From the NCBI RefSeq assembly GCF_003716325.1, contig NZ_RDSR01000016.1, positions 1 through 64,000 of the forward strand: 64,000 nt of DNA, read 5' to 3'. Shown one piece after another: positions 1 through 64,000 of this stretch. The notes beneath the pieces were generated by a model that was not told the DNA's origin, did no database searches, and saw nothing but the letters and a program-made list of their open reading frames with translations. Every line of letters starts with the position of its first letter. Position 1 is the first letter of the stretch. The translations under genes were made by a program, and so were the position numbers. This DNA comes from Cryobacterium tepidiphilum. GTDB lineage: Bacteria; Actinomycetota; Actinomycetes; Actinomycetales; Microbacteriaceae.

Positions 1-96
1 CGCGTGACCCCGAAGAACCGCGATATTCCGAGCACGTTCTGGCAAAGCGACGGACCAGCCGTCGGACTGGAGGACGGTTCGCAGCCGCCCGGCTAA
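1..96 (+). CDS. C-terminal end of a DDE transposase-like protein (cut by window start)
   Basis: The window opens inside a reading frame whose last 31 residues match the C-terminus of the complete transposase-like gene at 31853-33769 with one difference (G for R in the PAV-x-LEDG segment). The DNA after the stop is related but diverged, so this is a second member of the same element family and not an assembly copy. Upstream sequence is outside the window, so whether this gene is intact is unknown. It marks the right end of another element lying directly left of the island. Confidence 0.75.
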   Translation, partial: RVTPKNRDIPSTFWQSDGPAVGLEDGSQPPG

Positions 97-146
97 CCGG
101 TCGCCGACACCCAACACCCCCGCATACCCGCAACACCGACAACATT

Positions 147-174
147 GGCGTGCCTGAAATCATTCAGGCACGCC
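147..174 (+). terminator. Hairpin after left transposase copy
   Basis: A 12-bp perfect stem (GGCGTGCCTGAA / TTCAGGCACGCC) with a 4-base loop follows the transposase stop by about 50 bases. It is followed by ATTCTTG, a weak T tract. The same hairpin occurs after the full transposase at 33821-33848, so it is a conserved part of the element's right end. It is probably a terminator; a role as a binding site for the transposition proteins is also possible. Confidence 0.65.
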
Positions 175-299
175 ATTCTTGCGTTAACGCCATGCTCCGC
201 GGTCCAATCGCCCGCCAAGTAAGTCCACCCCTGGCATGAAAAATGGCCGCCCAACCGACGAACCAGCTGCTGCGACCTATTTTCCGAACGAAAGCCCGG

Positions 300-338
300 A
301 ATTCTCCGAACTACCCACTGTGGGTGATTCGGAGAATT
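300..338. repeat. Element-to-element junction: inverted repeat arms around CTG
   Basis: Arms 300-317 and 321-338 are inverted repeats (16 of 18 positions complementary) around the spacer CTG at 318-320. The left arm equals the island's right terminus at 33974-33991 base for base. Reading: arm 300-317 is the right end of the element to the left, and arm 321-338 (starting TGGGTGATTCGG) is the left end of the 33.7 kb island. Confidence 0.8.
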
Positions 339-671
339 GCAAAAGGCCCGGTGAGCGTCACCCCCAGGGGGTGGTAACAGAAAGTCGTTCCGGCGAATAA
401 CTTCCAAAATTCCAGAGGCCTCAAAAATGCTCGCAGCATGCACGTCGCCCGCACAAGCACTGTGAAGCCCAGCGTGCACAGTCGAAGGCTCGGACAGGTC
501 TGTTAGGTTCCGCGACTGGGCGACCGGCGCCGTATCGATCCTCCGCTCCGAAATCCCCAGATCCATGAACAGTGTGACCACGCCGGCTCTGCAACTCCGG
601 CATAACCGCGTCGGCTGAAAGACCGCTGTCGCTGTCGGGGACCCGCAACCCAGGCCAAACATGCCCTTGAG
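339..671. other. Island left-end non-coding segment
   Basis: The stretch between the left terminal repeat and the first cargo gene shows no convincing coding frame. The only structure seen is the palindrome at 359-373. Open frames here overlap the repeat region and resemble no family I know. Confidence 0.5.
359..373. promoter_or_regulatory. Perfect palindrome CACCCCC-A-GGGGGTG
   Basis: A 15-bp perfect palindrome lies 21 bases inside the island's left terminus. Its CACCC-N5-GGGTG layout resembles CsoR-family operators (TACCC-N5-GGGTA) and the one at 22917-22935. It could instead be a subterminal binding site for the transposition machinery. No adjacent gene start explains it. Confidence 0.35.
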
Positions 672-1661
672 CTATGGCCCCTTCGGGGCCGGTTCAACGC
701 CGTAAAGCCGTCTGGCGAATGGGATCTGTATGGCCGCTTCGTACCAGCCCTTACGTCTAAGGTGCTCCTCCCAATGCGGTTGGCTCAGGCGTTGAACGTC
801 GATCGTGTATTTGAGATTGGACGCGGGCAAGACGTGCGTCTCCGTGAAGTACCAGCCGTCCACGCGCTCGATAATCAACCGCAGAGCCTGTCGATGTCCA
901 GCCAGCACCTGCGCACGAAGGCCCATGACTTCTACGAGCATCTCCGACAATTGAGCGACAGAATGCGTAGGGTCGTTGAGCCCGAGCCCAAGATCCTGTC
1001 CCTCAGCTCGTACCGCGCCAACTAACCGCTGATAGAACTCAGCAGCGGATTCGGGAACTTCCCATATATGCGTAGATAACACTTCACCGTCGTCCGCTTC
1101 CAGACGGACCTCTAACGTCTTCTCCCCGTTCCACGCGCCGATCACATACCTATAGTGAAGATCGGTTTCCCAGACGGGAGAGCGCACACCGTTCGCAGTG
1201 ACCAGCTGATCGTCGGTCGCCTTCTGTAGCGCGCGGAGCAAGGATGCTCTTGACGGATCGGTCACCATACTTCGATACACGTCAACTTCAGCATCGTGCT
1301 CGTCTCGCTGTTGGGCAATCAATTGCTCCCGCACATCATCAAGCGACTGTTCGGTGCGATTGGCAGTAAGCACGGCAGAGTCAGCTGCGGCTTTGGCCAA
1401 CTGCGCCGTCTCGTCGACATCGTGGATCCCCTGTCGCACGCCTCGGAGCGCTAAGTCGCCGGGGACAAGCAGAAGGACGACCACGCCGGCGTTAATGAGA
1501 GCGGAGCTCCACCATGGTTCGATATCTCTGAGCAGCCACGAGATGGTCGCGAACACGATTCCAATAGCAATAAGGAATGCCGGCACAAGCCAGAGGGGAG
1601 CACGTCGTCGGGTCTGTTCGGTTTTCCTGTTGCGCACACCTGAGGATACCGACGTAGGCAA
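672..1661 (-). CDS. Hypothetical membrane-anchored coiled-coil protein
   Basis: The 329-residue protein has two hydrophobic segments near the N-terminus (about residues 24-44 and 54-74). A helical, probably coiled-coil stretch follows (about 80-125, rich in A, Q, E, D), then a soluble C-terminal domain of about 200 residues that I do not recognise (WETDLHYRYVIG, WYFTETHVLP). The start shown is TTG; a GTG about 24 bases downstream is an alternative. It is the first cargo gene, reads toward the island edge, and sits 243 bases beyond the end of the ApeA-like gene on the same strand. Co-location suggests an accessory or defence role, but nothing in the sequence proves it. Confidence 0.55.
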   Translation of the reverse strand: MPTSVSSGVRNRKTEQTRRRAPLWLVPAFLIAIGIVFATISWLLRDIEPWWSSALINAGVVVLLLVPGDLALRGVRQGIHDVDETAQLAKAAADSAVLTANRTEQSLDDVREQLIAQQRDEHDAEVDVYRSMVTDPSRASLLRALQKATDDQLVTANGVRSPVWETDLHYRYVIGAWNGEKTLEVRLEADDGEVLSTHIWEVPESAAEFYQRLVGAVRAEGQDLGLGLNDPTHSVAQLSEMLVEVMGLRAQVLAGHRQALRLIIERVDGWYFTETHVLPASNLKYTIDVQRLSQPHWEEHLRRKGWYEAAIQIPFARRLYGVEPAPKGP

Positions 1662-1904
1662 TCGCTCATTGGCCGCTGGCAGTAGTCCAAGCGCGTATCT
1701 GCCTCAACAGCATGAATCTTCTGTCGGTGCCACAGGCGCACGAGGTTGTGCACGGACAAGATGGTAGCGTCAGCGAAAAGTAGCGACAATGCGCTCGAGC
1801 GCCAGGTGACCGTGAAGCGCAGATTTCATGGCCACCAGCGGGCAGTTCAACTGGTTATCAGTGGGCGGCATCCTGCTCCTTTGATCAGTTTCGCATGTCC
1901 GCTA

Positions 1905-3377
1905 TCAGGTGTCGGGAACGACAATGTTCGTGCCGGCTGCCGCACTAGAGACGAAGTTGCCGCCCTCATCGATGATGAAATCGAGGTTCTTGAACCCTTG
2001 CAGCTCCTTCTTCATCGACCAGTCGTAGCCGAAACGCTTCACGAAGGCTCCGTCGTTGTCGACCTTTCGAGCAGCGATCATCCGGACGATTAGCAACATT
2101 ACGTCGCTTATGAGGATCATTTGTGTGGGGTCCGGTTGGCGCTTTTCAGCATGCTTGACCCCGGTGTAGATTGCACGAATCGCATTTGCTAGGCCAGCGG
2201 TCGAAAGTGTCACTCCTGTCCAATCCGCCTCGCAGACCGAAAGGGCTCGATAGACGTACGTCGCGAATGTCGGAGACGATCTCTGCGTTTTGGAGTAAGT
2301 TTCCCGCTCGCCGTCTACCTTCAGCGCTTGTTTGCCCCATGCATCGAGAAATATGCCCGCTGCAAGAATTATGTCTTCGACATACGGACGAGGGCGACTA
2401 AGTGCTGACACTGTTGGAGAGATCAGACGTTCCCAATTGGCGTCCCAAGCTTCTCCCCATCGTTGCAAACCGGCTGCACCCACTTCGTTCAACCAGAAGA
2501 TTGCGTCGTTGAAGTCGTTCTGTTTCGGTAGTGGCGCGGAGAACTCCCGGACAGTGCGGCGCGTTACGAACGGATGCCGAGGGTAGAAGCGCTTTCGTTC
2601 GCCCGCGTGCAGTGTGGGCAGCTCATCGAAATACGCATCGTGACTGCTCACTGCGTGTTCGCGATATGCCACGGGTCTGCCAAAAAGAAGCGTTAGAAGG
2701 CTCTTGATCTTCCAGTGTTCATCGAGGTGGTCATCCGCTGGGCGCGGTTCTGAGAACTGACTAACGAGCTGAGTGAGCTGTGAAAGGGTCCATGAGCGGT
2801 TGCTGTCACTGGTCGACGAGCGCCAGCTCAGTTCAATGCGCATATCCGCCCCGTTCTGCACCCACTCAATCGGCGGGATATCCTCACGCGTCGTGATCTC
2901 AATGCGTCGGGCAAGTCCGTTGTCGGTGTAGTGACGATTCACCACGACGTTTCGGGCATTCCACAATTCGGGAAGCCCGTCGATGTGACTAACCAGCTCA
3001 TCGAAGAGCGCAGGTTCGTTGATCGCAGCCCGAGTCGCCACGAGCACGGCCTCGTCCGCGACGAACCGCGCGCCCGTCACTCGAAAGTTCTCCGACCGAT
3101 ACGTGTTCCGAATCTTGGACAGAGTGATGCTGCCCGCAAGGGACTCGAAGATGCACTGCTCGGGAATATGCTTGCTGTTGCGAAACCATACGGACGGATG
3201 GTTTCGATTCTCGGCAAAGATCGAGCTATCGGAGCTGGATCCGTCGCTGACTTCAATCTCGACCCCTAGTTCATCGTCGAAGCGAAGCGTCGCCGGGAAT
3301 TTGTGCTGGCTCCCGTCATGGTAAGTCAGTAGGACGCCGGAATACGACTTTCCTGGTTCGAATTTGTCGATGCTCAA
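1905..3377 (-). CDS. ApeA-like protein (putative HEPN antiphage factor)
   Basis: The 490-residue soluble protein starts at a TTG preceded by AAGGGG; a TAA two codons upstream excludes an earlier start. The N-terminal half (about 1-250) looks like the beta-rich ApeA N-terminal domain: an opening GxL/F-type strand pattern (YSGVLLTYHDG, ATLRFDDELG) and a helix-rich end (LTLLFGRPVAYREH). The C-terminal half is helical and contains RAIYTGVKH near residues 410-420, reminiscent of the R-x(n)-H motif of ApeA-like HEPN RNases, though the spacing is longer than usual. In that family the protein acts alone as an abortive-infection RNase. The assignment is by pattern, not by search, and could be wrong; a generic large HEPN protein is the alternative. 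Confidence 0.5.
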   Translation of the reverse strand: MSIDKFEPGKSYSGVLLTYHDGSQHKFPATLRFDDELGVEIEVSDGSSSDSSIFAENRNHPSVWFRNSKHIPEQCIFESLAGSITLSKIRNTYRSENFRVTGARFVADEAVLVATRAAINEPALFDELVSHIDGLPELWNARNVVVNRHYTDNGLARRIEITTREDIPPIEWVQNGADMRIELSWRSSTSDSNRSWTLSQLTQLVSQFSEPRPADDHLDEHWKIKSLLTLLFGRPVAYREHAVSSHDAYFDELPTLHAGERKRFYPRHPFVTRRTVREFSAPLPKQNDFNDAIFWLNEVGAAGLQRWGEAWDANWERLISPTVSALSRPRPYVEDIILAAGIFLDAWGKQALKVDGERETYSKTQRSSPTFATYVYRALSVCEADWTGVTLSTAGLANAIRAIYTGVKHAEKRQPDPTQMILISDVMLLIVRMIAARKVDNDGAFVKRFGYDWSMKKELQGFKNLDFIIDEGGNFVSSAAAGTNIVVPDT

Positions 3378-3601
3378 TTGTTACTCGTCCCCTTGTCACT
3401 CCTTCAGCCTTTCGTGAAGGTTGCACCAGTCCGGGAGCAGCCCCCGTCGACCCCAAACACCGCTGTCCGTACCTGCGCTCCCGATCATCCCGTTCCGCCT
3501 CGGCTTCTGTGGCGCGCGTTGGCGGTTTACGATCCGAAGGTTGCGAGACTACAAAACCAGCGGCGTTATAAGGATGTAGATTGCGTCCTAGATAATCAAA
3601 C
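3378..3601. other. Intergenic region without recognised features
   Basis: The 224 bases between the ApeA-like start and the CDF stop must hold the promoter of the ApeA-like gene. No clear operator, hairpin with T tract or RNA gene was seen. Confidence 0.4.
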
Positions 3602-4654
3602 TCAGTGGGAGTGCGGCTGTGGCGCTAGAAATTCCGGGCTAGTTGCGACGCGGACGTTCATGTCATCGACGTTTGGCAATTCGTGAGACAGCAAGTGCAG
3701 CGCTTGGTGAGCCACTCGTTCCGCTTCTGACAATGAGGTGTTTGCCAGAACTATTGTGGCGGTTCCCTGGAGTCGGTGGCCCACCCACCGCAGCTGCACC
3801 TGCGGCGCCGACAGTACGCCTGGAGCCCGCTCAAGAGCTGAGCGCGCGCGATCCACGAGCTCGGGCTCGATGCCGTCCATGAGCCGACGGCCGATACTGC
3901 GGACCGTGCCCCAGAGCAGGATGATGATCGCCGCCGAGATGAGCAGCCCGACAAAGGGGTCAGCGAGAGGGAAGCCGAGCAGGACACCGAACGCGCCGAG
4001 CACCACGGCGAGGGAAGTAAACCCGTCTATGCGTGCATGCACACCGTCCGCGACGAGGGCAGCGGAGCCGATCTTTTGTCCGACACGAATGCGATAGATC
4101 GCGACTGCTTCGTTCCCCACGAAGCCGATGACGCCGGCGGCGGCAACCCACCAGAGGTTTTGCAGCGGCTGTGGATTGAAGAATCGTTCGACCGACTGCC
4201 ACGCAGCGACGACGGCAGAGGCTGCGACGACGGCGATGATGAACAGGCCGGCGAGATCTTCAGCCCGACCGAAGCCGTAGGTGTAACGGCGGGTTGCGGC
4301 TCGGCGACCCAGTATAAAGGCGACCCACAGGGGTACGGCCGTAAGCGCATCCGAAAAGTTGTGGATGGTGTCCGCGAGCAGTGCCACAGATCCACTGATG
4401 AACACAACCGCGAACTGCAGGATGGTGGTGCCCAGTAGAAGGAACAAGCTGATCTTCAGCGCGCGGACACCCTGTGCACTGGCTTCTAGTGCATCGTCGA
4501 TAGAGTCGGCTGCATCGTGGCTATGTGGCACGAACAGGCCGTGCAATATGCCCTTGATCCCGGTTGGGTGAGAATGTCCATGGGAGTCATGACTGTGCTC
4601 ATGCTCATGCTCGTGCTCGTGCTCATGCTCGTGCTCGTGCTCATGTCCTGTCAT
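3602..4654 (-). CDS. CDF cation efflux transporter with His-rich N-terminus
   Basis: A cation diffusion facilitator of 350 residues, expected to export divalent metal (Zn, Co, Ni or Cd) in exchange for protons. The first 50 residues contain an H-E dipeptide run and HSHDSHGHSH, a cytoplasmic metal-binding tail. Six membrane segments follow. Metal-site residues are visible in TM2 (ADTIHNFSD) and TM5 (ADGVHARIDG), the HD-type CDF sites, and a C-terminal cytoplasmic domain ends in QPHSH. Its ATG overlaps the stop of the ArsR gene by four bases (ATGA), so the two form one operon and the exporter is probably derepressed by its own substrate. Confidence 0.9.
   Translation of the reverse strand: MTGHEHEHEHEHEHEHEHEHSHDSHGHSHPTGIKGILHGLFVPHSHDAADSIDDALEASAQGVRALKISLFLLLGTTILQFAVVFISGSVALLADTIHNFSDALTAVPLWVAFILGRRAATRRYTYGFGRAEDLAGLFIIAVVAASAVVAAWQSVERFFNPQPLQNLWWVAAAGVIGFVGNEAVAIYRIRVGQKIGSAALVADGVHARIDGFTSLAVVLGAFGVLLGFPLADPFVGLLISAAIIILLWGTVRSIGRRLMDGIEPELVDRARSALERAPGVLSAPQVQLRWVGHRLQGTATIVLANTSLSEAERVAHQALHLLSHELPNVDDMNVRVATSPEFLAPQPHSH
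4595..4645. repeat. In-frame hexanucleotide repeat coding for (His-Glu)n
   Basis: Tandem GTGCTC/ATGCTC units (plus strand) encode the His-Glu run at the start of the CDF transporter. Such runs can gain or lose units by slippage without a frameshift, changing the length of the metal-binding tail. Confidence 0.85.
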
Positions 4655-5016
4655 TGGTCTGCCTCCCGCTGGGGATGATGATGACGTGGCTGGGCTTCGA
4701 GCGAGTGCTCAGCTTGGAAGATGGCGTCGGAAACGAGCCGACGTGCGTGTTCATTTTCCAGCCGGTAGAACACGCGGTTGCCCTGTTGTCGGGAGGCCAC
4801 AATTCGGCCAAGCCGCAGCTTTGCCAGGTGTTGTGACACGGCCGCAGGAGTCTTGTCAACGATGTCTGCGAGATGGTTGACAGAGAGTTCATCATCGCGC
4901 AGGGCCAGAATGATCCGCACCCTTGTCGCATCGGCCAGCATCGAGAAGACTTCGACTGCGAGCTCCACGAACTGGCTGTCTGGTTCCCGTCCACACATCG
5001 GAGAATCTGCGTCCAT
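4651..5016 (-). CDS. ArsR/SmtB-family metal-sensing repressor
   Basis: The 121-residue winged-helix repressor has the ArsR core (FSMLADATRVRIILALRD, then HLADIVDKTPAAVSQHLAKL as recognition helix region, then a wing QQGNRVFYRLENEHA). The C-terminal helix carries H and E residues and ends in HHH (AEHSLEAQPRHHHPQREADQ), as in alpha-5-site sensors of the KmtR/CzrA/SmtB kind that bind Ni, Co or Zn. It lacks a CxC in the recognition helix, so it is not an arsenic-type or CadC-type sensor. The gene overlaps the downstream His-rich CDF exporter by ATGA and presumably represses both. Confidence 0.88.
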   Translation of the reverse strand: MDADSPMCGREPDSQFVELAVEVFSMLADATRVRIILALRDDELSVNHLADIVDKTPAAVSQHLAKLRLGRIVASRQQGNRVFYRLENEHARRLVSDAIFQAEHSLEAQPRHHHPQREADQ

Positions 5017-5108
5017 GCGCAGATTCTTTCATACTTCAGGGCCGATGCGAACATAGGCGGCCCTCAGACTGCGGGGATATCGTTAAGGCCGAGGGAGGTG
5101 CGACGAGC

Positions 5109-5549
5109 ATGCGGCAGGCAAGAGCTATGAGCGTGAGGCGGCCCGCCGTGCGCACTGTGCTGCTTCTGTTGTCTTTGGTGGCAGCACTCATCATCGGCCT
5201 CCTCGCTATGCACACGTTTACATCGTCCATAGGCGGGCACGGGCATTCAGTAGCGGTATCCGCTCCTGCTCATGCCGGCGTAACGCACGATGCGAAGTTG
5301 GCCGGGGCCGGCGATGCTGGGCCCGTCATCGCGCAGTGTTTCGGCACCTGTGGGTCGGATGCCGATATGGCGATGGCGTGTGTGCTCGCCCTTCTCGTGA
5401 CCACGCTCCTGCTGTCCGCCGCAACTGGCGTACGTGCATGGCTGTCATCGCGGCGAGTGTGGCCGGCTGCTGCCCGAACGATCGCGTTCGCCGCACAGCC
5501 GATGCCCACGCCGCCCGACCTGCACGCCCTCTCTATCAGTCGTACCTGA
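5109..5549 (+). CDS. DUF6153-like small membrane protein, copy 1
   Basis: A 146-residue protein with an N-terminal membrane anchor (LLLLSLVAALIIGLLAMHTF) followed by a His-containing exported segment (GGHGHSVAVSAPAHAG). A Cys motif (CFGTCGSDADMAMAC) leads into a second membrane helix. The ATG is preceded by GGGAGGTG nine bases away. Layout and the C-terminal LSISRT ending match the paralogue at 7209-7643. DUF6153-type proteins have no assigned function. Neighbouring DUF305 genes and the exposed His/Cys residues suggest metal handling at the outer face of the membrane. Divergent from the ArsR gene, so the short gap serves both. Confidence 0.75.
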   Translation: MRQARAMSVRRPAVRTVLLLLSLVAALIIGLLAMHTFTSSIGGHGHSVAVSAPAHAGVTHDAKLAGAGDAGPVIAQCFGTCGSDADMAMACVLALLVTTLLLSAATGVRAWLSSRRVWPAAARTIAFAAQPMPTPPDLHALSISRT

Positions 5550-5614
5550 TTTCGCCGGCCCCTATCGGGGGACTCTCGCAATGAAATCACTCGCTTCACG
5601 ACTGGAGAACACCT

Positions 5615-6232
5615 ATGTTCAAAACACGCTTCACCCTCGCCACAACGGCATTCGTAGCCGTCGCCGTCGCCCTTACCGGCTGCTCGACGAACGACAATTC
5701 CGGAACCATGTCCGGGATGGAACACGGCGGGAGCGGTAGCACCGCCACCGCCGCACCCACCGCCCAGGGCAGTCCGCACAATGACGCCGATGTCACTTTC
5801 GCGATGGGCATGCTGCCCCATCATAAGCAAGCGGTCGAGATGGCTGACATGATCCTGGCAAAGGATGGGATCGACAGCGAGATCCGCTCACTCGCACAGG
5901 ACATCAAAGCGGCCCAGACGCCGGAGATCGAAACCTTGAACGGCTGGCTCACCGCATGGGGCGCCCCGACCGCCATGGCGGGAATGGACCACGGAACCGG
6001 CGACGGCATGATGTCCGAAGGCGACATGGCAGCCCTCGAAGCAGCCGACGGCGTTGACGCAACCCGGCTGTTCCTTGAGCAGATGATCCAGCATCACCAG
6101 GGTGCCGTCGAAATGGCCGAGACGGAAGTCGCCAACGGTGAGAACCCCGACGCCATCACCCTTGCCAAGAATATCGTCAAGGACCAGAAGGCAGAGATCG
6201 CCGACATGAGCGCGCGGCTCAAGAACCTCTAA
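5615..6232 (+). CDS. DUF305 copper-associated lipoprotein
   Basis: A 205-residue exported lipoprotein: signal peptide with lipobox LTGC (Cys at about 23), a Met/His-rich linker (SGMEHGG), then two DUF305 repeats. The repeats are visible as MLPHHKQAVEMADMIL and MIQHHQGAVEMAETEV, each with the HH-x(5)-M signature, and a Met/His segment (MAGMDHGTGDGMMSEGDM) lies between them. DUF305 four-helix proteins are regularly encoded with copper genes, but their chemistry is not settled. The start ATG has AGGAG-like sequence (ctggagaac) upstream. It belongs to the plus-strand envelope block. Confidence 0.92.
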   Translation: MFKTRFTLATTAFVAVAVALTGCSTNDNSGTMSGMEHGGSGSTATAAPTAQGSPHNDADVTFAMGMLPHHKQAVEMADMILAKDGIDSEIRSLAQDIKAAQTPEIETLNGWLTAWGAPTAMAGMDHGTGDGMMSEGDMAALEAADGVDATRLFLEQMIQHHQGAVEMAETEVANGENPDAITLAKNIVKDQKAEIADMSARLKNL

Positions 6233-6403
6233 CCGGCGCTCCGCACTCACCGGCAGGGTCGCCGCGTCATCCACCGCCTCGACGCGGCGGCCCTCTCGCA
6301 CGAACCTCTATACCCTGGCCGCGTCCGCCCTTGGCGCTAGCTGACTCCCAGCCTAGCTTTGACCTGAGGCTGCGACCGCGGTTCGACCACAAGGAGAAAA
6401 TCC

Positions 6404-6463
6404 ATGAAAGTCATCGAAGGAATCCAGAACGTTCACCCCTCGACCTGCGGGGGCGCATCGTGA
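6404..6463 (+). CDS. 19-codon leader ORF coupled to the DUF305 membrane protein
   Basis: An ATG six bases after a strong AAGGAG opens a 19-residue frame (MKVIEGIQNVHPSTCGGAS) whose TGA overlaps the GTG start of the next gene (GTGA). The downstream gene has no good ribosome site of its own, so translation is probably delivered by this leader. It contains one His and one Cys. It may be a purely mechanical coupling peptide or a regulatory leader. Confidence 0.5.
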   Translation: MKVIEGIQNVHPSTCGGAS

Positions 6464-6942
6464 CCAATCAGAAGCAACAGGACGTCGCCTCGAAGAAGTC
6501 CGACCGCATGTACGTGTTGCTCATCGTGGCGCTTGCGATCAGTTTCATTGCCATGGACTTCCTGTCGCTGGTGCAGGTCAATACGCTGGGCGACTTCTAC
6601 CTGAACCTCAGCAATACCTACATGGCACTCCTGATGGTGTTCTCCATGGCCATCATCATGATCGCGGTGATGTGGCGCATGTTCAAGAACAAGAAGCTCA
6701 GTGTCGCCCTTCTCGTCATCTTCGCGCTGCTGTTCGGCGGCTCCTTCTATCTCGCTCGGACCGAGACACTGGTTGGCAACGAGGCATTCCTGAAGTCGAT
6801 GATCCCGCATCACTCCCGCGCCATCTTGGTGTGCCAGGAGTCGAACATCACCGACCCGGAAATCGTTTCGCTCTGCCAGGAGATCGTGAAGTCGCAACAG
6901 CGCGAGATCAACCAGATGAAGGACATTCTCAAGCGGTACTGA
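6460..6942 (+). CDS. DUF305-domain membrane protein
   Basis: A 160-residue protein with three hydrophobic segments (about residues 17-37, 47-70 and 78-97), then a single DUF305-type C-terminal domain (FLKSMIPHHSRAILVCQES, later SLCQEIVKSQQREI). Two Cys and the HH pair could bind metal. The GTG start overlaps the stop of the 19-codon leader; an upstream in-frame extension exists but would ignore the AAGGAG-ATG. Membrane DUF305 proteins of this type are common on mobile metal-resistance islands. Function is unknown beyond that association. Confidence 0.8.
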   Translation: MTNQKQQDVASKKSDRMYVLLIVALAISFIAMDFLSLVQVNTLGDFYLNLSNTYMALLMVFSMAIIMIAVMWRMFKNKKLSVALLVIFALLFGGSFYLARTETLVGNEAFLKSMIPHHSRAILVCQESNITDPEIVSLCQEIVKSQQREINQMKDILKRY

Positions 6943-7000
6943 AGCATTCAGTCCTCCCGGTTCAGCGGATGCGCCTCCTGACCCGTCACGCTTGAAACGG

Positions 7001-7017
7001 CGGAAACAGCGTTTCCG
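7001..7017. promoter_or_regulatory. Inverted repeat CGGAAAC-AGC-GTTTCCG
   Basis: A perfect 7-bp inverted repeat with a 3-base spacer lies in the 266-base gap after the DUF305 membrane gene. There is no T tract after it, so an operator is at least as likely as a terminator. No cognate regulator is evident. Confidence 0.3.
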
Positions 7018-7149
7018 TCGCACGCCGACGTTGCTCTTACCGGGTTGAGGAAGTCCGCGCACCGGTGTTCGCATCTGCATGCGTCGGCAGAAGCCCTGCA
7101 GCGCGTCGCCTCACTCATCGACTTCCCAGTGCCCGGCCGGCAGCGCGTG

Positions 7150-7164
7150 TACGCTAGGGGGGTA
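7150..7164. promoter_or_regulatory. CsoR-like half-degenerate operator
   Basis: TACGC-N5-GGGTA differs by one base from the TACCC-N5-GGGTA layout of CsoR-family copper operators and lies 44 bases before the start of DUF6153 copy 2. A perfect version is at 22917-22935 before the copper chaperone, so shared copper control is plausible. Confidence 0.35.
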
Positions 7165-7208
7165 TGTTTTGGCCCGCGTGGACAGTCAAGAACGGAGGCG
7201 GCAAGAGT

Positions 7209-7643
7209 ATGCAGACGCAAACGACGAACGTCAGCTTCCGACGCGTCCTGATTGTCGCGCTCGCGATCGGCTCAGTCTTGATGGGTTTCCTCGCCCTGCA
7301 CACACTTGCCGGCCCGCACCAAGACGAGGCAGTGGTCAGCACCGTGGCGGCCACTGCTGACGCGAGTGCCCATCACTCGGTTGCAGCGCCGGAAGCAACG
7401 TTCGGACAGGCAGCCACTCTGCCCCTCTCGGTGTGCGACGAAGGCGGATGCGAACTCGGCTGTGCCTTGATAGCCATGACCTGCATGCTGCTCGTCGTTC
7501 TCCTCGGAGCGGCAGGGTTGGCACGGCTCCCTGCCAGTACCTACTGCTACCGCCTTGCCCCGATAGCGATGCAACTTCTCTCTGCGGCCAAGAACCACGT
7601 CTATTTGCCGTCGCTCACCCAACTCTCAATCAGTCGTACCTGA
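7209..7643 (+). CDS. DUF6153-like small membrane protein, copy 2
   Basis: A 144-residue paralogue of the protein at 5109-5549. It has an N-terminal helix (VLIVALAIGSVLMGFLALHT), an exported His-bearing segment (ASAHHSVAAPE), a Cys cluster (CDEGGCELGCALIAMTC) running into a second helix, and the same C-terminal ending LSISRT. The ATG at 7209 follows GGAGG with suitable spacing and is preferred over the upstream ATG at 7164, which lacks a site. The upstream CsoR-like element suggests metal control. Confidence 0.72.
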   Translation: MQTQTTNVSFRRVLIVALAIGSVLMGFLALHTLAGPHQDEAVVSTVAATADASAHHSVAAPEATFGQAATLPLSVCDEGGCELGCALIAMTCMLLVVLLGAAGLARLPASTYCYRLAPIAMQLLSAAKNHVYLPSLTQLSISRT

Positions 7644-7922
7644 TTTCACTCGTTTAGGGCCCAACCACCGGTCCCGACTCTCCGCGCCGCCGACGTGCAG
7701 CGAATGACGACAAGGCAGTGACCGGATCGATAGCCAATCGGCCGAATAGCCGGTGCCACTTCGCGCAACTCTGAGCGTGTCCCCTCAGAGGACCTCGGCG
7801 TCGAGCTTGGCATTCCTATCTCGCTGAGCGTTCGGTTGCTCACTCGACTAGCTCCCGAGCGACCATGCCCTTCAGGCGATCTTCTCTAACCTCACATTTT
7901 GTTTGCTTATCGAGGAACATCA

Positions 7923-8819
7923 ATGCTCCAAACCTCAATACCACCGACCGGTAGCAGGAAGAGGCGCCCCGCGTCAGGACTTCACTCACACGACTATCCC
8001 GGCCACATGCCAACGCGCCGCTCACTGCGCGAATCGGAACGCAGGAATGCCCGACGGGCCGACGCGCCGTGGCCTCCGGCGCACGCCACACCAGCGCTGC
8101 GCAAACCGAGACCACTCGGCACTTCACTCCGGAACCGACTCGCAGTAGTCGGAGCGATGGTCGCCGTCGGCGGGATGGCGGTCACGACCTCGATCCCCGC
8201 TCTCGCCCTGACCCAGTCAGTAGGCTTCGCGACAGTTGCCGAAGAGGGAGGTGGCTCGGCGCCCGCGCAGTCCCTCGCCGTCGGCGCCGATGCAACGGCT
8301 ACTCCAGTCGAGCGAGACGGCTTCACCGTGAAGGAAGCACCGAAAGTGATTTCTGCGCCTTCCGACGTGGCTGGATACTCAGCGGCCCCACTGACAGCCG
8401 CGCGCGGCGGAGAGGGCTGGCTCCTTCCCGTCGCTGGACCAATAAGTGACCCCTTCGGCCCTCGCCCAGATAAGCCGGTTCCCGGGGTTGGCGACTTCCA
8501 TGAGGGAACCGACATCGCAGCTGCTTGCGGTCAGCCTGTGTCCGCTGCAGCAGGGGGCACCGTCGCTTCCGCAGGCTGGAACGGAACCTATGGAAACTGG
8601 ATCCTCATCGACAACGGCGACGGCATCCAAACCGGCTATGCCCACAACAGTTCAATCCTGGTGGGCGAAGGCCAAACCGTCACAGCAGGCGACGTCATTG
8701 CGGAGGTGGGGAGTACGGGCGCTTCGAGCGGATGCCACCTCCATTTCGAAGTGCGCACCGGCGGAACGCAAGTCGATCCACAAGCCTTCATGAACGAACG
8801 CGGGGTCAGTCTTGGCTAG
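7923..8819 (+). CDS. M23 family peptidoglycan peptidase (LytM domain)
   Basis: The 298-residue protein has an Arg-rich cytoplasmic N-terminus, a single signal-anchor helix (about residues 70-93) and a C-terminal LytM/M23 domain from about residue 165. Zn-site residues are visible in FHEGTDIAA (H and D) and in HLHFEV. M23 enzymes cleave peptide cross-links in the wall. Start ATG at 7923 follows GAGGAAC; an in-frame ATG at 7899 is possible. It forms a run with a second M23 gene, a TlpA-like lipoprotein, Lgt and CcdA, all overlapping or closely spaced, implying one envelope operon. Confidence 0.88.
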   Translation: MLQTSIPPTGSRKRRPASGLHSHDYPGHMPTRRSLRESERRNARRADAPWPPAHATPALRKPRPLGTSLRNRLAVVGAMVAVGGMAVTTSIPALALTQSVGFATVAEEGGGSAPAQSLAVGADATATPVERDGFTVKEAPKVISAPSDVAGYSAAPLTAARGGEGWLLPVAGPISDPFGPRPDKPVPGVGDFHEGTDIAAACGQPVSAAAGGTVASAGWNGTYGNWILIDNGDGIQTGYAHNSSILVGEGQTVTAGDVIAEVGSTGASSGCHLHFEVRTGGTQVDPQAFMNERGVSLG

Positions 8820-10128
8820 GGCAGCGAGCAGGGGAAGGACGGCCACGCCGGCGTTGAAAGGCGCTGGGATCGTGGCCGCTCTCCTACTCATCACCATCGC
8901 CGGAATCCCATCACCCGCCTTGGCCACCGAGTACCCGTCCTGGTCGGATGTGGAGAAGGCGCGTGCTGACGAGGCCACAAAGCAGGCGCAGATCAGCCAG
9001 CTGACGACGATGATCTCCACTTTGACAGCTGAAGTTGAAGCTGCAAAGACAGTCCAAGCGCGGCGCAGCAGCGAATACGAGGCTGCACAAGGCGCGTTCG
9101 ACGAGGCAAATTACCGCGCTGAGCAGTTGCAGGCCCAAGCGGATGAAACGAATCAAACCTCAGAACGATCCAAAAGACAGGCTGGACGTCTCGCATCGTC
9201 ACTGTCGCGCGTCGGGGGAGTGAATCTCAGCGCCACCCTGTTACTCAACAGCGACCAGGCTGATGAACTGTTGTACCGGCTGGGGGCGATGAGCAAACTT
9301 GCCGAGCGCTCAAGCATCATCTACAAGAAGGCCGAGAACGATAAGAATGCCGCGGCGTCGCTGACCGCGCAGGCACGTGTCGCCTCGAGCATTCTGGCGG
9401 GTCTCTCAGCGAAGGCCGAAGCGACCCTGAACGAAGCGATTGCCGCCAATAACGCCCTGCAGATCAAACTCGATGAGCAGCAGGATAACGCCGTCACCCT
9501 TGCTGCTCAGCTTGAGGTGCTTCAAGAAGACCGGCAAGCCACCGAAGCGGACTTCAACAAGGGGGAGGAAGCCCGGCGAGCGGCTGAAGCTGCCGCGGCT
9601 GAAGCTGCCGCGGCCAAGGCTGCTGAGGCCGCCGCCGCCAAAGCTGCCGCTGCCGCTGAATCGGCGGCGACACAGGGCGGTTCCGGAGAGGCCGAAGCGG
9701 ACTCGGGGCAGCTCAGCAGCCAGGGCTGGACCCTACCCGCTCACGGGTGGATCAGTGACCGCTACGGCCCGCGCCCCGGAAAGCCAGTTCCTGGGGTGAG
9801 CGACTTCCATTCCGGTACCGACATCGCTGCGGGATGCGGTCAACCTGTCTCTGCCGCCACTTCCGGCACCGTCGTCTATGCGGGTTGGCTGGGAACCTAT
9901 GGAAACTGGGTACTGATCGAGCACGGCGACGGAGTGCAAACAGGGTATGCCCACAACAGCACCATCCTCGTGGAAGAGGGCGAGCATGTTTCGGCTGGAG
10001 AGACAATTGCGCTGGTCGGCACGACGGGAGCATCCTCGGGCTGCCATTCCCATTTCGAGGTTCGTGTCAACGGTGCCCGGATCGATCCCCAGCCCTTCAT
10101 GAGCGCACGCGGAGTGACTCTTGGCTAG
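8812..10128 (+). CDS. M23 peptidase with long N-terminal coiled coil (EnvC/PcsB-like layout)
   Basis: A 438-residue exported protein. After a signal sequence ending near residue 42 comes about 250 residues of coiled coil (EKARADEATKQAQISQL onward, with an Ala/Glu/Lys-rich stretch near 255-285). A C-terminal LytM domain nearly identical in layout to the preceding gene follows (FHSGTDIAAGCGQPVSAATS, HSHFEVRV). Coiled-coil M23 proteins act in wall remodelling at division. The start is TTG, overlapping the previous stop by eight bases in the sequence CTTGGCTAG. The next gene starts in exactly the same way, so the arrangement looks duplicated along with the LytM domain. Confidence 0.88.
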   Translation: MARAASRGRTATPALKGAGIVAALLLITIAGIPSPALATEYPSWSDVEKARADEATKQAQISQLTTMISTLTAEVEAAKTVQARRSSEYEAAQGAFDEANYRAEQLQAQADETNQTSERSKRQAGRLASSLSRVGGVNLSATLLLNSDQADELLYRLGAMSKLAERSSIIYKKAENDKNAAASLTAQARVASSILAGLSAKAEATLNEAIAANNALQIKLDEQQDNAVTLAAQLEVLQEDRQATEADFNKGEEARRAAEAAAAEAAAAKAAEAAAAKAAAAAESAATQGGSGEAEADSGQLSSQGWTLPAHGWISDRYGPRPGKPVPGVSDFHSGTDIAAGCGQPVSAATSGTVVYAGWLGTYGNWVLIEHGDGVQTGYAHNSTILVEEGEHVSAGETIALVGTTGASSGCHSHFEVRVNGARIDPQPFMSARGVTLG

Positions 10129-10735
10129 CGGGAAGCGGTTCCGGCAAGTGAACGCTATTGCGGGGATCCTCTCAGTGGTAATGCTGTTCACTGCGTGTGC
10201 GCCCGATCCGCTCGCCGAACAGTACCGGGCCGGTAGCGGCAAGAACTATATCGCCGGCGACGGAACCGTGACGGAGATCGCGCCCGGCGACCGAAGTGCC
10301 ACCGTCGAGTTCTCAGCGACGGTCGAGAGCGGAGAGGACGTGCGTTCGTTGGACTTCGCGGGCGACGTCATGGTGTTGAACTTCTGGTATGCAGGATGCG
10401 CCCCCTGCCGCGCCGAGGCTCCCGACCTCCAGGCCCTCTGGGAGAAGTATCAGGCCGAGAACGTGCAATTCCTTGGGGTCAACATCCGCGACCAAGTCGG
10501 AACGGCCAAAGCGTTCTCACAGTCCTACGGCGTCACCTACCCGAGCGTCATCGACGTCAACACCGGCGCGGTTCAACTCGCATTCAGCGGATCGGTGGCG
10601 CCGAACGCGGTCCCCACGACCCTCGTCCTGGACAGGCAAGGCCGTATTGCGTCCAGAATCCTCGGTCGCATTCCCGCTCCGAGCGTCCTCGACTCTCTGA
10701 TCCGCACTGCTCTTGAGGAGCAGCCGCAACAGTGA
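10121..10735 (+). CDS. TlpA/ResA-like thioredoxin-fold lipoprotein
   Basis: A 204-residue lipoprotein (lipobox LFTAC) with a thioredoxin fold. The redox motif is WYAGCAPCRAEAP, the cis-Pro region NAVPTTLVLD. Such proteins reduce disulfides of exported apo-cytochromes or copper-delivery proteins, taking electrons from CcdA. A ccdA gene is two genes downstream, so the pair probably forms one thiol-reducing pathway. The start is a TTG overlapping the previous stop by eight bases. Confidence 0.9.
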   Translation: MASGKRFRQVNAIAGILSVVMLFTACAPDPLAEQYRAGSGKNYIAGDGTVTEIAPGDRSATVEFSATVESGEDVRSLDFAGDVMVLNFWYAGCAPCRAEAPDLQALWEKYQAENVQFLGVNIRDQVGTAKAFSQSYGVTYPSVIDVNTGAVQLAFSGSVAPNAVPTTLVLDRQGRIASRILGRIPAPSVLDSLIRTALEEQPQQ

Positions 10736-10757
10736 ACCCCGCAGAAGGCAGAACACC

Positions 10758-11837
10758 ATGGTGACTTTCACCGCCGTTCACAGCCCAGCTTTGAGCTATA
10801 TCGACCTGGGCCCATTTCGCGTTCACTTCTACTCGTTGTTCATCCTTTCTGGCATTCTGGCGGCAGCGTGGCTCACCTCGCGGCGCCTCTCATCACGCGG
10901 GGGGCAGACGGGACTTGTCCACTACATAGCCCTCTGGGTCGTGCCGTGGGGGATCGTGGGCGGCCGGCTCTACCATGTGATCACCCATCCGAGCGACTAC
11001 TTCTACGCCGGGGCCGACCTGTGGCGCACTCTGTACCTTTGGGAGGGAGGGCTGGCGATTTTCGGCGCTGTGCTTTTCGGTGCGGCAGGCGCCTACGTTG
11101 CCTGCCATCGCGTAGGACTTCGTTTCTTGTCCTTCGCTGACGCGCTCGCTCCCGGCATGCTTATCGCGCAAGCGATGGGTCGGCTGGGGAACTATCTCAA
11201 TCACGAGCTTTACGGCGCTCCCACCAGCCTGCCGTGGGGACTCCAGATCGAGTCCAGGAATGCTGCCTTCCCCGTCGGCCTCCCATCGGACACTCTGTTC
11301 CAACCCCTGTTCCTCTACGAGATGCTTTGGAATCTCCTCGGAGTCATCGTCATCATCCTGGCCGAGCGGCAATTCGATCTCCGCTGGGGCCGGACGTTGG
11401 GGCTGTATCTCGTCTGGTATGGGTTCGGACGGGCCTGGTTGGAAGCACTTCGACTCGATCCCACTGAGTTACAGCTGGCGGGACTGAAGGTCAACATGGT
11501 GACCGCCCTCGCGGCCGCACTCATCGGATTCGCTCTGATCCTCGTGCAATGGCGACGCCATCGTGAGCCGGAATTGAGCCCGTATTCCCGCACGGACCGC
11601 TCACCTTCCGATGTCGGGGTCGGCCAGGATAGGCCAGGAACCGCCCCCAATCTCGTCGGTGCAACAGCTATGAATCGGGTGACGCTGTCGGTGACAAGAG
11701 CGGTCCATCAGCACCGTCCCGTCAAGAACAGGAGGCCCCATGGCGGCAGTGCTCATCCTCTCAGGAGCGATGACGGCAGGGCAGAAACCGAAGTGAACGC
11801 CGAACAGCAAGGTGAGGGATCCCGCGACGATGGGTGA
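10758..11837 (+). CDS. lgt: Prolipoprotein diacylglyceryl transferase
   Basis: Lgt transfers diacylglycerol from phosphatidylglycerol to the lipobox Cys of prelipoproteins. The 359-residue protein has seven predicted membrane helices, the Lgt signature AQAMGRLGNYLNHELYG, and GGRLYHVITHP and LWEGGLAIFGA. The ATG at 10758 follows AGAAGGCAG. The last 85 or so residues are a hydrophilic tail with no family counterpart. A chromosomal lgt is expected elsewhere, so this is probably a dedicated second copy for the island's lipoproteins (DUF305, TlpA-like, sortilin-like). Confidence 0.93.
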   Translation: MVTFTAVHSPALSYIDLGPFRVHFYSLFILSGILAAAWLTSRRLSSRGGQTGLVHYIALWVVPWGIVGGRLYHVITHPSDYFYAGADLWRTLYLWEGGLAIFGAVLFGAAGAYVACHRVGLRFLSFADALAPGMLIAQAMGRLGNYLNHELYGAPTSLPWGLQIESRNAAFPVGLPSDTLFQPLFLYEMLWNLLGVIVIILAERQFDLRWGRTLGLYLVWYGFGRAWLEALRLDPTELQLAGLKVNMVTALAAALIGFALILVQWRRHREPELSPYSRTDRSPSDVGVGQDRPGTAPNLVGATAMNRVTLSVTRAVHQHRPVKNRRPHGGSAHPLRSDDGRAETEVNAEQQGEGSRDDG

Positions 11838-12573
11838 GATATTTGCCGGGATCGCCTTGAACGGCCAACTACTTTTCGCTATCCCGATCGCGGTGCTTGC
11901 CGGCTTGGTTTCGTTCGCGTCACCGTGCGTACTGCCGCTTCTACCCGGCTGCCTCGCGTACGTGGGCGGTATGGCGAGTGCCGACTCCAGATTCTTCCGC
12001 ACACGGCTCATCGCGGGCGTCGGGTTGTTCGTACTCGGGTTCGCTATCGTATTCATCGCATACGGCGCGGCATTCGGGGCCGCTGGGGCGTGGCTCATCC
12101 GCTGGCAGGAAGCCATCACCCGCATTCTCGGCGTCCTCGTCATTCTGATGGGAATCGCCTTCCTCGGCGCGTTCAGTGTGTTTCAACGCACACTCAAGCC
12201 CTCATTCCTGCCAGCGAGAGGACTCGCCGGCGCGCCGCTGCTTGGTCTCGTCTTCGGCATCGGCTGGACTCCGTGCCTCGGCCCCACGCTCACCGCCATC
12301 TCACTGCTGAGTCTCGACTCGGCGTCGCCTTGGCGGGGAGCGATCCTCGGGCTGAGCTACTGCCTCGGCTTGGGCGTCCCCTTCCTGCTCGTCGCCCTTG
12401 GGCTCAACTGGATCGGGAGTGCCGTCGCCTTCCTGAAACGGCACATCCGTGCCATCAACATCTTCGGAGGCACCCTGCTAATCGTGATTGGATTCCTTAT
12501 GGTCAGCGGCTTCTGGACGACATGGATCTACTCACTTCAAGCGCTCATAGGCGGATTCGTCCTGCCGATCTGA
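11830..12573 (+). CDS. ccdA: CcdA/DsbD-type thiol-disulfide electron transporter
   Basis: A 247-residue membrane protein with six helices. It has the two half-repeats of CcdA, each with a buried redox Cys: SFASPCVLPLLPGCLAYVGG and GIGWTPCLGPTLTAIS. It passes electrons from cytoplasmic thioredoxin to extracytoplasmic TlpA/ResA-like proteins, here most likely the lipoprotein at 10121-10735. The ATG at 11830 overlaps the lgt stop by eight bases; a GTG at 11812 is an alternative start. It ends the plus-strand envelope block. Confidence 0.92.
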   Translation: MGEIFAGIALNGQLLFAIPIAVLAGLVSFASPCVLPLLPGCLAYVGGMASADSRFFRTRLIAGVGLFVLGFAIVFIAYGAAFGAAGAWLIRWQEAITRILGVLVILMGIAFLGAFSVFQRTLKPSFLPARGLAGAPLLGLVFGIGWTPCLGPTLTAISLLSLDSASPWRGAILGLSYCLGLGVPFLLVALGLNWIGSAVAFLKRHIRAINIFGGTLLIVIGFLMVSGFWTTWIYSLQALIGGFVLPI

Positions 12574-12661
12574 GAGACGCCTTAACGGAGCGGTGAGACG
12601 GGGTTCGGTGCACCGACACCACCAGTAGTGGCCCTGCGGAAAGCTCGAACGGAGTTGTCGC

Positions 12662-13069
12662 CTAGCCCAGTGCCGCGATGAGATCGTTGCACGCCTGTTC
12701 ACAGCGCCGGCAGGACTGCGCACACACCCGGCAATGGCCGTGCATGTCGGCGTGCGTTTCGCATTCATCCGCGCACGCCTTGCAGACAGCAGCACAAGAC
12801 TGCAATGCGCCCCGAGTGACATTGGCGTCGTAGCCGGTGTGGCGGGAAAGGACGCTCCCGGTGCTCAGGCAGATATCGGCGCAGTCGAGGTTGGTGCGGA
12901 TGCATTTGGTCAGTTCTGCCACCATGTCCTCGCTCAGGCAGGCATCTGCGCAAGCCGTGCAAGCCTGCCCGCACTCGAGACAGGCCTTGATGCATTCGCC
13001 GAGCTTCGATTTGTCGATGGCACCGAGGTCCTTTGGATAGGAATCGAGCATCTCGGATATGGAGTTCAC
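12662..13069 (-). CDS. Cys-rich four-helix-bundle copper-binding protein (DUF326/Csp-like)
   Basis: A 135-residue protein with about 17 Cys, mostly in CxxxC and CxxC steps along predicted helices (CIKACLECGQACTACADAC, CKACADECETHADMHGHC, CAQSCRRCEQAC). This is the pattern of DUF326/copper storage proteins that fill a helical bundle with Cu(I). There is no signal peptide, so it should be cytosolic. The start is a GTG after AAGGAAAA. It lies just downstream of the Nuo-like genes on the same strand, which fits a copper-responsive unit. Confidence 0.88.
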   Translation of the reverse strand: MNSISEMLDSYPKDLGAIDKSKLGECIKACLECGQACTACADACLSEDMVAELTKCIRTNLDCADICLSTGSVLSRHTGYDANVTRGALQSCAAVCKACADECETHADMHGHCRVCAQSCRRCEQACNDLIAALG

Positions 13070-13259
13070 GGCATTTTCCTTCCGCTAGATGGGAACGCGC
13101 GCCGAGACGAGCTACGTCGCTCTTCAATCACGCTAGACCGCCTGTCTTGGCAGCACTACTGAACCGAGACGAGAGTATTCACCGATGTGGACTGGAAGCC
13201 GGACGCCGACTTCGTCGGATTGCGATAGACCGCAAGTTCACTGGTTGCGCTGAACCCCG

Positions 13260-14711
13260 TCAATGAGCGAGGGGAGCGCCGACGATTGACAGGAGGCCTC
13301 CGGCGAGGACGCCAAGAATGAGTACGGCAACGGCTCCGGCCATGGCAGACCAAGCAGCCCAGGGGCGTCGGTCGATTGACGGGGCGGCGGCCTCGGCAGC
13401 GTTGGACATCGGCTGCGGCCGCGGCACCGCAGGAGTTCGAGCGAACATTGGCGCCAGCCAACGCAGATAATAGAACAGGCTGGCGACGCTGTTGATCACA
13501 GCGATGACTGCGAGCCAGGCAAAGCCTCCGTCCCAGGCGGCAGTGAGCGTTGTGAGTTTGCCGACGAAGACGGCCGTCGGCGGAGTGCCGACTAAGCCGA
13601 GCAAGCTCACGACAAGGGCACCCGCGAGCCACGGGTGAATCCGTGCCACACCTCGGTAGTCGACGAGGGTACGGTGGTGCGGCAATGCGGCCACGACTGC
13701 GAAGGCGGTGAGGTTGGTGGCGGCGTACCCGGCGAGATAGAGCAGCAGGGACGGCAACGCGAGGTCGGAGCCCCCTGCGACCGCAACGGGGAGGAGCAGA
13801 TACCCGACCTGGCTCACTGTCGACCAGCCCAGCAGGCGGCGCACATCATCTTGCCAGAAGGCCGCGAGATTGCCGAGCGTCATGCCTGCAGTGGCCAGGA
13901 TTCCAACCAGGAGCGCGGCATCCGTTGTCGCCGGAATCAGATCCACCAGCCGGTAAGCCGCCACGAGGGCCCCGACCTTCGGAACGGTGGTGAGGAAGGC
14001 GGCCACAAGGGTACTCGCTGCCTGCGTAGCGTCCGGCACCCAGAAGTGGCCCGGAACTCCACCGGCTTTGAACATCAACCCGGCCAGCACCCCTACCAAG
14101 CCCGCGGCAACCGCCGCAGCGGGAGCACTCGCCAACGCCCGTCCCAGCTGCACGTATGCGGTCGTGCCACCGACGCCGTAGAGCACAGTCACCCCGACAA
14201 GCAGAGTGATCCCGAGCAGCGCTCCCAGCAGGTACGTCTTGAGGGCGGCCTCCGCAGCGCGGGGCGAGCGGCTCATACCGATCAAGGCGTAGAGGGGGAT
14301 GCTGGCGAGCAGATATCCGGTGATGAGGATGAGCAGGTCGCCCGCGCCGGCGAGGACCATCGCGCCGAGGGATGCGAGCAGCAACAGGGCGTAAGTCTCG
14401 CTCTCCCGCGGCGTCTCGGCCAACTCCGAAAAGCCGAGCACGATCACGAAGACCGTGGCGAGCGAGATGACAATGCGGGCAACGCCCGACGCGGCGTCCA
14501 CTGTGTAATTCGCCTCGAAGACTGTCATCGCCGGTCCGGTCATGCCCACAGCGGATGCGGTCGCACTCGCGAGCAAGGCCAGAACGGCGAGCAAGCGGCT
14601 CAGCGCTTGGCGACCGCGGGGCAGGAACGACCCGAGGAGAAGCACCACGATCGCGCCGCCGAGGACACAGATCTCGGGTAGTACGGCGAGTGTGTCCGAT
14701 CCGAGCTCCAT
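13260..14711 (-). CDS. nuoN: NuoN-like proton-channel subunit
   Basis: A 483-residue antiporter-like membrane subunit with about 14 helices. The TM7 lysine motif is present (GLMFKAGGVPGHFWVPDA), as is VPKVGALVA in the TM8-9 region. However, the TM5 glutamate expected in the segment DLLILITGYLLASIPLYALIG is replaced by a hydrophobic residue. In complex I that Glu-Lys pair drives proton translocation, so this channel is probably altered. It is the last gene of the Nuo-like run, five bases after nuoM. Assignment to the family is firm; activity is uncertain. Confidence 0.9.
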   Translation of the reverse strand: MELGSDTLAVLPEICVLGGAIVVLLLGSFLPRGRQALSRLLAVLALLASATASAVGMTGPAMTVFEANYTVDAASGVARIVISLATVFVIVLGFSELAETPRESETYALLLLASLGAMVLAGAGDLLILITGYLLASIPLYALIGMSRSPRAAEAALKTYLLGALLGITLLVGVTVLYGVGGTTAYVQLGRALASAPAAAVAAGLVGVLAGLMFKAGGVPGHFWVPDATQAASTLVAAFLTTVPKVGALVAAYRLVDLIPATTDAALLVGILATAGMTLGNLAAFWQDDVRRLLGWSTVSQVGYLLLPVAVAGGSDLALPSLLLYLAGYAATNLTAFAVVAALPHHRTLVDYRGVARIHPWLAGALVVSLLGLVGTPPTAVFVGKLTTLTAAWDGGFAWLAVIAVINSVASLFYYLRWLAPMFARTPAVPRPQPMSNAAEAAAPSIDRRPWAAWSAMAGAVAVLILGVLAGGLLSIVGAPLAH

Positions 14712-14716
14712 GGGGC

Positions 14717-16207
14717 CTACCGTCCGACGAGATTGACGACGACCGACGCGGCGGGCTCGATGAGGTCGAGCAGGAATCGCGGGAACAGCCCGATGATCAC
14801 CGACATGACCAGAAGCGCGCCGATCGAGAGCACTTCGTTCAGCTTCAGATCACTGAAGCCGACCGAGAGGCCCCGGGGCTTGCCGGTGAGCAGCCGCTGC
14901 GACGCGCGCAGGAACAGTGCCGCGGTGATGAGGATGCCGGGGAGGGCCAGCAGACTCCATGGCACCGTCCCAATGCTGCCCGCAAAAATCTGGAACTCGG
15001 CAATGAACCCGCTGAAGCCGGGCAGGCCGAGGGAGGCGAATGCGGCCACGGCAAAGAAGGCGGCATACCGCGGGGCAGGAGCCGCGAGTCCGCCGAATGC
15101 GCTTAGGTCGTAGCTCTCGCGCCGGTCGTACAGCACGCCGGCGAGGAGGAAGAGCGCGCCGGTGACCAGGCCGTGGCTGACCATCTGCACGACGGCGCCG
15201 GTGATCGCCACTTGCTGCGCCTGCTCGGAGCTGTCACTGACCACTCCAGCGGCGCCGACGGCAAGAACGATGTATCCCATGTGGTTGACGGAGGTGTATG
15301 CGATCATCCGTTTGACATTCGTCTGCGCCAGGGCGACGAGGGCGCCGTAGAGCACCGAGACGATGCCGACGATGACGATGAGCCAGGCCCAGGATCGCCA
15401 GGCATCGGGAAGCATCGGCATGGCAATCCGCACGAAGCCGTAGGTCCCCATTTTCAGCAGTACGCCGGCCAGCACGACGGAGCCGATGGCGGGGGCATCG
15501 GTGTGCGCCGGGGGCAGCCAGGTGTGGAAAGGAAAGGTCGGCGTCTTGATCGCCAGACCGATGACAATCGCCGCGAGCACGAAGCCTGCGGCCACCGGGG
15601 CGTTCTGAAGCGCGGGGTGCCGGGCGAGCTCGACCATGTCGAACGTGTGCGGAACAGCGCCCACGTAGAGCCCGATGAAGCCCAGGAGAAGCGACAGCGA
15701 ACCGAGGAAAGTGTAGAGGAAGAACTTCAGGGCAGAGCGTGCCGGGTTACCGTGCCCCCAGCCGGCGATGATGAAATACATCCCCACGATCGACAGATCG
15801 AAGAAGACGAAGAAGACGATGAGGTCCTGGGCCGCGAACACGCCGAGTGAGGCCGACTGGAGGAACAGGAACAGCGCTGCCTGCTGACGTGGCCGCTCAC
15901 GCTCCTTCAGCGCGTAGACCGCGCAGGCGAGAAAGATGACGGCGGTGAGGAGAAGAAGCGGCAGCGACAGCCCGTCCACCCCGACGTGATAGCTACTGCC
16001 CACGCTCGGCATCCACTCGAGGCGTTCCTCATACGCGAGGAACCCCGCCGCAGGTACGTCGTAGGCCGCCCACATCCCGATGAGCAATGCGAAATCGACC
16101 AGCGTGACCAGCACCCACGCCCAACGGCTCAGTCGATCTGACAGACCCGGCAGCACGATGAGAACCAGTGCGGCCACGACCGGCAGAAAGATCACAAGAC
16201 TGAGCAC
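14717..16207 (-). CDS. nuoM: NuoM-like proton-channel subunit
   Basis: A 496-residue antiporter-like subunit starting at GTG. TM7 and TM8 match NuoM well (IKTPTFPFHTWLPPAHTDAP, LAGVLLKMGTYGFVR), with both lysines present. The TM5 acidic position reads FVFFDLSIVGMYFIIAGWGH, Asp where NuoM normally has Glu. It lies three bases after nuoL and five before nuoN. The protein should pump or exchange protons as part of a membrane arm; the electron donor is unknown because no peripheral-arm genes are present. Confidence 0.92.
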   Translation of the reverse strand: MLSLVIFLPVVAALVLIVLPGLSDRLSRWAWVLVTLVDFALLIGMWAAYDVPAAGFLAYEERLEWMPSVGSSYHVGVDGLSLPLLLLTAVIFLACAVYALKERERPRQQAALFLFLQSASLGVFAAQDLIVFFVFFDLSIVGMYFIIAGWGHGNPARSALKFFLYTFLGSLSLLLGFIGLYVGAVPHTFDMVELARHPALQNAPVAAGFVLAAIVIGLAIKTPTFPFHTWLPPAHTDAPAIGSVVLAGVLLKMGTYGFVRIAMPMLPDAWRSWAWLIVIVGIVSVLYGALVALAQTNVKRMIAYTSVNHMGYIVLAVGAAGVVSDSSEQAQQVAITGAVVQMVSHGLVTGALFLLAGVLYDRRESYDLSAFGGLAAPAPRYAAFFAVAAFASLGLPGFSGFIAEFQIFAGSIGTVPWSLLALPGILITAALFLRASQRLLTGKPRGLSVGFSDLKLNEVLSIGALLVMSVIIGLFPRFLLDLIEPAASVVVNLVGR

Positions 16208-16210
16208 GGG

Positions 16211-18160
16211 CTACCTCACAACCAATAGGAGGACAAGGGCGACGGTGAGGAGGACGGTGATCTGCGCGTAGTACTGGTGGAGCTGCCCGCTCTGCGGGTG
16301 CCGGGCGGCGCGGCCGAGTTGCCGCGCTGTGCGTCCGACCGCCTCGACCAGGACGTCGACCCCATAGGTGTCGACCTCCGCCGCGGTCGAGCCTGCGCGC
16401 ACCCCGCCTCGCGCGCTCGCTGTCACGGCGGCATCCAGACCTGCGTCGTCGAAGTGCGCCAAACGCCGGGCGCCGCGTACGGCACGCCGGGCAACAGAGT
16501 GGATGCCGCGGTCCAGGATTGCATCGTCGAACCGTGCGAGGTGTTCGCTCAGCCACAGCACAGGAGCAACGATGGAGGCATAGACGGCGCGCTCGAGCCC
16601 CAGCCAGTTCGCCGCCCATGACGGCTCAGGCACCCGCTTCCACGCCACCAGTCCGACGACGACGACGGCCAGGACCGCCGACCCGACCAGCTCCAGGGCC
16701 GTGGGGCGCGGTTCGCCCACCGCACCAAGTGCGAGTCGCACTTGGTCACCAAGTGGTGGCAGGGCGAGGACGCCCAGGAGGACGGCGCCGGTGGCGAGGA
16801 CGAGGAGCGGAATTCGCTCCCAAAGGCCAACATGCTGCGTTCCTTGTTGCTCGGTGTCGTAGGCGTCTCGGGTCGTCGGGAGCGGGCGGCTCCAGACGAT
16901 CACTAGCGCCTTGCCTGCATAAGCGGCCGAGAGCGCTGTGGCAGCGAGGCCGACCACGTACAGCGCCGGGCTCGCGGCCAAGGCGCCGGCGAGCACTTCA
17001 TCCTTGGTCGCCCACAGCGACAGCGGTGCGACACCGGTCAGCGAGAGCGCACCGGCAGAGAACGCGACCCCCACCACCGGCCAGCGCCTCGCGACACCGC
17101 GCAAGCCGTGCAGCTGTTTAGTGCCGAGCGCGGTGAGCCACGCTCCCGCGGCGAGGAACAGCAGGGACTTCGTCGCCGCGTGCGCAACAAGGTGTGCAGT
17201 ACCGCCCGCCACGGCACCCACGCCGGCGGCTAGAACGATAAACCCGAGCTGCGCCGCCGTGGACGCCGCCAGGAGTTGCTTGAGGTCGCGCTGGGCCACG
17301 GCGACGATGCCGAGCAGCAACGCGGTCAGGGCCCCAACCCAGGCGGCGGTCGTGGCCGCCCATCCAGTGGCCTGCAAGAACGGAGCGAATCGGAGCAGAA
17401 GGTAGCCGCCCATGGCCACCATTGCCGCAGAGTGCAACAGGGCACTGACCGGACTCGGTCCCTCCATCGCCCTCGACAACCAGAAGCTGAAGGGTAACTG
17501 GGCAGCCTTGCCGAACGCCGCCAGCAGGATTCCGGCCGCAACGACATCCCGCCAGCCGGGCGGCGCATCGGCCAAGTCGGCGAAAGTGAGTCCGGTGCCT
17601 CCGGCCAGGGCCGCACCGGCTGCGGCGTAGAGGCCCAGGTCGCCCACGCGCGTGGTGATGAACGCGGTCAAGCCGGCCGAGACTCGGAACTCGTCGCGCC
17701 ACTGGAACCCGATCAGGGCGTAGGACAGCGCTCCCATGATCTCCCACGCAAACAGCAGCGTGGGCAGGGTCGTTGCAGTCGCCGTGACGGCAACGGATGC
17801 GGCGAAGATCAGCATCAGGCCGTGGAAACGTGCCGGGGCCTGGGTTCCCTCTGCGGCCGCAAAGGCCAGCACGGCGAGGGTGACCACGGCGACCGTCGGC
17901 ACGATCAGTGCCGACAGGGCGTCAACGGCGAGGCCGAACGTGAAACCGGTGAGGAAGGGCACGTCTACAGCCGGCCGCGCGATGGACGCGGCCACAGCCG
18001 TGAGGGCGGTCAGCCCAGCCGTGACGAGCGAAACCGCTGCAGCCGACCGATTCGCCGCACGGCCCAGGACGCACAGGGCGACGCCGGAAATGGCCGGCAA
18101 CCCGATCAGTAGCCACAGCAACAGCTGTCCCCACCCGCTGGGGTTCACGTCGGGGCTCAT
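16211..18160 (-). CDS. nuoL: NuoL-like antiporter subunit
   Basis: A 649-residue subunit. It keeps the TM5 glutamate (LLFAWEIMGALSYALIGF) and the TM7 lysine (AAFGKAAQLPF), followed by RAMEGPSPVSALLHSAAMVA. The usual HTWLPDAM is changed to SFWLSRAM. A lateral helix and extra C-terminal segment are expected from its length and a charged region near 540-600 with a final membrane helix. Its ATG overlaps the nuoK stop (ATGA). This is the most conserved of the three channel subunits here. Confidence 0.92.
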   Translation of the reverse strand: MSPDVNPSGWGQLLLWLLIGLPAISGVALCVLGRAANRSAAAVSLVTAGLTALTAVAASIARPAVDVPFLTGFTFGLAVDALSALIVPTVAVVTLAVLAFAAAEGTQAPARFHGLMLIFAASVAVTATATTLPTLLFAWEIMGALSYALIGFQWRDEFRVSAGLTAFITTRVGDLGLYAAAGAALAGGTGLTFADLADAPPGWRDVVAAGILLAAFGKAAQLPFSFWLSRAMEGPSPVSALLHSAAMVAMGGYLLLRFAPFLQATGWAATTAAWVGALTALLLGIVAVAQRDLKQLLAASTAAQLGFIVLAAGVGAVAGGTAHLVAHAATKSLLFLAAGAWLTALGTKQLHGLRGVARRWPVVGVAFSAGALSLTGVAPLSLWATKDEVLAGALAASPALYVVGLAATALSAAYAGKALVIVWSRPLPTTRDAYDTEQQGTQHVGLWERIPLLVLATGAVLLGVLALPPLGDQVRLALGAVGEPRPTALELVGSAVLAVVVVGLVAWKRVPEPSWAANWLGLERAVYASIVAPVLWLSEHLARFDDAILDRGIHSVARRAVRGARRLAHFDDAGLDAAVTASARGGVRAGSTAAEVDTYGVDVLVEAVGRTARQLGRAARHPQSGQLHQYYAQITVLLTVALVLLLVVR

Positions 18161-18459
18161 CCGGAGAGGTCCGTCGCCATGTCGGTCATGTCAGATCCCC
18201 GCGACCGGTGGAGGAGGGTGGCGACCGCGAATCCCATCGCCATCTCCACCGTCATCGCGGCGATCACGACCAGGAGGAGCACCTGGCCATCGGGTGCGGG
18301 AGCCAGGAACCACCAGAAGGCTGTGACCGCGAGAATCACGGCATTCAGCATCAACTCCAGGCCCATCATGACCATGACGACGACTTGCTGGGAGAGCGCT
18401 CCGTAGAGCCCGACGCAGAACAGCGCGGCCGCTGCGATCAACACAAGTTGCAGGCTCAT
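18157..18459 (-). CDS. nuoK: NuoK-like subunit
   Basis: A 100-residue protein with three membrane helices. The two membrane glutamates typical of NuoK are present in MGLELMLNAVILAV and IAAMTVEMAMGFAVA. In complex I these form part of the central hydrophilic axis that couples quinone chemistry to the antiporters. The ATG overlaps the nuoJ stop and the gene's own stop overlaps the nuoL start, so all three are translationally coupled. Confidence 0.92.
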   Translation of the reverse strand: MSLQLVLIAAAALFCVGLYGALSQQVVVMVMMGLELMLNAVILAVTAFWWFLAPAPDGQVLLLVVIAAMTVEMAMGFAVATLLHRSRGSDMTDMATDLSG

Positions 18460-19025
18460 CCGCCCAGTCCTCCCCGTCGCAGGTCGTGCGGGCTGCGGCG
18501 CTTCAGGTCGTCCCCCCAACGGTCGTACCGCCCTCGCGGGTTGGCGAGCACGAGAGCGGCGATGATCGTGGCGAAGAGTATTGGACTGACGGTGAGCATC
18601 ACGAGCATCTTCGAGCCCATGATCGTTTCGCCCAGGGAAGCGGTCAGATCCCCAGTCGGCGACTCGGCCGGTGCTGGCCACGGAACCAGCAGCACACCGG
18701 CGGCGAGGAGAACGAACGTGCCGGCGGATAGGATCAGCGCCCACCGGTTGTTGTGCACCATGCTCATCGGCATCAACGCAGGGTTCATCCCCATGAACAT
18801 GATCATGTAGATGGCCATGATCGCCATCTCCATCACCATCATAAGAATGGTGATGACGCCGATGTAGTCGAGGTCGAACATGAGGAGCATCGCACCGACG
18901 GCGACGAAAGAGATGGCCAATGCGTAGGTCGCGCGTGCCATCGAGTCGACGCGGAAGACGGCGACTCCGGATGCTATGGCGACGACCGCCAGTGCGCAAA
19001 AGACGATGACTGCTAGCACGTTCAC
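18456..19025 (-). CDS. nuoJ: NuoJ-like subunit
   Basis: A 189-residue subunit with five helices. It includes the NuoJ TM3 region (DLDYIGVITILMMVMEMAIMAIYMIM), unusually rich in Met compared with typical NuoJ. The start is a GTG overlapping the nuoH stop (GTGA). The segment after it (MGMNPALMPMSMVHNN) adds more Met. Whether the Met enrichment reflects copper binding or chance cannot be told from one sequence. Confidence 0.9.
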   Translation of the reverse strand: MNVLAVIVFCALAVVAIASGVAVFRVDSMARATYALAISFVAVGAMLLMFDLDYIGVITILMMVMEMAIMAIYMIMFMGMNPALMPMSMVHNNRWALILSAGTFVLLAAGVLLVPWPAPAESPTGDLTASLGETIMGSKMLVMLTVSPILFATIIAALVLANPRGRYDRWGDDLKRRSPHDLRRGGLGG

Positions 19026-19951
19026 CGTCCCACGACCACGACAATGGCGACGAACAGGGTTTGAAGCAGCGCAAGCGGCAGCACGATGATCCACGCCACC
19101 TCGGCCAGCCGGTCTGGCCGAATGGCAGGCAGGCGATGCCGGAGCGCGACGAAGACGAAGAGCAGCAGCAGGGTCTTCAGGAGCGTCCACAGCCAATCGG
19201 GCAGCAGCGGGCCCGCACCGCCACCGAGGAACATGGCGACCGCGAAGGCTGCGCCGGTGGTCAGCAGGGCGTAGCGCCCGGCGAGAACGAGCAACCGATC
19301 CACCCCCGAGATTTCGCTGAGGATGCCGCCGGCAATGTCGCTGCCGGCGGCCGTCCCGAAGGGGCTCCAGCTGGAGAAGGCGATGACGCTGGCGCAGAAG
19401 ATGAGGAAGGCCACCGGCATCCATACGACGAACCAGAGGCCGTTCTGCGCCGCGACGACTTCGCTCACCTGGAGACTGTGTGCGGCCACCGCCGGGGTGA
19501 CCAGCGCGAACATCAGGGGGAGTTCGTACGAAACGGCCTGGGAGAGGAACCGATATCCACCGATGAGTCCGTAAGCACTGTTCGCACCCCACCCCAGCAG
19601 CCACAGCACCGCCCAAAGGAGAACATCCATCGCGTTGAACCAGACGATGCCCACCGGGATGTCGGCCAGGATCCAGGACCCGAACGGGATCACCGCCGTC
19701 TTGAGCAGCGCGACCACCACCAGACCGCCGCACCCGACCCGCCACAACAGCACATCGGCCGCAACCGTGCGCCGACGGCGCTGACGGAGGAGTCGCGCCA
19801 GCTCGAACACCGGAGACAGCGCGCCCGAGCGCGCTGATCGCCCTTCAGACCGTGCGATCACCATGCCATGCACGCCGGCTCCGACGAGCGCCAGGACGCC
19901 GAGCACGACGGCGGCCAGGAGGGCCCAGGCGGGGTTCAACAGACTACTCAT
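19022..19951 (-). CDS. nuoH: NuoH-like subunit with altered quinone-site loops
   Basis: A 309-residue membrane subunit with eight helices. It aligns with NuoH/HyfC in SPVFELARLLRQRR (the P-x-x-D/E-x-x-K-L segment), GGYRFLSQAVSYELPL and SPFGTAAGSDIAGGILSEISG. The RVGPNRVGP-type loop and several charged residues that line the quinone chamber are missing. In complex I this subunit joins peripheral and membrane arms. It overlaps the NuoB/NuoD-like gene by eight bases. Confidence 0.9.
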   Translation of the reverse strand: MSSLLNPAWALLAAVVLGVLALVGAGVHGMVIARSEGRSARSGALSPVFELARLLRQRRRRTVAADVLLWRVGCGGLVVVALLKTAVIPFGSWILADIPVGIVWFNAMDVLLWAVLWLLGWGANSAYGLIGGYRFLSQAVSYELPLMFALVTPAVAAHSLQVSEVVAAQNGLWFVVWMPVAFLIFCASVIAFSSWSPFGTAAGSDIAGGILSEISGVDRLLVLAGRYALLTTGAAFAVAMFLGGGAGPLLPDWLWTLLKTLLLLFVFVALRHRLPAIRPDRLAEVAWIIVLPLALLQTLFVAIVVVVGR

Positions 19952-21134
19952 GCCGCATGGCTCCGCTTATGGCGAGCGATGCGGTGTCTAGGCTGGCGGC
20001 GGCGATGATCAAGCGAGCCGTCGCGACATCCGTGCCCTCAATGAGCGCGGGAAGGGCCCGCAGCAGCTCCTGCTGCGAGGCAACATCGCTCGCCGCATGC
20101 CGCTCGGATGCGCCCCCGGCAGATTGAGCGGCTTCGCGAAGCAGATCCAGCATCCGTTCACGCACCGTCACGGGCTCACCGCTTCCCACGGCACCGATGG
20201 CTGCAGGGATTCCCCTGAGCGTCCAGCGGAGAAGTCGGGAACGGCCGACCGTGCGCACCAGCGACTCGAGCTGAGCACCCAAGTCGGCCAATGCGGCTCC
20301 CACCAGTGCAGCGTCGCGGATCCGCTGGGCGCGAGTGGCAGCAGACGGCCACCCGGCGAGAGCGAGCACCCGCGCGGCTTGGTCGCAGTTCCGCACGACC
20401 ACCCGCCGCTGCTCGCCTCCTGCCGAACCGTCGGGGGGTAAGCCGACCGGGACGCCGGCCGCCGGGAGGACCTTTGCTTCCGCCTGGCCGATCACGTCGC
20501 CGTGCAGAACGCAGTCGACCACGAGGCCCGCGTGCCAGTGCGGGAGCACGGGTCCGAGGGGGACGTGGAGAACGTCCATCTCGAGGCCGTCCCTGTCGGG
20601 AGCCCCACTCGCGAGCGGGATCCCCGACGGCCCCGACATCGTCGTGTGGTCGTGCGTCGCCATGCCCGAGTGGTCCATGCCGGGCATATCGGAGTGGTCC
20701 ATGCCGGAATGGTCCATGCCGGGCATACCCGGGTGGTCCATGCCCGCGTGGTCCACGCTTGAGTGCTCGTCCAGCCCTTGTGGCATGCTCGTCGGCCTGG
20801 CCCGTGCGTCCCTCCGTTGCGCGTCATCATCGCCAAGTTCGTCGGCGGCGCTATCCAAGGCCGTCGACACGTCGCGCGTAACGTCGACCGTCACACGAGA
20901 GCGTGGCCCCGGCATCTGGGACCAGACCCGCGCGCAGACGCTGGCCAGTTCGTGACCTGGCGCACCGCAGACGACCAGGATGTCGGCGTCGGCGGGTGAC
21001 GTCGCCGCCTTCCAGCCCCGAAGCCGCAGCTCTCCCTCCACTGCCATCCGAACTTCCGCCCACCCAGGGGTTTCCACCAAGAGCACGTGTACGCGGCGCA
21101 GCGCGCCCTGGGCGATGCTGTCTCTCAGACCCAT
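19944..21134 (-). CDS. NuoB/NuoD-like fusion with Met/His-rich linker, lacking Fe-S ligands
   Basis: The 396-residue protein occupies the nuoB-to-nuoG position. Residues about 12-95 follow NuoB (SPADADILVVCGAPGHE, then RVWSQMPGPRSRVTVD, matching SPRQADLMIVAG and RRLYDQMPEPKWVI) but lack the four NuoB cysteines. Residues about 120-165 are a repeat of MDHSGM/MPGMDH units with many Met and His, a likely copper- or silver-binding segment. Residues about 180-396 resemble the start and helical core of NuoD (VPLGPVLPHWHAGLVVDCVL, then AGWPSAATRAQRIRDAALVG). The ATG at 21134 overlaps nuoA by 10 bases. A metal-sensing or structural cap on the membrane arm is one reading; no redox activity is expected. 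Confidence 0.7.
   Translation of the reverse strand: MGLRDSIAQGALRRVHVLLVETPGWAEVRMAVEGELRLRGWKAATSPADADILVVCGAPGHELASVCARVWSQMPGPRSRVTVDVTRDVSTALDSAADELGDDDAQRRDARARPTSMPQGLDEHSSVDHAGMDHPGMPGMDHSGMDHSDMPGMDHSGMATHDHTTMSGPSGIPLASGAPDRDGLEMDVLHVPLGPVLPHWHAGLVVDCVLHGDVIGQAEAKVLPAAGVPVGLPPDGSAGGEQRRVVVRNCDQAARVLALAGWPSAATRAQRIRDAALVGAALADLGAQLESLVRTVGRSRLLRWTLRGIPAAIGAVGSGEPVTVRERMLDLLREAAQSAGGASERHAASDVASQQELLRALPALIEGTDVATARLIIAAASLDTASLAISGAMRHE
20655..20765. repeat. Tandem repeats coding for Met/His-rich linker
   Basis: Imperfect 9- to 15-base units built on TGGTCCATGCC (plus strand) encode repeated M-D-H-S-G-M and M-P-G-M-D-H motifs in the NuoB/NuoD-like fusion. The repeats stay in frame, and their copy number could vary between strains. 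Confidence 0.8.
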
Positions 21135-21475
21135 TGAAGTGCGCCCTCCCGCCATGCCCAGATCACGCCGACCATCAGCACGCCGAGGAAGACGAACATC
21201 TCGACGACTGCGCCCATCCCGTCTCGCGCGACGATGACGGCCCAGGGATACATGAACAGCATCTCGACATCGAAGGCGAGAAAGAGCAGGGTCAACGGGT
21301 ACCACCGGGCGTGATAGCGCGACAACGCGTGCTCCTGGGGTTCCCACCCGGAGAGAAAGGGGAGCTGCTCAATCGGATCCGACGCAACGGCGGTGTACTG
21401 CGCCACGAGATACAACCCTCCGACCGCAAGCAGCGCGATCACGAGAATCAGGGCAATGCTCACGTAGCCGGACAC
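21125..21475 (-). CDS. nuoA: NuoA-like subunit
   Basis: A 116-residue protein with three helices. The NuoA core FLAFDVEMLFMYPWAVI is well kept. The preceding loop reads FLSGWEPQEHA where NuoA normally has YECG, so the conserved Cys is Ser here. In complex I that loop closes the quinone cavity. It is the first gene of the Nuo-like run, 107 bases after the sortilin-like gene on the same strand, with no obvious separate promoter. Confidence 0.92.
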   Translation of the reverse strand: MSGYVSIALILVIALLAVGGLYLVAQYTAVASDPIEQLPFLSGWEPQEHALSRYHARWYPLTLLFLAFDVEMLFMYPWAVIVARDGMGAVVEMFVFLGVLMVGVIWAWREGALQWV

Positions 21476-21582
21476 GTCGACCCCTTCACGATGGTTTCAC
21501 AGGTGCGCTGCAGCATCTGTCGAGCCGCTGTCCACGCTAGCCCGGGTTCATTCAGACGACAGGGGCGCCAGTGCGCTTATCG

Positions 21583-22536
21583 TCAGTTGACGACGACATC
21601 CCGCCACGTCGCACCCTGGTCCGTGCTGGCCAGAATTCCCTCCTCGGTGGCAACCACGAGCCGCGCGGATGGAGCTGAGGCGTAGGTGAGCGCTTCGGTC
21701 ACGCCGTTGATCGTGCCGGTGGACGTCCAGGTAGTACCGTCCTGGTTCACCCAGATGGTCCCGTCGACGTCAACACCGATGAGACCGCCGCTCTTGTCAT
21801 TCAGTGAGTCAACCAGGTACAGCGCCGGGGCATTTGGTACCAGGGCAAAGGTGCGGGCACCGTCGGTGCTCACCGCCAGACCTCGAGCCGTTGTGGCGTA
21901 GACCGTGTCGGGCTTGGACGGGTCGACACTCAGATCCCGGGCGACAATCTGGGCGCCGGTGGTCCAGGTCTTGCCGCTGTCCGCACTGACTCGGACGACT
22001 CCAGCCATCTCGTCGTACCCGTAGATGCGAAATTCTGGGCCGTCGGCTGCCACGGCGAGATCGTGGAAGTCGGTTTGGCCTCGCAACGAAACGGATGTCC
22101 ACGTGGCCGCCTCGTCACTGCTCGTGATTAGACCGAGATTCGGAGGGTTCAGCACTGGTTCTTCAGTGGGGTCGGGGTGTCCCGAACCGAACATGAGACC
22201 ACTCGCCATCGTGAAACCCATGGTGTCCTGCGCTCGGCCAGCAATAGGTCCCTCAACCTCGCTTGCGGGCACGGCTTCGGCATCCAGGGGTGGAAGTCTG
22301 AACACGCCGGCGTGGGTAGCAGCGAACGCACCCCCGGAGGTTGGATCGATCCCGATCCCGTGAACGTGGCCGAAGGCGCTGCGCCCCGCAGGAATGGAGG
22401 CGGCCGGCGAATCGACGGCTGTCGCTGCGCATCCGCTGAGACCAGCCGCGACCGCGACTGCCGTCAGCACTGCCGTCCAGCGGCGCACTATTAGCGTGCC
22501 GCCGGGAGCGAAAGAGTTGAAGCGCTTTTCATCCAT
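21583..22536 (-). CDS. Exported sortilin/BNR-repeat lipoprotein (F510_1955-type)
   Basis: A 317-residue lipoprotein with lipobox LSGC and a beta-propeller of BNR/sortilin-type repeats. Repeated S-x-D-x-G-x-T-W boxes are visible: TSSDEAATWTSV, SADSGKTWTTG, STDGARTFALV, STDQGATWRDV. It begins with GHVHGIGIDPTSGGAFAATH. Proteins of this layout are found beside copper genes in actinobacteria and firmicutes, but no activity is established. The ATG at 22536 overlaps the stop of the HMA gene by eight bases; longer in-frame starts would overlap it much more. Confidence 0.82.
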   Translation of the reverse strand: MDEKRFNSFAPGGTLIVRRWTAVLTAVAVAAGLSGCAATAVDSPAASIPAGRSAFGHVHGIGIDPTSGGAFAATHAGVFRLPPLDAEAVPASEVEGPIAGRAQDTMGFTMASGLMFGSGHPDPTEEPVLNPPNLGLITSSDEAATWTSVSLRGQTDFHDLAVAADGPEFRIYGYDEMAGVVRVSADSGKTWTTGAQIVARDLSVDPSKPDTVYATTARGLAVSTDGARTFALVPNAPALYLVDSLNDKSGGLIGVDVDGTIWVNQDGTTWTSTGTINGVTEALTYASAPSARLVVATEEGILASTDQGATWRDVVVN

Positions 22537-22858
22537 TCGGACCTGCCAGCTCGTAGCCGGCCTCTTCGATTGCAGTACGAACCAACGACACGTCAAGGGC
22601 TTCGGCGCTGTTGATCCTGACGCAGGATGCGCCGCTGGCGACGAGATCGACGGAGACGCTCTCGACGCCCTCGAGCGCAGAGACCTCTTCTGTGACGCTC
22701 GCAACACAGTGGGAGCAGGTCATGCCGGAGACCAGGTAGTCCGTGTGGACCGGAGCTGTAGAACGGGTGGCATCGGGGGTGCTCACTTCGCTGGCGTGGC
22801 CGCAGCAACTGCAACCATCGTTAACGTCAGTCAGTCCGAGATCGTTCAGGTCTTCCAT
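22529..22858 (-). CDS. HMA-domain copper chaperone with Cys-rich N-terminus
   Basis: A 109-residue cytosolic protein. Residues about 38-105 form an HMA (CopZ-type) domain with the GMTCSHC copper site. The first 35 residues carry an extra Cys/His patch (DGCSCCGHASE), seen in some actinobacterial copper chaperones fused to a short metal-binding leader. It is the first gene after the CsoR-like operator at 22917-22935 and is coupled to the sortilin-like lipoprotein, so it probably heads a copper-induced operon running through the Nuo-like genes. Confidence 0.9.
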   Translation of the reverse strand: MEDLNDLGLTDVNDGCSCCGHASEVSTPDATRSTAPVHTDYLVSGMTCSHCVASVTEEVSALEGVESVSVDLVASGASCVRINSAEALDVSLVRTAIEEAGYELAGPNG

Positions 22859-23274
22859 CGTGTTCTCCCACTTCCATATCCGCGAGTTCTATTGCACGGG
22901 AACATTACGAAAAGAGTATACCCCCAGCGGGTATAGGTTGAGTTAGCAGCGGTGCCCATGGTCAGGCGCATTCGGTCTTGGCCACCCACCTCGTGGGTGA
23001 ACACCGGATATTCCAGCTCAGTGCACCGGTCACACCGAGTACGAGAGCCACAGCCACTCTTGATGTGGCGCTTCGAGGTTGAGGAGGCCTCCGCCGCGAT
23101 TCGCGGGCAAAGGGAAGTTTCGCGGCCGGAGAGCAACGGTGATTCGCGGGAGACTAGCGTGCACGTTTCTCCTCCTCCTGTTTCAGAGATCGGTTTTGCG
23201 AAGGCGATCGTGCCTTGATCAAACCCCACATTGAGTTGAGGACCGCGGATGAAGGTTGCTCGAGAGCAGGGTAG
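22859..23274. other. Intergenic region upstream of copper operon
   Basis: The 416-base gap holds the CsoR-like operator and should hold the copper-operon promoter. No convincing gene was seen. A minus-strand frame with a short Cys motif (CGSRTRCDRC) at about 22990-23060 may be a gene remnant, but it has no credible start or family. Confidence 0.4.
22917..22935. promoter_or_regulatory. CsoR-like operator TATACCC-N5-GGGTATA
   Basis: A perfect 7-5-7 palindrome lies 59 bases upstream of the HMA chaperone start. It matches the TACCC-N5-GGGTA form bound by CsoR-family Cu(I) sensors. No csoR gene was found in the window, so the repressor would be encoded elsewhere. Confidence 0.7.
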
Positions 23275-23961
23275 TCAGCAGCACTCACACGGTTCGACGG
23301 CGCGTTCTCCTGTCAAGGCGGCAACGGGCACAGCGCAGGTGTCGCCCTTCCAGGCTTCGAGTCCTTCCTTGATCGCGAAGCCTGCGATGACCAGGGCGGC
23401 GATCGAGTCAGCCCACACCCATCCCAGAAGCGTGTTCAGAAGCAGGCCGACGAGAAGTGCTGCCGAGAGGTAGCTGCAGATGAGGGTTTGCTTGGAGTCC
23501 GCAATCGCAGATGCCGACCCGAGCTCGCGACCGGTCCGGCGTTCGAACCAGCTCAGGAATGGCATCACGGCCAGACTTACCGCGGCGAGGGCGATCCCGA
23601 CGGCGCTGTGTTCTGCCTCGCGGAGGCCGAACAGTGACAGGCCGGCATCGACAATCACGTAGGCGGCCAGGCCGAAGAACGAGAATGCGATTATGCGTAG
23701 CGCGACCTTTTCACGTTTTTCAGGGTCCGGCGCTGAGAATTGCCAGGCGATCGCTGCCGCGGAGAGAACTTCCACGATCGAGTCCAGGCCGAAGCCGATG
23801 AGCGCGGCTGAGGAGGCGACCGTGCCGGCCGCCAGTGCGATGATCGCCTCGACGACGTTGTAGGTGATCGTGATAGCGACGATCAAGCGAATGCGTCGTT
23901 TCAGTACCTGCTTGCGGAGCGGCCCCAGTACGCGGACAGGTCCGGTCGTGGTCGCAGTCAT
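23275..23961 (-). CDS. CDF-like cation transporter with C-terminal Cys tail
   Basis: A 228-residue membrane protein with six helices of the CDF fold (IGFGLDSIVEVLSAA in TM2, ADSKQTLICSYLSA in TM5, which carries the D-S-x-E/D-type metal site). It lacks the usual cytoplasmic domain and instead ends GERAVEPCECC. This compact type often follows CmtR/CadC regulators. Substrate Cd, Pb or Zn is likely but not proven. The ATG overlaps the cmtR stop (ATGA). Confidence 0.85.
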   Translation of the reverse strand: MTATTTGPVRVLGPLRKQVLKRRIRLIVAITITYNVVEAIIALAAGTVASSAALIGFGLDSIVEVLSAAAIAWQFSAPDPEKREKVALRIIAFSFFGLAAYVIVDAGLSLFGLREAEHSAVGIALAAVSLAVMPFLSWFERRTGRELGSASAIADSKQTLICSYLSAALLVGLLLNTLLGWVWADSIAALVIAGFAIKEGLEAWKGDTCAVPVAALTGERAVEPCECC

Positions 23962-24311
23962 GAGCCGGTCCCGCAGCACAGGGGAACGTCGCAGTTACTG
24001 TCGGAGCATCTCTCGCCGTCGTCAACAGCGAGTACTACGTCGACCAGTGAGGTGAGTGCCCTGGTCAGGTGCGGGTCGGCGATCTCGTACCGGGTCTGGC
24101 GCCCCTCCGGGACCGCTACAACAATTCCGCACCCGCGCAGGCAGCTGAGGTGATTGGACACATTCGACCGGGTGAGGTCCAGGTCGCGTGCCAATCGGGC
24201 CGGATAGCCGGGCTCGTCAAGCAGGCTCATCAATATCCGCGAACGGGTTGGATCGGCCATCGCCCGTCCGAGCCGGTTCATGACATCGAGACGTGAAGCA
24301 ATAGTCAGCAT
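23958..24311 (-). CDS. cmtR: CmtR-type Cd(II)/Pb(II)-sensing repressor
   Basis: A 117-residue ArsR-family protein very close to mycobacterial CmtR. It shares LGRAMADPTRSRILMSLLDEP, then LTRSNVSNHLSCLRGCGIV with the two metal-binding cysteines of the DNA-recognition helix, and a Cys-containing C-terminus that can supply the third ligand. The start chosen (24311) matches the family N-terminus. It is operonic with the CDF gene at 23275 and divergent from the CDF gene at 24378; palindromic sites overlap its start codon. Confidence 0.93.
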   Translation of the reverse strand: MLTIASRLDVMNRLGRAMADPTRSRILMSLLDEPGYPARLARDLDLTRSNVSNHLSCLRGCGIVVAVPEGRQTRYEIADPHLTRALTSLVDVVLAVDDGERCSDSNCDVPLCCGTGS

Positions 24312-24340
24312 ATAGTGACTATACAGCTTAGGATGACTAT
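24301..24340. promoter_or_regulatory. CmtR operator cluster
   Basis: A perfect palindrome TATAGT-G-ACTATA (24311-24323) overlaps the cmtR start codon. Two more TGACTAT half sites lie at 24301-24307 (inverted) and 24334-24340. The position implies a leaderless or very short cmtR leader, with repressor bound over both divergent promoters. Confidence 0.7.
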
Positions 24341-24377
24341 TGGCTGAGTCGCCGACGACATCCACACGAAGGAACGT

Positions 24378-25292
24378 ATGACTGGACACGATCACTCCCA
24401 TGTTGCTCCTTCTCACCGCGGACGGCTCGCGGTGGCCTTTGGGATCACTGCGACGATCCTGGTCGCCGAAGTCATTGGCGCGATTGTCACCGGCAGCTTG
24501 GCGCTGCTTATCGATGCCGCGCACATGCTCGTCGACGCGGGCGGGCTTCTGCTAGCTCTGGTGGCAGCAACGTTGGTTGCCCGCCCTACAACGGCTCGCC
24601 GTACATGGGGGTTCGCCCGCGCAGAAGTGCTCGCGGCCACGGTGCAGGCGGCGATCCTTCTAGCGGTGGGCATCTTCGTGTTTGTTGAGGGCATCCAACG
24701 CTTGATCAACCCGCCCGAAATCGCCTCTGGTCAATTGGTCGTTTTCGGAATCATCGGACTGGCCGGGAATGTCGCCTCGATCATCGTTCTCGTCAGCGGG
24801 CGCAATTCATGCTTCAATCTGCGCGCCGCGTTCCTCGAAGTCGTCAATGACGCTCTCGGCTCGGTCGCTGTCATCGTCGCGGCCATCATTATTGCGACGA
24901 CTGGTTGGACACGTGCTGATGCCGTGGTGGCGATGCTCATCGGCGTGCTGATCCTGCCCCGAACGTTCAAACTTCTCCGAGAGACTCTCGACGTCCTGTT
25001 GGAGTCGACGCCGAAGGGGTTGGATCTTGACTCGGTACGCAGCCACATTCTCGATCTCCCACACGTTCAGGCCGTGCATGATCTGCACGCGACTCAGATT
25101 TCGACGGGCCTTCCCGTTCTCACCGCTCACGTCATCGTTGACGATGAATGCTTCTTCGATGGGCACGCGCCGGCGATGGTTGATGATCTGCAGAAATGTG
25201 TGGCGGAACACTTTGCTGTCTCGATCGAGCACTCCACATTCCAGCTTGAGCGTGCAGCCCACGGTGAGCACGAGCACCAGCCGCACGCCTGA
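24378..25292 (+). CDS. CzcD-type CDF cation efflux protein
   Basis: A 304-residue exporter with a His-bearing N-terminus (MTGHDHSHVAPSHRG) and six helices. Metal sites are AAHMLVDAGG in TM2 and FLEVVNDALGS in TM5 (H/D and N/D variants of the CDF tetrad). The cytoplasmic domain (HVQAVHDLHATQISTG) ends HGEHEHQPHA. It exports Zn/Cd/Co-type ions. It is divergent from cmtR and shares its operator region, so it should respond to the same metals. Confidence 0.92.
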   Translation: MTGHDHSHVAPSHRGRLAVAFGITATILVAEVIGAIVTGSLALLIDAAHMLVDAGGLLLALVAATLVARPTTARRTWGFARAEVLAATVQAAILLAVGIFVFVEGIQRLINPPEIASGQLVVFGIIGLAGNVASIIVLVSGRNSCFNLRAAFLEVVNDALGSVAVIVAAIIIATTGWTRADAVVAMLIGVLILPRTFKLLRETLDVLLESTPKGLDLDSVRSHILDLPHVQAVHDLHATQISTGLPVLTAHVIVDDECFFDGHAPAMVDDLQKCVAEHFAVSIEHSTFQLERAAHGEHEHQPHA

Positions 25293-25311
25293 CCTGATGC
25301 CGGCCGTAGGG

Positions 25312-25699
25312 TCACGGGCGCAGGCCGGCCAGACGAAGCACGGCTGCTAAACCTTCCGGGGTGCCGGGCCAATGTTTCAGGATTGCTGGGCTCGCCGCAC
25401 GTCGAGTCGCGAATTGCAGGGCGATTGCGACTACGAGCGCGTCGTTGGCGTACCCGAGGAATTTGTATGAAATCGGGTATCAGGTCGAGGGGGGAGAGCA
25501 GATACACCAGGAGCACGACGAGCCAAATCCGAACCCAGATCGATACGTCGCGGTCAGCCGCCAACCGTTTCAAAAGCCGACCCACATCCGGTGCCAGGCG
25601 CAGCAAATCACGCAGGGACGCTCCTCCAGGATTCCGTCGCCGACAGCTCTGTCGCCGATGCAGGAGCTCGTACTGCTCAGAGCGGAAACCGATGAGCAT
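25312..25699 (-). pseudogene. Frameshifted DUF1232 gene
   Basis: The first part encodes a normal DUF1232 core (RIWLVVLLVYLLSPLDLIPDF). At about 25462 the frame breaks. The next frame continues the family sequence without loss: GYANDALVVAIALQFATRR, then ILKHWPGTPEGLAAVLRLAG, to a TGA at 25312-25314. One missing base explains the break. DUF1232 proteins are small membrane proteins of unknown role. The start is uncertain. A sequencing error would also give this picture. Confidence 0.7.
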
Positions 25700-25810
25700 G
25701 AAGCCGTGGGGACCGGTTTCGGTGCGAAAGTATCAAGCTTCTGCTTCTTCGCATCCGGTGCCATCATTGGCGTCCAGCCGGACTTGCTCGGGATGTAAGG
25801 GCTGGCCGTC

Positions 25811-25982
25811 GTGATCGTCGCGGCTGGCATGGTGGAGCTAGCGCTCCTGGGTATTGGAGCGGCCGTCGGTCTGCTCTCAGATGCTTCGCCCGTCAAACGC
25901 CGTGCGCCGGCTCATGATCGGATACGGGGCGGTCGGCATGACCTATTTGCTGGGTCTGCTGCTCGGCGCCGGCGCTGTGTGA
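25811..25982 (+). pseudogene. C-terminal remnant of a VIT1/CCC1-type transporter
   Basis: Only the last two helices remain. ELALLGIGAAVGLL is followed, after a frame change near 25880, by MIGYGAVGMTYLLGLLLGAG and a TGA at 25980-25982, the usual VIT1-family ending. No N-terminal part was found upstream. It lies between the DUF1232 pseudogene and a thioredoxin-fold gene, in the decayed part of the cargo. Confidence 0.55.
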
Positions 25983-25984
25983 CG

Positions 25985-26290
25985 TCAGCTTCGTTCGTTC
26001 AAAACCTCGACCAGTTGGTCGACGGTTGGCATTCCGGCGAAACCTGTCGGCGTCCTATAGATCCGGCACGCCAGATCCGACGTCCGGCTGCCGGGAAAAG
26101 CATCAACGCCATCGATAAGGATCGTCGGGGATCCGGCGAAGGGAAACTCGGCGGCCTCTTCGCTCGACTGCAGCAACCGATACTCGATCGACGTCGTCGG
26201 GCGGCCGGTCGCAGCAAGCGCACCATGAACTCTCCGGCCGGCTTCTTCCCAGTTTGGGCATTCCGCAATGTGCAGGATCTCGATATTCAC
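25985..26290 (-). CDS. Small thioredoxin-fold protein
   Basis: A 101-residue cytosolic protein of the thioredoxin-like type common beside mercury and arsenic genes. It has a beta-alpha-beta start (IEILHIAECPNWEEAGRRV), a cis-Pro loop (AGSPTILIDGVDAFPG) and the ending YRTPTGFAGMPTVDQLVEVL. A single Cys replaces the usual CxxC (AECPNW). No mer or ars gene is adjacent here, so it may be a leftover of a larger resistance operon. Function unknown. Confidence 0.75.
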   Translation of the reverse strand: MNIEILHIAECPNWEEAGRRVHGALAATGRPTTSIEYRLLQSSEEAAEFPFAGSPTILIDGVDAFPGSRTSDLACRIYRTPTGFAGMPTVDQLVEVLNERS

Positions 26291-26569
26291 GCTCTCATTC
26301 TCACCCGGTTCCCCGGCGGGTGCAGGGAGCCATCCGCGATCAGTTTTTCAGTACCCATTAGCGCCAGTTTCGTCTTGCTCCCTCTGTGACAAGTCTTGAA
26401 ATGAGGATCCTGGCGAGTGGTCGTAGCATATGTTGTGATCGCCGGGCCAAAGCAACTCGTCACCCAGGCTGCAGCGTTGAGACTGATTAGTACGGTGCAG
26501 CGATCACGCCACCGAGCAGTCCGGCGGTGGCGAGTCCAGCGCTCCAGAGGCTCCGACCAGAGGTCAGCC
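26291..26569. other. Intergenic region, nothing recognised
   Basis: The 279 bases between the thioredoxin-fold gene's start and the next minus-strand stop show no convincing frame, repeat or RNA. Confidence 0.4.
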
Positions 26570-26890
26570 CTACACGGTCTCGCCCGCTTCCATGCGTTGT
26601 CGCCACCGCAACAACCGGGTGAGTATGCTCTCGACGGATTCGTCAAATGGGCGGTTGAGTTCGAACTCCACCGGCGCGAGCTGTCGCGGGATTCCTATGA
26701 GGGTAGCGGCGAAGCAACCGACCTCCTCGGGAACGTAGCGTCCGACGAAGAGTGTGCCCGCTGCCACCTCGATAGTGCCGGGAGGCAGGCGTCGAATAAC
26801 CTCGTCGACGATCTCTTGCGCTCTCGGCTTCAGGGCTTGCGCCTCAGCTTCGGTGCGGTACTCCCGCCATTGCATGTCGTCCGGTTCCAT
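26570..26890 (-). CDS. Hypothetical protein
   Basis: A 106-residue soluble protein that I do not recognise. It begins MEPDDMQWREYRTEAEAQ, has a predicted helix-strand pattern (IVDEVIRRLPPGTIEVAAGT) and ends in a basic helix (ILTRLLRWRQRMEAGE). The start at 26890 is preceded by GGAGCGAAC. It is divergent from the metallophosphoesterase operon, with a 278-base gap that should contain both promoters. Confidence 0.5.
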   Translation of the reverse strand: MEPDDMQWREYRTEAEAQALKPRAQEIVDEVIRRLPPGTIEVAAGTLFVGRYVPEEVGCFAATLIGIPRQLAPVEFELNRPFDESVESILTRLLRWRQRMEAGETV

Positions 26891-27168
26891 GTGTGTTCGC
26901 TCCTGAGTCGTCGCAATCGATCTTGAAGCTGGCCCGGTGCTGTGACTGGAGAGCCGGCAGATCATGTGATCCTTCCTAACAGCCCCTCGGGTGCGTCCGT
27001 TCCCGCCTTGGAAGACATAACAGCGAGCGCCGACGTGGAGGAACGTCGTCAGGCAGTCCGCGACGCCAAGGAGGGGTTCAGCTGCGAAATGTCGTCCATG
27101 CCGGGAACGAGAGGTTTGAGCCAGCGGATACGGTCACGAGACGGCCGACTGCAAGGAGTAGCGCTTTG

Positions 27169-27474
27169 ATGGATTCGCTCATGGACAGCACGCACGGCGC
27201 CTACCGCGTTGTCACGGCAGCTTCGCGTTACCTGATCGATTTGGATCGGATGGTAGTCCGCCGAGAGCCGCGTGCAGAGAATCCAGAGGGATCATTGCTA
27301 AGGCGTGACGACGAGTTGATCACCCTGCTCGACATTCTCGATTGCACCGTGGGTCGACCGATGCGGCTGCACATTGACCTCCACGTGCTCGGGGTTCCGT
27401 CTACGCTACGTTGTTCAACCCCGGTGGTGTCCATTGAGCGTGTGGCTTCGCCGGGGGAGCAGTCCAAGCCATGA
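27169..27474 (+). CDS. Stand-alone copy of a repeated unknown domain (domain X, copy 1)
   Basis: A 101-residue protein. The ATG at 27169 follows AAGGAG by ten bases. Its body shares a pattern with the C-terminus of the next gene product and with the one after it: an opening aromatic strand (YRVVTAASRYLIDLD), then R-x-P, a central segment with LLDILDCTVG, and the ending STPVVSIERV. I do not recognise the family. Its stop overlaps the metallophosphoesterase ATG by four bases, so the two are translationally coupled. Confidence 0.65.
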   Translation: MDSLMDSTHGAYRVVTAASRYLIDLDRMVVRREPRAENPEGSLLRRDDELITLLDILDCTVGRPMRLHIDLHVLGVPSTLRCSTPVVSIERVASPGEQSKP

Positions 27475-28562
27475 CCGAGGACATCCGCAGCCTGTCGGGC
27501 GCTTGGCGTATCGGCGTCCTCGGTGACACTCATGGCGACAGGGAACATGTCCTTTCCGTTTCCAACACGATGTGGAAGCGGGGTTTGCCCGTGTTGTTGG
27601 TTCTCGGTGACTTCGGTTTCCTGTGGCGGGGCCGGAACTGGGACAACGACTTGGACAAGCTCAGCCGACGGCTCGCCAGCCGGGGACAGGTGCTCTACTG
27701 GCTCGACGGGAACCACGAGGACTACGGACTGCTTTTGGGCAACTTCCCGGTGTCGGCCGACGGATTGCGCCGACTTCGGCCCAACATTGTTCATCTGCCG
27801 GGGGGTTACAGGACGGCGCTTGCCTCGGGCAAGACTCTGGCTGTGCTGGGCGGAGCGAATTCAATTGACAGGTTCCTCCGTCAAGAAGGGGTCACCTGGC
27901 CGCGGGAGTCGATCACGGACGAGGACCTGAGAGCGCTCGGTGACGAACATGTGGACGTTCTGGTCGGCCACGATGCCCCACTCAACGTTCCTAGCCTGGA
28001 CGCCTCGCTGGTCGAGAGAGCTTCCGATTGGCCGCCGGATATGGTCGCTTACGTAGCCTCCGGACGCCAGAAGTTCCACCAAGGCTTCCTGCAGGTGCGC
28101 CCACGGCTGTACATGGGTGGGCACTATCACCGGCACATCGACGAATTGGTGGCATTCGGCGACGGCGGTGACCAATTCCGAACTCGGGTGGTGATCTTGG
28201 ACGGCAACGGACCAGAGACCCTGAGCCAGGGCGTCCTCGATGTGGGAACACTCGATCTGGTGCTTTTCGCTCGGGACGACGATACGGTCACCGAACTCAC
28301 CGGTCACGCGGATGGGGTGTGGCAGGTGCATACGCGAGAGAGTGTGCACGTGTTCGATCTGAGCGCTCAAACCACCGAGCGGCGGCCCGGCGACGGAGCC
28401 GTTCTCCGAGAGAGCGGTTGGCGACGGCTGAGGTCGATAGGGACGTGTCGTGTCGGTGACCGAGGATTCTGGACGGTGGAGTCCGACGATGACTTCTTTG
28501 ACTACTACTGGGTCCACAGCACTGTGATTGAACGGATCGAACGAGTGAGAGATGAAGGATGA
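27471..28562 (+). CDS. Metallophosphoesterase fused to domain X
   Basis: A 363-residue protein. Residues about 12-235 form a calcineurin-like phosphoesterase with all metal-binding motifs: GDTHGD, GDFGF, GNHED, VGHDAP and GGHYHRH. Enzymes of this fold hydrolyse phosphomonoesters, phosphodiesters or nucleic acids with two metal ions. Residues about 285-360 are a second copy of the small domain of the preceding gene (WQVHTRESVHVFDLS, IGTCRVGDRGFWTVES, HSTVIERIERV). Overlaps of four bases at both ends place it in the middle of a coupled operon. The substrate is unknown; nucleotide or RNA is possible. Confidence 0.85.
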   Translation: MTEDIRSLSGAWRIGVLGDTHGDREHVLSVSNTMWKRGLPVLLVLGDFGFLWRGRNWDNDLDKLSRRLASRGQVLYWLDGNHEDYGLLLGNFPVSADGLRRLRPNIVHLPGGYRTALASGKTLAVLGGANSIDRFLRQEGVTWPRESITDEDLRALGDEHVDVLVGHDAPLNVPSLDASLVERASDWPPDMVAYVASGRQKFHQGFLQVRPRLYMGGHYHRHIDELVAFGDGGDQFRTRVVILDGNGPETLSQGVLDVGTLDLVLFARDDDTVTELTGHADGVWQVHTRESVHVFDLSAQTTERRPGDGAVLRESGWRRLRSIGTCRVGDRGFWTVESDDDFFDYYWVHSTVIERIERVRDEG

Positions 28563-28885
28563 GCGTGGATGCGCTCAGCGGCAATGAAGGCGGCCGATGG
28601 CGGGTATGCACGCAGGGTAGCTCCTATGTCTTTGACCTCGACGAGTGGACTGTCACGCGTTTTCCGGGTCCAACGTCCCGGTCCTCGGTCAACGACACTA
28701 CGCGGCCCATCCGAAGGATCGTGCGGTGTCGCGTGGGGGCGAACGGGTATTGGACGATGGAAGCGGGTGTGCTGAAGGAAGATGAGGACGCCTTTTACTG
28801 GGCGTCGACGAGCGTCATCCGGTGCATCGAGCGCATGAATGATCACGCCGGTGGATCAGGGCGCACTGAGCGGGAACCGATGTGA
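28559..28885 (+). CDS. Stand-alone copy of domain X, copy 3
   Basis: A 108-residue protein consisting almost entirely of the same domain found in the two preceding gene products (WRVCTQGSSYVFDLDEWTV, IVRCRVGANGYWTMEAG, STSVIRCIERM). The ATG overlaps the previous stop and its own stop overlaps the next GTG. No family recognised. Confidence 0.65.
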   Translation: MSVDALSGNEGGRWRVCTQGSSYVFDLDEWTVTRFPGPTSRSSVNDTTRPIRRIVRCRVGANGYWTMEAGVLKEDEDAFYWASTSVIRCIERMNDHAGGSGRTEREPM

Positions 28886-29352
28886 GCAGTTGGGATGAGG
28901 TGCGCGCCCTCGGTGTCACCTTCGGCGTTGACGGCGAAAACCTCCTCGACCACGCGGAGGCCCGAAGAGTCTCAGCGGAACTTTTGATCGAGGCATTTCA
29001 TCGGGCGGTGGATCTCGGTCATGAATTCCGTAGGCGAGGACAGCTGCCGCCATTCGAGGCTTTCGAAGCTCTCCCGCTGGGAGTTTTGGATTTGCGTGTC
29101 TTCGACCAAGGTGCGTGGTGGGTCGACGTGCTGCGGATCCCGCACCGTATCTGCCTTCCGGGATCATTGAGCGATCATCACTTGCGCAACATCATCATCT
29201 ATCTCACCGATCGCGCTGAGGCGCATTACGCCGCGTACTCGCAAGCGTTCCCGTTGCGACGAAGCTCGTCCGATCCAGCGGAGTGGCTGGAGCAGACCGT
29301 CCTCATGAGTGCGCTAAGAGAAGAAGCACAAGCGCGAGGCGTGACTACTTAA
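28882..29352 (+). CDS. Hypothetical protein, last gene of the phosphoesterase operon
   Basis: A 156-residue soluble protein starting at a GTG that overlaps the previous stop (GTGA). It is mainly helical (ARRVSAELLIEAFHRAVDLG) with an aromatic-rich centre (VFDQGAWWVDVLRIPHRI). No family recognised. It lacks domain X. Coupling to the metallophosphoesterase genes suggests it works with them, for example as a partner, substrate carrier or inhibitor. Confidence 0.6.
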   Translation: MSSWDEVRALGVTFGVDGENLLDHAEARRVSAELLIEAFHRAVDLGHEFRRRGQLPPFEAFEALPLGVLDLRVFDQGAWWVDVLRIPHRICLPGSLSDHHLRNIIIYLTDRAEAHYAAYSQAFPLRRSSSDPAEWLEQTVLMSALREEAQARGVTT

Positions 29353-29527
29353 CACGCGCACTTGGGCAGAGCGAGCCGCTGGGCGAGCGTCGTGATCCAG
29401 CGCCTTCAGGAGGGCCGCTGAGTCACATCGTCAATCACTCACGTCCCCGTTGCAGAGAGCCTTCCGTTCGCGTCGCCGCGCATGAGTCTTTTGGGCGGCT
29501 CGACCTCCGCCCGAAAGGACGGACGTC

Positions 29528-29992
29528 GTGGCGCGAGACGACGCGTGCAGCGGGCGGCACCTTGGCAAGCTCGATGAGCACTGGCTCGACGAGTTCGCCA
29601 ATTTGGAGCGACATGTAGAGCTGCGAGGAGCTATGCCTCGGGAGTCGAAGAATCAGACCTCGCAGGTTTCAGGAGAGGCTCGTTTGGCGGGATGGGTACG
29701 TTATCAGCGTCGTCGAGCCGTACGCGGGATCTTGCCGGACTGGCAGCGTGAGCTGCTCGAGCAAATAACTGGGTTTCTGTGGGATCCGAGCAACGAAAAC
29801 TGGAGCCGGCACTTGGCGACGTTGACGGCATTTCTTGAGCGGGAAGGGCGTGTGCCTCGGTACCGATCGTCAAACGCGGAGGAGCGGAGGCTCGCTGCTT
29901 GGGTGCACAAGCAACGTCATCTCCACGGGCGCGGCGAGCTCCATCAGGTGAGGGTTGACGCCTTGAGGCGTCTGCCGTTTCGCATTGTTTAG
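29528..29992 (+). CDS. Protein of two helicase-associated (HA) repeats
   Basis: A 154-residue protein starting at GTG. It contains two HA (PF03457-like) repeats: one from about residue 17 (HWLDEFANLERHVELRG ... LAGWVRYQRRRAVRGIL) and one from about residue 87 (NWSRHLATLTAFLEREGRVP ... LAAWVHKQRHLHGRGEL). These repeats usually sit C-terminal to superfamily II helicases and are thought to bind DNA. Here there is no helicase domain in any frame upstream, so this is either a free-standing DNA-binding protein or the tail of a lost helicase. Confidence 0.72.
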   Translation: MARDDACSGRHLGKLDEHWLDEFANLERHVELRGAMPRESKNQTSQVSGEARLAGWVRYQRRRAVRGILPDWQRELLEQITGFLWDPSNENWSRHLATLTAFLEREGRVPRYRSSNAEERRLAAWVHKQRHLHGRGELHQVRVDALRRLPFRIV

Positions 29993-30157
29993 GCGCGCCC
30001 GCCGATCGAATTATGTCTTCCGAACCGGGAAGACATCGGAAGGGTTTTGCCTACGGTCAAGAATGTGCAGTCTTCCATCGGAGTATCCCGCCCGCCTCAT
30101 GTAGCCGCAACGCGACCGGCGACGTCGCGATGGCCGGTGTATTTCAAAAGCGGCGAT

Positions 30158-30538
30158 TCAGTTTTCTACGACAGCTTCGGAAGAGATCTCAGTGACTGCT
30201 TCTCCGACAAACGACCCCAACGCGGGTATCCGGCGGCCCCAGTACATGAGATCGGTGAAGGTCATCATCGTTTCGCCCCGCATGATGCGCTGCAGGCGCT
30301 CATAGCTGAGACCAGCCGGCAGATGCTCCTTGTCGCAGTATGCCTTGAGGTCAGAGTGGTGATCCAGGACATACTCACGGACTTTGTTCGCGATCGCGTG
30401 TTGGAGCTCCGCAGCGGCCTGCTGGGGCGAACTGACCTCCGCGCCGAGGCGGGTGCTGGAATTACCGAACTTCTTGCGGTTGGACGCGTAGGAGCGTGGC
30501 ACGAAGACAGCGCCGCCCGGCTTCGGTGGTCTTGGCAT
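30158..30538 (-). CDS. HTH protein of the recombination module
   Basis: A 126-residue protein with a basic N-terminus and an XRE-like helix-turn-helix in the second half (LKAYCDKEHLPAGLSYERL, then IMRGETMMTFTDLMYWGRR). The ATG at 30538 is favoured over a start 48 bases upstream. It is divergent from the recombinase-like gene across a gap of about 130 bases, the usual place for a regulator of transposition or an accessory DNA-binding factor. Target unknown. Confidence 0.7.
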   Translation of the reverse strand: MPRPPKPGGAVFVPRSYASNRKKFGNSSTRLGAEVSSPQQAAAELQHAIANKVREYVLDHHSDLKAYCDKEHLPAGLSYERLQRIMRGETMMTFTDLMYWGRRIPALGSFVGEAVTEISSEAVVEN

Positions 30539-30671
30539 GAAAGAAGTGTACCGAGTATGCACCGGAGACAGGCGTTTATCGACCAATTAGAACCGCATTT
30601 CGGCCATTCAGCTTCAAGATGCACCGCTTCTTGTCTTCCATGGCGGGAATGTGCCGCACACGAACATTGGC

Positions 30672-31856
30672 ATGACTACCCCCAACAATCGGTCAGCACC
30701 CGTCGACGCCAGCGCCCCTGCAACATCGATCCGTCCGGCCGGCCCGTCACAACATGCGGAAACGCGACGGCGGATACACGCCTGCCCGGCGGTGAGTTAC
30801 GACAGCTCTGCCAGGCTGCTGCGCTTCAAGGAGGGGACGGATGACGAAGGGGTGGCGGCCGCCCGGATGACGTTGCGCAGCGAGCCGGCAGGTGACGAAG
30901 CGCGCGCCGCGATGATCGCGGCGCGTTCGTCGATGCCCGCCTCGAGCGCGAAGAAGATGACCGAATACGTTCCTGACCTGCCAGCTGAGCAGGTGAACGT
31001 GATTCGCCCGTTCGTCGAGGACGCCATCACCCTGGCTCTCCCACAAAACAGTTACTCCGTGGAAGCGCTGCTCGGGCCCTGCATGCACTTCGTATACTGG
31101 GCGGTGTTCGTGGTCGGTGCGGACCTCGACGCGTCCATTATCTTCGACCGAGAACTCATCGAGCACTACGTTCGCGAGTCTCTGCCCGAGTTGGCGGAGG
31201 GAACTCGGCGAAATCATCGTGCCTGGCTGTTCCGAGTCGCGGAAGCAGTGAACCCCGAAGCGAACCCGCGCAATCCGATGCCGCTGAATGAGCGAAGCCT
31301 GGACACGCCATACGACGATGACGAGCGCACCGCGTTGGATCATTGGGCTGCAGGGCAAGCGACCCCTTACATGCGACAGGCCGCCACAGTTTTGATCGCG
31401 CTTGGGACCGGCGCCGGTCTCAGCTCGGGTGAGATTGCCACCCTTCGCCGCGAATCAGTGACGGAGGGCCCGGATCGGGTCGTCAGCATCGAGCTGCCAG
31501 GTGAGGACAAGCCCCGGATTGTCCCGGTCACCGCTCGCTACGAGAAGGCACTCGCCAAGGCAATCAAGAAGGTACCCGCGGGGGCGTTCGTGTTCTTGCC
31601 GAACCGCACGCGCACCGGCAATGAGGTGGTCAGCGCGTGGGTGGCCCGCTCCCTGACTCCACCCGGCACACCTACAGTCCGGGTGCGCCGAATGCGCAAT
31701 ACCTGGCTCGTTACCCACATGGCAAACCGCGTTGACGTGCTGACGCTCATGGAAGCCGCCGGCCTGCAGTCGCTGGAATCCATCTCCCGGCTCGCGGCCT
31801 TTGTTCCGCGGCCGTCCGAGGACGCCCGCACCGCTCAGTTGCGGGGCACCAAGTGA
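30672..31856 (+). CDS. Tyrosine-recombinase-like protein lacking catalytic residues
   Basis: A protein of about 394 residues. The C-terminal 180 residues follow the tyrosine-recombinase fold: GTGAGLSSGEIATLRRESV (box I), VRRMRNTWLVTHMANRVDVL (box II) and LMEAAGLQSLESISRL. The catalytic residues are mostly gone: box I Arg is Ser, the first His of box II is Arg, the second is Asn, the GH His is Leu and the nucleophilic Tyr position is Ala; one Arg remains. An SAM-like N-terminal region (about 105-200) precedes it. The start is uncertain (GTG at 30651 also possible). The stop overlaps the transposase-like GTG, so the two act together; a DNA-binding targeting subunit is likely. Confidence 0.72.
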   Translation: MTTPNNRSAPVDASAPATSIRPAGPSQHAETRRRIHACPAVSYDSSARLLRFKEGTDDEGVAAARMTLRSEPAGDEARAAMIAARSSMPASSAKKMTEYVPDLPAEQVNVIRPFVEDAITLALPQNSYSVEALLGPCMHFVYWAVFVVGADLDASIIFDRELIEHYVRESLPELAEGTRRNHRAWLFRVAEAVNPEANPRNPMPLNERSLDTPYDDDERTALDHWAAGQATPYMRQAATVLIALGTGAGLSSGEIATLRRESVTEGPDRVVSIELPGEDKPRIVPVTARYEKALAKAIKKVPAGAFVFLPNRTRTGNEVVSAWVARSLTPPGTPTVRVRRMRNTWLVTHMANRVDVLTLMEAAGLQSLESISRLAAFVPRPSEDARTAQLRGTK

Positions 31857-33769
31857 GCCGCCCGACTCACGAGAGTCAGCACAAACAGGCCGAAGAATGG
31901 ATGATCAAGTCCTTCGGAAGTCGCATGGGCGACTACCTGACGCACTCACGCCGTGAACCGCTCGGGCTCGCCGTCGTAGAAGTGGACCGTGTCCTGAAAG
32001 CGTCAGGCGTGCGGAGAATGCTCACCGAATGGCGCGCCGAAGACGTCAAGTCCCCGGCGGGCCGTAGACCAATTCTCGATGCCACCGCAGCTCTCAGCCT
32101 GATTCTGCTTCAGATCCGGCTCGGCCGACCCACCCTCATCACCGAACTGGCGCAAACCCTGCTGCAGCTGAGCTCCACACAACGTAAGATCTTGCATCTC
32201 ACCCACGACGGCAACGATGAACGGGCCTATGAACGCATCTGGGATGCCGTGCAGCGCCTGATACGTCTCGTCGACGAGTTCCCAGGCCGCCGCGACAAAG
32301 TTCTCACCGAGGCGGAGTACCGCGAGACGGTCGCCGACCGCGACCCGGTGCTATGCCGCGTCCGTAGGAAGCGGATGCACACGCTTGCCAACGCTCTTGT
32401 CCACGCAACCTGGCTGCTGCTCCCGTCGGAGCTCCGCGACCGATTCCACGGCAACACCGCCATCGACGCCACGTTCGTGCCGCTATACGGAAAGTCAGGG
32501 AACCCATCCTCACGAGTGCTTGACGGCGACCGCCGCACCGCGAACCCCGACGGAGGATGGTACCGGCGAGAAGGCGACCACGGGGCGGTATCTCATGCCG
32601 ATGCGCGCTTCCTCAATAAGGCACGACCGGACGGAAAGGTGAAGGGCACCTCGACCAGGAAACTCAGTTGGGGGATCGAGACCGAGATCGCACGAATGAC
32701 GCCGAACCATCCTTCCGAAATCGACCAGTTCCCCCTGCTGACCACAGGCCTCGGTTTCCACATCCCCGGCGCGATCGCCGGAGAAGGCCTGCAACTGCTG
32801 ACATCCCTCCATGATCGAGGCCACAAAATCAACCTCTTCATCATGGACCGGGCATACCCGGCAGCCATCTACTCCGAGTTCCACGTTCCGGCCCGGCTTC
32901 TCGGCGCAAAACTCGTCTTCGACTACAAAGACAAGGACCTGGGAGTCAAAGCCCACCATCCGGACGGCTTCGTGCAGGTGTCCGGAAGCTGGTACCTGGA
33001 CAGCCTCCCCGAAGTACTGCGAACGGCTGACGCCACCGTCCTCACCGCGAGAAAGAAGCACGGGGAAAGTGCCGGCAAGCTCGCGAAGGCCGAAGCGGAG
33101 TACGAAAAGAAGACGCGACCGGCGAAACGCCACATCGACTCTGACGCCCTGCAAAAGGCAGAACAAGCCCTGAAAGACGCCCGGAAACAGTACGGTCCAG
33201 GCGCCCGTGCCCTCGCTCAGGCCGAAGACCTCTACAAGAAGCAACTCAAGCGCCGCGCCCACTATCAGCTCAAGAGCAAGGGGCACATGAGCGCCGACGG
33301 AACCCGCAGGTACTTGATCCCCGAACCATCCACGGAGAACGGTCACCTGAAGACCCCGCACCGGTATCAGCAGAAGACCGTCATGATGAAGCTGCCGGTG
33401 GGCGTGCCCGAAAAGGACAAGAACCCTGGCGGCCTGAAGCACGAACAATACTTCCCCTACGGGGATGAGCAATGGAGCGCCGCCTACGGCATGCGCAACG
33501 GCGTCGAATCAGTCAACCGCAACCTCAAACGTAGCCAGTACGAAGACATCGCCAACCCCGACAAACGCGCCGTGCGCGGCAACACCTTCACCTACCTCGT
33601 AATCGCTCTGGCCACCGTGGTCGAGAACCTGCGCCAGATCCTGAGCTTCTATAAGCGCAAACTCGCGCTCGACCGCGTGACCCCGAAGAACCGCGATATT
33701 CCGAGCACGTTCTGGCAAAGCGACGGACCAGCCGTCCGACTGGAGGACGGTTCGCAGCCGCCAGGCTAA
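31853..33769 (+). CDS. Large DDE transposase-like protein
   Basis: A 638-residue protein with an RNase-H-type DDE core. Candidate catalytic residues are Asp205 (AIDATFVPLYG), Asp332 (FIMDRAYPAA) and Glu552 (RNGVESVNRNLKRSQYEDI), the last followed by a conserved RAVRGNTF segment and helix. A Lys/Glu-rich, probably coiled insertion (about 400-465) lies between the second Asp and the Glu. The family resembles DDE proteins of actinobacterial mobile elements that are often annotated only as hypothetical or transposase. GTG start overlaps the recombinase-like stop (GTGA). It lies 200 bases from the island's right terminus and has a second partial copy at 1-96. Confidence 0.82.
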   Translation: MSRPTHESQHKQAEEWMIKSFGSRMGDYLTHSRREPLGLAVVEVDRVLKASGVRRMLTEWRAEDVKSPAGRRPILDATAALSLILLQIRLGRPTLITELAQTLLQLSSTQRKILHLTHDGNDERAYERIWDAVQRLIRLVDEFPGRRDKVLTEAEYRETVADRDPVLCRVRRKRMHTLANALVHATWLLLPSELRDRFHGNTAIDATFVPLYGKSGNPSSRVLDGDRRTANPDGGWYRREGDHGAVSHADARFLNKARPDGKVKGTSTRKLSWGIETEIARMTPNHPSEIDQFPLLTTGLGFHIPGAIAGEGLQLLTSLHDRGHKINLFIMDRAYPAAIYSEFHVPARLLGAKLVFDYKDKDLGVKAHHPDGFVQVSGSWYLDSLPEVLRTADATVLTARKKHGESAGKLAKAEAEYEKKTRPAKRHIDSDALQKAEQALKDARKQYGPGARALAQAEDLYKKQLKRRAHYQLKSKGHMSADGTRRYLIPEPSTENGHLKTPHRYQQKTVMMKLPVGVPEKDKNPGGLKHEQYFPYGDEQWSAAYGMRNGVESVNRNLKRSQYEDIANPDKRAVRGNTFTYLVIALATVVENLRQILSFYKRKLALDRVTPKNRDIPSTFWQSDGPAVRLEDGSQPPG

Positions 33770-33820
33770 ACAGCCTCAGTAGCCGAAACACCCCCGCGTA
33801 TCCGCAACACCGACGACATC

Positions 33821-33848
33821 GGCGTGCCTGAAATCATTCAGGCACGCC
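33821..33848 (+). terminator. Rho-independent terminator after transposase gene
   Basis: A perfect 12-bp stem with 4-base loop, identical to that at 147-174, is followed by ATTTTTGGTTT. It ends the recombinase/transposase transcript before the island terminus. Confidence 0.8.
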
Positions 33849-33973
33849 ATTTTTGGTTTAACGCCGCGTCTCGCAGTCCAGCCGCACCTCGCACAAACGG
33901 GGTCGGGGCATTGAAAAAGGCCGCCCAGCCGAAGTGCCAACTGTTGCGACCTATTTTCCGAACGAAAGCCCGG

Positions 33974-33991
33974 AATTCTCCGAACTACCCA
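33974..33991. repeat. Right terminal inverted repeat of the island
   Basis: AATTCTCCGAACTACCCA is the inverted partner of 321-338 (16 of 18) and identical to 300-317. It is followed by CTG and then, after one base, by the tRNA-Leu 3' end. About 35 bases inward (from GCGACCTATTTTCCG) are also shared with the left element's right end, probably a transposase-binding block. Confidence 0.8.
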
Positions 33992-33995
33992 CTGT

Positions 33996-34079
33996 GTCCG
34001 AGGGGGGACTTGAACCCCCACGCCCTATACGGGCACTAGCACCTCAAGCTAGCGCGTCTGCCATTTCCGCCACCCGGAC
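33996..34079 (-). tRNA. tRNA-Leu (anticodon GAG)
   Basis: The reverse strand gives a class II tRNA of 84 bases. Acceptor GTCCGGG pairs with CTCGGAC, the D arm contains GGCAGACGC, the anticodon stem CTAGC/GCTAG holds loop TTGAGGT (GAG), a long variable arm (TGCCCGTATAGGGCG) is present and the T arm contains GTTCAAGTC. No encoded CCA. The mobile island ends immediately 3' of this gene, which remains intact. Confidence 0.95.
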
Positions 34080-34207
34080 TGAGTGATCGGCGCCCGACTC
34101 ACGTCGGCCACCGAGGTAATAACCTAGCACGGATTGCACAGCGCTTGGAACGCGCCGGGGAGCCCCGGCTGGCGCCGTGGCGGGCCCCGGTTCGGTAGCG
34201 TGTGGGG

Positions 34208-35554
34208 ATGCCTCCCCTCGCTGATTCACCCGACGCCGCCGTGCCCCGCACCCGCACCGATGAGGAGCTCGACCTCACCGCCGTCATCGCTCGTGACCTC
34301 ATCCGCTTCGACACCACCAACTACGGCGAGGGCCGGTCGAACGGCGAAACGGATGCCGCGGAGTACGTCGCGGAGAAGCTCCGCGGCCTCGGTCTCGAGC
34401 CAGAGCTGTTCGACTCGGAGCCCGGCCGCACCAGCGTCGTCGCCCGCGTGGCCGGCCGGGACTCCTCGAAGGGCGCCCTCGTCGTGCACGGGCACCTCGA
34501 CGTCGTGCCGGCGGACCCCGCGAACTGGAGCGTGGACCCCTTCGGCGGCGTGATCAAAGACGGCATGCTGTGGGGCCGCGGCGCCGTCGACATGAAGAAC
34601 ATGGACGCCATGATCCTGGCCGCGCTCACCGACATCCTCGGCTCCGGCCGGCAGCCGGCCAGGGACCTCGTCATCGCCTTCTTCGCCGACGAAGAGGCCG
34701 GGGGAGTGCTCGGCTCGCATCACCTGGTGAAGAACCGCCCGGAGCTCTTCGCCGGCGCCACCGACGCCATCAGCGAGGTGGGCGGATACTCGGTGGACCT
34801 CGGCGGCCAGCGGGCCTACCTGCTGCAGTCGGGCGAGAAGGCGCTCATCTGGATCAAACTGATCGCCCGCGGCGACGCCGCCCACGGTTCGCGGCTGATC
34901 CGCAACAACGCGATCACCAGGCTGGCCGAAGCGGTCGCCGCGATCGGCCGGCGCGACTGGCCGATCCGCCTCACCGACACCACCACACAGCTGCTCGGTG
35001 AGGTCGCCCGCATCCTCGGCGTCGACCCGCAGACCACCGCCCCCGACGAGCTCGCCCTCGCCACGGGAACCGCGTCCGGGTTCATCCAGGCGAGCCTGCG
35101 AACCACTACGAATCCGACGCTCCTGCAGGCCGGCTACAAGCACAATGTGATCCCCGACACCGCGGAGGCACTCATCGACATCCGTTCGCTGCCCGGCGAG
35201 GAAGACGCGGTGCTCGCCGAAATCGCCGAACTGGTGGGGCCGGACATCGAGATCCACACGATGCACCGCGACATCGGCATGGAGACCGAATTCCAGGGTC
35301 CGCTCGTGGACGCTATCGTGGAGACCTTGGGCCGGCATGACCCGGGAGCACCGGTTCTTCCCTACCTGCTGTCCGCCGGCACCGACAACAAGGCCTTGAG
35401 CCTGCTGGGCATCAAGGGCTACGGGTTCGCCCCGCTGAAGCTTCCCGCCGACTTCGACTTCCCGGGGATGTTCCACGGGGTAGACGAGCGCGTCCCCCTG
35501 GATGCCCTGGTCTTCGGCCGGCGTGTGCTGACCGACCTGCTCCTGAATTACTAG
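34208..35554 (+). CDS. M20-family metallopeptidase
   Basis: A 448-residue soluble M20/M25/M40 enzyme, cleaving dipeptides or acylated amino acids with two zinc ions. Ligand motifs are [23 protein letters not shown] and [15 protein letters not shown] (catalytic Glu). A dimerisation domain (about 200-340) and a C-terminal His ([11 protein letters not shown]) follow. GTG at 34202 is an alternative start two codons upstream. It is the first chromosomal gene beyond the tRNA and precedes uppP by 14 bases. Confidence 0.92.
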
Positions 35555-35568
35555 CGAGGACATACCGA

Positions 35569-36423
35569 GTGGACTTCATCAACGCGATCATCCTCGGCCT
35601 CGTCCAGGGCCTCACCGAGTTTCTGCCTGTTTCCTCGAGCGCGCACATCCGCATCGTCGGGGAGTTCCTGGGCACGGGAGCCGACCCGGGCGCCCGGTTC
35701 ACCGCCATCACCCAGATCGGCACAGAGCTCGCGGTTGTCCTCTATTTCTGGACCGATATCATCCGCATCATCGCGAGGTGGGCCCGCTCGCTCACGGGAT
35801 CCGTGCCCAGGGACGACCCCGATGCCCGCATGGGCTGGCTGATCATCGTCGGCTCGATCCCCATCGTCGTGCTGGGCCTCGTGTTCCAGGACCAGATCGA
35901 GACGACGCTGCGGTCCCTGTGGATCACGGCGGTCATGCTCATCGCGTTCGGCATCCTCCTCGGCATCGCCGACCGGGTCGGCGCCCGCAACCGCCGCCTG
36001 AAGGACCTCACGGTCGGCCACGGAATCATCTACGGTTTCGCGCAGGCGCTCGCACTCATTCCGGGAGTCTCGCGCTCGGGCGGCACGATCACGGCCGGCC
36101 TCTTCATGGGGTACGAGCGCCGGGCCGCCGCGCGCTACGCGTTCCTCCTGGCGATCCCCGCCGTCCTCGGCAGCGGCTTCTATCAGGTGTACAAGTCCGT
36201 CGCCGAGCCGTGCCAGGCCGGTGCGGGCAACTGCCTGCCCGAGACGTTCGGGCCGGTCGAGACCCTCGTCGCCACCATCGTCGCTTTCCTCGTGGGGCTC
36301 GTGGTGATCGCGTTCTTCATGAGCTACATCTCGAAGCGCAGCTTCCTTCCATTCGTCATCTACCGCATCGTGCTCGGCGTCGTGCTCATCGTCCTGCTGG
36401 CGACGGATGTCATCTCCGCGTAG
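35569..36423 (+). CDS. uppP: Undecaprenyl-diphosphatase
   Basis: A 284-residue BacA/UppP-type enzyme that recycles undecaprenyl diphosphate for wall synthesis and gives bacitracin tolerance. It starts at GTG. Signature segments are [18 protein letters not shown] (acidic E and Ser cluster) and [20 protein letters not shown]. About eight membrane helices, active site facing outward. Close spacing to the M20 gene and to mshC suggests co-transcription. Confidence 0.96.
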
Positions 36424-36436
36424 CTAGGCTGGTTCC

Positions 36437-37702
36437 ATGCGTGCATGGCAGCGACCGGATATCCCCACCCTCCCTGGCCGCTCGGCAGCGCCCCGCATCC
36501 ACGACACTGCGTCGGAGCGGCAGGTGGAGGCGGGGGAGACCCACGCCGCGCGCCTGTACGTCTGCGGCATCACCCCATACGACGCCACCCACCTTGGCCA
36601 CGCCGCCACCTACCTGGCATTCGACACCCTGCAGCGGGTCTGGCGTGACGCCGGGCTCGCCGTGCACTACGCGCAGAACGTGACGGATGTCGATGACCCG
36701 CTTCTCGAGCGCGCGGCGGCGACGGGCGTCGACTGGCGCACCCTGGCGGAAGAGCAGGTCGAGCTGTTCCGCGCGGACATGGAAGCCCTCGCAATCATCC
36801 CCCCGTACCACTACGTCGCCGTGACCGAGGTGATCGACGAGATCGCGGCCGCCGTCTGCGCGCTCTGGGATGCCGGCACCGCGTACGCCGTCGACGCGCC
36901 GGACGCCCTTCCCGCACCCGACGGGAAGCCGGGTTCGGACATCTACTTCGATATCGCCGCCGCCGCGGCGACCTCTCCCTGGCAGGTCGGCGACGAGAGC
37001 AACCTCGACCGCGAGACGATGCTGGCCCTGTTCGCCGAGCGCGGGGGAGACCCGGAGCGACCGGGAAAGCGTGACGCGCTCGATCCGCTGCTCTGGCGCG
37101 CGGCACGGGCCGGCGAACCGGCGTGGGAGTCGCGGGTGGGAGCGGGCCGTCCCGGCTGGCACATCGAATGCTCGGTCATCGCACTCCAAGAGCTCGGCAC
37201 AGATTTCACGGTGCAGGGCGGCGGCAGCGACCTGATCTTCCCGCACCACGACATGAGTGCCGGCCACGCTGCCGCGTTGTCGGGGCGTCCGCTGGCGCAG
37301 GTCTTCAGCCACGCCGGCATGGTGGCCTACGAGGGCCACAAGATGAGCAAGTCCCTCGGCAATCTCGTGTTGGTCTCCCGGCTGCGGGCCGACGGCACCG
37401 ACCCGCGGGCGATTCGCCTTGCGCTGCTGGCCCAGCACTACCGAGCGGACTGGGAGTGGACGGACGCGCAACTCACCGACGCTGAGGACCGGCTGCAGCG
37501 CTGGGAAGCCGCGTTCGGAGGCACTGCCACGGTGGGCAGCCGGGACAGCATCGACGTGCTCGACGCGCTGCGCGCGGCCCTCACCGACGACCTCGACACA
37601 CCACAGGCGTTGGCGGTGACGGATGCCGCGGCGAACGCGGGCGTCACCGACCCGGCCCTGCTACGCGACGCGATCGACGCACTCCTCGGCATCCGCCTCT
37701 GA
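36437..37702 (+). CDS. mshC: Cysteine--glucosaminyl-inositol ligase (mycothiol synthesis)
   Basis: MshC joins cysteine to GlcN-inositol with ATP, the third step of mycothiol synthesis. The 421-residue protein is a class I CysRS relative. It has a Zn-binding Cys in the start of the HIGH region (LYVCGITPYDATHLGHAATY), HIECSVIALQELG, and KMSKSLGNLV. Its length fits MshC, which lacks the anticodon domain of CysRS. The ATG lies 13 bases after uppP, a common actinobacterial arrangement. Confidence 0.96.
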   Translation: MRAWQRPDIPTLPGRSAAPRIHDTASERQVEAGETHAARLYVCGITPYDATHLGHAATYLAFDTLQRVWRDAGLAVHYAQNVTDVDDPLLERAAATGVDWRTLAEEQVELFRADMEALAIIPPYHYVAVTEVIDEIAAAVCALWDAGTAYAVDAPDALPAPDGKPGSDIYFDIAAAAATSPWQVGDESNLDRETMLALFAERGGDPERPGKRDALDPLLWRAARAGEPAWESRVGAGRPGWHIECSVIALQELGTDFTVQGGGSDLIFPHHDMSAGHAAALSGRPLAQVFSHAGMVAYEGHKMSKSLGNLVLVSRLRADGTDPRAIRLALLAQHYRADWEWTDAQLTDAEDRLQRWEAAFGGTATVGSRDSIDVLDALRAALTDDLDTPQALAVTDAAANAGVTDPALLRDAIDALLGIRL

Positions 37703-37730
37703 GCGGTTTCTCCGTACCGGCGTGATCGGC

Positions 37731-38675
37731 TCAGCGAGGGCGGTCGGGTCCCGGGCGACCGTCTCGGCCGTCTCGGCCGTCTCGCTTGCGCAGGTAGCGC
37801 TCGAATTCCTGGGCGATGGCCTCGCCGCTGGCCTCGGGCGAGTCGACCGTGTCGCGGGCCTGTTCCAGCTGTTCGATGTAGGCGGCCATCTCCTCGTCGT
37901 CGGCGGCGAGGGCGTTGATCCCGCTCTCCCATTCGGCCGCCTCCGCCACCAGGTCGCCCCGTGGGATCACGACGTCGACGATCTCCTCGAGCTTGTCGAT
38001 GAGGGCGAGCATGGCCTTGGGCGACGGGGCGTTGTGCACGTAGTGGGGCACCGAGGCCCAGATCGACATGGTCGGGATGCCGGCGTCCTCGGCCGCGAGG
38101 GCCAGCACGCTCAGGATGCCGACGGGGCCTTCGTAGCTGCTGCGCTCCACACCCAGCTCGGCTCGCAGTTCCGCGTTGTCGCTGGAGGTGAAGATGGAGA
38201 TCGGCCGCGTGTGGGGCACATCCGCGAGCATGGCGCCGAGGAAGACGATTCCGCTGATGTCGGCGGTGAGAGCCCCGTCGATGACCTCAGCGGCGAAGGC
38301 CTTCCAGCTGCGGGAGGGTTCGGTTCCGAGCAGGAGGTAGATGTTTCCGGCGTCGGCTCCGCCCACGGCCAGGTCGTCGGCGGGGGCGGGGGCCGTGCCA
38401 GGCAGGGCGGGCTCCACCGGGCCGTACAGTGCGGCGCCGGGCCATTCGATCTTCCGGCGGCCGTCCTCACCGGTGGAGATCACCGGGCGGTTGAACTGGT
38501 AGTCGAAGTACAGCTCCGAGTCCACGCGGGTCATCTCCGAGAGCTCGAGCAGCTGTTTCAAGCTGCGCACGGCGCCCGTGGCCGCCTCGCCGGCGTCGTT
38601 CCAGCCCTCGAATGCCACCACCAGGAGGCGTCCGCCCAGGAATCCGTTGCCGTCTGTCACTACAGGGGACCTCAC
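37731..38675 (-). CDS. PAC2-family protein
   Basis: A 314-residue soluble protein of the PAC2 family, related to archaeal/eukaryotic proteasome-assembly chaperones. It shows FEGWNDAGEAATGAV near the N-terminus and GLPxY-like patches (IPTMSIWASVPHYVHNAPSP). The C-terminal tail has a short R-D-G repeat (RDGRDGRDGR) from repeated CGGCCGTCT DNA. Actinobacterial members are widely conserved beside mshC, with no fixed function. It is convergent with mshC and divergent from the HAD gene. Confidence 0.88.
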   Translation of the reverse strand: MRSPVVTDGNGFLGGRLLVVAFEGWNDAGEAATGAVRSLKQLLELSEMTRVDSELYFDYQFNRPVISTGEDGRRKIEWPGAALYGPVEPALPGTAPAPADDLAVGGADAGNIYLLLGTEPSRSWKAFAAEVIDGALTADISGIVFLGAMLADVPHTRPISIFTSSDNAELRAELGVERSSYEGPVGILSVLALAAEDAGIPTMSIWASVPHYVHNAPSPKAMLALIDKLEEIVDVVIPRGDLVAEAAEWESGINALAADDEEMAAYIEQLEQARDTVDSPEASGEAIAQEFERYLRKRDGRDGRDGRPGPDRPR

Positions 38676-38734
38676 ACTTGCGTCTCACCGGGTCGCCGGT
38701 CGGCTCGCCTCAGTCAAGGATAGGCGCTGCCCCC

Positions 38735-38740
38735 TAGACT
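38735..38740 (+). promoter_or_regulatory. -10 box TAGACT of leaderless HAD gene
   Basis: TAGACT ends nine bases before the GTG at 38749, leaving no room for a ribosome-binding site, so the HAD/trmI transcript is probably leaderless. Confidence 0.6.
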
Positions 38741-38748
38741 TGAACCCC

Positions 38749-39489
38749 GTGACCCCGCTGCCTCCCCATCCTTCCCTCTCTCCCGAGCCGGTGCACACCC
38801 CAGACGGCGGCCCCGCGGCCGTGCTGTGGGACATGGACGGCACGCTCGTCGACACCGAGCCGTACTGGATGCGCGCCGAGGGCGAGCTCGTCAGCTCGTT
38901 CGGGGGTGTGTGGACGCACGATGACGCCATGCTCCTCGTGGGCGCGGGCCTCTGGGACTCCGCACTGATCCTGCAGCGGCACGGCGTGGCCCTGGACGCG
39001 GACGTCATCGTGCAGCGCCTCACCGACCGCGTGCAGGAACAACTGCGGGAGCAGGGCGTTCCGTGGCGACCCGGCGCACGTGAACTGTTGCGCGAGGTGG
39101 TCGATGCCGGCATCCCGACGGCCCTGGTGACCATGTCCGTCGAGCGGATGGCGCGCCAGATCGCCGAGTGCATCGACTTCCCGGCGTTCGCCCACATTGT
39201 CTCTGGCGACGCCGTGAGTGAACCCAAGCCGCACCCTGAGGCCTACCTCACGGCCGCCCGGCTGCTCGGTGTCGCTCCCGACCACTGCGTCGCGATCGAG
39301 GACTCCCCGCCGGGACTCGCCGCGGCCCTGGCCGCCGGCACCATCAGCATCGCCGTGCCGCACCAGATCGAGCTGCCCGAGAGCACCATGTACACACGGT
39401 GGTCCACGCTGGAGCACCGCACCGTCGGCGACCTGCAGGACCTCTACACCGCACGCTTCGACGCTTCCGAAAGGCCCGGCCCCGCATGA
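38749..39489 (+). CDS. HAD-family phosphatase
   Basis: A 246-residue HAD hydrolase of the beta-phosphoglucomutase/GPP type. Motif I is WDMDGTLVDTEP, motif II Ser/Thr in ALVTMSVERM, motif III Lys in GDAVSEPKPHPEAYL and motif IV acid pair in CVAIEDSPPG. It dephosphorylates a small sugar or glycerol phosphate, exact substrate unknown. The GTG start is leaderless (see -10 box). The stop overlaps the trmI ATG (ATGA), as in many actinobacteria. Confidence 0.92.
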   Translation: MTPLPPHPSLSPEPVHTPDGGPAAVLWDMDGTLVDTEPYWMRAEGELVSSFGGVWTHDDAMLLVGAGLWDSALILQRHGVALDADVIVQRLTDRVQEQLREQGVPWRPGARELLREVVDAGIPTALVTMSVERMARQIAECIDFPAFAHIVSGDAVSEPKPHPEAYLTAARLLGVAPDHCVAIEDSPPGLAAALAAGTISIAVPHQIELPESTMYTRWSTLEHRTVGDLQDLYTARFDASERPGPA

Positions 39490-40487
39490 GCACGTCTGAC
39501 ACCTCCCCGCGCAGCGGCCCGTTCCGGGCGGGCGACCGCGTCCAGCTGACCGGCCCCAAGGGAAAGCTCAACACCATCGCCCTCGAGCCGGGCAAGGTCT
39601 TCCACACCCACCGCGGCATCCTCGCGCACGACGACATCATCGGCCTGCCCGACGGTTCCGTCGTCACGAACAACGCGGGCGTGGAACACCTGGCGCTCCG
39701 CCCGCTGCTGAACGACTTCGTCATGGCGATGCCCCGGGGCGCGGCGATCATCTACCCGAAGGACGCGGCGCAGATCGTTGCACTGGCCGACATCCACCCG
39801 GGCGCGACCGTGGTCGAGGCCGGCGTCGGTTCCGGCGCCCTATCGCTCTGGCTGCTCCGCGCCATCGGCCCCACCGGCCGCCTCGCCTCGTTCGAGCGTC
39901 GGGAGGAGTTCGCCGACGTCGCCCGCGGCAATGTGGCCACCTTCTTCGGTGGGGACCCGCAGAACTGGTCGATCACGCTCGGCGACCTCGCCCACGCGCT
40001 GCCCGAGACAATGGCGGACGCCAGCGTAGACCGGGTGGTGCTCGACATGCTCGCGCCGTGGGAGTGCCTGCCTGCCGTGTCCGACGCACTGAAGCCCGGC
40101 GGGGTGCTGCTCTGCTATGTCGCCACGGTCACCCAGCTCTCCCGCGTCGCGGAGGCGATCCGTGGTTCCGGCCTGTACACGAATCCCGACGCCAGCGAAA
40201 CGATGGTGCGGGGCTGGCATGTGGAGGGCCTCGCCGTGCGGCCCGACCACCGCATGATCGGGCACACCGGCTTCCTCATCACCGCCCGCCGCCTCGCCCC
40301 GGGGACGGTGCTGCCCGAGCTCAAACGCCGCCCCTCCAAGAGCGACTTCTCCGACGAGGACGTCGAGGCGTGGACGCCCGGCGCCCTCGGGGAGCGCACG
40401 GTGAGCCCGAAGAGCCTCCGCAAGCGGGTGCGGGCTGCCAGTGAAGGTGCAGCTCTTTCCAAGGCGAGGGATGACGCCGACGGTTAG
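39486..40487 (+). CDS. trmI: tRNA (adenine-58-N1) methyltransferase
   Basis: A 333-residue SAM-dependent enzyme that methylates A58 in the T loop of tRNAs. It has an N-terminal beta domain (FRAGDRVQLTGPKGKLNTI), RGAAIIYPKDAAQIVALADI, the SAM site VVEAGVGSGALSLWLLRAIG and VVLDMLAPWECL (motif IV). A basic C-terminal tail is typical of actinobacterial TrmI. It acts as a tetramer. Overlap with the HAD gene shows coupling. Confidence 0.95.
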   Translation: MSTSDTSPRSGPFRAGDRVQLTGPKGKLNTIALEPGKVFHTHRGILAHDDIIGLPDGSVVTNNAGVEHLALRPLLNDFVMAMPRGAAIIYPKDAAQIVALADIHPGATVVEAGVGSGALSLWLLRAIGPTGRLASFERREEFADVARGNVATFFGGDPQNWSITLGDLAHALPETMADASVDRVVLDMLAPWECLPAVSDALKPGGVLLCYVATVTQLSRVAEAIRGSGLYTNPDASETMVRGWHVEGLAVRPDHRMIGHTGFLITARRLAPGTVLPELKRRPSKSDFSDEDVEAWTPGALGERTVSPKSLRKRVRAASEGAALSKARDDADG

Positions 40488-40555
40488 GATAGGCTCCGGC
40501 CGTCGCCCGGGCGCCTGGCCCCATTCCCTGAAATGAAGTACCGAAACGAGGACCC

Positions 40556-41524
40556 GTGCGCAAAGCATCCGCGCTGATCGCGACCGCTGGACTGTTGATA
40601 GCAGTCCTCACCGGTTGCAGCAGCCCCAGTTCGACCAATGGCGACTGCGAGCCGAAAGCCAAGGACGGTGCCGCGTCCAAGCTCGTGAGCGTCAAGGGCG
40701 ATGAGGGCAGCGCACCGAAGGTCACCTTCCCGACCCCGGTGAAGACCGACACCACGCAGCGGAAGGTCATCGACGAGGGCACCGGCCCCGGCGTGACCAA
40801 GGGCCAGAAGGTCAAGGTGGAGCTCAGCGCCTACAACGGCACCACGGGCAAGCCGATCCAGCAGAGCAAGTACGACGGCTCCGACGCGGCGAGCTTCGTG
40901 CTGAACGACAGCACCATCGCCGGGCTCGTGAAGGGCCTGATCTGCGCGAAGGAGGGCTCGCGGGTCGCGGTCGTCGTCGCGCCCGACGACGCGTTCGGCC
41001 CGCAGGGCGGCAACGCCCAGATCGGTGTCGGCAAAGACGACAGCATGGTGTTCGTCGTCGACATCGTCAAGACCTACCTGCCGCGCGCGAACGGCGAGCC
41101 GCAGTCCGTGGCCGCCGACCTGCCCGCTGTCGTCCTCGCCAAGAACGGGGAGCCTGGCATCACGGTTCCGTCGTCCGAGCCGCCGAAGAAGCTGGAGGTC
41201 GGCGTCCTCAAGAAGGGCGACGGCGCCACCGTCAAGGAAGGCGACACCGTCACCGTGCACTACACCGGTGTCGTCTGGGAGACCAAGGAGGTCTTCGACT
41301 CGAGCTGGAAGCGCAACGCGCCTGCAGAGTTCGTGGCCGCTGACGGCTCCAAGACCCAGGGTGGCGTCATCCCGGGCTTCGCGGATGCGCTGATCGGCAA
41401 GAAGGTCGGCTCGCAGATCATCGCTGTCATACCGCCCGACCAGGGCTACGGCGACAAGGCGCAGGGAACGATCCCGGCGGGCTCGACGCTGATCTTCGTC
41501 GTCGACATCCTCGGCATCGGCTGA
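40556..41524 (+). CDS. Lipoprotein with two FKBP-type PPIase domains
   Basis: A 322-residue exported lipoprotein (GTG start; lipobox LTGC). An N-terminal degenerate FKBP-like domain spans about 60-175 (VIDEGTGPGVTKGQKVKVEL ... MVFVVDIV). A canonical FKBP domain spans about 205-322 (VKEGDTVTVHYTGVVWETKE, FDSSWKRN, VIPGFADALIGKKVGSQIIA, STLIFVVDILGI). It should catalyse prolyl isomerisation on exported proteins. It lies in the conserved block ahead of pafBC and is closed by the terminator at 41543-41586. Confidence 0.95.
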   Translation: MRKASALIATAGLLIAVLTGCSSPSSTNGDCEPKAKDGAASKLVSVKGDEGSAPKVTFPTPVKTDTTQRKVIDEGTGPGVTKGQKVKVELSAYNGTTGKPIQQSKYDGSDAASFVLNDSTIAGLVKGLICAKEGSRVAVVVAPDDAFGPQGGNAQIGVGKDDSMVFVVDIVKTYLPRANGEPQSVAADLPAVVLAKNGEPGITVPSSEPPKKLEVGVLKKGDGATVKEGDTVTVHYTGVVWETKEVFDSSWKRNAPAEFVAADGSKTQGGVIPGFADALIGKKVGSQIIAVIPPDQGYGDKAQGTIPAGSTLIFVVDILGIG

Positions 41525-41542
41525 TCGGGTAATTCCGCACCA

Positions 41543-41586
41543 ACGGATGCCGCCTCTTGCGACCGGGAGGTGGCATCCGTGTTTTT
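41543..41586 (+). terminator. Rho-independent terminator after FKBP gene
   Basis: A long stem ACGGATGCCGCCTC / GAGGTGGCATCCGT (one mismatch) is followed by GTTTTTCCC, 19 bases after the FKBP stop. Confidence 0.85.
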
Positions 41587-41600
41587 CCCGCGGCGCTGGA

Positions 41601-41606
41601 TAGACT
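41601..41606 (+). promoter_or_regulatory. -10 box TAGACT of pafB
   Basis: TAGACT lies six bases before the pafB GTG, directly after the FKBP terminator, indicating a leaderless pafBC transcript. Confidence 0.6.
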
Positions 41607-41612
41607 CGCTCT

Positions 41613-42671
41613 GTGCCGCCCACCTCCCAGCCTCCTCAGCGCATCAGCGTCGAGGAACGCCTGTTCAGCCTGGTGCTCGCCCTCATCGCCACGGAGAGCG
41701 GCCTGACCAAGGCGGAGATCCTGGAAACGGTGCAGGGGTACCGTCAGCGTTACCAGCGCGGCGGCGACAACGCGAGCCTGGAGCGCCAATTCGAGCGCGA
41801 CAAGGACGACATCCGCGAACTGGGCATCCCGCTCGAGACGATCGAACCGCTGGACGAGTCGGGTAGCAACCACAACCTGCGCTACCGCATACCCAAGGGT
41901 CTGTACGACCTGCCGTCTGACGTGTCGTTCACGTCCGACGAACTCATGCTGCTGAAGCTCGCGGCAGCTGTCTGGCGTGAGGGCTCGCTGTCGTCCGATT
42001 CGCAACGCGCGCTCACCAAGCTGAATTCCCTCGGCGTGGACTCCACGGATCCGGTGCTGGGCTACGCGCCGCACCTGCGGGCACGGGACGCGGCGTTCGA
42101 GCCGCTCAGCAAGGCCATGGATCGCAGCCAGGTCGTCACGTTCCCGTACCTCAAGCCCGGCGAGCCCGCTCCCCGGCGGCGCACGGTGGCGCCCCTCGCC
42201 GTCGTTCTGCACGAGGGCCGCTGGCATCTGCATGCCGCCGACCAGGAGTCCGGCCAACGGCGCACGTTCCTGCTCTCGAGGATCGTGGGGCCGGTCACCC
42301 CCGTGCCGGGGAAGACGTTCACACCCGAGCCGGACGGCCAGGCGCACCACGCACTCGAGGCCCTCGACCGGCTCTGGGAAGCAAACACCGCGCGCGTGCG
42401 TGTGGTGCCGGAAAGCGAAGCGGAGCTGTTGCTTCGGAAGCGGACCGCCGGAGAGGCCGGACCAGCTGGGCGAGCGGAAGAGCCCGCGGGCACCGACCAG
42501 GCCCTCATCCTGCACTTCACCGACATCGACATCCTCGCCGATGAACTGGCCGGCTTCGGCCCGGAAGTCCTCGTGCTGGACCCGCCCCGGCTGCAGGAGG
42601 CCGTCATGGAACGGCTCCGACGGGTAGCCGAGGCGCACGCCGCCCCGGACGGGGAGGACACCCATGGCTGA
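41613..42671 (+). CDS. pafB: WYL-domain DNA-damage regulator PafB
   Basis: A 352-residue transcription factor with an N-terminal winged helix (RISVEERLFSLVLALIATES), a WYL domain in the middle (PLAVVLHEGRWHLHAADQESGQRRTFLLSRI) and a WCX C-terminal part. PafBC activates the LexA-independent DNA-damage response in actinobacteria. The GTG start is leaderless. It overlaps pafC by eight bases, as is usual, and the two act as a complex. Confidence 0.94.
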   Translation: MPPTSQPPQRISVEERLFSLVLALIATESGLTKAEILETVQGYRQRYQRGGDNASLERQFERDKDDIRELGIPLETIEPLDESGSNHNLRYRIPKGLYDLPSDVSFTSDELMLLKLAAAVWREGSLSSDSQRALTKLNSLGVDSTDPVLGYAPHLRARDAAFEPLSKAMDRSQVVTFPYLKPGEPAPRRRTVAPLAVVLHEGRWHLHAADQESGQRRTFLLSRIVGPVTPVPGKTFTPEPDGQAHHALEALDRLWEANTARVRVVPESEAELLLRKRTAGEAGPAGRAEEPAGTDQALILHFTDIDILADELAGFGPEVLVLDPPRLQEAVMERLRRVAEAHAAPDGEDTHG

Positions 42672-43641
42672 GCAGCCGACGCGGGCCACCGACCGGCTCG
42701 CCTTTCTCCTGTCCCTGGTCCCGTTCCTCATGGAGCACGACGGGATCAGCGTCGCCGATGTCGCCGCGCACTTCGACGTCCCGGCCGACCGGGTGCGGGA
42801 GGCGGTCAACCTGATCGCCATGTCGGGCATCCCGGGGGAGACCCAGCAGTACCTGCACGGTGACCTGTTCGACATCAACTGGGACGAGTTCGTCGCCAAC
42901 GACCGGGTCGTGCTCACCAACCTCGTCGCGATCGACGATTCCCCGCGGTTCTCGGCGCGGGAGGCCGCGGCGCTGATCGCGGGGCTGCAATATCTCAGCT
43001 CACTTCCGGAGAACGCCGATCGCGGTGCGATCGCGTCGCTCATGGCCAAGCTCACGCGCGGGGCATCCGCTGCGCCGAGCCAACTCGCCGTGGCCCCCAC
43101 CGACTCCCATGACGCGATCGGCACCATCCAGGCCGCGGTGCGCGCCGGCGTGCAGGTCGAGTTCAACTACCTCGACGCACAGGGCGGGCATGTGCTGCGT
43201 CACGTCGACCCGCTGCGCATCGAGTCCGTCGACCAGAACTGGTACCTGCGCGGCTGGTGCCACTTGCGGCAGGCCGTACGCACGTTCCGCCTCGACCGCA
43301 TGAGCGACCTGACCGCGACCTCGACGCCCGCCGCCGACCACGACGAGGACGTCGTGGTGCCCAGCTCGTTCTTCCAGGCGTCCGAGCACGATCAGTGGGT
43401 CGAACTCGACCTGCCCGAGTCGGCGCTGCCGCTGATCGCCGACTACATGCCCGAACGCGCAGGAACACCCGACGCAGCCGGGCGCATGCGCGTCAGCGTG
43501 CGCGTCGCCCATGTCCACGGCCTCAAGCGCCTCATCACGAGCCTCGGCGGACTCGTGACCGTCGCCCAGCCGGCGGAGGCACGACGCGTCGTCCACGACT
43601 GGGCGACCGCAGGCATCCGCCGTTACCAGGGCGGGGTGTGA
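42664..43641 (+). CDS. pafC: WYL-domain DNA-damage regulator PafC
   Basis: The 325-residue partner of PafB. It has a winged helix (RLAFLLSLVPFLMEHDGISV ... VAAHFDVPADRVREAVNLI), a WYL domain (VRAGVQVEFNYLDAQGGHVL, HVDPLRIESVDQNWYLRGWC, AVRTFRLDRM) and a WCX extension. Binding of single-stranded nucleic acid to WYL is thought to switch the PafBC complex on. The start overlaps the pafB stop; the stop overlaps the next small gene. Confidence 0.94.
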   Translation: MAEQPTRATDRLAFLLSLVPFLMEHDGISVADVAAHFDVPADRVREAVNLIAMSGIPGETQQYLHGDLFDINWDEFVANDRVVLTNLVAIDDSPRFSAREAAALIAGLQYLSSLPENADRGAIASLMAKLTRGASAAPSQLAVAPTDSHDAIGTIQAAVRAGVQVEFNYLDAQGGHVLRHVDPLRIESVDQNWYLRGWCHLRQAVRTFRLDRMSDLTATSTPAADHDEDVVVPSSFFQASEHDQWVELDLPESALPLIADYMPERAGTPDAAGRMRVSVRVAHVHGLKRLITSLGGLVTVAQPAEARRVVHDWATAGIRRYQGGV

Positions 43642-43988
43642 CCGTGCCCTGGTGGTCGTGGGTCATCATCTGGACGGTTCTCGTGCTGCTCCTGTTCGGC
43701 ATGCTCGCCTGGTTCGCCGTGGTGCTCTTCAAGAAGCTCATGGCAACCCTGCACGCCCTCGGGGAACTCGGTGACCAGCTGGCCGCACTCGACACGCGGC
43801 TGGACGACCTGGGGCGGGAGCGGTTCCGCCCGGCGATCTGGGCCGACCGCGCGGCGCTCGCCCGCGACATCGAACGCCGGCGTGCCCTCCGGATGCGTCG
43901 CCGTCAGGAAAAACAGGATGCGCGCGTAGCACGAGGTAAACTGATTCGACAAGCTCCACTGAACCAGAGGACGTTCCCTCATGCTTAG
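43638..43988 (+). CDS. Small membrane protein between pafC and tatA
   Basis: A 116-residue protein with one N-terminal membrane helix (WVIIWTVLVLLLFGMLAWFAVVLF) followed by a charged helical cytosolic part (ELGDQLAALDTRLDDLGRER, RRALRMRRRQEKQDARVARG). The GTG overlaps the pafC stop (GTGA) and the stop overlaps the tatA start by eight bases. It is a regular member of this locus in Micrococcales with no known function; a Tat-associated or structural role is only a guess. Confidence 0.8.
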   Translation: MTVPWWSWVIIWTVLVLLLFGMLAWFAVVLFKKLMATLHALGELGDQLAALDTRLDDLGRERFRPAIWADRAALARDIERRRALRMRRRQEKQDARVARGKLIRQAPLNQRTFPHA

Positions 43989-44205
43989 CAACCTGACCGG
44001 ATGGCATTTCCTGATCATCCTCGTCGTCGTCCTGCTCTTGTTCGGCGCCACCAAGCTTCCGGTCCTCGCGCGCAGCCTGGGCCAGTCGGCGAAGATCTTC
44101 AAGAACGAGATCAAGAACGACGACTCCGCGCGCACCACCGACCCGGAGACCGTCGTGACAACGGATGCCGCCAAGACCGACGGCGACTCCTCCCCGAAGC
44201 CGTAG
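43981..44205 (+). CDS. tatA: Sec-independent translocase subunit TatA
   Basis: A 74-residue TatA/E-family protein with a short membrane helix (HFLIILVVVLLLFGATKLPV) containing the F-G-x-x-K-L-P hinge. An amphipathic helix (LARSLGQSAKIFKNEI) and an acidic tail follow. It oligomerises to form the pore for folded proteins with twin-Arg signals. It is five bases upstream of tatC. Confidence 0.95.
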   Translation: MLSNLTGWHFLIILVVVLLLFGATKLPVLARSLGQSAKIFKNEIKNDDSARTTDPETVVTTDAAKTDGDSSPKP

Positions 44206-44210
44206 CAACG

Positions 44211-45005
44211 GTGGCCGTGCCCACCCCGCGGCGCACCAACCGCGACGGGAGAATGTCGCTCGGGCAGCACCTGTTGGAGTTGCGGAAGCGCCTGTTCCGG
44301 GCGGCGGCGGGAATCGCGCTCGGCGCCATCGTCGGTTGGCTGCTCTCGGACTTCGTGTGGGACCAGCTGCGTGAGCCCATCTACGCAATCATCAACGCAC
44401 AGCACCGCAACGCCCAGATCAACTACCCGAACATCACCTCCGCGTTCGACCTGAAGCTGAAGATCGCCATGTACGTGGGGCTGATCGTGTCGAGCCCCGT
44501 CTGGTTGTACCAGGTCTTCGCATTCCTGATGCCGGGCCTGACCCGCAAGGAGAAGGCCTACACCTTCGGCTTCTTCTTCACGGCCGTTCCGCTGTTCCTC
44601 GCCGGATGCGCGGCCGGCTGGTACGTGCTGCCGCACGTCGTGGAGTTGATGACCAGCTTCGCCCCGAAGGAAGACGCCGCGTACATCGTCGCGACCGACT
44701 ACTTCGACTTCGTGCTCAAGCTCGTCGTAGCCATCGGCATTGCCTTCGTGGTGCCCGTGTTCGTCGTGCTGCTCAACTTCGCCGGCGTCCTCAGCGCCCG
44801 AGCCATCATCGCGTCCTGGCGCATCGCCGTGCTTCTCATCGTCCTGTTCACCGCCATCGCCACCCCCGCCGCCGATGTCGTGTCGATGTTCCTGCTCGCC
44901 ATCCCGATGATCCTGCTCTATTTCGCCGCCTATGGCATCGCGTTCGTCCACGACCGTCGGGTGGAGCGGCGCACTGCCGCGTTCGAACAGGAACTAGCCT
45001 TGTGA
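44211..45005 (+). CDS. tatC: Sec-independent translocase subunit TatC
   Basis: A 264-residue protein with six membrane helices. The twin-Arg receptor motifs are MSLGQHLLELRKRLFRA at the N-terminus and the TM2-3 region SSPVWLYQVFAFLMPGLTRKEK. GTG start at 44211. With TatA it forms the Tat export pathway. It is one base from the following helicase gene. Confidence 0.96.
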   Translation: MAVPTPRRTNRDGRMSLGQHLLELRKRLFRAAAGIALGAIVGWLLSDFVWDQLREPIYAIINAQHRNAQINYPNITSAFDLKLKIAMYVGLIVSSPVWLYQVFAFLMPGLTRKEKAYTFGFFFTAVPLFLAGCAAGWYVLPHVVELMTSFAPKEDAAYIVATDYFDFVLKLVVAIGIAFVVPVFVVLLNFAGVLSARAIIASWRIAVLLIVLFTAIATPAADVVSMFLLAIPMILLYFAAYGIAFVHDRRVERRTAAFEQELAL

Positions 45006-45006
45006 C

Positions 45007-47445
45007 ATGAGTGAGGTCCTTTCCCCCGCCGAACGCTTCGCGGCAGCGAAAGCCAGGGCGGGAAAGCCCCACCTCGCTTCCTTCCGGGAACGCCTCCGCT
45101 TCGACCTGGACCCATTCCAGCTCGCCGCGGCCTCCTCCCTGGAAGCCGGCAAGAGCGTGCTCGTCGCCGCACCCACGGGAGCGGGCAAGACCGTCGTCGC
45201 CGAGTTCGCCGCGTACCTGGCCATGCAGGACCGCTCGGCGAAGATCTTCTACACCGCCCCGATGAAGGCGCTCAGCAACCAGAAGTTCCAGGAGTTCACC
45301 GCCGAGTACGGCGCCGAGCACGTCGGACTCCTCACCGGCGACACCAACATCAATTCGCAGGGCCGCATCGTGGTGATGACCACCGAGGTGCTGCGCAACA
45401 TGCTCTACGCCGACTCCGACCTGCTCACCGACCTCGCCTTCGTCGTGATGGACGAGGTTCACTACCTCGCGGACCGGTTCCGGGGCGCGGTGTGGGAGGA
45501 GGTCATCATCCACCTCCCACAGAGCGTCCGCCTCGTCTCGTTGAGCGCGACGGTGTCGAACGCCGAGGAGTTCGGCGACTGGCTGCAGGCGGTGCGCGGC
45601 GAGACCGACGTCATCGTCTCGGAGGATCGCCCGGTGCCGCTGGAGCAGCACGTGCTGGTGAGCAACAAGATGCTCGACCTCTTCGACTCCTCGGGTCTGG
45701 CCGCCACGCACCGCGTGAACCCGGAACTGGTGCGGCTCGCGCAGTTCGGAGGCCGGAACAGCTCCTCCCGCTCCGCACCGGGCCGGCGCGGCGGTGATCG
45801 GGGCCGCTACCACGAGCACGGGCGGTTCGACGCGGGCAGGATGGACCGCGCCGGCATCGTGGAGATGCTGGGCGGCAAGCACCTGCTCCCGGCGATCTTC
45901 TTCATCTTCAGCCGCGCCGGCTGCGACCAGGCCGTGCGGCAGGTGCTGCGCGCCGGCGTACGCCTGACCGAGGCGCACGAGCGCGAAGAGATCCGGCAGA
46001 TCGTCGACGAGCGTTGTCGCACGCTGCGGGACGAAGACCTGGCCGTGCTGGGGTACTGGGAATGGCTCGAGGGCCTGGAGCGGGGAGTCGCAGCGCACCA
46101 CGCGGGCATGCTCCCGGCGTTCAAGGAGGTCGTCGAGGAACTCTTCCAGAAGAAGCTGGTGAAGGCCGTCTTCGCCACCGAGACGCTGGCGCTCGGCATC
46201 AACATGCCCGCGCGCACGGTCGTCCTGGAGAAGTTGGAGAAGTTCAACGGCGAGGCGCGCGTGCCCATCACGCCCGGGGAGTACACGCAGCTCACAGGAC
46301 GCGCTGGGCGCCGCGGCATCGACGTCGAGGGCCACTCCGTGATCCAGTGGCAGCAGGGTCTCGACCCGCAGGCCGTCGCCTCCCTCGCCTCCCGCCGCAC
46401 CTACCCGCTCAATTCCAGCTTCAAGCCCACCTACAACATGGCCGTGAACCTGATCGACCAGTTCGGGCGTGAGCGCACACGGCTCGTCCTGGAGTCGTCC
46501 TTCGCCCAGTTCCAGGCCGACCGTGCCGTCGTGGACCTGGCACGGAAGGTGCGCCAGCAGGAGGAGTCGCTCGCCGGGTACGCCAGGTCGATGACCTGTC
46601 ACCTGGGCGACTTCACCGAGTATTCCGGCATCCGTCGCAAGCTCACCGACCTGGAGCGCACCAACACCGACCAGCTGAGCCGGGCGCAGCGCGACAAGCG
46701 CCAGCGGGAGCTCACCTCCTTGCGCAAGCGGCTGAAGTCGCACCCCTGCCACAGCTGCCCGGAGCGGGAGCAACACGCCCGCTGGGCGGAGCGCTGGTGG
46801 CGACTCACGAAGCAGACGGATGCGCTCAGCCAGCAGATCGCGTCGCGCACCGGCGCCGTGGCCCGCATCTTCGACCGGGTCACCGAGGTGCTCCTGGGCC
46901 TCGGGTACCTCGTGCCGAAGGGCAGCGGGCAGCTCGAGGTGGGCGATAGCGGCCAGGTGCTGCGGCGGATCTACGGGGAGCGGGACCTTCTCGTGGCCGA
47001 GTCGCTGCGCCGCGGCCTGTGGGACCGACTCGACGTGCCGAGCCTCGCCGCCCTCGCCTGCGCCCTGGTCTTCGAACCACGCCGCGATGAGGGGCTCACC
47101 GATGAGCGGTACCTGCCGCGCGGCCCGTTCCGCGAGGCGCTGTCGGAGACGCAGGACCTCTGGAGCAGGCTCGACGACCTCGAACGCGACCATCGCCTGC
47201 CGGGCAGCGATCCGCTGGCCGTGGGACTGTGCCTGGCGATGTGGAAGTGGGCCCGCGGCGCGACGCTCACCGAGGTGCTGGATGAGGCGGAGATGGCGGC
47301 CGGAGACTTCGTGCGCTGGACGAAGCAGACGGTCGACCTGCTGGACCAGCTGTCACTGGTCGCCGACGGGCCGGTGGGTCGCACGGCGCGGCTGGCGATG
47401 GATGCCATCCGCCGCGGAATCGTGGCATACAGCTCCGTCGCTTAA
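45007..47445 (+). CDS. helY: DEAD/DEAH-box (Ski2/Mtr4-like) helicase
   Basis: An 812-residue superfamily II helicase. Walker A is APTGAGKTVVAEFAAYLAM, motif II DEVHYLAD, motif III LSATVSNAEEF and motif VI QLTGRAGRRGIDVEGH. A Ski2-like winged-helix/helical C-terminal half carries a Cys pair (CHSCPEREQHAR). Actinobacterial HelY homologues are next to tatC in many genomes and are presumed to work on RNA, but the substrate is unproven. A short Arg/Ser/Gly insert (GGRNSSSRSAPGRRGGDRGR, about 245-275) looks disordered. Confidence 0.93.
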   Translation: MSEVLSPAERFAAAKARAGKPHLASFRERLRFDLDPFQLAAASSLEAGKSVLVAAPTGAGKTVVAEFAAYLAMQDRSAKIFYTAPMKALSNQKFQEFTAEYGAEHVGLLTGDTNINSQGRIVVMTTEVLRNMLYADSDLLTDLAFVVMDEVHYLADRFRGAVWEEVIIHLPQSVRLVSLSATVSNAEEFGDWLQAVRGETDVIVSEDRPVPLEQHVLVSNKMLDLFDSSGLAATHRVNPELVRLAQFGGRNSSSRSAPGRRGGDRGRYHEHGRFDAGRMDRAGIVEMLGGKHLLPAIFFIFSRAGCDQAVRQVLRAGVRLTEAHEREEIRQIVDERCRTLRDEDLAVLGYWEWLEGLERGVAAHHAGMLPAFKEVVEELFQKKLVKAVFATETLALGINMPARTVVLEKLEKFNGEARVPITPGEYTQLTGRAGRRGIDVEGHSVIQWQQGLDPQAVASLASRRTYPLNSSFKPTYNMAVNLIDQFGRERTRLVLESSFAQFQADRAVVDLARKVRQQEESLAGYARSMTCHLGDFTEYSGIRRKLTDLERTNTDQLSRAQRDKRQRELTSLRKRLKSHPCHSCPEREQHARWAERWWRLTKQTDALSQQIASRTGAVARIFDRVTEVLLGLGYLVPKGSGQLEVGDSGQVLRRIYGERDLLVAESLRRGLWDRLDVPSLAALACALVFEPRRDEGLTDERYLPRGPFREALSETQDLWSRLDDLERDHRLPGSDPLAVGLCLAMWKWARGATLTEVLDEAEMAAGDFVRWTKQTVDLLDQLSLVADGPVGRTARLAMDAIRRGIVAYSSVA

Positions 47446-47454
47446 GCTGTCGGG

Positions 47455-49032
47455 GTGATGAAGGCGCAGCACCGAGGACGTATGCCGCTGTGGGCATCCC
47501 TCGTGATGGCCGCTGCCGCGGGGCCGGTTCTCGACGCCGGCTTCCCCGACCAGAACTGGTGGGCGCTCGCCCCGGTCGGTGTCGCCGCGATGCTGGCCGC
47601 GCTGCTCGGCCGCGGCGCGTGGTCCGGGCTCCTGGTGGGGCTCGTTGCGGGACTGTCGTTCTGGCTGACCCACATCATCTGGATCACCCTGTACCTGGGG
47701 GCGGTGCCGTGGCTCGGGCTTGCCGGCATCGAGTCGCTGTTCTTCGCGGTGGGGATGTCGCTGATTGCGGTGGTGCTCCGGGTGGGTCCCCGGCTCTGGC
47801 CGAGCACCTGGGGACGCCTCGGCGTGGTGCCCGTCGTCGTCGCCGGCCTCTGGACGGCGCGGGAGGCGCTGACGGCGGTGTGGCCGTACGGCGGCTTTGC
47901 GTGGGGGCGGGTGGCGCTCAGTCAGTCGGAGAGCCCGTTCGGTTCCCTCGTCGCCTGGGTGGGCTTCTCCGGGCTCAGTTTCATCGTGGTGTGGCTCGCC
48001 GCCCTCGGCGTGCAGCTGGTCCGGGAGCAGGGCATGGCGCTGCTTCGCCGCCTGGCGATTCCCGTGGCAGCCATCGCGCTGCTGCTCCTGGTTCCCGCCT
48101 GGCCCGTGCATCAGTCCGGAACCACGCGCCTCGCCGCCGTGCAGGGCGCATCGGATGCCGGCTTGTTCGCCCAGACCGCTCCCGGGCAGATCCTGAACGA
48201 CCACGCCGCCGCCACCCTCCCGCTGGTGGGGGAGAAGGTCGATTTTGTGGTGTGGCCCGAGAACGGCAGCGACATCGACCCCACCCGGTACCCGCAGGCG
48301 GCGAAGGTGCTGGACTACCTCTCCGACGCCATGGACGCCCCGATCATCGCGGGGACCATCACACACCGCGACGGCTCGTTCTACAACACATCGCTGCTCT
48401 GGAAAGCCGGGCAGGGCGCCGTCGACTGGTACGACAAGGCCCACCCGGTGCCCTTCGCCGAATATGTGCCCGACCGCGCGTTCTGGCGGCCGTTCGCGCC
48501 CGACCTGATCGACCTGATCAGCCGGGACTACGCCATCGGCACGCGCGACAACATCTTCGACATCAACGGCATCCGGGCCGGCATCAGCATTTGCTTCGAC
48601 ATCGCCGACGACCAACTCGTCCACGACATGATCGACGGGCACGCCGACATCATCCTCGCCCAGACCAACAACGCGGACTTCGGCCACACCGACGAGAACG
48701 TGCAGCAGCTCGCGATCGCCCGTCTGCGTGCGATGGAGGCGGGCCGCACGGTGGTGAACATCTCGACCGTCGGCACGAGCGCGATCATCGCTCCCGACGG
48801 CTCCACGATCGACCGGCTCCCGACCTGGGTTCCCGGGTCGATGGTGCAGACGGTGCCGCTGAGCGACACGGTCACGCCCGCGATGCTGGTCGGTCGCCAG
48901 ATCGAGTGGCTGGTATCGGGCCTCGGCCTTGCCGGGTTCGCGCTGTGCCTCGTGGAAGCGCGGCGAACCCGGTCAGCCTTCGGTATCAGGCGCCGATTTT
49001 ATGCTGGCCGCGCCGCGCGCGCAGGACGTTGA
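47455..49032 (+). CDS. lnt: Apolipoprotein N-acyltransferase
   Basis: A 525-residue Lnt that adds the third acyl chain to lipoproteins. The N-terminal half has about seven membrane helices. The nitrilase domain (about 220-475) has the triad Glu (VVWPENGSDID), Lys (DWYDKAHPVPFAEYVP) and Cys (ISICFDIADD). GTG start followed immediately by ATG. Its 3' end overlaps the convergent rbpA gene by 47 bases. Confidence 0.94.
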   Translation: MMKAQHRGRMPLWASLVMAAAAGPVLDAGFPDQNWWALAPVGVAAMLAALLGRGAWSGLLVGLVAGLSFWLTHIIWITLYLGAVPWLGLAGIESLFFAVGMSLIAVVLRVGPRLWPSTWGRLGVVPVVVAGLWTAREALTAVWPYGGFAWGRVALSQSESPFGSLVAWVGFSGLSFIVVWLAALGVQLVREQGMALLRRLAIPVAAIALLLLVPAWPVHQSGTTRLAAVQGASDAGLFAQTAPGQILNDHAAATLPLVGEKVDFVVWPENGSDIDPTRYPQAAKVLDYLSDAMDAPIIAGTITHRDGSFYNTSLLWKAGQGAVDWYDKAHPVPFAEYVPDRAFWRPFAPDLIDLISRDYAIGTRDNIFDINGIRAGISICFDIADDQLVHDMIDGHADIILAQTNNADFGHTDENVQQLAIARLRAMEAGRTVVNISTVGTSAIIAPDGSTIDRLPTWVPGSMVQTVPLSDTVTPAMLVGRQIEWLVSGLGLAGFALCLVEARRTRSAFGIRRRFYAGRAARAGR

Positions 49033-49354
49033 GGCGCTCTTCGAGCAATTCCTCCAGTTCGGCCCGCGTGCGGCGCTCGAGCAGCATGTCCCAGTGGGTG
49101 CGGGCGACCTTCTCGTCGGAGTGGTCGACCGTCACGGGCTGGGAGTTCACGAGCAGGGTGGCGGTGTGGGCGCAGTACTTGCACTCCCATTCCTCCGGCG
49201 CCTCGGCTTCGGCCGAGAAGACCATGACGGTCTCGCGGCCACAGTGGGCGCATAGGTAGGTGTGGCTCACGCGCGGGGAGAACGTGACACCCTCTTCGCT
49301 CTGCATGCTCTGGGCCCCCAACCTCATCCCACGCAAACTACGATCCGCCATCAT
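48986..49354 (-). CDS. rbpA: RNA polymerase-binding protein RbpA
   Basis: A 122-residue RbpA with the N-terminal tail (ADRSLRGMRLGAQSM), a Zn-type core (YLCAHCGRETVMVFSAEAEAP ... WECKYCAHTATL) and the C-terminal sigma-binding helix (HWDMLLERRTRAELEELLEERL). It stabilises the group 1/2 sigma-RNA polymerase open complex. Start: GGAG precedes two ATGs in a row; the first is used here. It is the actinobacterial hallmark gene of the window. Confidence 0.96.
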   Translation of the reverse strand: MMADRSLRGMRLGAQSMQSEEGVTFSPRVSHTYLCAHCGRETVMVFSAEAEAPEEWECKYCAHTATLLVNSQPVTVDHSDEKVARTHWDMLLERRTRAELEELLEERLNVLRARRGQHKIGA

Positions 49355-49564
49355 GTTCTCCTCTCCCGGTCCGTACCCTGTTTTAAACCACCAAGCTGTG
49401 CGTTCTCTTTCCGCGGCGCCGTTACTGGGAGGCAACTCACAGGCTGGGCAGTCGCCGGGACCCCTTCACGGGTGCGGCCGTTCCGCCGTCCTTCGAGCCC
49501 GCCGGCGGCGTTTTGCCCGCACTCGCGGGAACGCGGCCCGGTGAGGGCACGCGACGAGGAGTGA

Positions 49565-50320
49565 TCAGGTGCGGGAGGCGATCACCTCAGCGGCGAGGTC
49601 GCAGCGGTCGGTCACGAGGCCGTCAACGCCCCAGTCGAGCAGGCGTGCCATGTCGGCCGGCTCGTTGACCGTCCACACGTGCACCTCCACTCCGGCGTCG
49701 TGCATCGCCCGGATGAAGGAGGGGGTCACGATGCGCAGCGCCCGGGTCCGTTCGGGTACCTGCACCGCGACGCAGCCGCGGAGCGCCCGGGCCGTGACCT
49801 GACGCGAGCCGGCACGCGCCGCCGGCACGACCAGGCGCAGCCGTGCGGCACCGGGGGAGGAGGCCACCCCGGGCAGCAGGGACACCGCGCGGAGGCGGGT
49901 CGCGTCGGAGAAGGAGGTGAGCAGCACCCGGTCGACCGCGCCGGCGTCACGCACCACCGTCGCGACGGCCTCCGCCGCAGACGGGGCCTTGATGTCGATG
50001 TTGAACAGGGCGTCGGGAAATCGGGCGAGCGCTTCCGAGAGGGAGGGGAGGGTTTCGCCCTGCCCCAGGTCGATCCGCTGCAGGTCCGCCAACCGCATCC
50101 GGTCGATGCGAAGCGGCGGCTCTCCCGCCGTCTGGACGACCGGATCGTGACTGATCACCGGATGTCCGTCGCGACTGAGCTGCACGTCGGTCTCGAGGTG
50201 CGTTGCGCCTGCCGCCAGCGCCCGGGCGAAGGCGAGCAGGGTGTTCTCGGGTGCGTCAATGGCCAGGCCACGGTGGGCCAAGACCCGGGGCGTGGCGGAT
50301 GCCAGGAACCGGGAGCCCAC
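49565..50320 (-). CDS. Glycerophosphodiester phosphodiesterase
   Basis: A 251-residue GDPD TIM-barrel protein without clear signal peptide. Active-site residues appear in VLAHRGLAIDAPENTL (His-Arg, Glu-Asn) and HLETDVQLSRDGHPVISHD (ETD and HD). The ending VWTVNEPADMARLLDWGVDGLVTDRCDL is typical. It hydrolyses glycerophosphodiesters to glycerol-3-phosphate and alcohol. It lies 13 bases after the SPFH gene and may be transcribed with it. Confidence 0.93.
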   Translation of the reverse strand: MGSRFLASATPRVLAHRGLAIDAPENTLLAFARALAAGATHLETDVQLSRDGHPVISHDPVVQTAGEPPLRIDRMRLADLQRIDLGQGETLPSLSEALARFPDALFNIDIKAPSAAEAVATVVRDAGAVDRVLLTSFSDATRLRAVSLLPGVASSPGAARLRLVVPAARAGSRQVTARALRGCVAVQVPERTRALRIVTPSFIRAMHDAGVEVHVWTVNEPADMARLLDWGVDGLVTDRCDLAAEVIASRT

Positions 50321-50333
50321 CGGCAGCCCCGCC

Positions 50334-51296
50334 CTACCGCTGCCCGGACGCAGCGGCGGGAGTGGTGCCGGCCGGTGCGGCTGATGGTGCGCCCGCGCCG
50401 GCGACGTGGCCGAAACCGTGGCCGATGCCCTTCATGGCTTCCGTGAGTTCGCTCGGCACGATCCACAGCTTGTTGGAGGCGCCCTCGGCGAGCTTCGGCA
50501 ACGTGAGGAGGTACTGGTAGGCCAGCAGTTTCGGGTCGGGGTCGCCGTCGTGGATGGCCTGGAACACCGTGGTGATGGCCTTGGCCTCACCCTCGGCGCG
50601 GAGAACAGCCGCCTTCGCGTCGCCCTCGGCCGAGAGGATCGCGGCTTGCCGGGCGCCCTCGGCGGTGAGGATGGCGGACTGCTTGGTGCCCTCGGCAGTG
50701 AGGATCAACGCACGGCGGTCACGCTCGGCGCGCATCTGCTTCTCCATGGAGTCCTGGATCGAGAGGGGCGGTTCAATGGCTTTCAGCTCCACCCGCCCGA
50801 CGCGGATTCCCCATTTGCCTGTCGCTTCGTCGAGCACCACGCGCAACTGGCCGTTGATGTTGTCGCGGCTGGTGAGTGCCTCCTCGAGGTTGAGCCCGCC
50901 CACCACGTTGCGGAGCGTCGTGGTCGTGAGCTGCTCGACCGCCCCGAGGTAGTTGGCGATCTCGTAGGTGGCGGCGCGCGCATCCGTCACCTGGAAATAG
51001 ACCACCGTGTCAATGGACACCACGAGGTTGTCTTCGGTGATCACCGGTTGCGGCGGGAAGGACACCACCTGCTCGCGCATGTCGATGAGCGGGCGGAGCC
51101 GGTCGATGAAGGGGATCAGCAGGTTGAGGCCCGGCGTGAGCGTCTTGTGGTACCGGCCAAGTCGTTCGACGACGCCATTGCTGGCCTGAGGAATGATGCG
51201 GATCGACTTGAAGAGCGTCACGATCACGAAGATGATCAGCGCGACGATCACGACGATCAGCACGATCGTTCCGATGATGCTGCCGACGTCAGTCAT
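50334..51296 (-). CDS. SPFH/band 7 membrane protein (QmcA-like)
   Basis: A 320-residue protein with one N-terminal membrane helix (IIGTIVLIVVIVALIIFVIV) and an SPFH domain (about 30-185; VVERLGRYHKTLTPGLNLLIPFID). A long coiled region of AEG repeats (ILTAEGTKQSAILTAEGARQ) and a Pro/Ala-rich tail follow. Such stomatin-like proteins assemble membrane microdomains, often with NfeD partners. The start overlaps the NfeD-like stop (ATGA), supporting a stable pair. Confidence 0.93.
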   Translation of the reverse strand: MTDVGSIIGTIVLIVVIVALIIFVIVTLFKSIRIIPQASNGVVERLGRYHKTLTPGLNLLIPFIDRLRPLIDMREQVVSFPPQPVITEDNLVVSIDTVVYFQVTDARAATYEIANYLGAVEQLTTTTLRNVVGGLNLEEALTSRDNINGQLRVVLDEATGKWGIRVGRVELKAIEPPLSIQDSMEKQMRAERDRRALILTAEGTKQSAILTAEGARQAAILSAEGDAKAAVLRAEGEAKAITTVFQAIHDGDPDPKLLAYQYLLTLPKLAEGASNKLWIVPSELTEAMKGIGHGFGHVAGAGAPSAAPAGTTPAAASGQR

Positions 51297-51766
51297 AGCG
51301 GGGTCCTTTCATTGGGGATGACCATCACGGTCGCACCGTCGACCGCGGCGACGAGCACGTGTTCGCCGGGTTCGACCACCTGGGCGACGATGCCGGGGGA
51401 GAGGCGCGCCGTCCAGGTCTCGCCGTTGTCGAGACGGACCTGACCGCCGGTGGCTCCGATCGACTGCACCACGCGGCCACCCATGCCGAGGAGCGCTTCC
51501 ACGTTGGAACGTGCCGGGTCTCCGCCCTGCTTCAGGGCGCGGAGGAGGGGCGGCTTGATGCCGAACAGGAGCACGACGGCGAGGATCGCCGCGATGACGA
51601 GCTGCAACCACCATGGGGCGCCCAGGAATCCGGAGATCAGACCACCGACGCTTCCGATCGCGAGCATGAGGAAGGTCAGTTCCAGGGTCGCTATCTCGAT
51701 GGTGATGAACAGGAGGATCACGACGAGCCACGCGATCCACCCGTAGTCGGCGATGAATGCTGTCAT
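51293..51766 (-). CDS. NfeD-family membrane protein
   Basis: A 157-residue NfeD1b-type protein. Three closely packed membrane helices (about 9-70) are followed by an OB-fold soluble domain (VEALLGMGGRVVQSIGATGGQVRLDNGETWTARL ... VAAVDGATVMVIP). It is coupled to the SPFH gene by a four-base overlap. Confidence 0.92.
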   Translation of the reverse strand: MTAFIADYGWIAWLVVILLFITIEIATLELTFLMLAIGSVGGLISGFLGAPWWLQLVIAAILAVVLLFGIKPPLLRALKQGGDPARSNVEALLGMGGRVVQSIGATGGQVRLDNGETWTARLSPGIVAQVVEPGEHVLVAAVDGATVMVIPNERTPL

Positions 51767-51869
51767 GGCTTCCCCCTCGCGGCCCCGTAGTCGCTCACTG
51801 TGACGTTAGCAGTTCGGGTTCTTGGTAGTGTCGGTTTGGGCAAATGCACCCGGATCAGAAGGAGTTTTC

Positions 51870-52628
51870 GTGGCCAATCCACTCGCTGCAGGTTCACTCG
51901 AGGGGCTGCGCGTCCTGGTCACCGGATCCTCCCGCGGCATCGGCGCCGACACCATCCGCTACTTCGCGGAGGCCGGGGCGCGGGTCGTCATCAACTACCG
52001 CAGCAAGCAGGCCCGTGCGACGAAGATCGCGGACGCCATCGAAGCCGAGGGCGGCACGGCCATCACCGTGGGCGCCGACCTCACCGACGCGGATGCCGTG
52101 GCCGGCATGTTCGAGCAGGTGCGGGCCGCGTACGACGGGCTCGACGTGCTCGTCATGAACGCCTCCGGCGGCATGGAGAGCGGCATGGCCGAGGACTACG
52201 CCATGACGCTCAACCGTGACGCGCAGGTCGGCCTGCTGAAGGCGGCGCTGCCGCTGCTGGGTGAGGGCGCCCGTGTCGTCTTCGTGACCAGCCACCAGGC
52301 GCACTTCATCGAGAGCACGCCGACTATGCCGGAGTACGAGCCGGTGGCGCGCAGCAAGCGCGCCGGGGAGGACGCACTGCGCGCGCTCATCCCCGAGCTG
52401 GACCAGCGCGGGATCGAGTTCGTCGTGGTGTCCGGCGACATGATCGAGGGCACGATCACCGCGACGCTGCTGGAGCGGGCGAACCCCGGCGCCATCAACG
52501 CCCGCAAGGAATCGGCCGGCAAGCTCTACAACGTGAGCGAGTTCGCGGCGGAGATCGTGCGTGCCGCCGTCGAACCCGTTCCGGACGACCACACCCGGTA
52601 CGTCGGCGACACCTCCGACTTCGCCTGA
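51870..52628 (+). CDS. Short-chain dehydrogenase/reductase
   Basis: A 252-residue SDR with cofactor motif TGSSRGIGADTIRYF and Arg suited to NADP (NYRSKQ), and NAS-type loop (LVMNASGGMESG). The active-site region is atypical: VFVTSHQAHFIES followed by YEPVARSKRAGEDALR, where the Y-x-x-x-K spacing is not classic (Y-E-P-V-A-R-S-K). It may be a non-standard SDR. The GTG follows AAGGAG. Confidence 0.88.
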   Translation: MANPLAAGSLEGLRVLVTGSSRGIGADTIRYFAEAGARVVINYRSKQARATKIADAIEAEGGTAITVGADLTDADAVAGMFEQVRAAYDGLDVLVMNASGGMESGMAEDYAMTLNRDAQVGLLKAALPLLGEGARVVFVTSHQAHFIESTPTMPEYEPVARSKRAGEDALRALIPELDQRGIEFVVVSGDMIEGTITATLLERANPGAINARKESAGKLYNVSEFAAEIVRAAVEPVPDDHTRYVGDTSDFA

Positions 52629-52648
52629 GCCTCGCGGCGGCATGCCCG

Positions 52649-53161
52649 TCAGTATCCGGTGCCGGTCGACGCCTGCGTCACCTTCTCTCCGCTCGGGGCC
52701 ACGGCCCACCAGATGTTCTTCACGCCCTGGCCCGTGACGTCGCCCGCGGCCTTGTCGCCGGCGTACGTGTAGAGCGGGAGTCCCTGGAGGGTCACCTGCA
52801 TCTTGCCGTTGGGCGTCTGTATCGTTCCCAGGGCGCCCGTCACGCCGTCGGCGGTCGGTGTCGACGCCGTGGTGGTGACCGGTGGCCAGTTGGCCAGGCA
52901 CGCGCCGGTGCACGCACTGGTTCCGCTGCCCGCGGTGTCCTTGTCGAAGACGTAGACCGTCATGCCCGCTGCGTCGACGACCACGGTTCCGAGCGGCGTC
53001 GACGCCGTGGCCAGGTCGGACGACCCACTGGACATCTCAGGCGCGGGGGATGACGTCGCCCCCGTCGTTCCGCCACCGGCGTTGCTCCCGCCCGGTGCGC
53101 ATCCGGCCAGCCCTATCGTCGCGAGTGCCGCGACGATGAGGAAACCGTGTCGTGTTCTCAT
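52649..53161 (-). CDS. Lipoprotein with two secreted-repeat (PF03640-type) units
   Basis: A 170-residue lipoprotein (lipobox LAGC). After a Ser/Gly/Thr linker come two repeats of the actinobacterial secreted-repeat family: VVVDAAGMTVYVFDKDTAG ... CTGACLANWPPV and LQGLPLYTYAGDKAAGD ... NIWWAVAPSG. Function unknown. It is downstream of the sigma/anti-sigma pair on the same strand, so it may belong to that regulon. Confidence 0.88.
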   Translation of the reverse strand: MRTRHGFLIVAALATIGLAGCAPGGSNAGGGTTGATSSPAPEMSSGSSDLATASTPLGTVVVDAAGMTVYVFDKDTAGSGTSACTGACLANWPPVTTTASTPTADGVTGALGTIQTPNGKMQVTLQGLPLYTYAGDKAAGDVTGQGVKNIWWAVAPSGEKVTQASTGTGY

Positions 53162-53227
53162 GGGATTCCCTTCCTCTACGGCGGCTGCACCGCCTCAAGG
53201 AGTGCACGTTGCAGAGGGGGCCGGGGT

Positions 53228-53932
53228 TCACCCGACGGTGCGCGAAAGCAGCACATCCTGGCTGATGGCATCACGCAGTTCGATCCGCTCGACATCGCCG
53301 ACAGCGAGGGCCATCGACCCGGCGGTGTGCACGGTCTGGCCCGGTACGGCGTTCCAGGTAGACACCGGAACGGCTTCTCCGGAGCGCGGCACGACGTACA
53401 GGGCGTACCGGTGGGTGTACGCCGGGCTGCGAGAGCTCTCATAGGTGCAGGTCATCGCCAGGCGCGTGCCCCAGGGCACGCTGGTCAGTTCGATGCTGGC
53501 CCGCAGCGGAACGGCCGCCTCCCGCTGCAGGGCGATCGTCGTCGTCGGCCGCTCTCCCGTGCCGCCGAGGGCGGATGGCAGGATAAGGCCGACCGCGACC
53601 GTCGCGGCAGCCAGGGCACCGGCGCCCGCGACGACCCAGCGGCGGGTGCGACGCCGCCGCCGCAGCCGGGCGAGGAGCCGGGGGAGCAGGTCCGCCGACG
53701 GTTGACCCGCCGAGACCGCGGCCGCCGGCTTCGTCGGCCGGTCTGCCAGCGCCAATGCGGCATCGGCCGGCAGGGCGCCGAGCAGGGCGGGCATCGCCGC
53801 GAGTTCGGCGACGGTGCTGCTGCACCGCTCGCATCCGTCGAGGTGTTCCTCGAATTCGCGGCGCTCCGCCGGACTGAGCGCGCCCAGCAGGTAGGCGGCA
53901 TCCCACTGCTCATACGGCTCGTGGTCGTTCAT
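53228..53932 (-). CDS. Anti-sigma factor (RskA-like, zinc-associated)
   Basis: A 234-residue membrane protein with an N-terminal ZAS domain (EEHLDGCERCSSTV, the H-x3-C-x2-C signature), one membrane helix (about 98-120) and an extracytoplasmic RskA-type domain (WGTRLAMTCTYESS, HRYALYVVPRSGEA). It sequesters the adjacent ECF sigma factor and probably releases it after proteolysis. The ATG overlaps the sigma stop by four bases. Confidence 0.92.
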   Translation of the reverse strand: MNDHEPYEQWDAAYLLGALSPAERREFEEHLDGCERCSSTVAELAAMPALLGALPADAALALADRPTKPAAAVSAGQPSADLLPRLLARLRRRRRTRRWVVAGAGALAAATVAVGLILPSALGGTGERPTTTIALQREAAVPLRASIELTSVPWGTRLAMTCTYESSRSPAYTHRYALYVVPRSGEAVPVSTWNAVPGQTVHTAGSMALAVGDVERIELRDAISQDVLLSRTVG

Positions 53933-54435
53933 CGGGTCACCCCCATCTCCTGGAGTGCGAGCCGGAGGGCACGGAGCCCGTAGTGCAATCGTGACTTCAC
54001 GGTTCCTTCCGGTATGTCGAGTTGCCGCGCGATCTCCGCGACCGTGCGGCCGCCGTAGTACGCGTGCACGATGACGAAGCGATGTTCCGCGGAGAGCGCG
54101 GCAAGCGCATCCGCTATCAGCCAGGAGTCGAGCAGGGCGTCCGTCTCATCGGCGCTCACCTGCTCGGGCAGCGCCTCGAGGTCGATCTCGTGGCGACGCT
54201 GCGCGCTGCGGGTACCGTCGATGACGAGGTGGCGGGCGACGGTGAAGAGCCAGGCACGGGCGGATGCGTCGCGCTGGTCGAGGACCGAGGGCTTTCGCCA
54301 CGCGCGAACCAGCGTCTCCTGCACGATGTCGTCGGCCAGGGCGCGGTCGCCGGTGAGGTGCACGACGTAGCGCCAGAGCGCACCGGCGTGCTCGTCGTAC
54401 AGCGCCCGGAGCAGGGCGGCCTCGTCGTCAGGCAT
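53929..54435 (-). CDS. ECF RNA polymerase sigma factor (SigK/SigL-like)
   Basis: A 168-residue ECF sigma factor. Region 2 is ALYDEHAGALWRYVVHLTGD ... DIVQETLVRAWRKP, and region 4 LSAEHRFVIVHAYYGGRTVAEIARQLDIPEGTVKSRLHYGLRAL. The start at 54435 (MPDDEAALLR) fits family length; an upstream start adds ten basic residues. It is co-transcribed with its anti-sigma factor. The pairing and the secreted-repeat lipoprotein resemble envelope-stress ECF units of actinobacteria. Confidence 0.93.
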   Translation of the reverse strand: MPDDEAALLRALYDEHAGALWRYVVHLTGDRALADDIVQETLVRAWRKPSVLDQRDASARAWLFTVARHLVIDGTRSAQRRHEIDLEALPEQVSADETDALLDSWLIADALAALSAEHRFVIVHAYYGGRTVAEIARQLDIPEGTVKSRLHYGLRALRLALQEMGVTR

Positions 54436-54537
54436 TCCGCTCCTCCTCACCGGGCGCACACGCATCCGAGGAGGACACGATGTGCAGGGCCTGCCGGTTC
54501 ACCTGAACCATCCGGGCCCGTATCCCGTTTCCTGAGT

Positions 54538-55017
54538 ATGGACTACACCGTCGCAGGCCTGCCACTGCACATCCTGCTCAATCACGCCGTCGTCGTTCTG
54601 GTGCCGCTGACGGCCGGGGCCGTCGCGCTGCACGCGCTCTGGCCGGTGGCGGCCAGGCGGCTCGGCATCGTCACGCCGCTGGCCGCCCTGGTGGTGCTCG
54701 TGCTCACTCCGATCACCGTGCAGGCCGGGGAGGCGCTTGAGCGAGCCGTGGGCGTCACGCCCGCTATCCAGCGTCACCACGACCTGGGGGAGATGCTGCT
54801 GCCGTGGGTGATCGGCCTGTTCGTGGTGGCGGTCGCCGAGTGGCTCTGGAGCCATTACGGCCCGGGCTGGGGCGAGCGGATGCGTCCGCGCACCCGCACG
54901 GCGATCCGCGCGGCACTCGCTGTGGCGGCGGTCGTGGTCGCCGCGGGATCCGTCGTCATGATCGTGTTGATCGGCGACGCGGGCGCGCGCGCCGTGTGGA
55001 GCGGGGTCGTCGGCTAG
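54538..55017 (+). CDS. DUF2231-like membrane protein
   Basis: A 159-residue protein with four membrane helices (GLPLHILLNHAVVVLVPLTAG, LGIVTPLAALVVLVLTPITV, LLPWVIGLFVVAVAEWLW and a C-terminal helix). His residues lie in HHDLGEMLL. DUF2231 proteins have an unknown, possibly heme-related, role. ATG at 54538 is divergent from the sigma operon. Confidence 0.82.
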   Translation: MDYTVAGLPLHILLNHAVVVLVPLTAGAVALHALWPVAARRLGIVTPLAALVVLVLTPITVQAGEALERAVGVTPAIQRHHDLGEMLLPWVIGLFVVAVAEWLWSHYGPGWGERMRPRTRTAIRAALAVAAVVVAAGSVVMIVLIGDAGARAVWSGVVG

Positions 55018-55088
55018 GGTGTGCTGTACCAGCCGTCCGGCTCGCGTCACCCGCGGAAGGGGCGGCTCCTCGTGAGAAGGGGACCGCC

Positions 55089-55559
55089 GTGACCGACCGC
55101 AGCTTCAGCCTCACCCGGATCCTCGACGCCCCGCCATCCCATGTGTTCCGGGCCTGGACGGACCCCGCGAGGCTCGGATGGTTCTTCAATCCCCACCAGC
55201 CCATTCCGAATGACCCGATCGAGGTGGACCCGAGCGTCGGCGGCACCTGGCGGCAACGGATGGTCGTGGAGGACGCGACGGTCTACACCACCGGTGGAAT
55301 CTACCGGGAGATCGTCCCCGACGAACGGCTGGTCTTCGCCTGGGGAGCCGTCGACGGCTGGCCCGAGCTCGATCCCGACGACCTCGATGCCGGCCCGAAC
55401 GTCACGGTGACATTCACCCCGGTCGGCGAGGCGACCCGCATGACGGTGACGGTGACCGTCGCCGACTCGGTGCCCGACCCGTTCGCGCAGGAGTGGCTGG
55501 CCCGCGGCATCCGCGAAGGCTGGAGCGACACCATCGACCGCTTGGTCGACGTCGTCTGA
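55089..55559 (+). CDS. SRPBCC (AHSA1-type) domain protein
   Basis: A 156-residue START-like protein beginning TRILDAPPSHVFRAWTDPARLGWFF, followed by GGTWRQRMVVEDATVYTTGG and ending WSDTIDRLVDVV, the usual AHSA1 layout. It binds a small hydrophobic ligand. GTG start after AAGGGGACC. It precedes the AraC gene by 44 bases; such proteins often sit with VOC and AraC genes. Confidence 0.9.
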   Translation: MTDRSFSLTRILDAPPSHVFRAWTDPARLGWFFNPHQPIPNDPIEVDPSVGGTWRQRMVVEDATVYTTGGIYREIVPDERLVFAWGAVDGWPELDPDDLDAGPNVTVTFTPVGEATRMTVTVTVADSVPDPFAQEWLARGIREGWSDTIDRLVDVV

Positions 55560-55603
55560 CTCAGGCTAGGCACACCGTCCCGCCGAGTGGCACAATCGGG
55601 CTT

Positions 55604-56053
55604 GTGAGCAGTATTCCGAGCGATGAGCAACGCCTGCGCGACCTCGCGCTGCTTCGGCGCGTACGCGACCGGATCGACCGGGAGTACGTGAAGCCACTCG
55701 ACGTCGAAGCGCTCGCCCGCGGCGTCAACATGTCGGCCGGGCATCTCAGCCGGCAATTCCGCGTCGCCTACGGGGAGTCACCGTACTCGTACCTGATGAC
55801 CCGGCGCATCGAGCGGGCGATGGCATTGCTGCGCCGGGGCGACCTGAGCGTCACGGAGGTCTGCTACGCGGTCGGTTGCGCATCCCTCGGCACTTTCAGC
55901 ACCCGCTTCACGGAGTTGGTCGGGGTACCGCCCAGCGTCTACCGGCGCCAGTCGGCCGCCGGCACAGCCGGGATGCCGTCCTGCGTCGCGAAGCAAGTGA
56001 CCAGACCGGTCAGGAATCGAGAAGCGCCGGCGGGAGAACCGCTTCTAGCCTGA
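55604..56053 (+). CDS. AraC-family transcriptional regulator (DNA-binding domain only)
   Basis: A 149-residue regulator starting at GTG. It holds two HTH units of the AraC type (YVKPLDVEALARGVNMSAGHLSRQF and LLRRGDLSVTEVCYAVGCASLGTFSTRF, then VGVPPSVYRR) and no ligand domain. The last codons overlap a 22-bp element (56004-56025) that recurs before the second VOC gene, making this protein the prime candidate to bind it. Confidence 0.92.
   Translation: MSSIPSDEQRLRDLALLRRVRDRIDREYVKPLDVEALARGVNMSAGHLSRQFRVAYGESPYSYLMTRRIERAMALLRRGDLSVTEVCYAVGCASLGTFSTRFTELVGVPPSVYRRQSAAGTAGMPSCVAKQVTRPVRNREAPAGEPLLA
56004..56025 (+). promoter_or_regulatory. Shared 22-bp promoter element, copy 1
   Basis: The element begins GACCGGTCAGGAATCGAGAA and ends GC. 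It is identical to 56799-56820, and both end exactly 32 bases before an ATG. TAGCCT just upstream of the ATG can serve as -10. It lies inside the end of the araC gene, where a -35 would be, as expected for an AraC-type activator site. Confidence 0.7.
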
Positions 56054-56057
56054 GTCC

Positions 56058-56675
56058 ATGACCACTCTTCACACCGTCACCCTTGAGGTGGCCAACATCG
56101 CATCCGCCCGGTCCTTCTACACGGCAGCCTTCGGCCTGGACCAGGAAATCCACGTCAACATCGCAACGGCGCCGACCACCGGCTTCCGCGGCTTCACGCT
56201 GTCCCTCCTGGTGTCCCAGCCGGCCAACGTCGACGCCCTCATCGACGCCGCCCTCGCCGCCGGCGCGTCCTCGCTGAAGCCGACGGCGAAATCGCTGTGG
56301 GGCTATGGGGGAGTGCTGCAGGACCCGGACGGGACCATCTGGAAGGTCGCCACCTCGGCGAAGAAGAACACCGGGCCGGCCTCCCGCACCGTCGAGAGCA
56401 TCGCCCTCCTGCTCGGCGTCGCCGACGTCAAGGCCACGAAGCAGTTCTACGTCGACCGGGGATTCAGTGTGGCGAAGAGCTTCGGGAGCAACTACGTCGA
56501 GTTCGCCGGCGCCGCGTCCCGGGTCTCGCTCGGGCTGTACAAGCGACGCGCCCTCGCCAAGGACGCCGGCGTCTCCCCGGAGGGCAGCGGGTCGCACCGG
56601 ATCGTCCTGCACGGCGATGCCGGCTCCTTCGTCGACCCCGACGGATTCGCCTGGGAGGAGACGCCGCGTGTGTGA
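56058..56675 (+). CDS. VOC-family protein (two glyoxalase-fold modules)
   Basis: A 205-residue vicinal-oxygen-chelate protein. The first module starts VTLEVANIASARSFYTAAFGL, the second VESIALLLGVADVKATKQFY and ends FVDPDGFAWEETPRV. Members bind metal and small toxic electrophiles or antibiotics. It is likely leaderless, with a TAGCCT box 11 bases before the ATG and the 22-bp element further up. Confidence 0.9.
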   Translation: MTTLHTVTLEVANIASARSFYTAAFGLDQEIHVNIATAPTTGFRGFTLSLLVSQPANVDALIDAALAAGASSLKPTAKSLWGYGGVLQDPDGTIWKVATSAKKNTGPASRTVESIALLLGVADVKATKQFYVDRGFSVAKSFGSNYVEFAGAASRVSLGLYKRRALAKDAGVSPEGSGSHRIVLHGDAGSFVDPDGFAWEETPRV

Positions 56676-56798
56676 CCCGGCCTGGCTCCGCGCGCTCACC
56701 GAAGCGCGACGGCAGGGCGAGCGGGCACGGGTAGACGATGCCCGGGCGGCAGAGCCGGTGCCGGCTCTGCCGGTGCCGGCCGGGCGACGGGCCACCGA

Positions 56799-56820
56799 GA
56801 CCGGTCAGGAATCGAGAAGC
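56799..56820 (+). promoter_or_regulatory. Shared 22-bp promoter element, copy 2
   Basis: Same 22 bases as at 56004-56025, again 32 bases before an ATG (56853), with TAGGCT as candidate -10. The bases between element and start differ from copy 1, so the conservation is of the element itself, not a recent duplication. Confidence 0.75.
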
Positions 56821-56852
56821 GGCGCTACCGCGACCGCCAATAGGCTGACCGC

Positions 56853-57263
56853 ATGAACATCACCATCAACACGACCGTGCTGCCGCACCTCGACCCGGAC
56901 GAGTCTGTGGCCTTCTACCGCGACAGTCTCGGCTTCGAGGTGCGCAGTGACGTCGGGAGCGGCACGATGCGCTGGATCGTGGTCGGCCCTGCCGCCCAGC
57001 CCGAGACCTCCGTGCTCCTCGCGCCGCCGGCCGCAGATCCGGGCGTCACCGACGAGGAGCGCCGCGTCATCCGGGAGATGATGGCCAAGGGCACCTACGG
57101 CTGGCTGCTGCTGGCCGCGGACGACCTCGACGACACCTTCCAGGCGGTCTCAGCCGCCGGCGCCGAGGTCGTTCAAGAACCCACCGAGCAGCCCTACGGC
57201 GCCCGGGACTGCGCGTTCCGGGATCCCGCAGGCAACATGATCCGGATCCAGGAGCGCCGCTGA
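56853..57263 (+). CDS. VOC-family protein
   Basis: A 136-residue single-module glyoxalase-fold protein (VLPHLDPDESVAFYRDSLGFEV, then LAADDLDDTFQAVSAAGAEVV and FRDPAGNMIRIQERR). It sits three bases before the UvrA-like gene, so both are read from the promoter with the second 22-bp element. It may bind the drug that the UvrA-like ATPase protects against. Confidence 0.9.
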   Translation: MNITINTTVLPHLDPDESVAFYRDSLGFEVRSDVGSGTMRWIVVGPAAQPETSVLLAPPAADPGVTDEERRVIREMMAKGTYGWLLLAADDLDDTFQAVSAAGAEVVQEPTEQPYGARDCAFRDPAGNMIRIQERR

Positions 57264-57266
57264 GCC

Positions 57267-59672
<2,406 letters not shown>

Positions 59673-59673
59673 T

Positions 59674-59692
59674 ACTCGGCCGGCTGCCGAGT
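59674..59692. terminator. Hairpin between convergent UvrA-like and ABC-2 permease genes
   Basis: ACTCGGC-CGGCT-GCCGAGT, a 7-bp perfect stem between two convergent stops. There is no T tract on either side, so termination may be partial. Confidence 0.5.
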
Positions 59693-59704
59693 GCGGCTCC
59701 GGCC

Positions 59705-60469
59705 TCAGCTGATCTTCCGCCGGTACATGGCGATCGCCACGGCGTAGGCGGCGACGAAAACCGCGACGAGCCAGGCGAGGGCGACCCAGATTTCGACGCC
59801 GACCGGCTCCTCGGCGAACAGGGCCCGGATGGTGTTCACGATGGAGGTCACCGGCTGGTTCTCGGCGAACCAGGCGACGGGTCCAGGCATCGAACTGGTC
59901 GGCACGAACGCCGAACTGATGAACGGCAGGAAGATCAATGGGTAGCTGAACGCGCTCGCGCCGTCGATGGTCTTCGCAGTGAGGCCGGCGATCACGGCGA
60001 CCCAGGTCAGTGCGAGGGTGAACAGGATCAGGATCGCGGCCACGGCGAGCCACGCGGCAACGGATGCTCCGGTGCGGAATCCCATGATCAGCGCGACCCC
60101 GGTGACGATCGCGACCGAGACCACGTTCGCGACCAGCGAGGTGAACACGTGCGCCCAGAGCACGCTCGACCTCGCGATCGGCATCGATTGGAAGCGTTCG
60201 AAGATGCCGCCCTGCAGGTCGAGGAACAGGCGGAACGACGTGTATGCGATGCCCGACGCGATGGTGATGAGCAGGATGCCGGGGAGCATGTAGTTGACGT
60301 ACGACTCGTCCGAGCCGGTGGTGATGGCGCCGCCCAACACATAGACGAAGAGCAGCATCAGCGCGATCGGCGTGACCGCCGTGGTGATGATCGTGTCGGG
60401 ACTGCGCAGGATGTGACGCAGCGAGCGGCCGGTCAAGACGCCGGTGTCGCCGAGAACGTGGGTGGTCAT
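59705..60469 (-). CDS. ABC-2 type permease (drug export)
   Basis: A 254-residue membrane protein with six helices, of the DrrB type (HVLGDTGVLTGRSLRHILRSPDTIITTAVTPIALMLLF; later PLIFLPFISSAFVPTSSMPG). It pairs with the ATPase upstream, whose stop overlaps this gene's start by four bases, to export a lipophilic compound. Confidence 0.92.
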   Translation of the reverse strand: MTTHVLGDTGVLTGRSLRHILRSPDTIITTAVTPIALMLLFVYVLGGAITTGSDESYVNYMLPGILLITIASGIAYTSFRLFLDLQGGIFERFQSMPIARSSVLWAHVFTSLVANVVSVAIVTGVALIMGFRTGASVAAWLAVAAILILFTLALTWVAVIAGLTAKTIDGASAFSYPLIFLPFISSAFVPTSSMPGPVAWFAENQPVTSIVNTIRALFAEEPVGVEIWVALAWLVAVFVAAYAVAIAMYRRKIS

Positions 60470-61299
60470 CGTGATTCCTTCCGTACACGGACGGCGCTGT
60501 CGGAGCGATCGTCTCCGGCGGTGTCGGTCTCTCCGCCGTCAGCGACGAGCGCGAGGAAGACGTCCTCGAGGGAGGGCTCCTTCTCGACGAGTTCGACCGT
60601 GGCGGGCGGGAGGAGTTGCTTGAGTTCCGCGAGGGTGCCGTTCTGGATGATCGTGCCCTTGTGCAGGATCGCTATGCGGTCGGCGAGGTGTTCCGCCTCG
60701 TCGAGGTACTGCGTCGTGAGCAGGACCGTGGTGCCCCCACTGGCCAGTTGCCTGACGGTCTGCCACACCTCGACGCGTGCCGCAGGGTCGAGGCCCGTCG
60801 TCGGTTCGTCGAGGAAGACGATCGGCGGGTTGCCGATCAGGCTCATCGCGATGTCGAGTCGGCGCCGCATGCCGCCGGAGTACGTCGCCGCTTTGCGGTT
60901 CCCCGCTTCGCTGAGCGAGAAGCAGGCGAGCAGGCCGTCGGCGACCTCGTCGGGGTTCTTCAGATGGCGCAGTCTGGCGACCAGCAGGAGGTTCTCGCGC
61001 CCGGTGAGTACGTCGTCGACGGCGGCGAACTGGCCGGTCAGGCTGATCGACTCCCGCACATCGCCGGGTCGGGCGGCCACGTCGAAGCCGTTGACCGTCG
61101 CGGTGCCCGCGTCCGCCTTCAGCAGCGTCGACAGGATCCGCACCAGCGTGGTCTTGCCCGCTCCGTTCGAGCCGAGAAGCGCGAAGATACTCCCCGCCCT
61201 CACGTCGAAATCGACGCCTCGCAGAACGTCAAGATTCTGAAACGATTTCCGGATGCCTCGCACCCGGATCGAAGGCTGAAGAGCCTTGTCGGCGGTCAT
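60466..61299 (-). CDS. ABC transporter ATPase (DrrA-like)
   Basis: A 277-residue ATPase: Walker A LLGSNGAGKTTLVRILSTLL, signature YSGGMRRRLDIAMSLIG, Walker B IVFLDEPTTGLDPAAR. A C-terminal extension (LKQLLPPATVELVEKEPSLEDVFLAL) is typical of DrrA. Forms the exporter with the following permease. It lies 25 bases after a DUF1048 gene in a PadR-headed operon. Confidence 0.94.
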   Translation of the reverse strand: MTADKALQPSIRVRGIRKSFQNLDVLRGVDFDVRAGSIFALLGSNGAGKTTLVRILSTLLKADAGTATVNGFDVAARPGDVRESISLTGQFAAVDDVLTGRENLLLVARLRHLKNPDEVADGLLACFSLSEAGNRKAATYSGGMRRRLDIAMSLIGNPPIVFLDEPTTGLDPAARVEVWQTVRQLASGGTTVLLTTQYLDEAEHLADRIAILHKGTIIQNGTLAELKQLLPPATVELVEKEPSLEDVFLALVADGGETDTAGDDRSDSAVRVRKESR

Positions 61300-61324
61300 G
61301 GCCTGGTCTCCGTTCTCCGGGCGC

Positions 61325-61690
61325 CTACGCGCCGTTGTCGGCGGCCTGGTCGATGGCGTCGGTCAGGCGCGTGCGCTCCTTATTGATCCATTGGCCGTCG
61401 GAGTAGTTCTCGATGAAGGTGTCTGCGAAATCCACGGGGTCGTCCCCGACGATGTCGCGGATCGGGGTGGCGTCGGCGGCCGCACGCTCGATGAGGTCCG
61501 CGAGGTCCTCGAGCATCTGCATCAATACATCGCCCTTGACGATCGCGCCGGCGTACATGAAGTAGCGCTCGAGCCCGTCGATCGCGGTTCGGTAGCTCGT
61601 CGGGAGGTGTTCCTTGCGAGCCTTGTACTGGCGCCAGCGCTTCTTGTCCTCCAGCGAGCCGGTCATCCGCTCGATCCATCCTGCGGCCAT
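61325..61690 (-). CDS. DUF1048-family protein
   Basis: A 121-residue helical protein (WIERMTGSLEDKKRWRQYKARKEHLP, then MQMLEDLADLIERAAADATPIRDIVGDDPVDFADTFIENY). DUF1048 proteins regularly follow PadR regulators in front of DrrAB-type exporters; their function is unknown. ATG two bases after the PadR stop. Confidence 0.92.
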   Translation of the reverse strand: MAAGWIERMTGSLEDKKRWRQYKARKEHLPTSYRTAIDGLERYFMYAGAIVKGDVLMQMLEDLADLIERAAADATPIRDIVGDDPVDFADTFIENYSDGQWINKERTRLTDAIDQAADNGA

Positions 61691-61692
61691 GA

Positions 61693-62043
61693 TTACTCTC
61701 CCTCTTCCTGGGCGTGTTCGATGTGGTGGTGGAGCTGTTCGATCCGTTCCGCAAGAAACCTCCAGGTCCTCCAGAACTCGTCGAGGTACTCGCCGCCCCG
61801 TGCGTTCAGCGAATACACCTTGCGCGGCGGCCCCTTCTCTGACGGGACTTTCGCCACGTCCACGAAGCCGCGCTGCTCGATCCTGACCAGAAGTGCATAG
61901 ACGGTTCCCTCGACGATGTCGGAGAAGCCCTGCTCGCGCAGCCGGGCGGTGATCTCGTAGCCATATGCCGGCTGCACGGCGAGGATCGCGAGGACGATGC
62001 CTTCGAGCGTGCCCTTCAGCATCTCGGTCGTCTGCCTGCCCAT
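61693..62043 (-). CDS. PadR-family repressor
   Basis: A 116-residue winged-helix regulator (TTEMLKGTLEGIVLAILAVQPAYGYEI, LREQGFSDIVEGTVYALLVRIEQRGFV, then KVYSLNARGGEYLDEFW). It is first in the operon and probably represses the DUF1048-DrrAB genes until an exported drug binds. The promoter region just upstream holds a TACTCAGTAACGCTGACTAC-like stretch with a partly dyadic CAGTAAC/TAGTAAC pair. Confidence 0.93.
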   Translation of the reverse strand: MGRQTTEMLKGTLEGIVLAILAVQPAYGYEITARLREQGFSDIVEGTVYALLVRIEQRGFVDVAKVPSEKGPPRKVYSLNARGGEYLDEFWRTWRFLAERIEQLHHHIEHAQEEGE

Positions 62044-62195
62044 GGCGCCCCTTCCGCACTACTCAGTAACGCTGACTACCACTAGATAGTAACACCGAAT
62101 AGCGGCGGCGCAACACCGGAACAGGGGAGACCGCCCGTGCTTTCCGGGCGCGGGGGAGCGTCCAGGGCACTCAGCGCCGGTTGCGACGTAGCGGG

Positions 62196-62798
62196 TCAGT
62201 TCTCGGTGCACGACGGCCAGTGCCCTGCCGCCCACTCGGCCCAGCCCGGCCATCCTGCGGGCGGACGGGGGATTTCACCGCCGTCGAGTTCTCCGGCGTC
62301 GGGAACGTGGAACTGCGTGCGCCACTGGTCAACGTCTGCCTCGCTCATCGGGAACGTCTGGTGGGGTTCGGTCTCCTGGCGTCGTGCGATGCGGGCGAGC
62401 TGAACGTCCTTGTCCACGGGGAGGTACACCACCCGGCATGTGGCACCGTTGGCTTGCGCCAGCCAGCGCAATGCCGACCGTTCATCGCGGCCCCAGAGCC
62501 CGAAGTCGAGCACGACGCTGTTGCCCATCCGCAGCGCCTGAAGCGCAACCGAGATGAGCCGCCCTTCCAGGACGAAGCGCTTGCCGTCGGCCATGGAGTC
62601 ACCGAACAGCGCGACCATCCAGTGATCCGGGGTCAGCCGGAGCGCCTGATGCGTCACGGCGAGCTCTTTTGCCCGGGTTGTCTTCCCGGATCCCGGGAGC
62701 CCGACCATGAGGAACAGGATGGCCGTGTCCGGATTCCGCGTGGGGACTCCGTCGGCCCGGGCGGGCATCGACGAGCACGGGTCGGGCTTGCCGCTCAC
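62196..62798 (-). CDS. P-loop kinase of the AAA_33/zeta-like type
   Basis: A 200-residue ATP-binding protein with Walker A MVGLPGSGKTTRAKEL, an acid-base Asp region (RLTPDHWMVALFGDS) and LID-type arginines (VQLARIARRQETEPHQ). It resembles small kinases that phosphorylate sugars, nucleosides or antibiotics. Substrate unknown. The GTG start is one base from the RibD-type stop, so the two are one transcript. Confidence 0.85.
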   Translation of the reverse strand: MSGKPDPCSSMPARADGVPTRNPDTAILFLMVGLPGSGKTTRAKELAVTHQALRLTPDHWMVALFGDSMADGKRFVLEGRLISVALQALRMGNSVVLDFGLWGRDERSALRWLAQANGATCRVVYLPVDKDVQLARIARRQETEPHQTFPMSEADVDQWRTQFHVPDAGELDGGEIPRPPAGWPGWAEWAAGHWPSCTEN

Positions 62799-62799
62799 G

Positions 62800-63369
62800 T
62801 CAAGCCGCTACTCGGGTGGGCCGGTATCGCAGAGCAACGGCCCCCGATTGGAAATCCTGTCGATCCACAAGCTCGAGCGGAATGCGCTCGCGCAGGCCTG
62901 CGAGCAACGTCGGCCCGTGTCCGGCAAGAACAGGCTGAACAAGGAACTCGTACTCGTCGATCAGTCCCAGATCTGCCAACGCCCGGGGGAGCGTCACGCC
63001 ACCCACCCACAAACCCTCACCTGACTCCTGCTTGAGCCGCTGAACGGCTCGTCCCACGTCGCCGCGCACCAGCTCGGCATTCCAATCGACCCCGCCCAGA
63101 GTGCTCGACACGACGTACTTTTTCGCCCGGTGGATGGTTTCGGCGAATGGGAGCTGCCACGCATCCATCCAGTCGGGCCACGTGCCCGTGGCCGGCTTCC
63201 GCCACGCCGACTCCATCATCGCGTAGGTCACCCGGCCGAACAGCAGGGCATCGGCTCGCTCCAGCTGAGCGGTCCAGTAGCGCATCGACTCTTCGTCAGG
63301 CGGGAGCCCTGCCTCGTGGTGGCAGCAGCCGTCGAGCGTGACGTTGATCGAGTATCGGAGTGACCTCAT
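62800..63369 (-). CDS. RibD C-terminal/dihydrofolate-reductase-like protein
   Basis: A 189-residue reductase of the RibD C-terminal type: SLRYSINVTLDGCCHHEAGL, then ADALLFGRVTYAMMESAW, KKYVVSSTLGG, GLWVGGVTLPRALADLGLIDEYEFLVQPVLAGHG. Binds NADPH. Not part of a riboflavin operon here, so the physiological substrate is unknown. It precedes the kinase gene. Confidence 0.92.
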   Translation of the reverse strand: MRSLRYSINVTLDGCCHHEAGLPPDEESMRYWTAQLERADALLFGRVTYAMMESAWRKPATGTWPDWMDAWQLPFAETIHRAKKYVVSSTLGGVDWNAELVRGDVGRAVQRLKQESGEGLWVGGVTLPRALADLGLIDEYEFLVQPVLAGHGPTLLAGLRERIPLELVDRQDFQSGAVALRYRPTRVAA

Positions 63370-63776
63370 ATCGTATCGTTGCTCTCCCTTGATGCGCGTC
63401 CCGCGTTCACCGGGCCGTACTCACACGACTGCCGCCATTTTCTCAGCGGCGCCGCGATCGCACCTACTTTAATCCCGTCGCGGTGCGACCCAGACTGCAG
63501 ACCGAGCACCCGTTGGCTCATGCAGCACCGATCACTGAGCGTGATTCCGGGTCCGTCGTCTCACCGCATAAACAGTCCGCTACACACGCACACAACGCGC
63601 ACCCTTGCCAGCACTTCGGGACGCCACTCGTTTGGGCCGCTGAGCGGCATCGTTGTGGCTGCCGAGCGGACCATAGGTGGCGGCGATTGTGCGCCGATAA
63701 TGTACATTATGTCAAGAACACGACGTCACACTGTCCCCGATCACGACACGGCTCCCACCGGGCGCGACGATCGCCA
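63370..63776. other. Intergenic region with one palindrome
   Basis: About 400 bases lie between the RibD-type start and the end of the SDR gene. No gene was recognised. The only structure is the palindrome at 63697-63710. Confidence 0.4.
63697..63710. promoter_or_regulatory. Palindrome ATAATGT-ACATTAT
   Basis: A perfect 14-bp AT-rich palindrome in otherwise GC-rich DNA, of a type bound by TetR- or HxlR-family repressors. No divergent gene or regulator is visible beside it; it lies 67 bases past the SDR stop. Confidence 0.4.
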
Positions 63777-64000
63777 CTACAGGATGCCGGTCAGGACGCC
63801 GCCGTCGGCGCGGATCGCGGCTCCGTTCGTGGCGGACGCCAAGGGACTCGCGATGTACGCGACCAGGTTCGCAATCTCCGTCGGCGTGATGAAGCGCTCC
63901 AGGAGCGTCGTCCCGTTCTGCCCCATGATCGCCGCCTTCATCGAGTCCACAGGCACGGATTGGGACTCGGCGATCGCCGTTACGGCCGCAGCGACGCCGT
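63777..64000 (-). CDS. Short-chain dehydrogenase, C-terminal part (cut by window end)
   Basis: The last 74 residues of an SDR: ITPTEIANLVAYIASPLASA followed by NGAAIRADGGVLTGIL and a TAG at 63777-63779. The E-I-A-x-x-V and D-G-G elements are the usual ending of classical SDRs. The active site lies outside the window, so no substrate can be suggested. Confidence 0.85.
   Translation of the reverse strand, partial: GVAAAVTAIAESQSVPVDSMKAAIMGQNGTTLLERFITPTEIANLVAYIASPLASATNGAAIRADGGVLTGIL

Follow-up and report, generated by a model that had tools for sequence, protein, structure and literature searches.

An inactivated tyrosine recombinase paired with a Tn5-like transposase in actinobacterial elements beside tRNA genes

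A first-pass annotation of 64,000 nucleotides of the Cryobacterium tepidiphilum genome (contig NZ_RDSR01000016.1; this whole stretch is called the window here) described a dead tyrosine recombinase paired with a DDE transposase-like protein. This finding was confirmed and is wider than first stated, as the pair recurs across actinobacterial families. The recombinase-like protein is referred to as P1, the 638-residue protein as P2 and a small divergent gene as P3. We consider it likely that the P1-P2 pair is the transposition module of an actinobacterial transposon family that homes to tRNA genes. Tyrosine integrases are the enzymes usually credited with placing large islands at tRNA 3' ends; those of the P1-P2 family were apparently placed by transposition.

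The gene pair and its surroundings

P1 (positions 30651-31856, plus strand) and P2 (31853-33769, plus strand) were found where annotated, and a 4-bp overlap, GTGA, joins the 3' end of P1 to the start of P2, as had been described for a coupled pair. The true start of P1 is uncertain because its N-terminal stretch is poorly conserved and unfolded in the model. P3 likewise lies where a divergent neighbour had been annotated (30158-30586, minus strand); it has a relative at 9 of 20 loci of the genus, and annotated HTH regulators occupy its position in the Streptomyces records.

Terminal repeats and a duplication delimit the whole element with its cargo as 33,669 bp at positions 322-33990, so that the ends proposed earlier, 318 and 33994, were nearly right but required a small correction. 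The left terminal inverted repeat (322-341, plus strand; GGGTGATTCGGAGAATTG) matches the right end at 15 of 18 positions, and the right repeat (33971-33990, minus strand) reads inward as GGGTAGTTCGGAGAATTC. Outside them lie the two copies of a 5-bp duplication, ACTGT, at 317-321 and 33991-33995, and the final base of the right copy is the discriminator position of the target, an intact tRNA-Leu (GAG) gene at 33994-34079 on the minus strand. A second element stands in tandem to the left of this island. Its right terminal repeat (297-316, plus strand) is identical in sequence to 33971-33990, and positions 1-96 (plus strand) hold the final 31 codons of another P2 gene, with 97% identity to residues 608-638 of P2, and its stop; this is the right end of the upstream element, interrupted by the contig start.

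The genus was surveyed in 57 genomes: of their 29 near-full P2 genes, 28 are immediately preceded by P1, and P2 lies downstream of 44 of the 50 P1 genes that cover at least 250 profile positions. The best 52 P2 rows (weaker ones left out) and all 58 P1 rows entered this count; two of the six P1 genes lacking P2 (G052:C86) have a P2 fragment among the weaker, uncounted rows. The genes are thus conserved as a pair. A tRNA 3' end faces P2 at 25 of the 29 near-full genes, and both the pairing and the tRNA neighbour exceed chance. A class-wide search, in which 20 of 23 genomes were followed (all except the window's own, G036 and G456), gave a tRNA 3' end toward P2 at 18 of 20 loci. The pair is also present in other actinobacterial families and in Streptomyces plasmids, annotated as "hypothetical", and such genes now gain a likely role. 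At the five plasmid loci, whose ends were identified in all but two, no tRNA was present in the stretch read.

Decayed P2 copies and right-end-like stretches are numerous in genomes with no P1 match, as would be expected if P1 and P2 were relics or had been carried along, with a different recombinase mobilising the islands in trans. We regard this as the least probable of the explanations considered here. The P2 triad and the pairing are conserved across families, and the active integrase that the first-pass annotation had named as a possible mover did not appear: the window's contig has no match to PF00589 (integrase) or PF00239 (serine recombinase) at E ≤ 0.001, and Pfam identified no recombinase or integrase among 35 ORFs picked from positions 96-33769, P1-P3 included. 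A 5.5-kb copy on NZ_CP108257.1 has five annotated genes, namely a methyltransferase, an HTH gene and three hypothetical genes including P1 and P2, in a gene table that is possibly incomplete. No TnsB, TnsC ATPase and TniQ set was detected among the 35 Pfam-scanned ORFs, and none is listed for the 5.5-kb copy.

Fold and active sites of the two proteins

P1 has the core-binding and catalytic domain fold of tyrosine recombinases. Pfam gave no match to the window P1 alone, and the PHROG_216 integrase profile matched its residues 235-377 (E 2.5e-6). PF00589 matched 15 of 20 family members at E up to 1 (best 2.7e-8), and a 20-row P1 profile recovered XerA (4a8e) at E 1.6e-8. The P1 model aligned with XerA over 249 residues (Z 16.3), with an rmsd of 14.3 as the two domains are differently angled, and with the catalytic part of Cre over 167 residues (Z 15.3, rmsd 3.2).

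At the columns of the box I Arg, the two box II His, the GH-box His and the Tyr, as defined by two Xer-type recombinases of the same genome, the window P1 carries S, R, N, L and L, and of the catalytic residues only the box II Arg is retained. The five losses first noticed in this protein are therefore confirmed. Across 38 P1 rows, the first box II His and the GH-box His are absent throughout, the second box II His occurs once, the box I Arg seven times and the box II Arg 36 times, and a Tyr stands at the aligned column in 16; the full R-H-R-H-Y set is present in none. A further set of 16 rows, three of them already among the 38, added 13 in which none of the three His was found. Five of the 38 (L031, L032, L033, one of L043, and L202) keep the box I Arg, the box II Arg and the Tyr while lacking the three His, as do L171 and L173. 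The term dead is therefore firm only for the window protein; judged from these alignments it is likely to apply to most rows and may not hold for all.

P2 belongs among the IS4/Tn5-type DDE transposases. The triad that had been called plausible proved real: D205 is conserved in 34/34 aligned rows, D332 in 34/34 and E552 in the 33/33 that have a letter there, in the contexts DATxxP, DRxY and Y-x2/3-R-x3-E-x6-K, respectively. This alignment covers 34 of 40 loci (all except L029, L221 and L264-L267). Within the YREK motif, which is complete in the window P2, the Arg is present in 33/33 rows, the Lys in 32/33 and the Tyr in 18/34, the others having H, F, W, K, M or a gap. When the P2 model, of middling quality (pLDDT 71.7), was compared with known structures, ranks 1-5 were all Tn5 transposase (Z 16.4-15.9, 270-274 residues aligned, rmsd 4.2-4.4), the best with Z 16.4, 272 aligned and rmsd 4.2, followed by piggyBac (Z 10.9, 303 aligned, rmsd 6.7). 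The predicted fold is that of an RNase-H-like transposase. The NCBIfam IS1182 transposase model matched 4 of 17 P2 family members (best E 2.7e-4) and not the window P2 itself. A plain Foldseek search with P2 returned nothing at E ≤ 0.001, its top rows being mostly unrelated long-helix proteins; no relatives of P2 were found by single-protein scan of genome contigs, nor in phage records with the window P2 and the NBC_00057 P2 as queries. The assignment of the chemistry to P2, made in the first-pass annotation, is well supported by the invariant triad, the Tn5-like fold and the 5-6 bp duplications.

Ends, duplications and target sites

A minority of the ends could be read, and these consist of inverted repeats with duplications of 5-6 bp outside them. 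A short direct duplication of this kind was seen in the window element and several relatives; its length is 5 or 6 bp depending on the element, and the G015-Ser element shares up to 9 bases. In one set of 19 elements, left ends were found in three clear cases and one weak one, with G030 added through its empty site and G004 through a tandem junction; in the class-wide set they were found for 2 of 7 elements. The search gave nothing convincing for 15/19 and 5/7, respectively, many of which have little upstream sequence. In G030, 23.4 kb lie between two copies of ACGGA, and relatives have ACGGA once after the tRNA, which represents the empty site; since a P2 fragment lies near the far end, the G030 stretch may be composite.

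Could the matching 5-7 bp instead be the overlap region of site-specific tyrosine recombination at the tRNA, carried out by P1 or some further recombinase, with no duplication at all? The location at tRNA 3' ends, the inverted arms around a short spacer, and the box II Arg (36/38) and Tyr (16/38) of P1 all fit, and matching flanks by themselves cannot tell overlap from duplication. We nevertheless judge this very improbable, given the near-complete loss of the three His (0, 0 and 1 of 38) and scarcity of the box I Arg (7) in P1, and the invariant triad of P2. Near-identical Leu-CAG ends are flanked by differing 5-mers (GCAGT, GCTGT, AGAGT and CTTGT). No tRNA fragment stood at the far end in any junction read, in contrast to the G050 array with its 37-nt tRNA-Pro remnant. 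Moreover, one element is inserted in a CRISPR spacer, between GCAACTCG-TTGCA and TTGCA-GGAGGCCGAGGGATTCTCG; exactly 5 bp are duplicated, and the spacer minus one TTGCA copy measures 32 nt, the spacer length of the same array.

The tRNA T-arm motif GGATT starts 10 nt from the duplication at all three non-tRNA sites with both ends read, and the same spacing was seen at a real tRNA-Ala target. A fourth non-tRNA site, read at the right end only, fits if 5 bp are assumed, and the tRNA-Leu of the window has GGACT at this position. The spacing was first spotted in three plasmid sites (NBC_00057, NBC_01727 and the NBC_00055 group) and is to that extent open to selection; NBC_00829, examined afterwards, fitted. 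NBC_00055, NBC_01230 and NBC_01527 have common neighbours and were counted as one insertion.

The dead recombinase had been proposed to recognise either the target or the ends. A T-arm motif at fixed spacing in both tRNA and non-tRNA sites favours target reading, with P1 as the probable reader. That P1 recognises the element ends, for synapsis or end specificity, and leaves the tRNA target to be read by P2 appears unlikely, if considerably less so than tyrosine recombination. Related ends do have short inverted motifs in common, and tyrosine-recombinase folds bind short inverted sites. However, transposases of the Tn5 type themselves bind the ends of their elements, the attB sites classically used by tyrosine integrases are the 3' parts of tRNA genes, which fits an origin of P1 as target reader, and the inverted-pair pattern of the right ends is not significant for most. 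These right-end pairs had been considered as recombinase core sites; of 18 ends, just two were below 0.05 against shuffles (G015-Ser, p 0.003; G045, p 0.013), so the idea was dropped.

The trees gave a point that end recognition by P1 can also claim. On the P1 tree (36 of 40 loci; L264-L267 yielded no P1), tRNA identity required 12 changes against 22.4 in shuffles, with an equally low number in 0 of 200, and it clustered equally on the P2 tree, also with 12 changes. The trees are therefore silent on which protein reads the target and were dropped as a test. Near-copies favour such clustering.

Proposed mechanism and known systems

With target reading by P1 as the preferred account, P2 would make the cuts at the inverted ends of the element through the D205-D332-E552 site, as its family, fold, conserved residues and duplications suggest, and would join these ends to a staggered target cut, producing the 5-6 bp duplication. 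P1 is probably descended from a tyrosine integrase, with catalysis lost and the DNA-binding fold retained. Most likely it would bind the tRNA gene at its T-arm and position P2 some 10 bp from there, at the tRNA 3' end, leaving the gene intact. Coupled translation suggests a fixed ratio or a complex of P1 and P2, and P3 probably regulates the operon.

Like members of the IS4 superfamily (Tn5, IS1182), P2 combines the triad with YREK, a Tn5 fold, action as one transposase protein and inverted ends; unlike Tn5 and IS4 elements, it is coupled to a partner protein, and its elements carry large cargo and home to tRNA genes. We know of no dedicated target selector in Tn5 or IS4 elements. Conventional tRNA genomic islands use tyrosine integrases and occupy tRNA gene 3' ends, with tandem arrays. 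P1-P2 elements resemble them in location and arrays but differ in having short duplications, no active integrase found and no far-end tRNA 3' fragment in the junctions read. To our knowledge, neither tRNA-targeting CASTs nor Dada has a recombinase-fold partner, as the P1-P2 elements do. Both CASTs of this type and the fish Dada elements are described as DDE-type transposons going for tRNA genes, the former with Tn7 machinery including TniQ and the latter with eukaryotic transposases (PMC11406308, PMC8869645).

The closest precedent is TnsF of Tn6022-like Tn7 transposons, described as a target selector with a tyrosine-recombinase domain and no active site (Faure et al. 2023, PMC10293859). According to that account, TnsF is required for transposition by experiment, TSDs are formed, its partners are TnsA, TnsB, TnsC and TniQ, its target is comM, its N-terminus carries zinc fingers, and its catalytic domain is only partial. 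By this description, both systems have an inactive tyrosine-recombinase protein beside a DDE transposon, the window P1 being inactivated and its part in target choice presumptive. They differ in that P1 has the whole recombinase fold and works beside one Tn5-like transposase; no TnsC or TniQ was found with the pair, and its targets are mostly tRNA genes. The Tsy elements of the same source, like the P1-P2 loci, combine a recombinase-fold (TnsF-type) protein with an adjacent recombination enzyme and HTH gene; catalysis there is by active tyrosine recombinases, whereas the P1-P2 pair has a DDE protein, of which the source's account of Tsy makes no mention. Within the open-access journal literature searched, TnsF and Tsy were the only precedents seen for a DDE transposon accompanied by a dead recombinase, and novelty is therefore provisional.

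On balance, with somewhat less assurance than for the transposition module itself, we favour a two-protein class of homing transposon: a Tn5-like transposase, with no ATPase or TniQ, that a retired, T-arm-reading tyrosine integrase may aim at tRNAs through direct contact. If true, tRNA island integration in actinobacteria would have a second, non-tyrosine route, and a dead recombinase would have been co-opted as selector at least twice, in unrelated transposons. The pair would also offer a small case of target selection, with two proteins, a defined DNA motif and a fixed spacing, that could be rebuilt in the laboratory.

Gene pair and transposase

The arrangement proposed in the first-pass annotation, a recombinase-like gene coupled to a DDE protein gene with a divergent gene adjoining, was confirmed by the ORFs. 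P1, the tyrosine-recombinase-fold gene (30651-31856, plus strand), overlaps by 4 bp with P2, the gene for the 638-residue DDE protein (31853-33769, plus strand), and the small gene P3 (30158-30586, minus strand) is divergent from both. The tRNA-Leu(GAG) gene (33994-34079, minus strand) lies about 220 bp past the end of P2, and at 34000 the G+C content rises abruptly, from about 0.61 to 0.70.

P2 belongs to the DDE transposases. On its own, the window P2 had no meaningful Pfam or NCBIfam match, and 4 of 17 family members matched the IS1182 model (best E 2.7e-4). The catalytic triad suggested earlier was borne out: D205 and D332 are invariant across 34 diverse aligned rows, and position 552 is Glu in each of the 33 rows that have a residue there, within a YREK-type motif. 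The AlphaFold model (pLDDT 71.7) has a Tn5-type fold: Tn5 transposase gave the best structural alignment (Z 16.4 over 272 residues, rmsd 4.2), piggyBac followed at a clear distance (Z 10.9), and retroviral integrases reached a Z of about 9. Plain Foldseek missed this likeness. Relatives of P2 were found in 37/100 related genomes (E <= 0.001) and class-wide in 23/394, and the family profile matched 38 of the 57 genomes of the genus. The closest P2 among named loci is that of Cryobacterium algoritolerans (Microbacteriaceae), with 66% identity.

We ran the pairing check proposed with the original annotation and found that P1 and P2 are conserved as a pair. In the 57 genomes, 29 P2 genes are near full length, covering 500 or more of the 594 profile positions, and 28 of them are directly preceded by P1; P2 follows 44 of 50 longer P1 genes. 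A tRNA gene (Leu CAG, Leu GAG, Ser GCT or Pro GGG) lies within 1.1 kb, its 3' end toward P2, in 25/29; of the remaining four, two continue into the left end of a following element, a third borders on a tRNA-Pro fragment, and the fourth (G033:C48:41580) lacks both P1 and a tRNA. The class-wide search led to 20 loci that were looked at more closely; in 18 a tRNA gene (Met, Leu, Ser, Ala, Gly or Val) stands behind P2, and P1 is present in 15, the other five being P2 fragments or partial matches. The P1 tree groups loci by tRNA identity (12 changes versus 22.4 when shuffled, as low in 0/200), and the P2 tree does so to the same degree (12 versus 20.5; 0/200).

Named Streptomyces plasmid records carry a divergent regulator gene followed by "hypothetical" genes matching the P1 and P2 profiles, and a Rhodococcus opacus plasmid record has the same order with two P1. 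No tRNA gene was found in the five plasmid stretches searched (0/5). At L272, on R. opacus plasmid NZ_CP130954.1, an Xre-type gene, two P1-like genes and one P2-like gene adjoin formaldehyde-assimilation genes.

Element ends and target duplications

The left junction of the window element reads ..CTACCC-ACTGT-GGGTGATTCGG.. (ACTGT at 317-321) and the right junction ..CTACCC-ACTGT-GTCCGAG into the tRNA (ACTGT at 33991-33995), and the inner ends form an inverted match at 15/18 positions. Two elements lie in tandem here, since bases 1-96 of the window form the end of a further P2 gene (97% over 31 codons) and the sequence up to 316 ends as the island's right end does. In genome G030, two ACGGA copies enclose 23.4 kb, and uninterrupted relatives have tRNA-CACGGAGATTG once; this stretch may be composite, as a P2 fragment lies near its far end. 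Tandem junctions had matching flanks in G032 and G004 (GCTGT), G308 (AGAGT) and at the tRNA-Pro site of G015 (TGCGGT), as well as at that of G050 (TTTGGT), provided that the stretch between both read ends is one element. The G015 tRNA-Ser flanks have up to 9 bases in common, and at tRNA-Ala in G470 TCTGT stands at either side of 8,505 bp. Elements with near-identical ends carry differing flanking 5-mers, as expected if the 5-mers derive from the target. The left end was not found for most elements tried.

Past the P2 stop at L226 (G050:C1:3703500-3711500), a roughly 37-nt tRNA-Pro 3' fragment directly follows the element end, and then other DNA; it resembles the distal end of an island of the conventional integrase type standing in this array. 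Right-end-like sequence also follows tRNA-Leu(GAG) at L065, L069, L071-L073, L084 and L089, in genomes of the genus with no P1 match at E <= 1e-8, and these are taken as solo or decayed ends.

P1 and its probable role in the choice of insertion site

P1 has a recombinase fold that lacks the active site, with the loss not proven in every row. Fifteen of 20 members matched PF00589 with E values of 1 or less (best 2.7e-8), XerA was matched at E 1.6e-8, and the model resembles XerA, Cre, XerH and Tn1549 integrase. Catalytic residues were scored in 38 rows, including both parts of a gene split by a frameshift (L206) and a pair of neighbours (L217), against two Xer-type recombinases of the window's own genome. 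His was present in 0 rows at the first box II position, 1 at the second and 0 at the GH box, with box I Arg in 7, box II Arg in 36 and Tyr in 16. Thirteen additional rows, among them both P1 genes of Pro-type elements, all lack the three His. The earlier description of a dead recombinase holds for the window P1 and probably for most rows, but catalytic loss is not proven everywhere, because Arg, Arg and Tyr occur together in 5/38 rows; L171 and L173 of the additional rows also retain them. Two recombinase-fold genes precede P2 at L036, L038, L041, L043, L224, L226 and L228-L230.

Insertions away from tRNA genes were also found. In NZ_CP108257.1 (L276, 205000-236000), an element of about 5.5 kb splits a type I-E CRISPR array within a spacer, in the order repeat-GCAACTCG-TTGCA-[element]-TTGCA-GGAGGCCGAGGGATTCTCG-repeat; minus one TTGCA, the interrupted spacer measures 32 nt, as the spacers of this array do (period 61 bp, repeat 29 bp). 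AAGCC flanks the element in NZ_CP109164.1 and CAACG that in NZ_CP108868.1, each with 6 bases in common. In all three records GGATT starts 10 nt past the edge of the right-end duplication. The same spacing occurs at the G470 tRNA-Ala target, where GGATT is part of the T-arm, and the window tRNA-Leu has GGACT at the corresponding position. The NBC_00055 plasmid group (one insertion; left end not found) fits given an assumed 5 bp. The spacing was first noticed in three sites (NBC_00057, NBC_01727 and the NBC_00055 group), and plasmid record NBC_00829, examined later, agreed; GGATT has a frequency of 3.8e-4 per position in five of the plasmid stretches.

In the mechanism we propose, P2 would bind and cut the inverted ends and join them to target DNA cut with a stagger of 5-6 bp, a step supported by its residues, its fold and the duplications. 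P1 would most likely dock on the T-arm and set the insertion point 10 bp off, leaving the tRNA intact; it retains the complete DNA-binding fold, with box II Arg as its sole nearly constant catalytic residue. P3 would probably act as a regulator.

Relation to TnsF and cargo

The nearest precedent found is TnsF, an inactivated tyrosine-recombinase protein that chooses comM for a Tn7-like transposon (PMC10293859). The principle is the same, but the P1/P2 element has a Tn5-like transposase where the TnsF system has TnsB, and it differs also in its tRNA targets and complete recombinase fold. There is a fair chance that these transposons merit their own class. Neither TnsC nor TniQ was found among 35 scanned window ORFs.

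The cargo (322-30000) includes three cation-efflux genes, two ArsR regulators, and DUF305, DUF326 and redoxin genes. A block at 13260-19951 encodes complex-I/Mrp-like membrane subunits, and an ApeA-domain gene at 1905-3377 is a possible defence gene.
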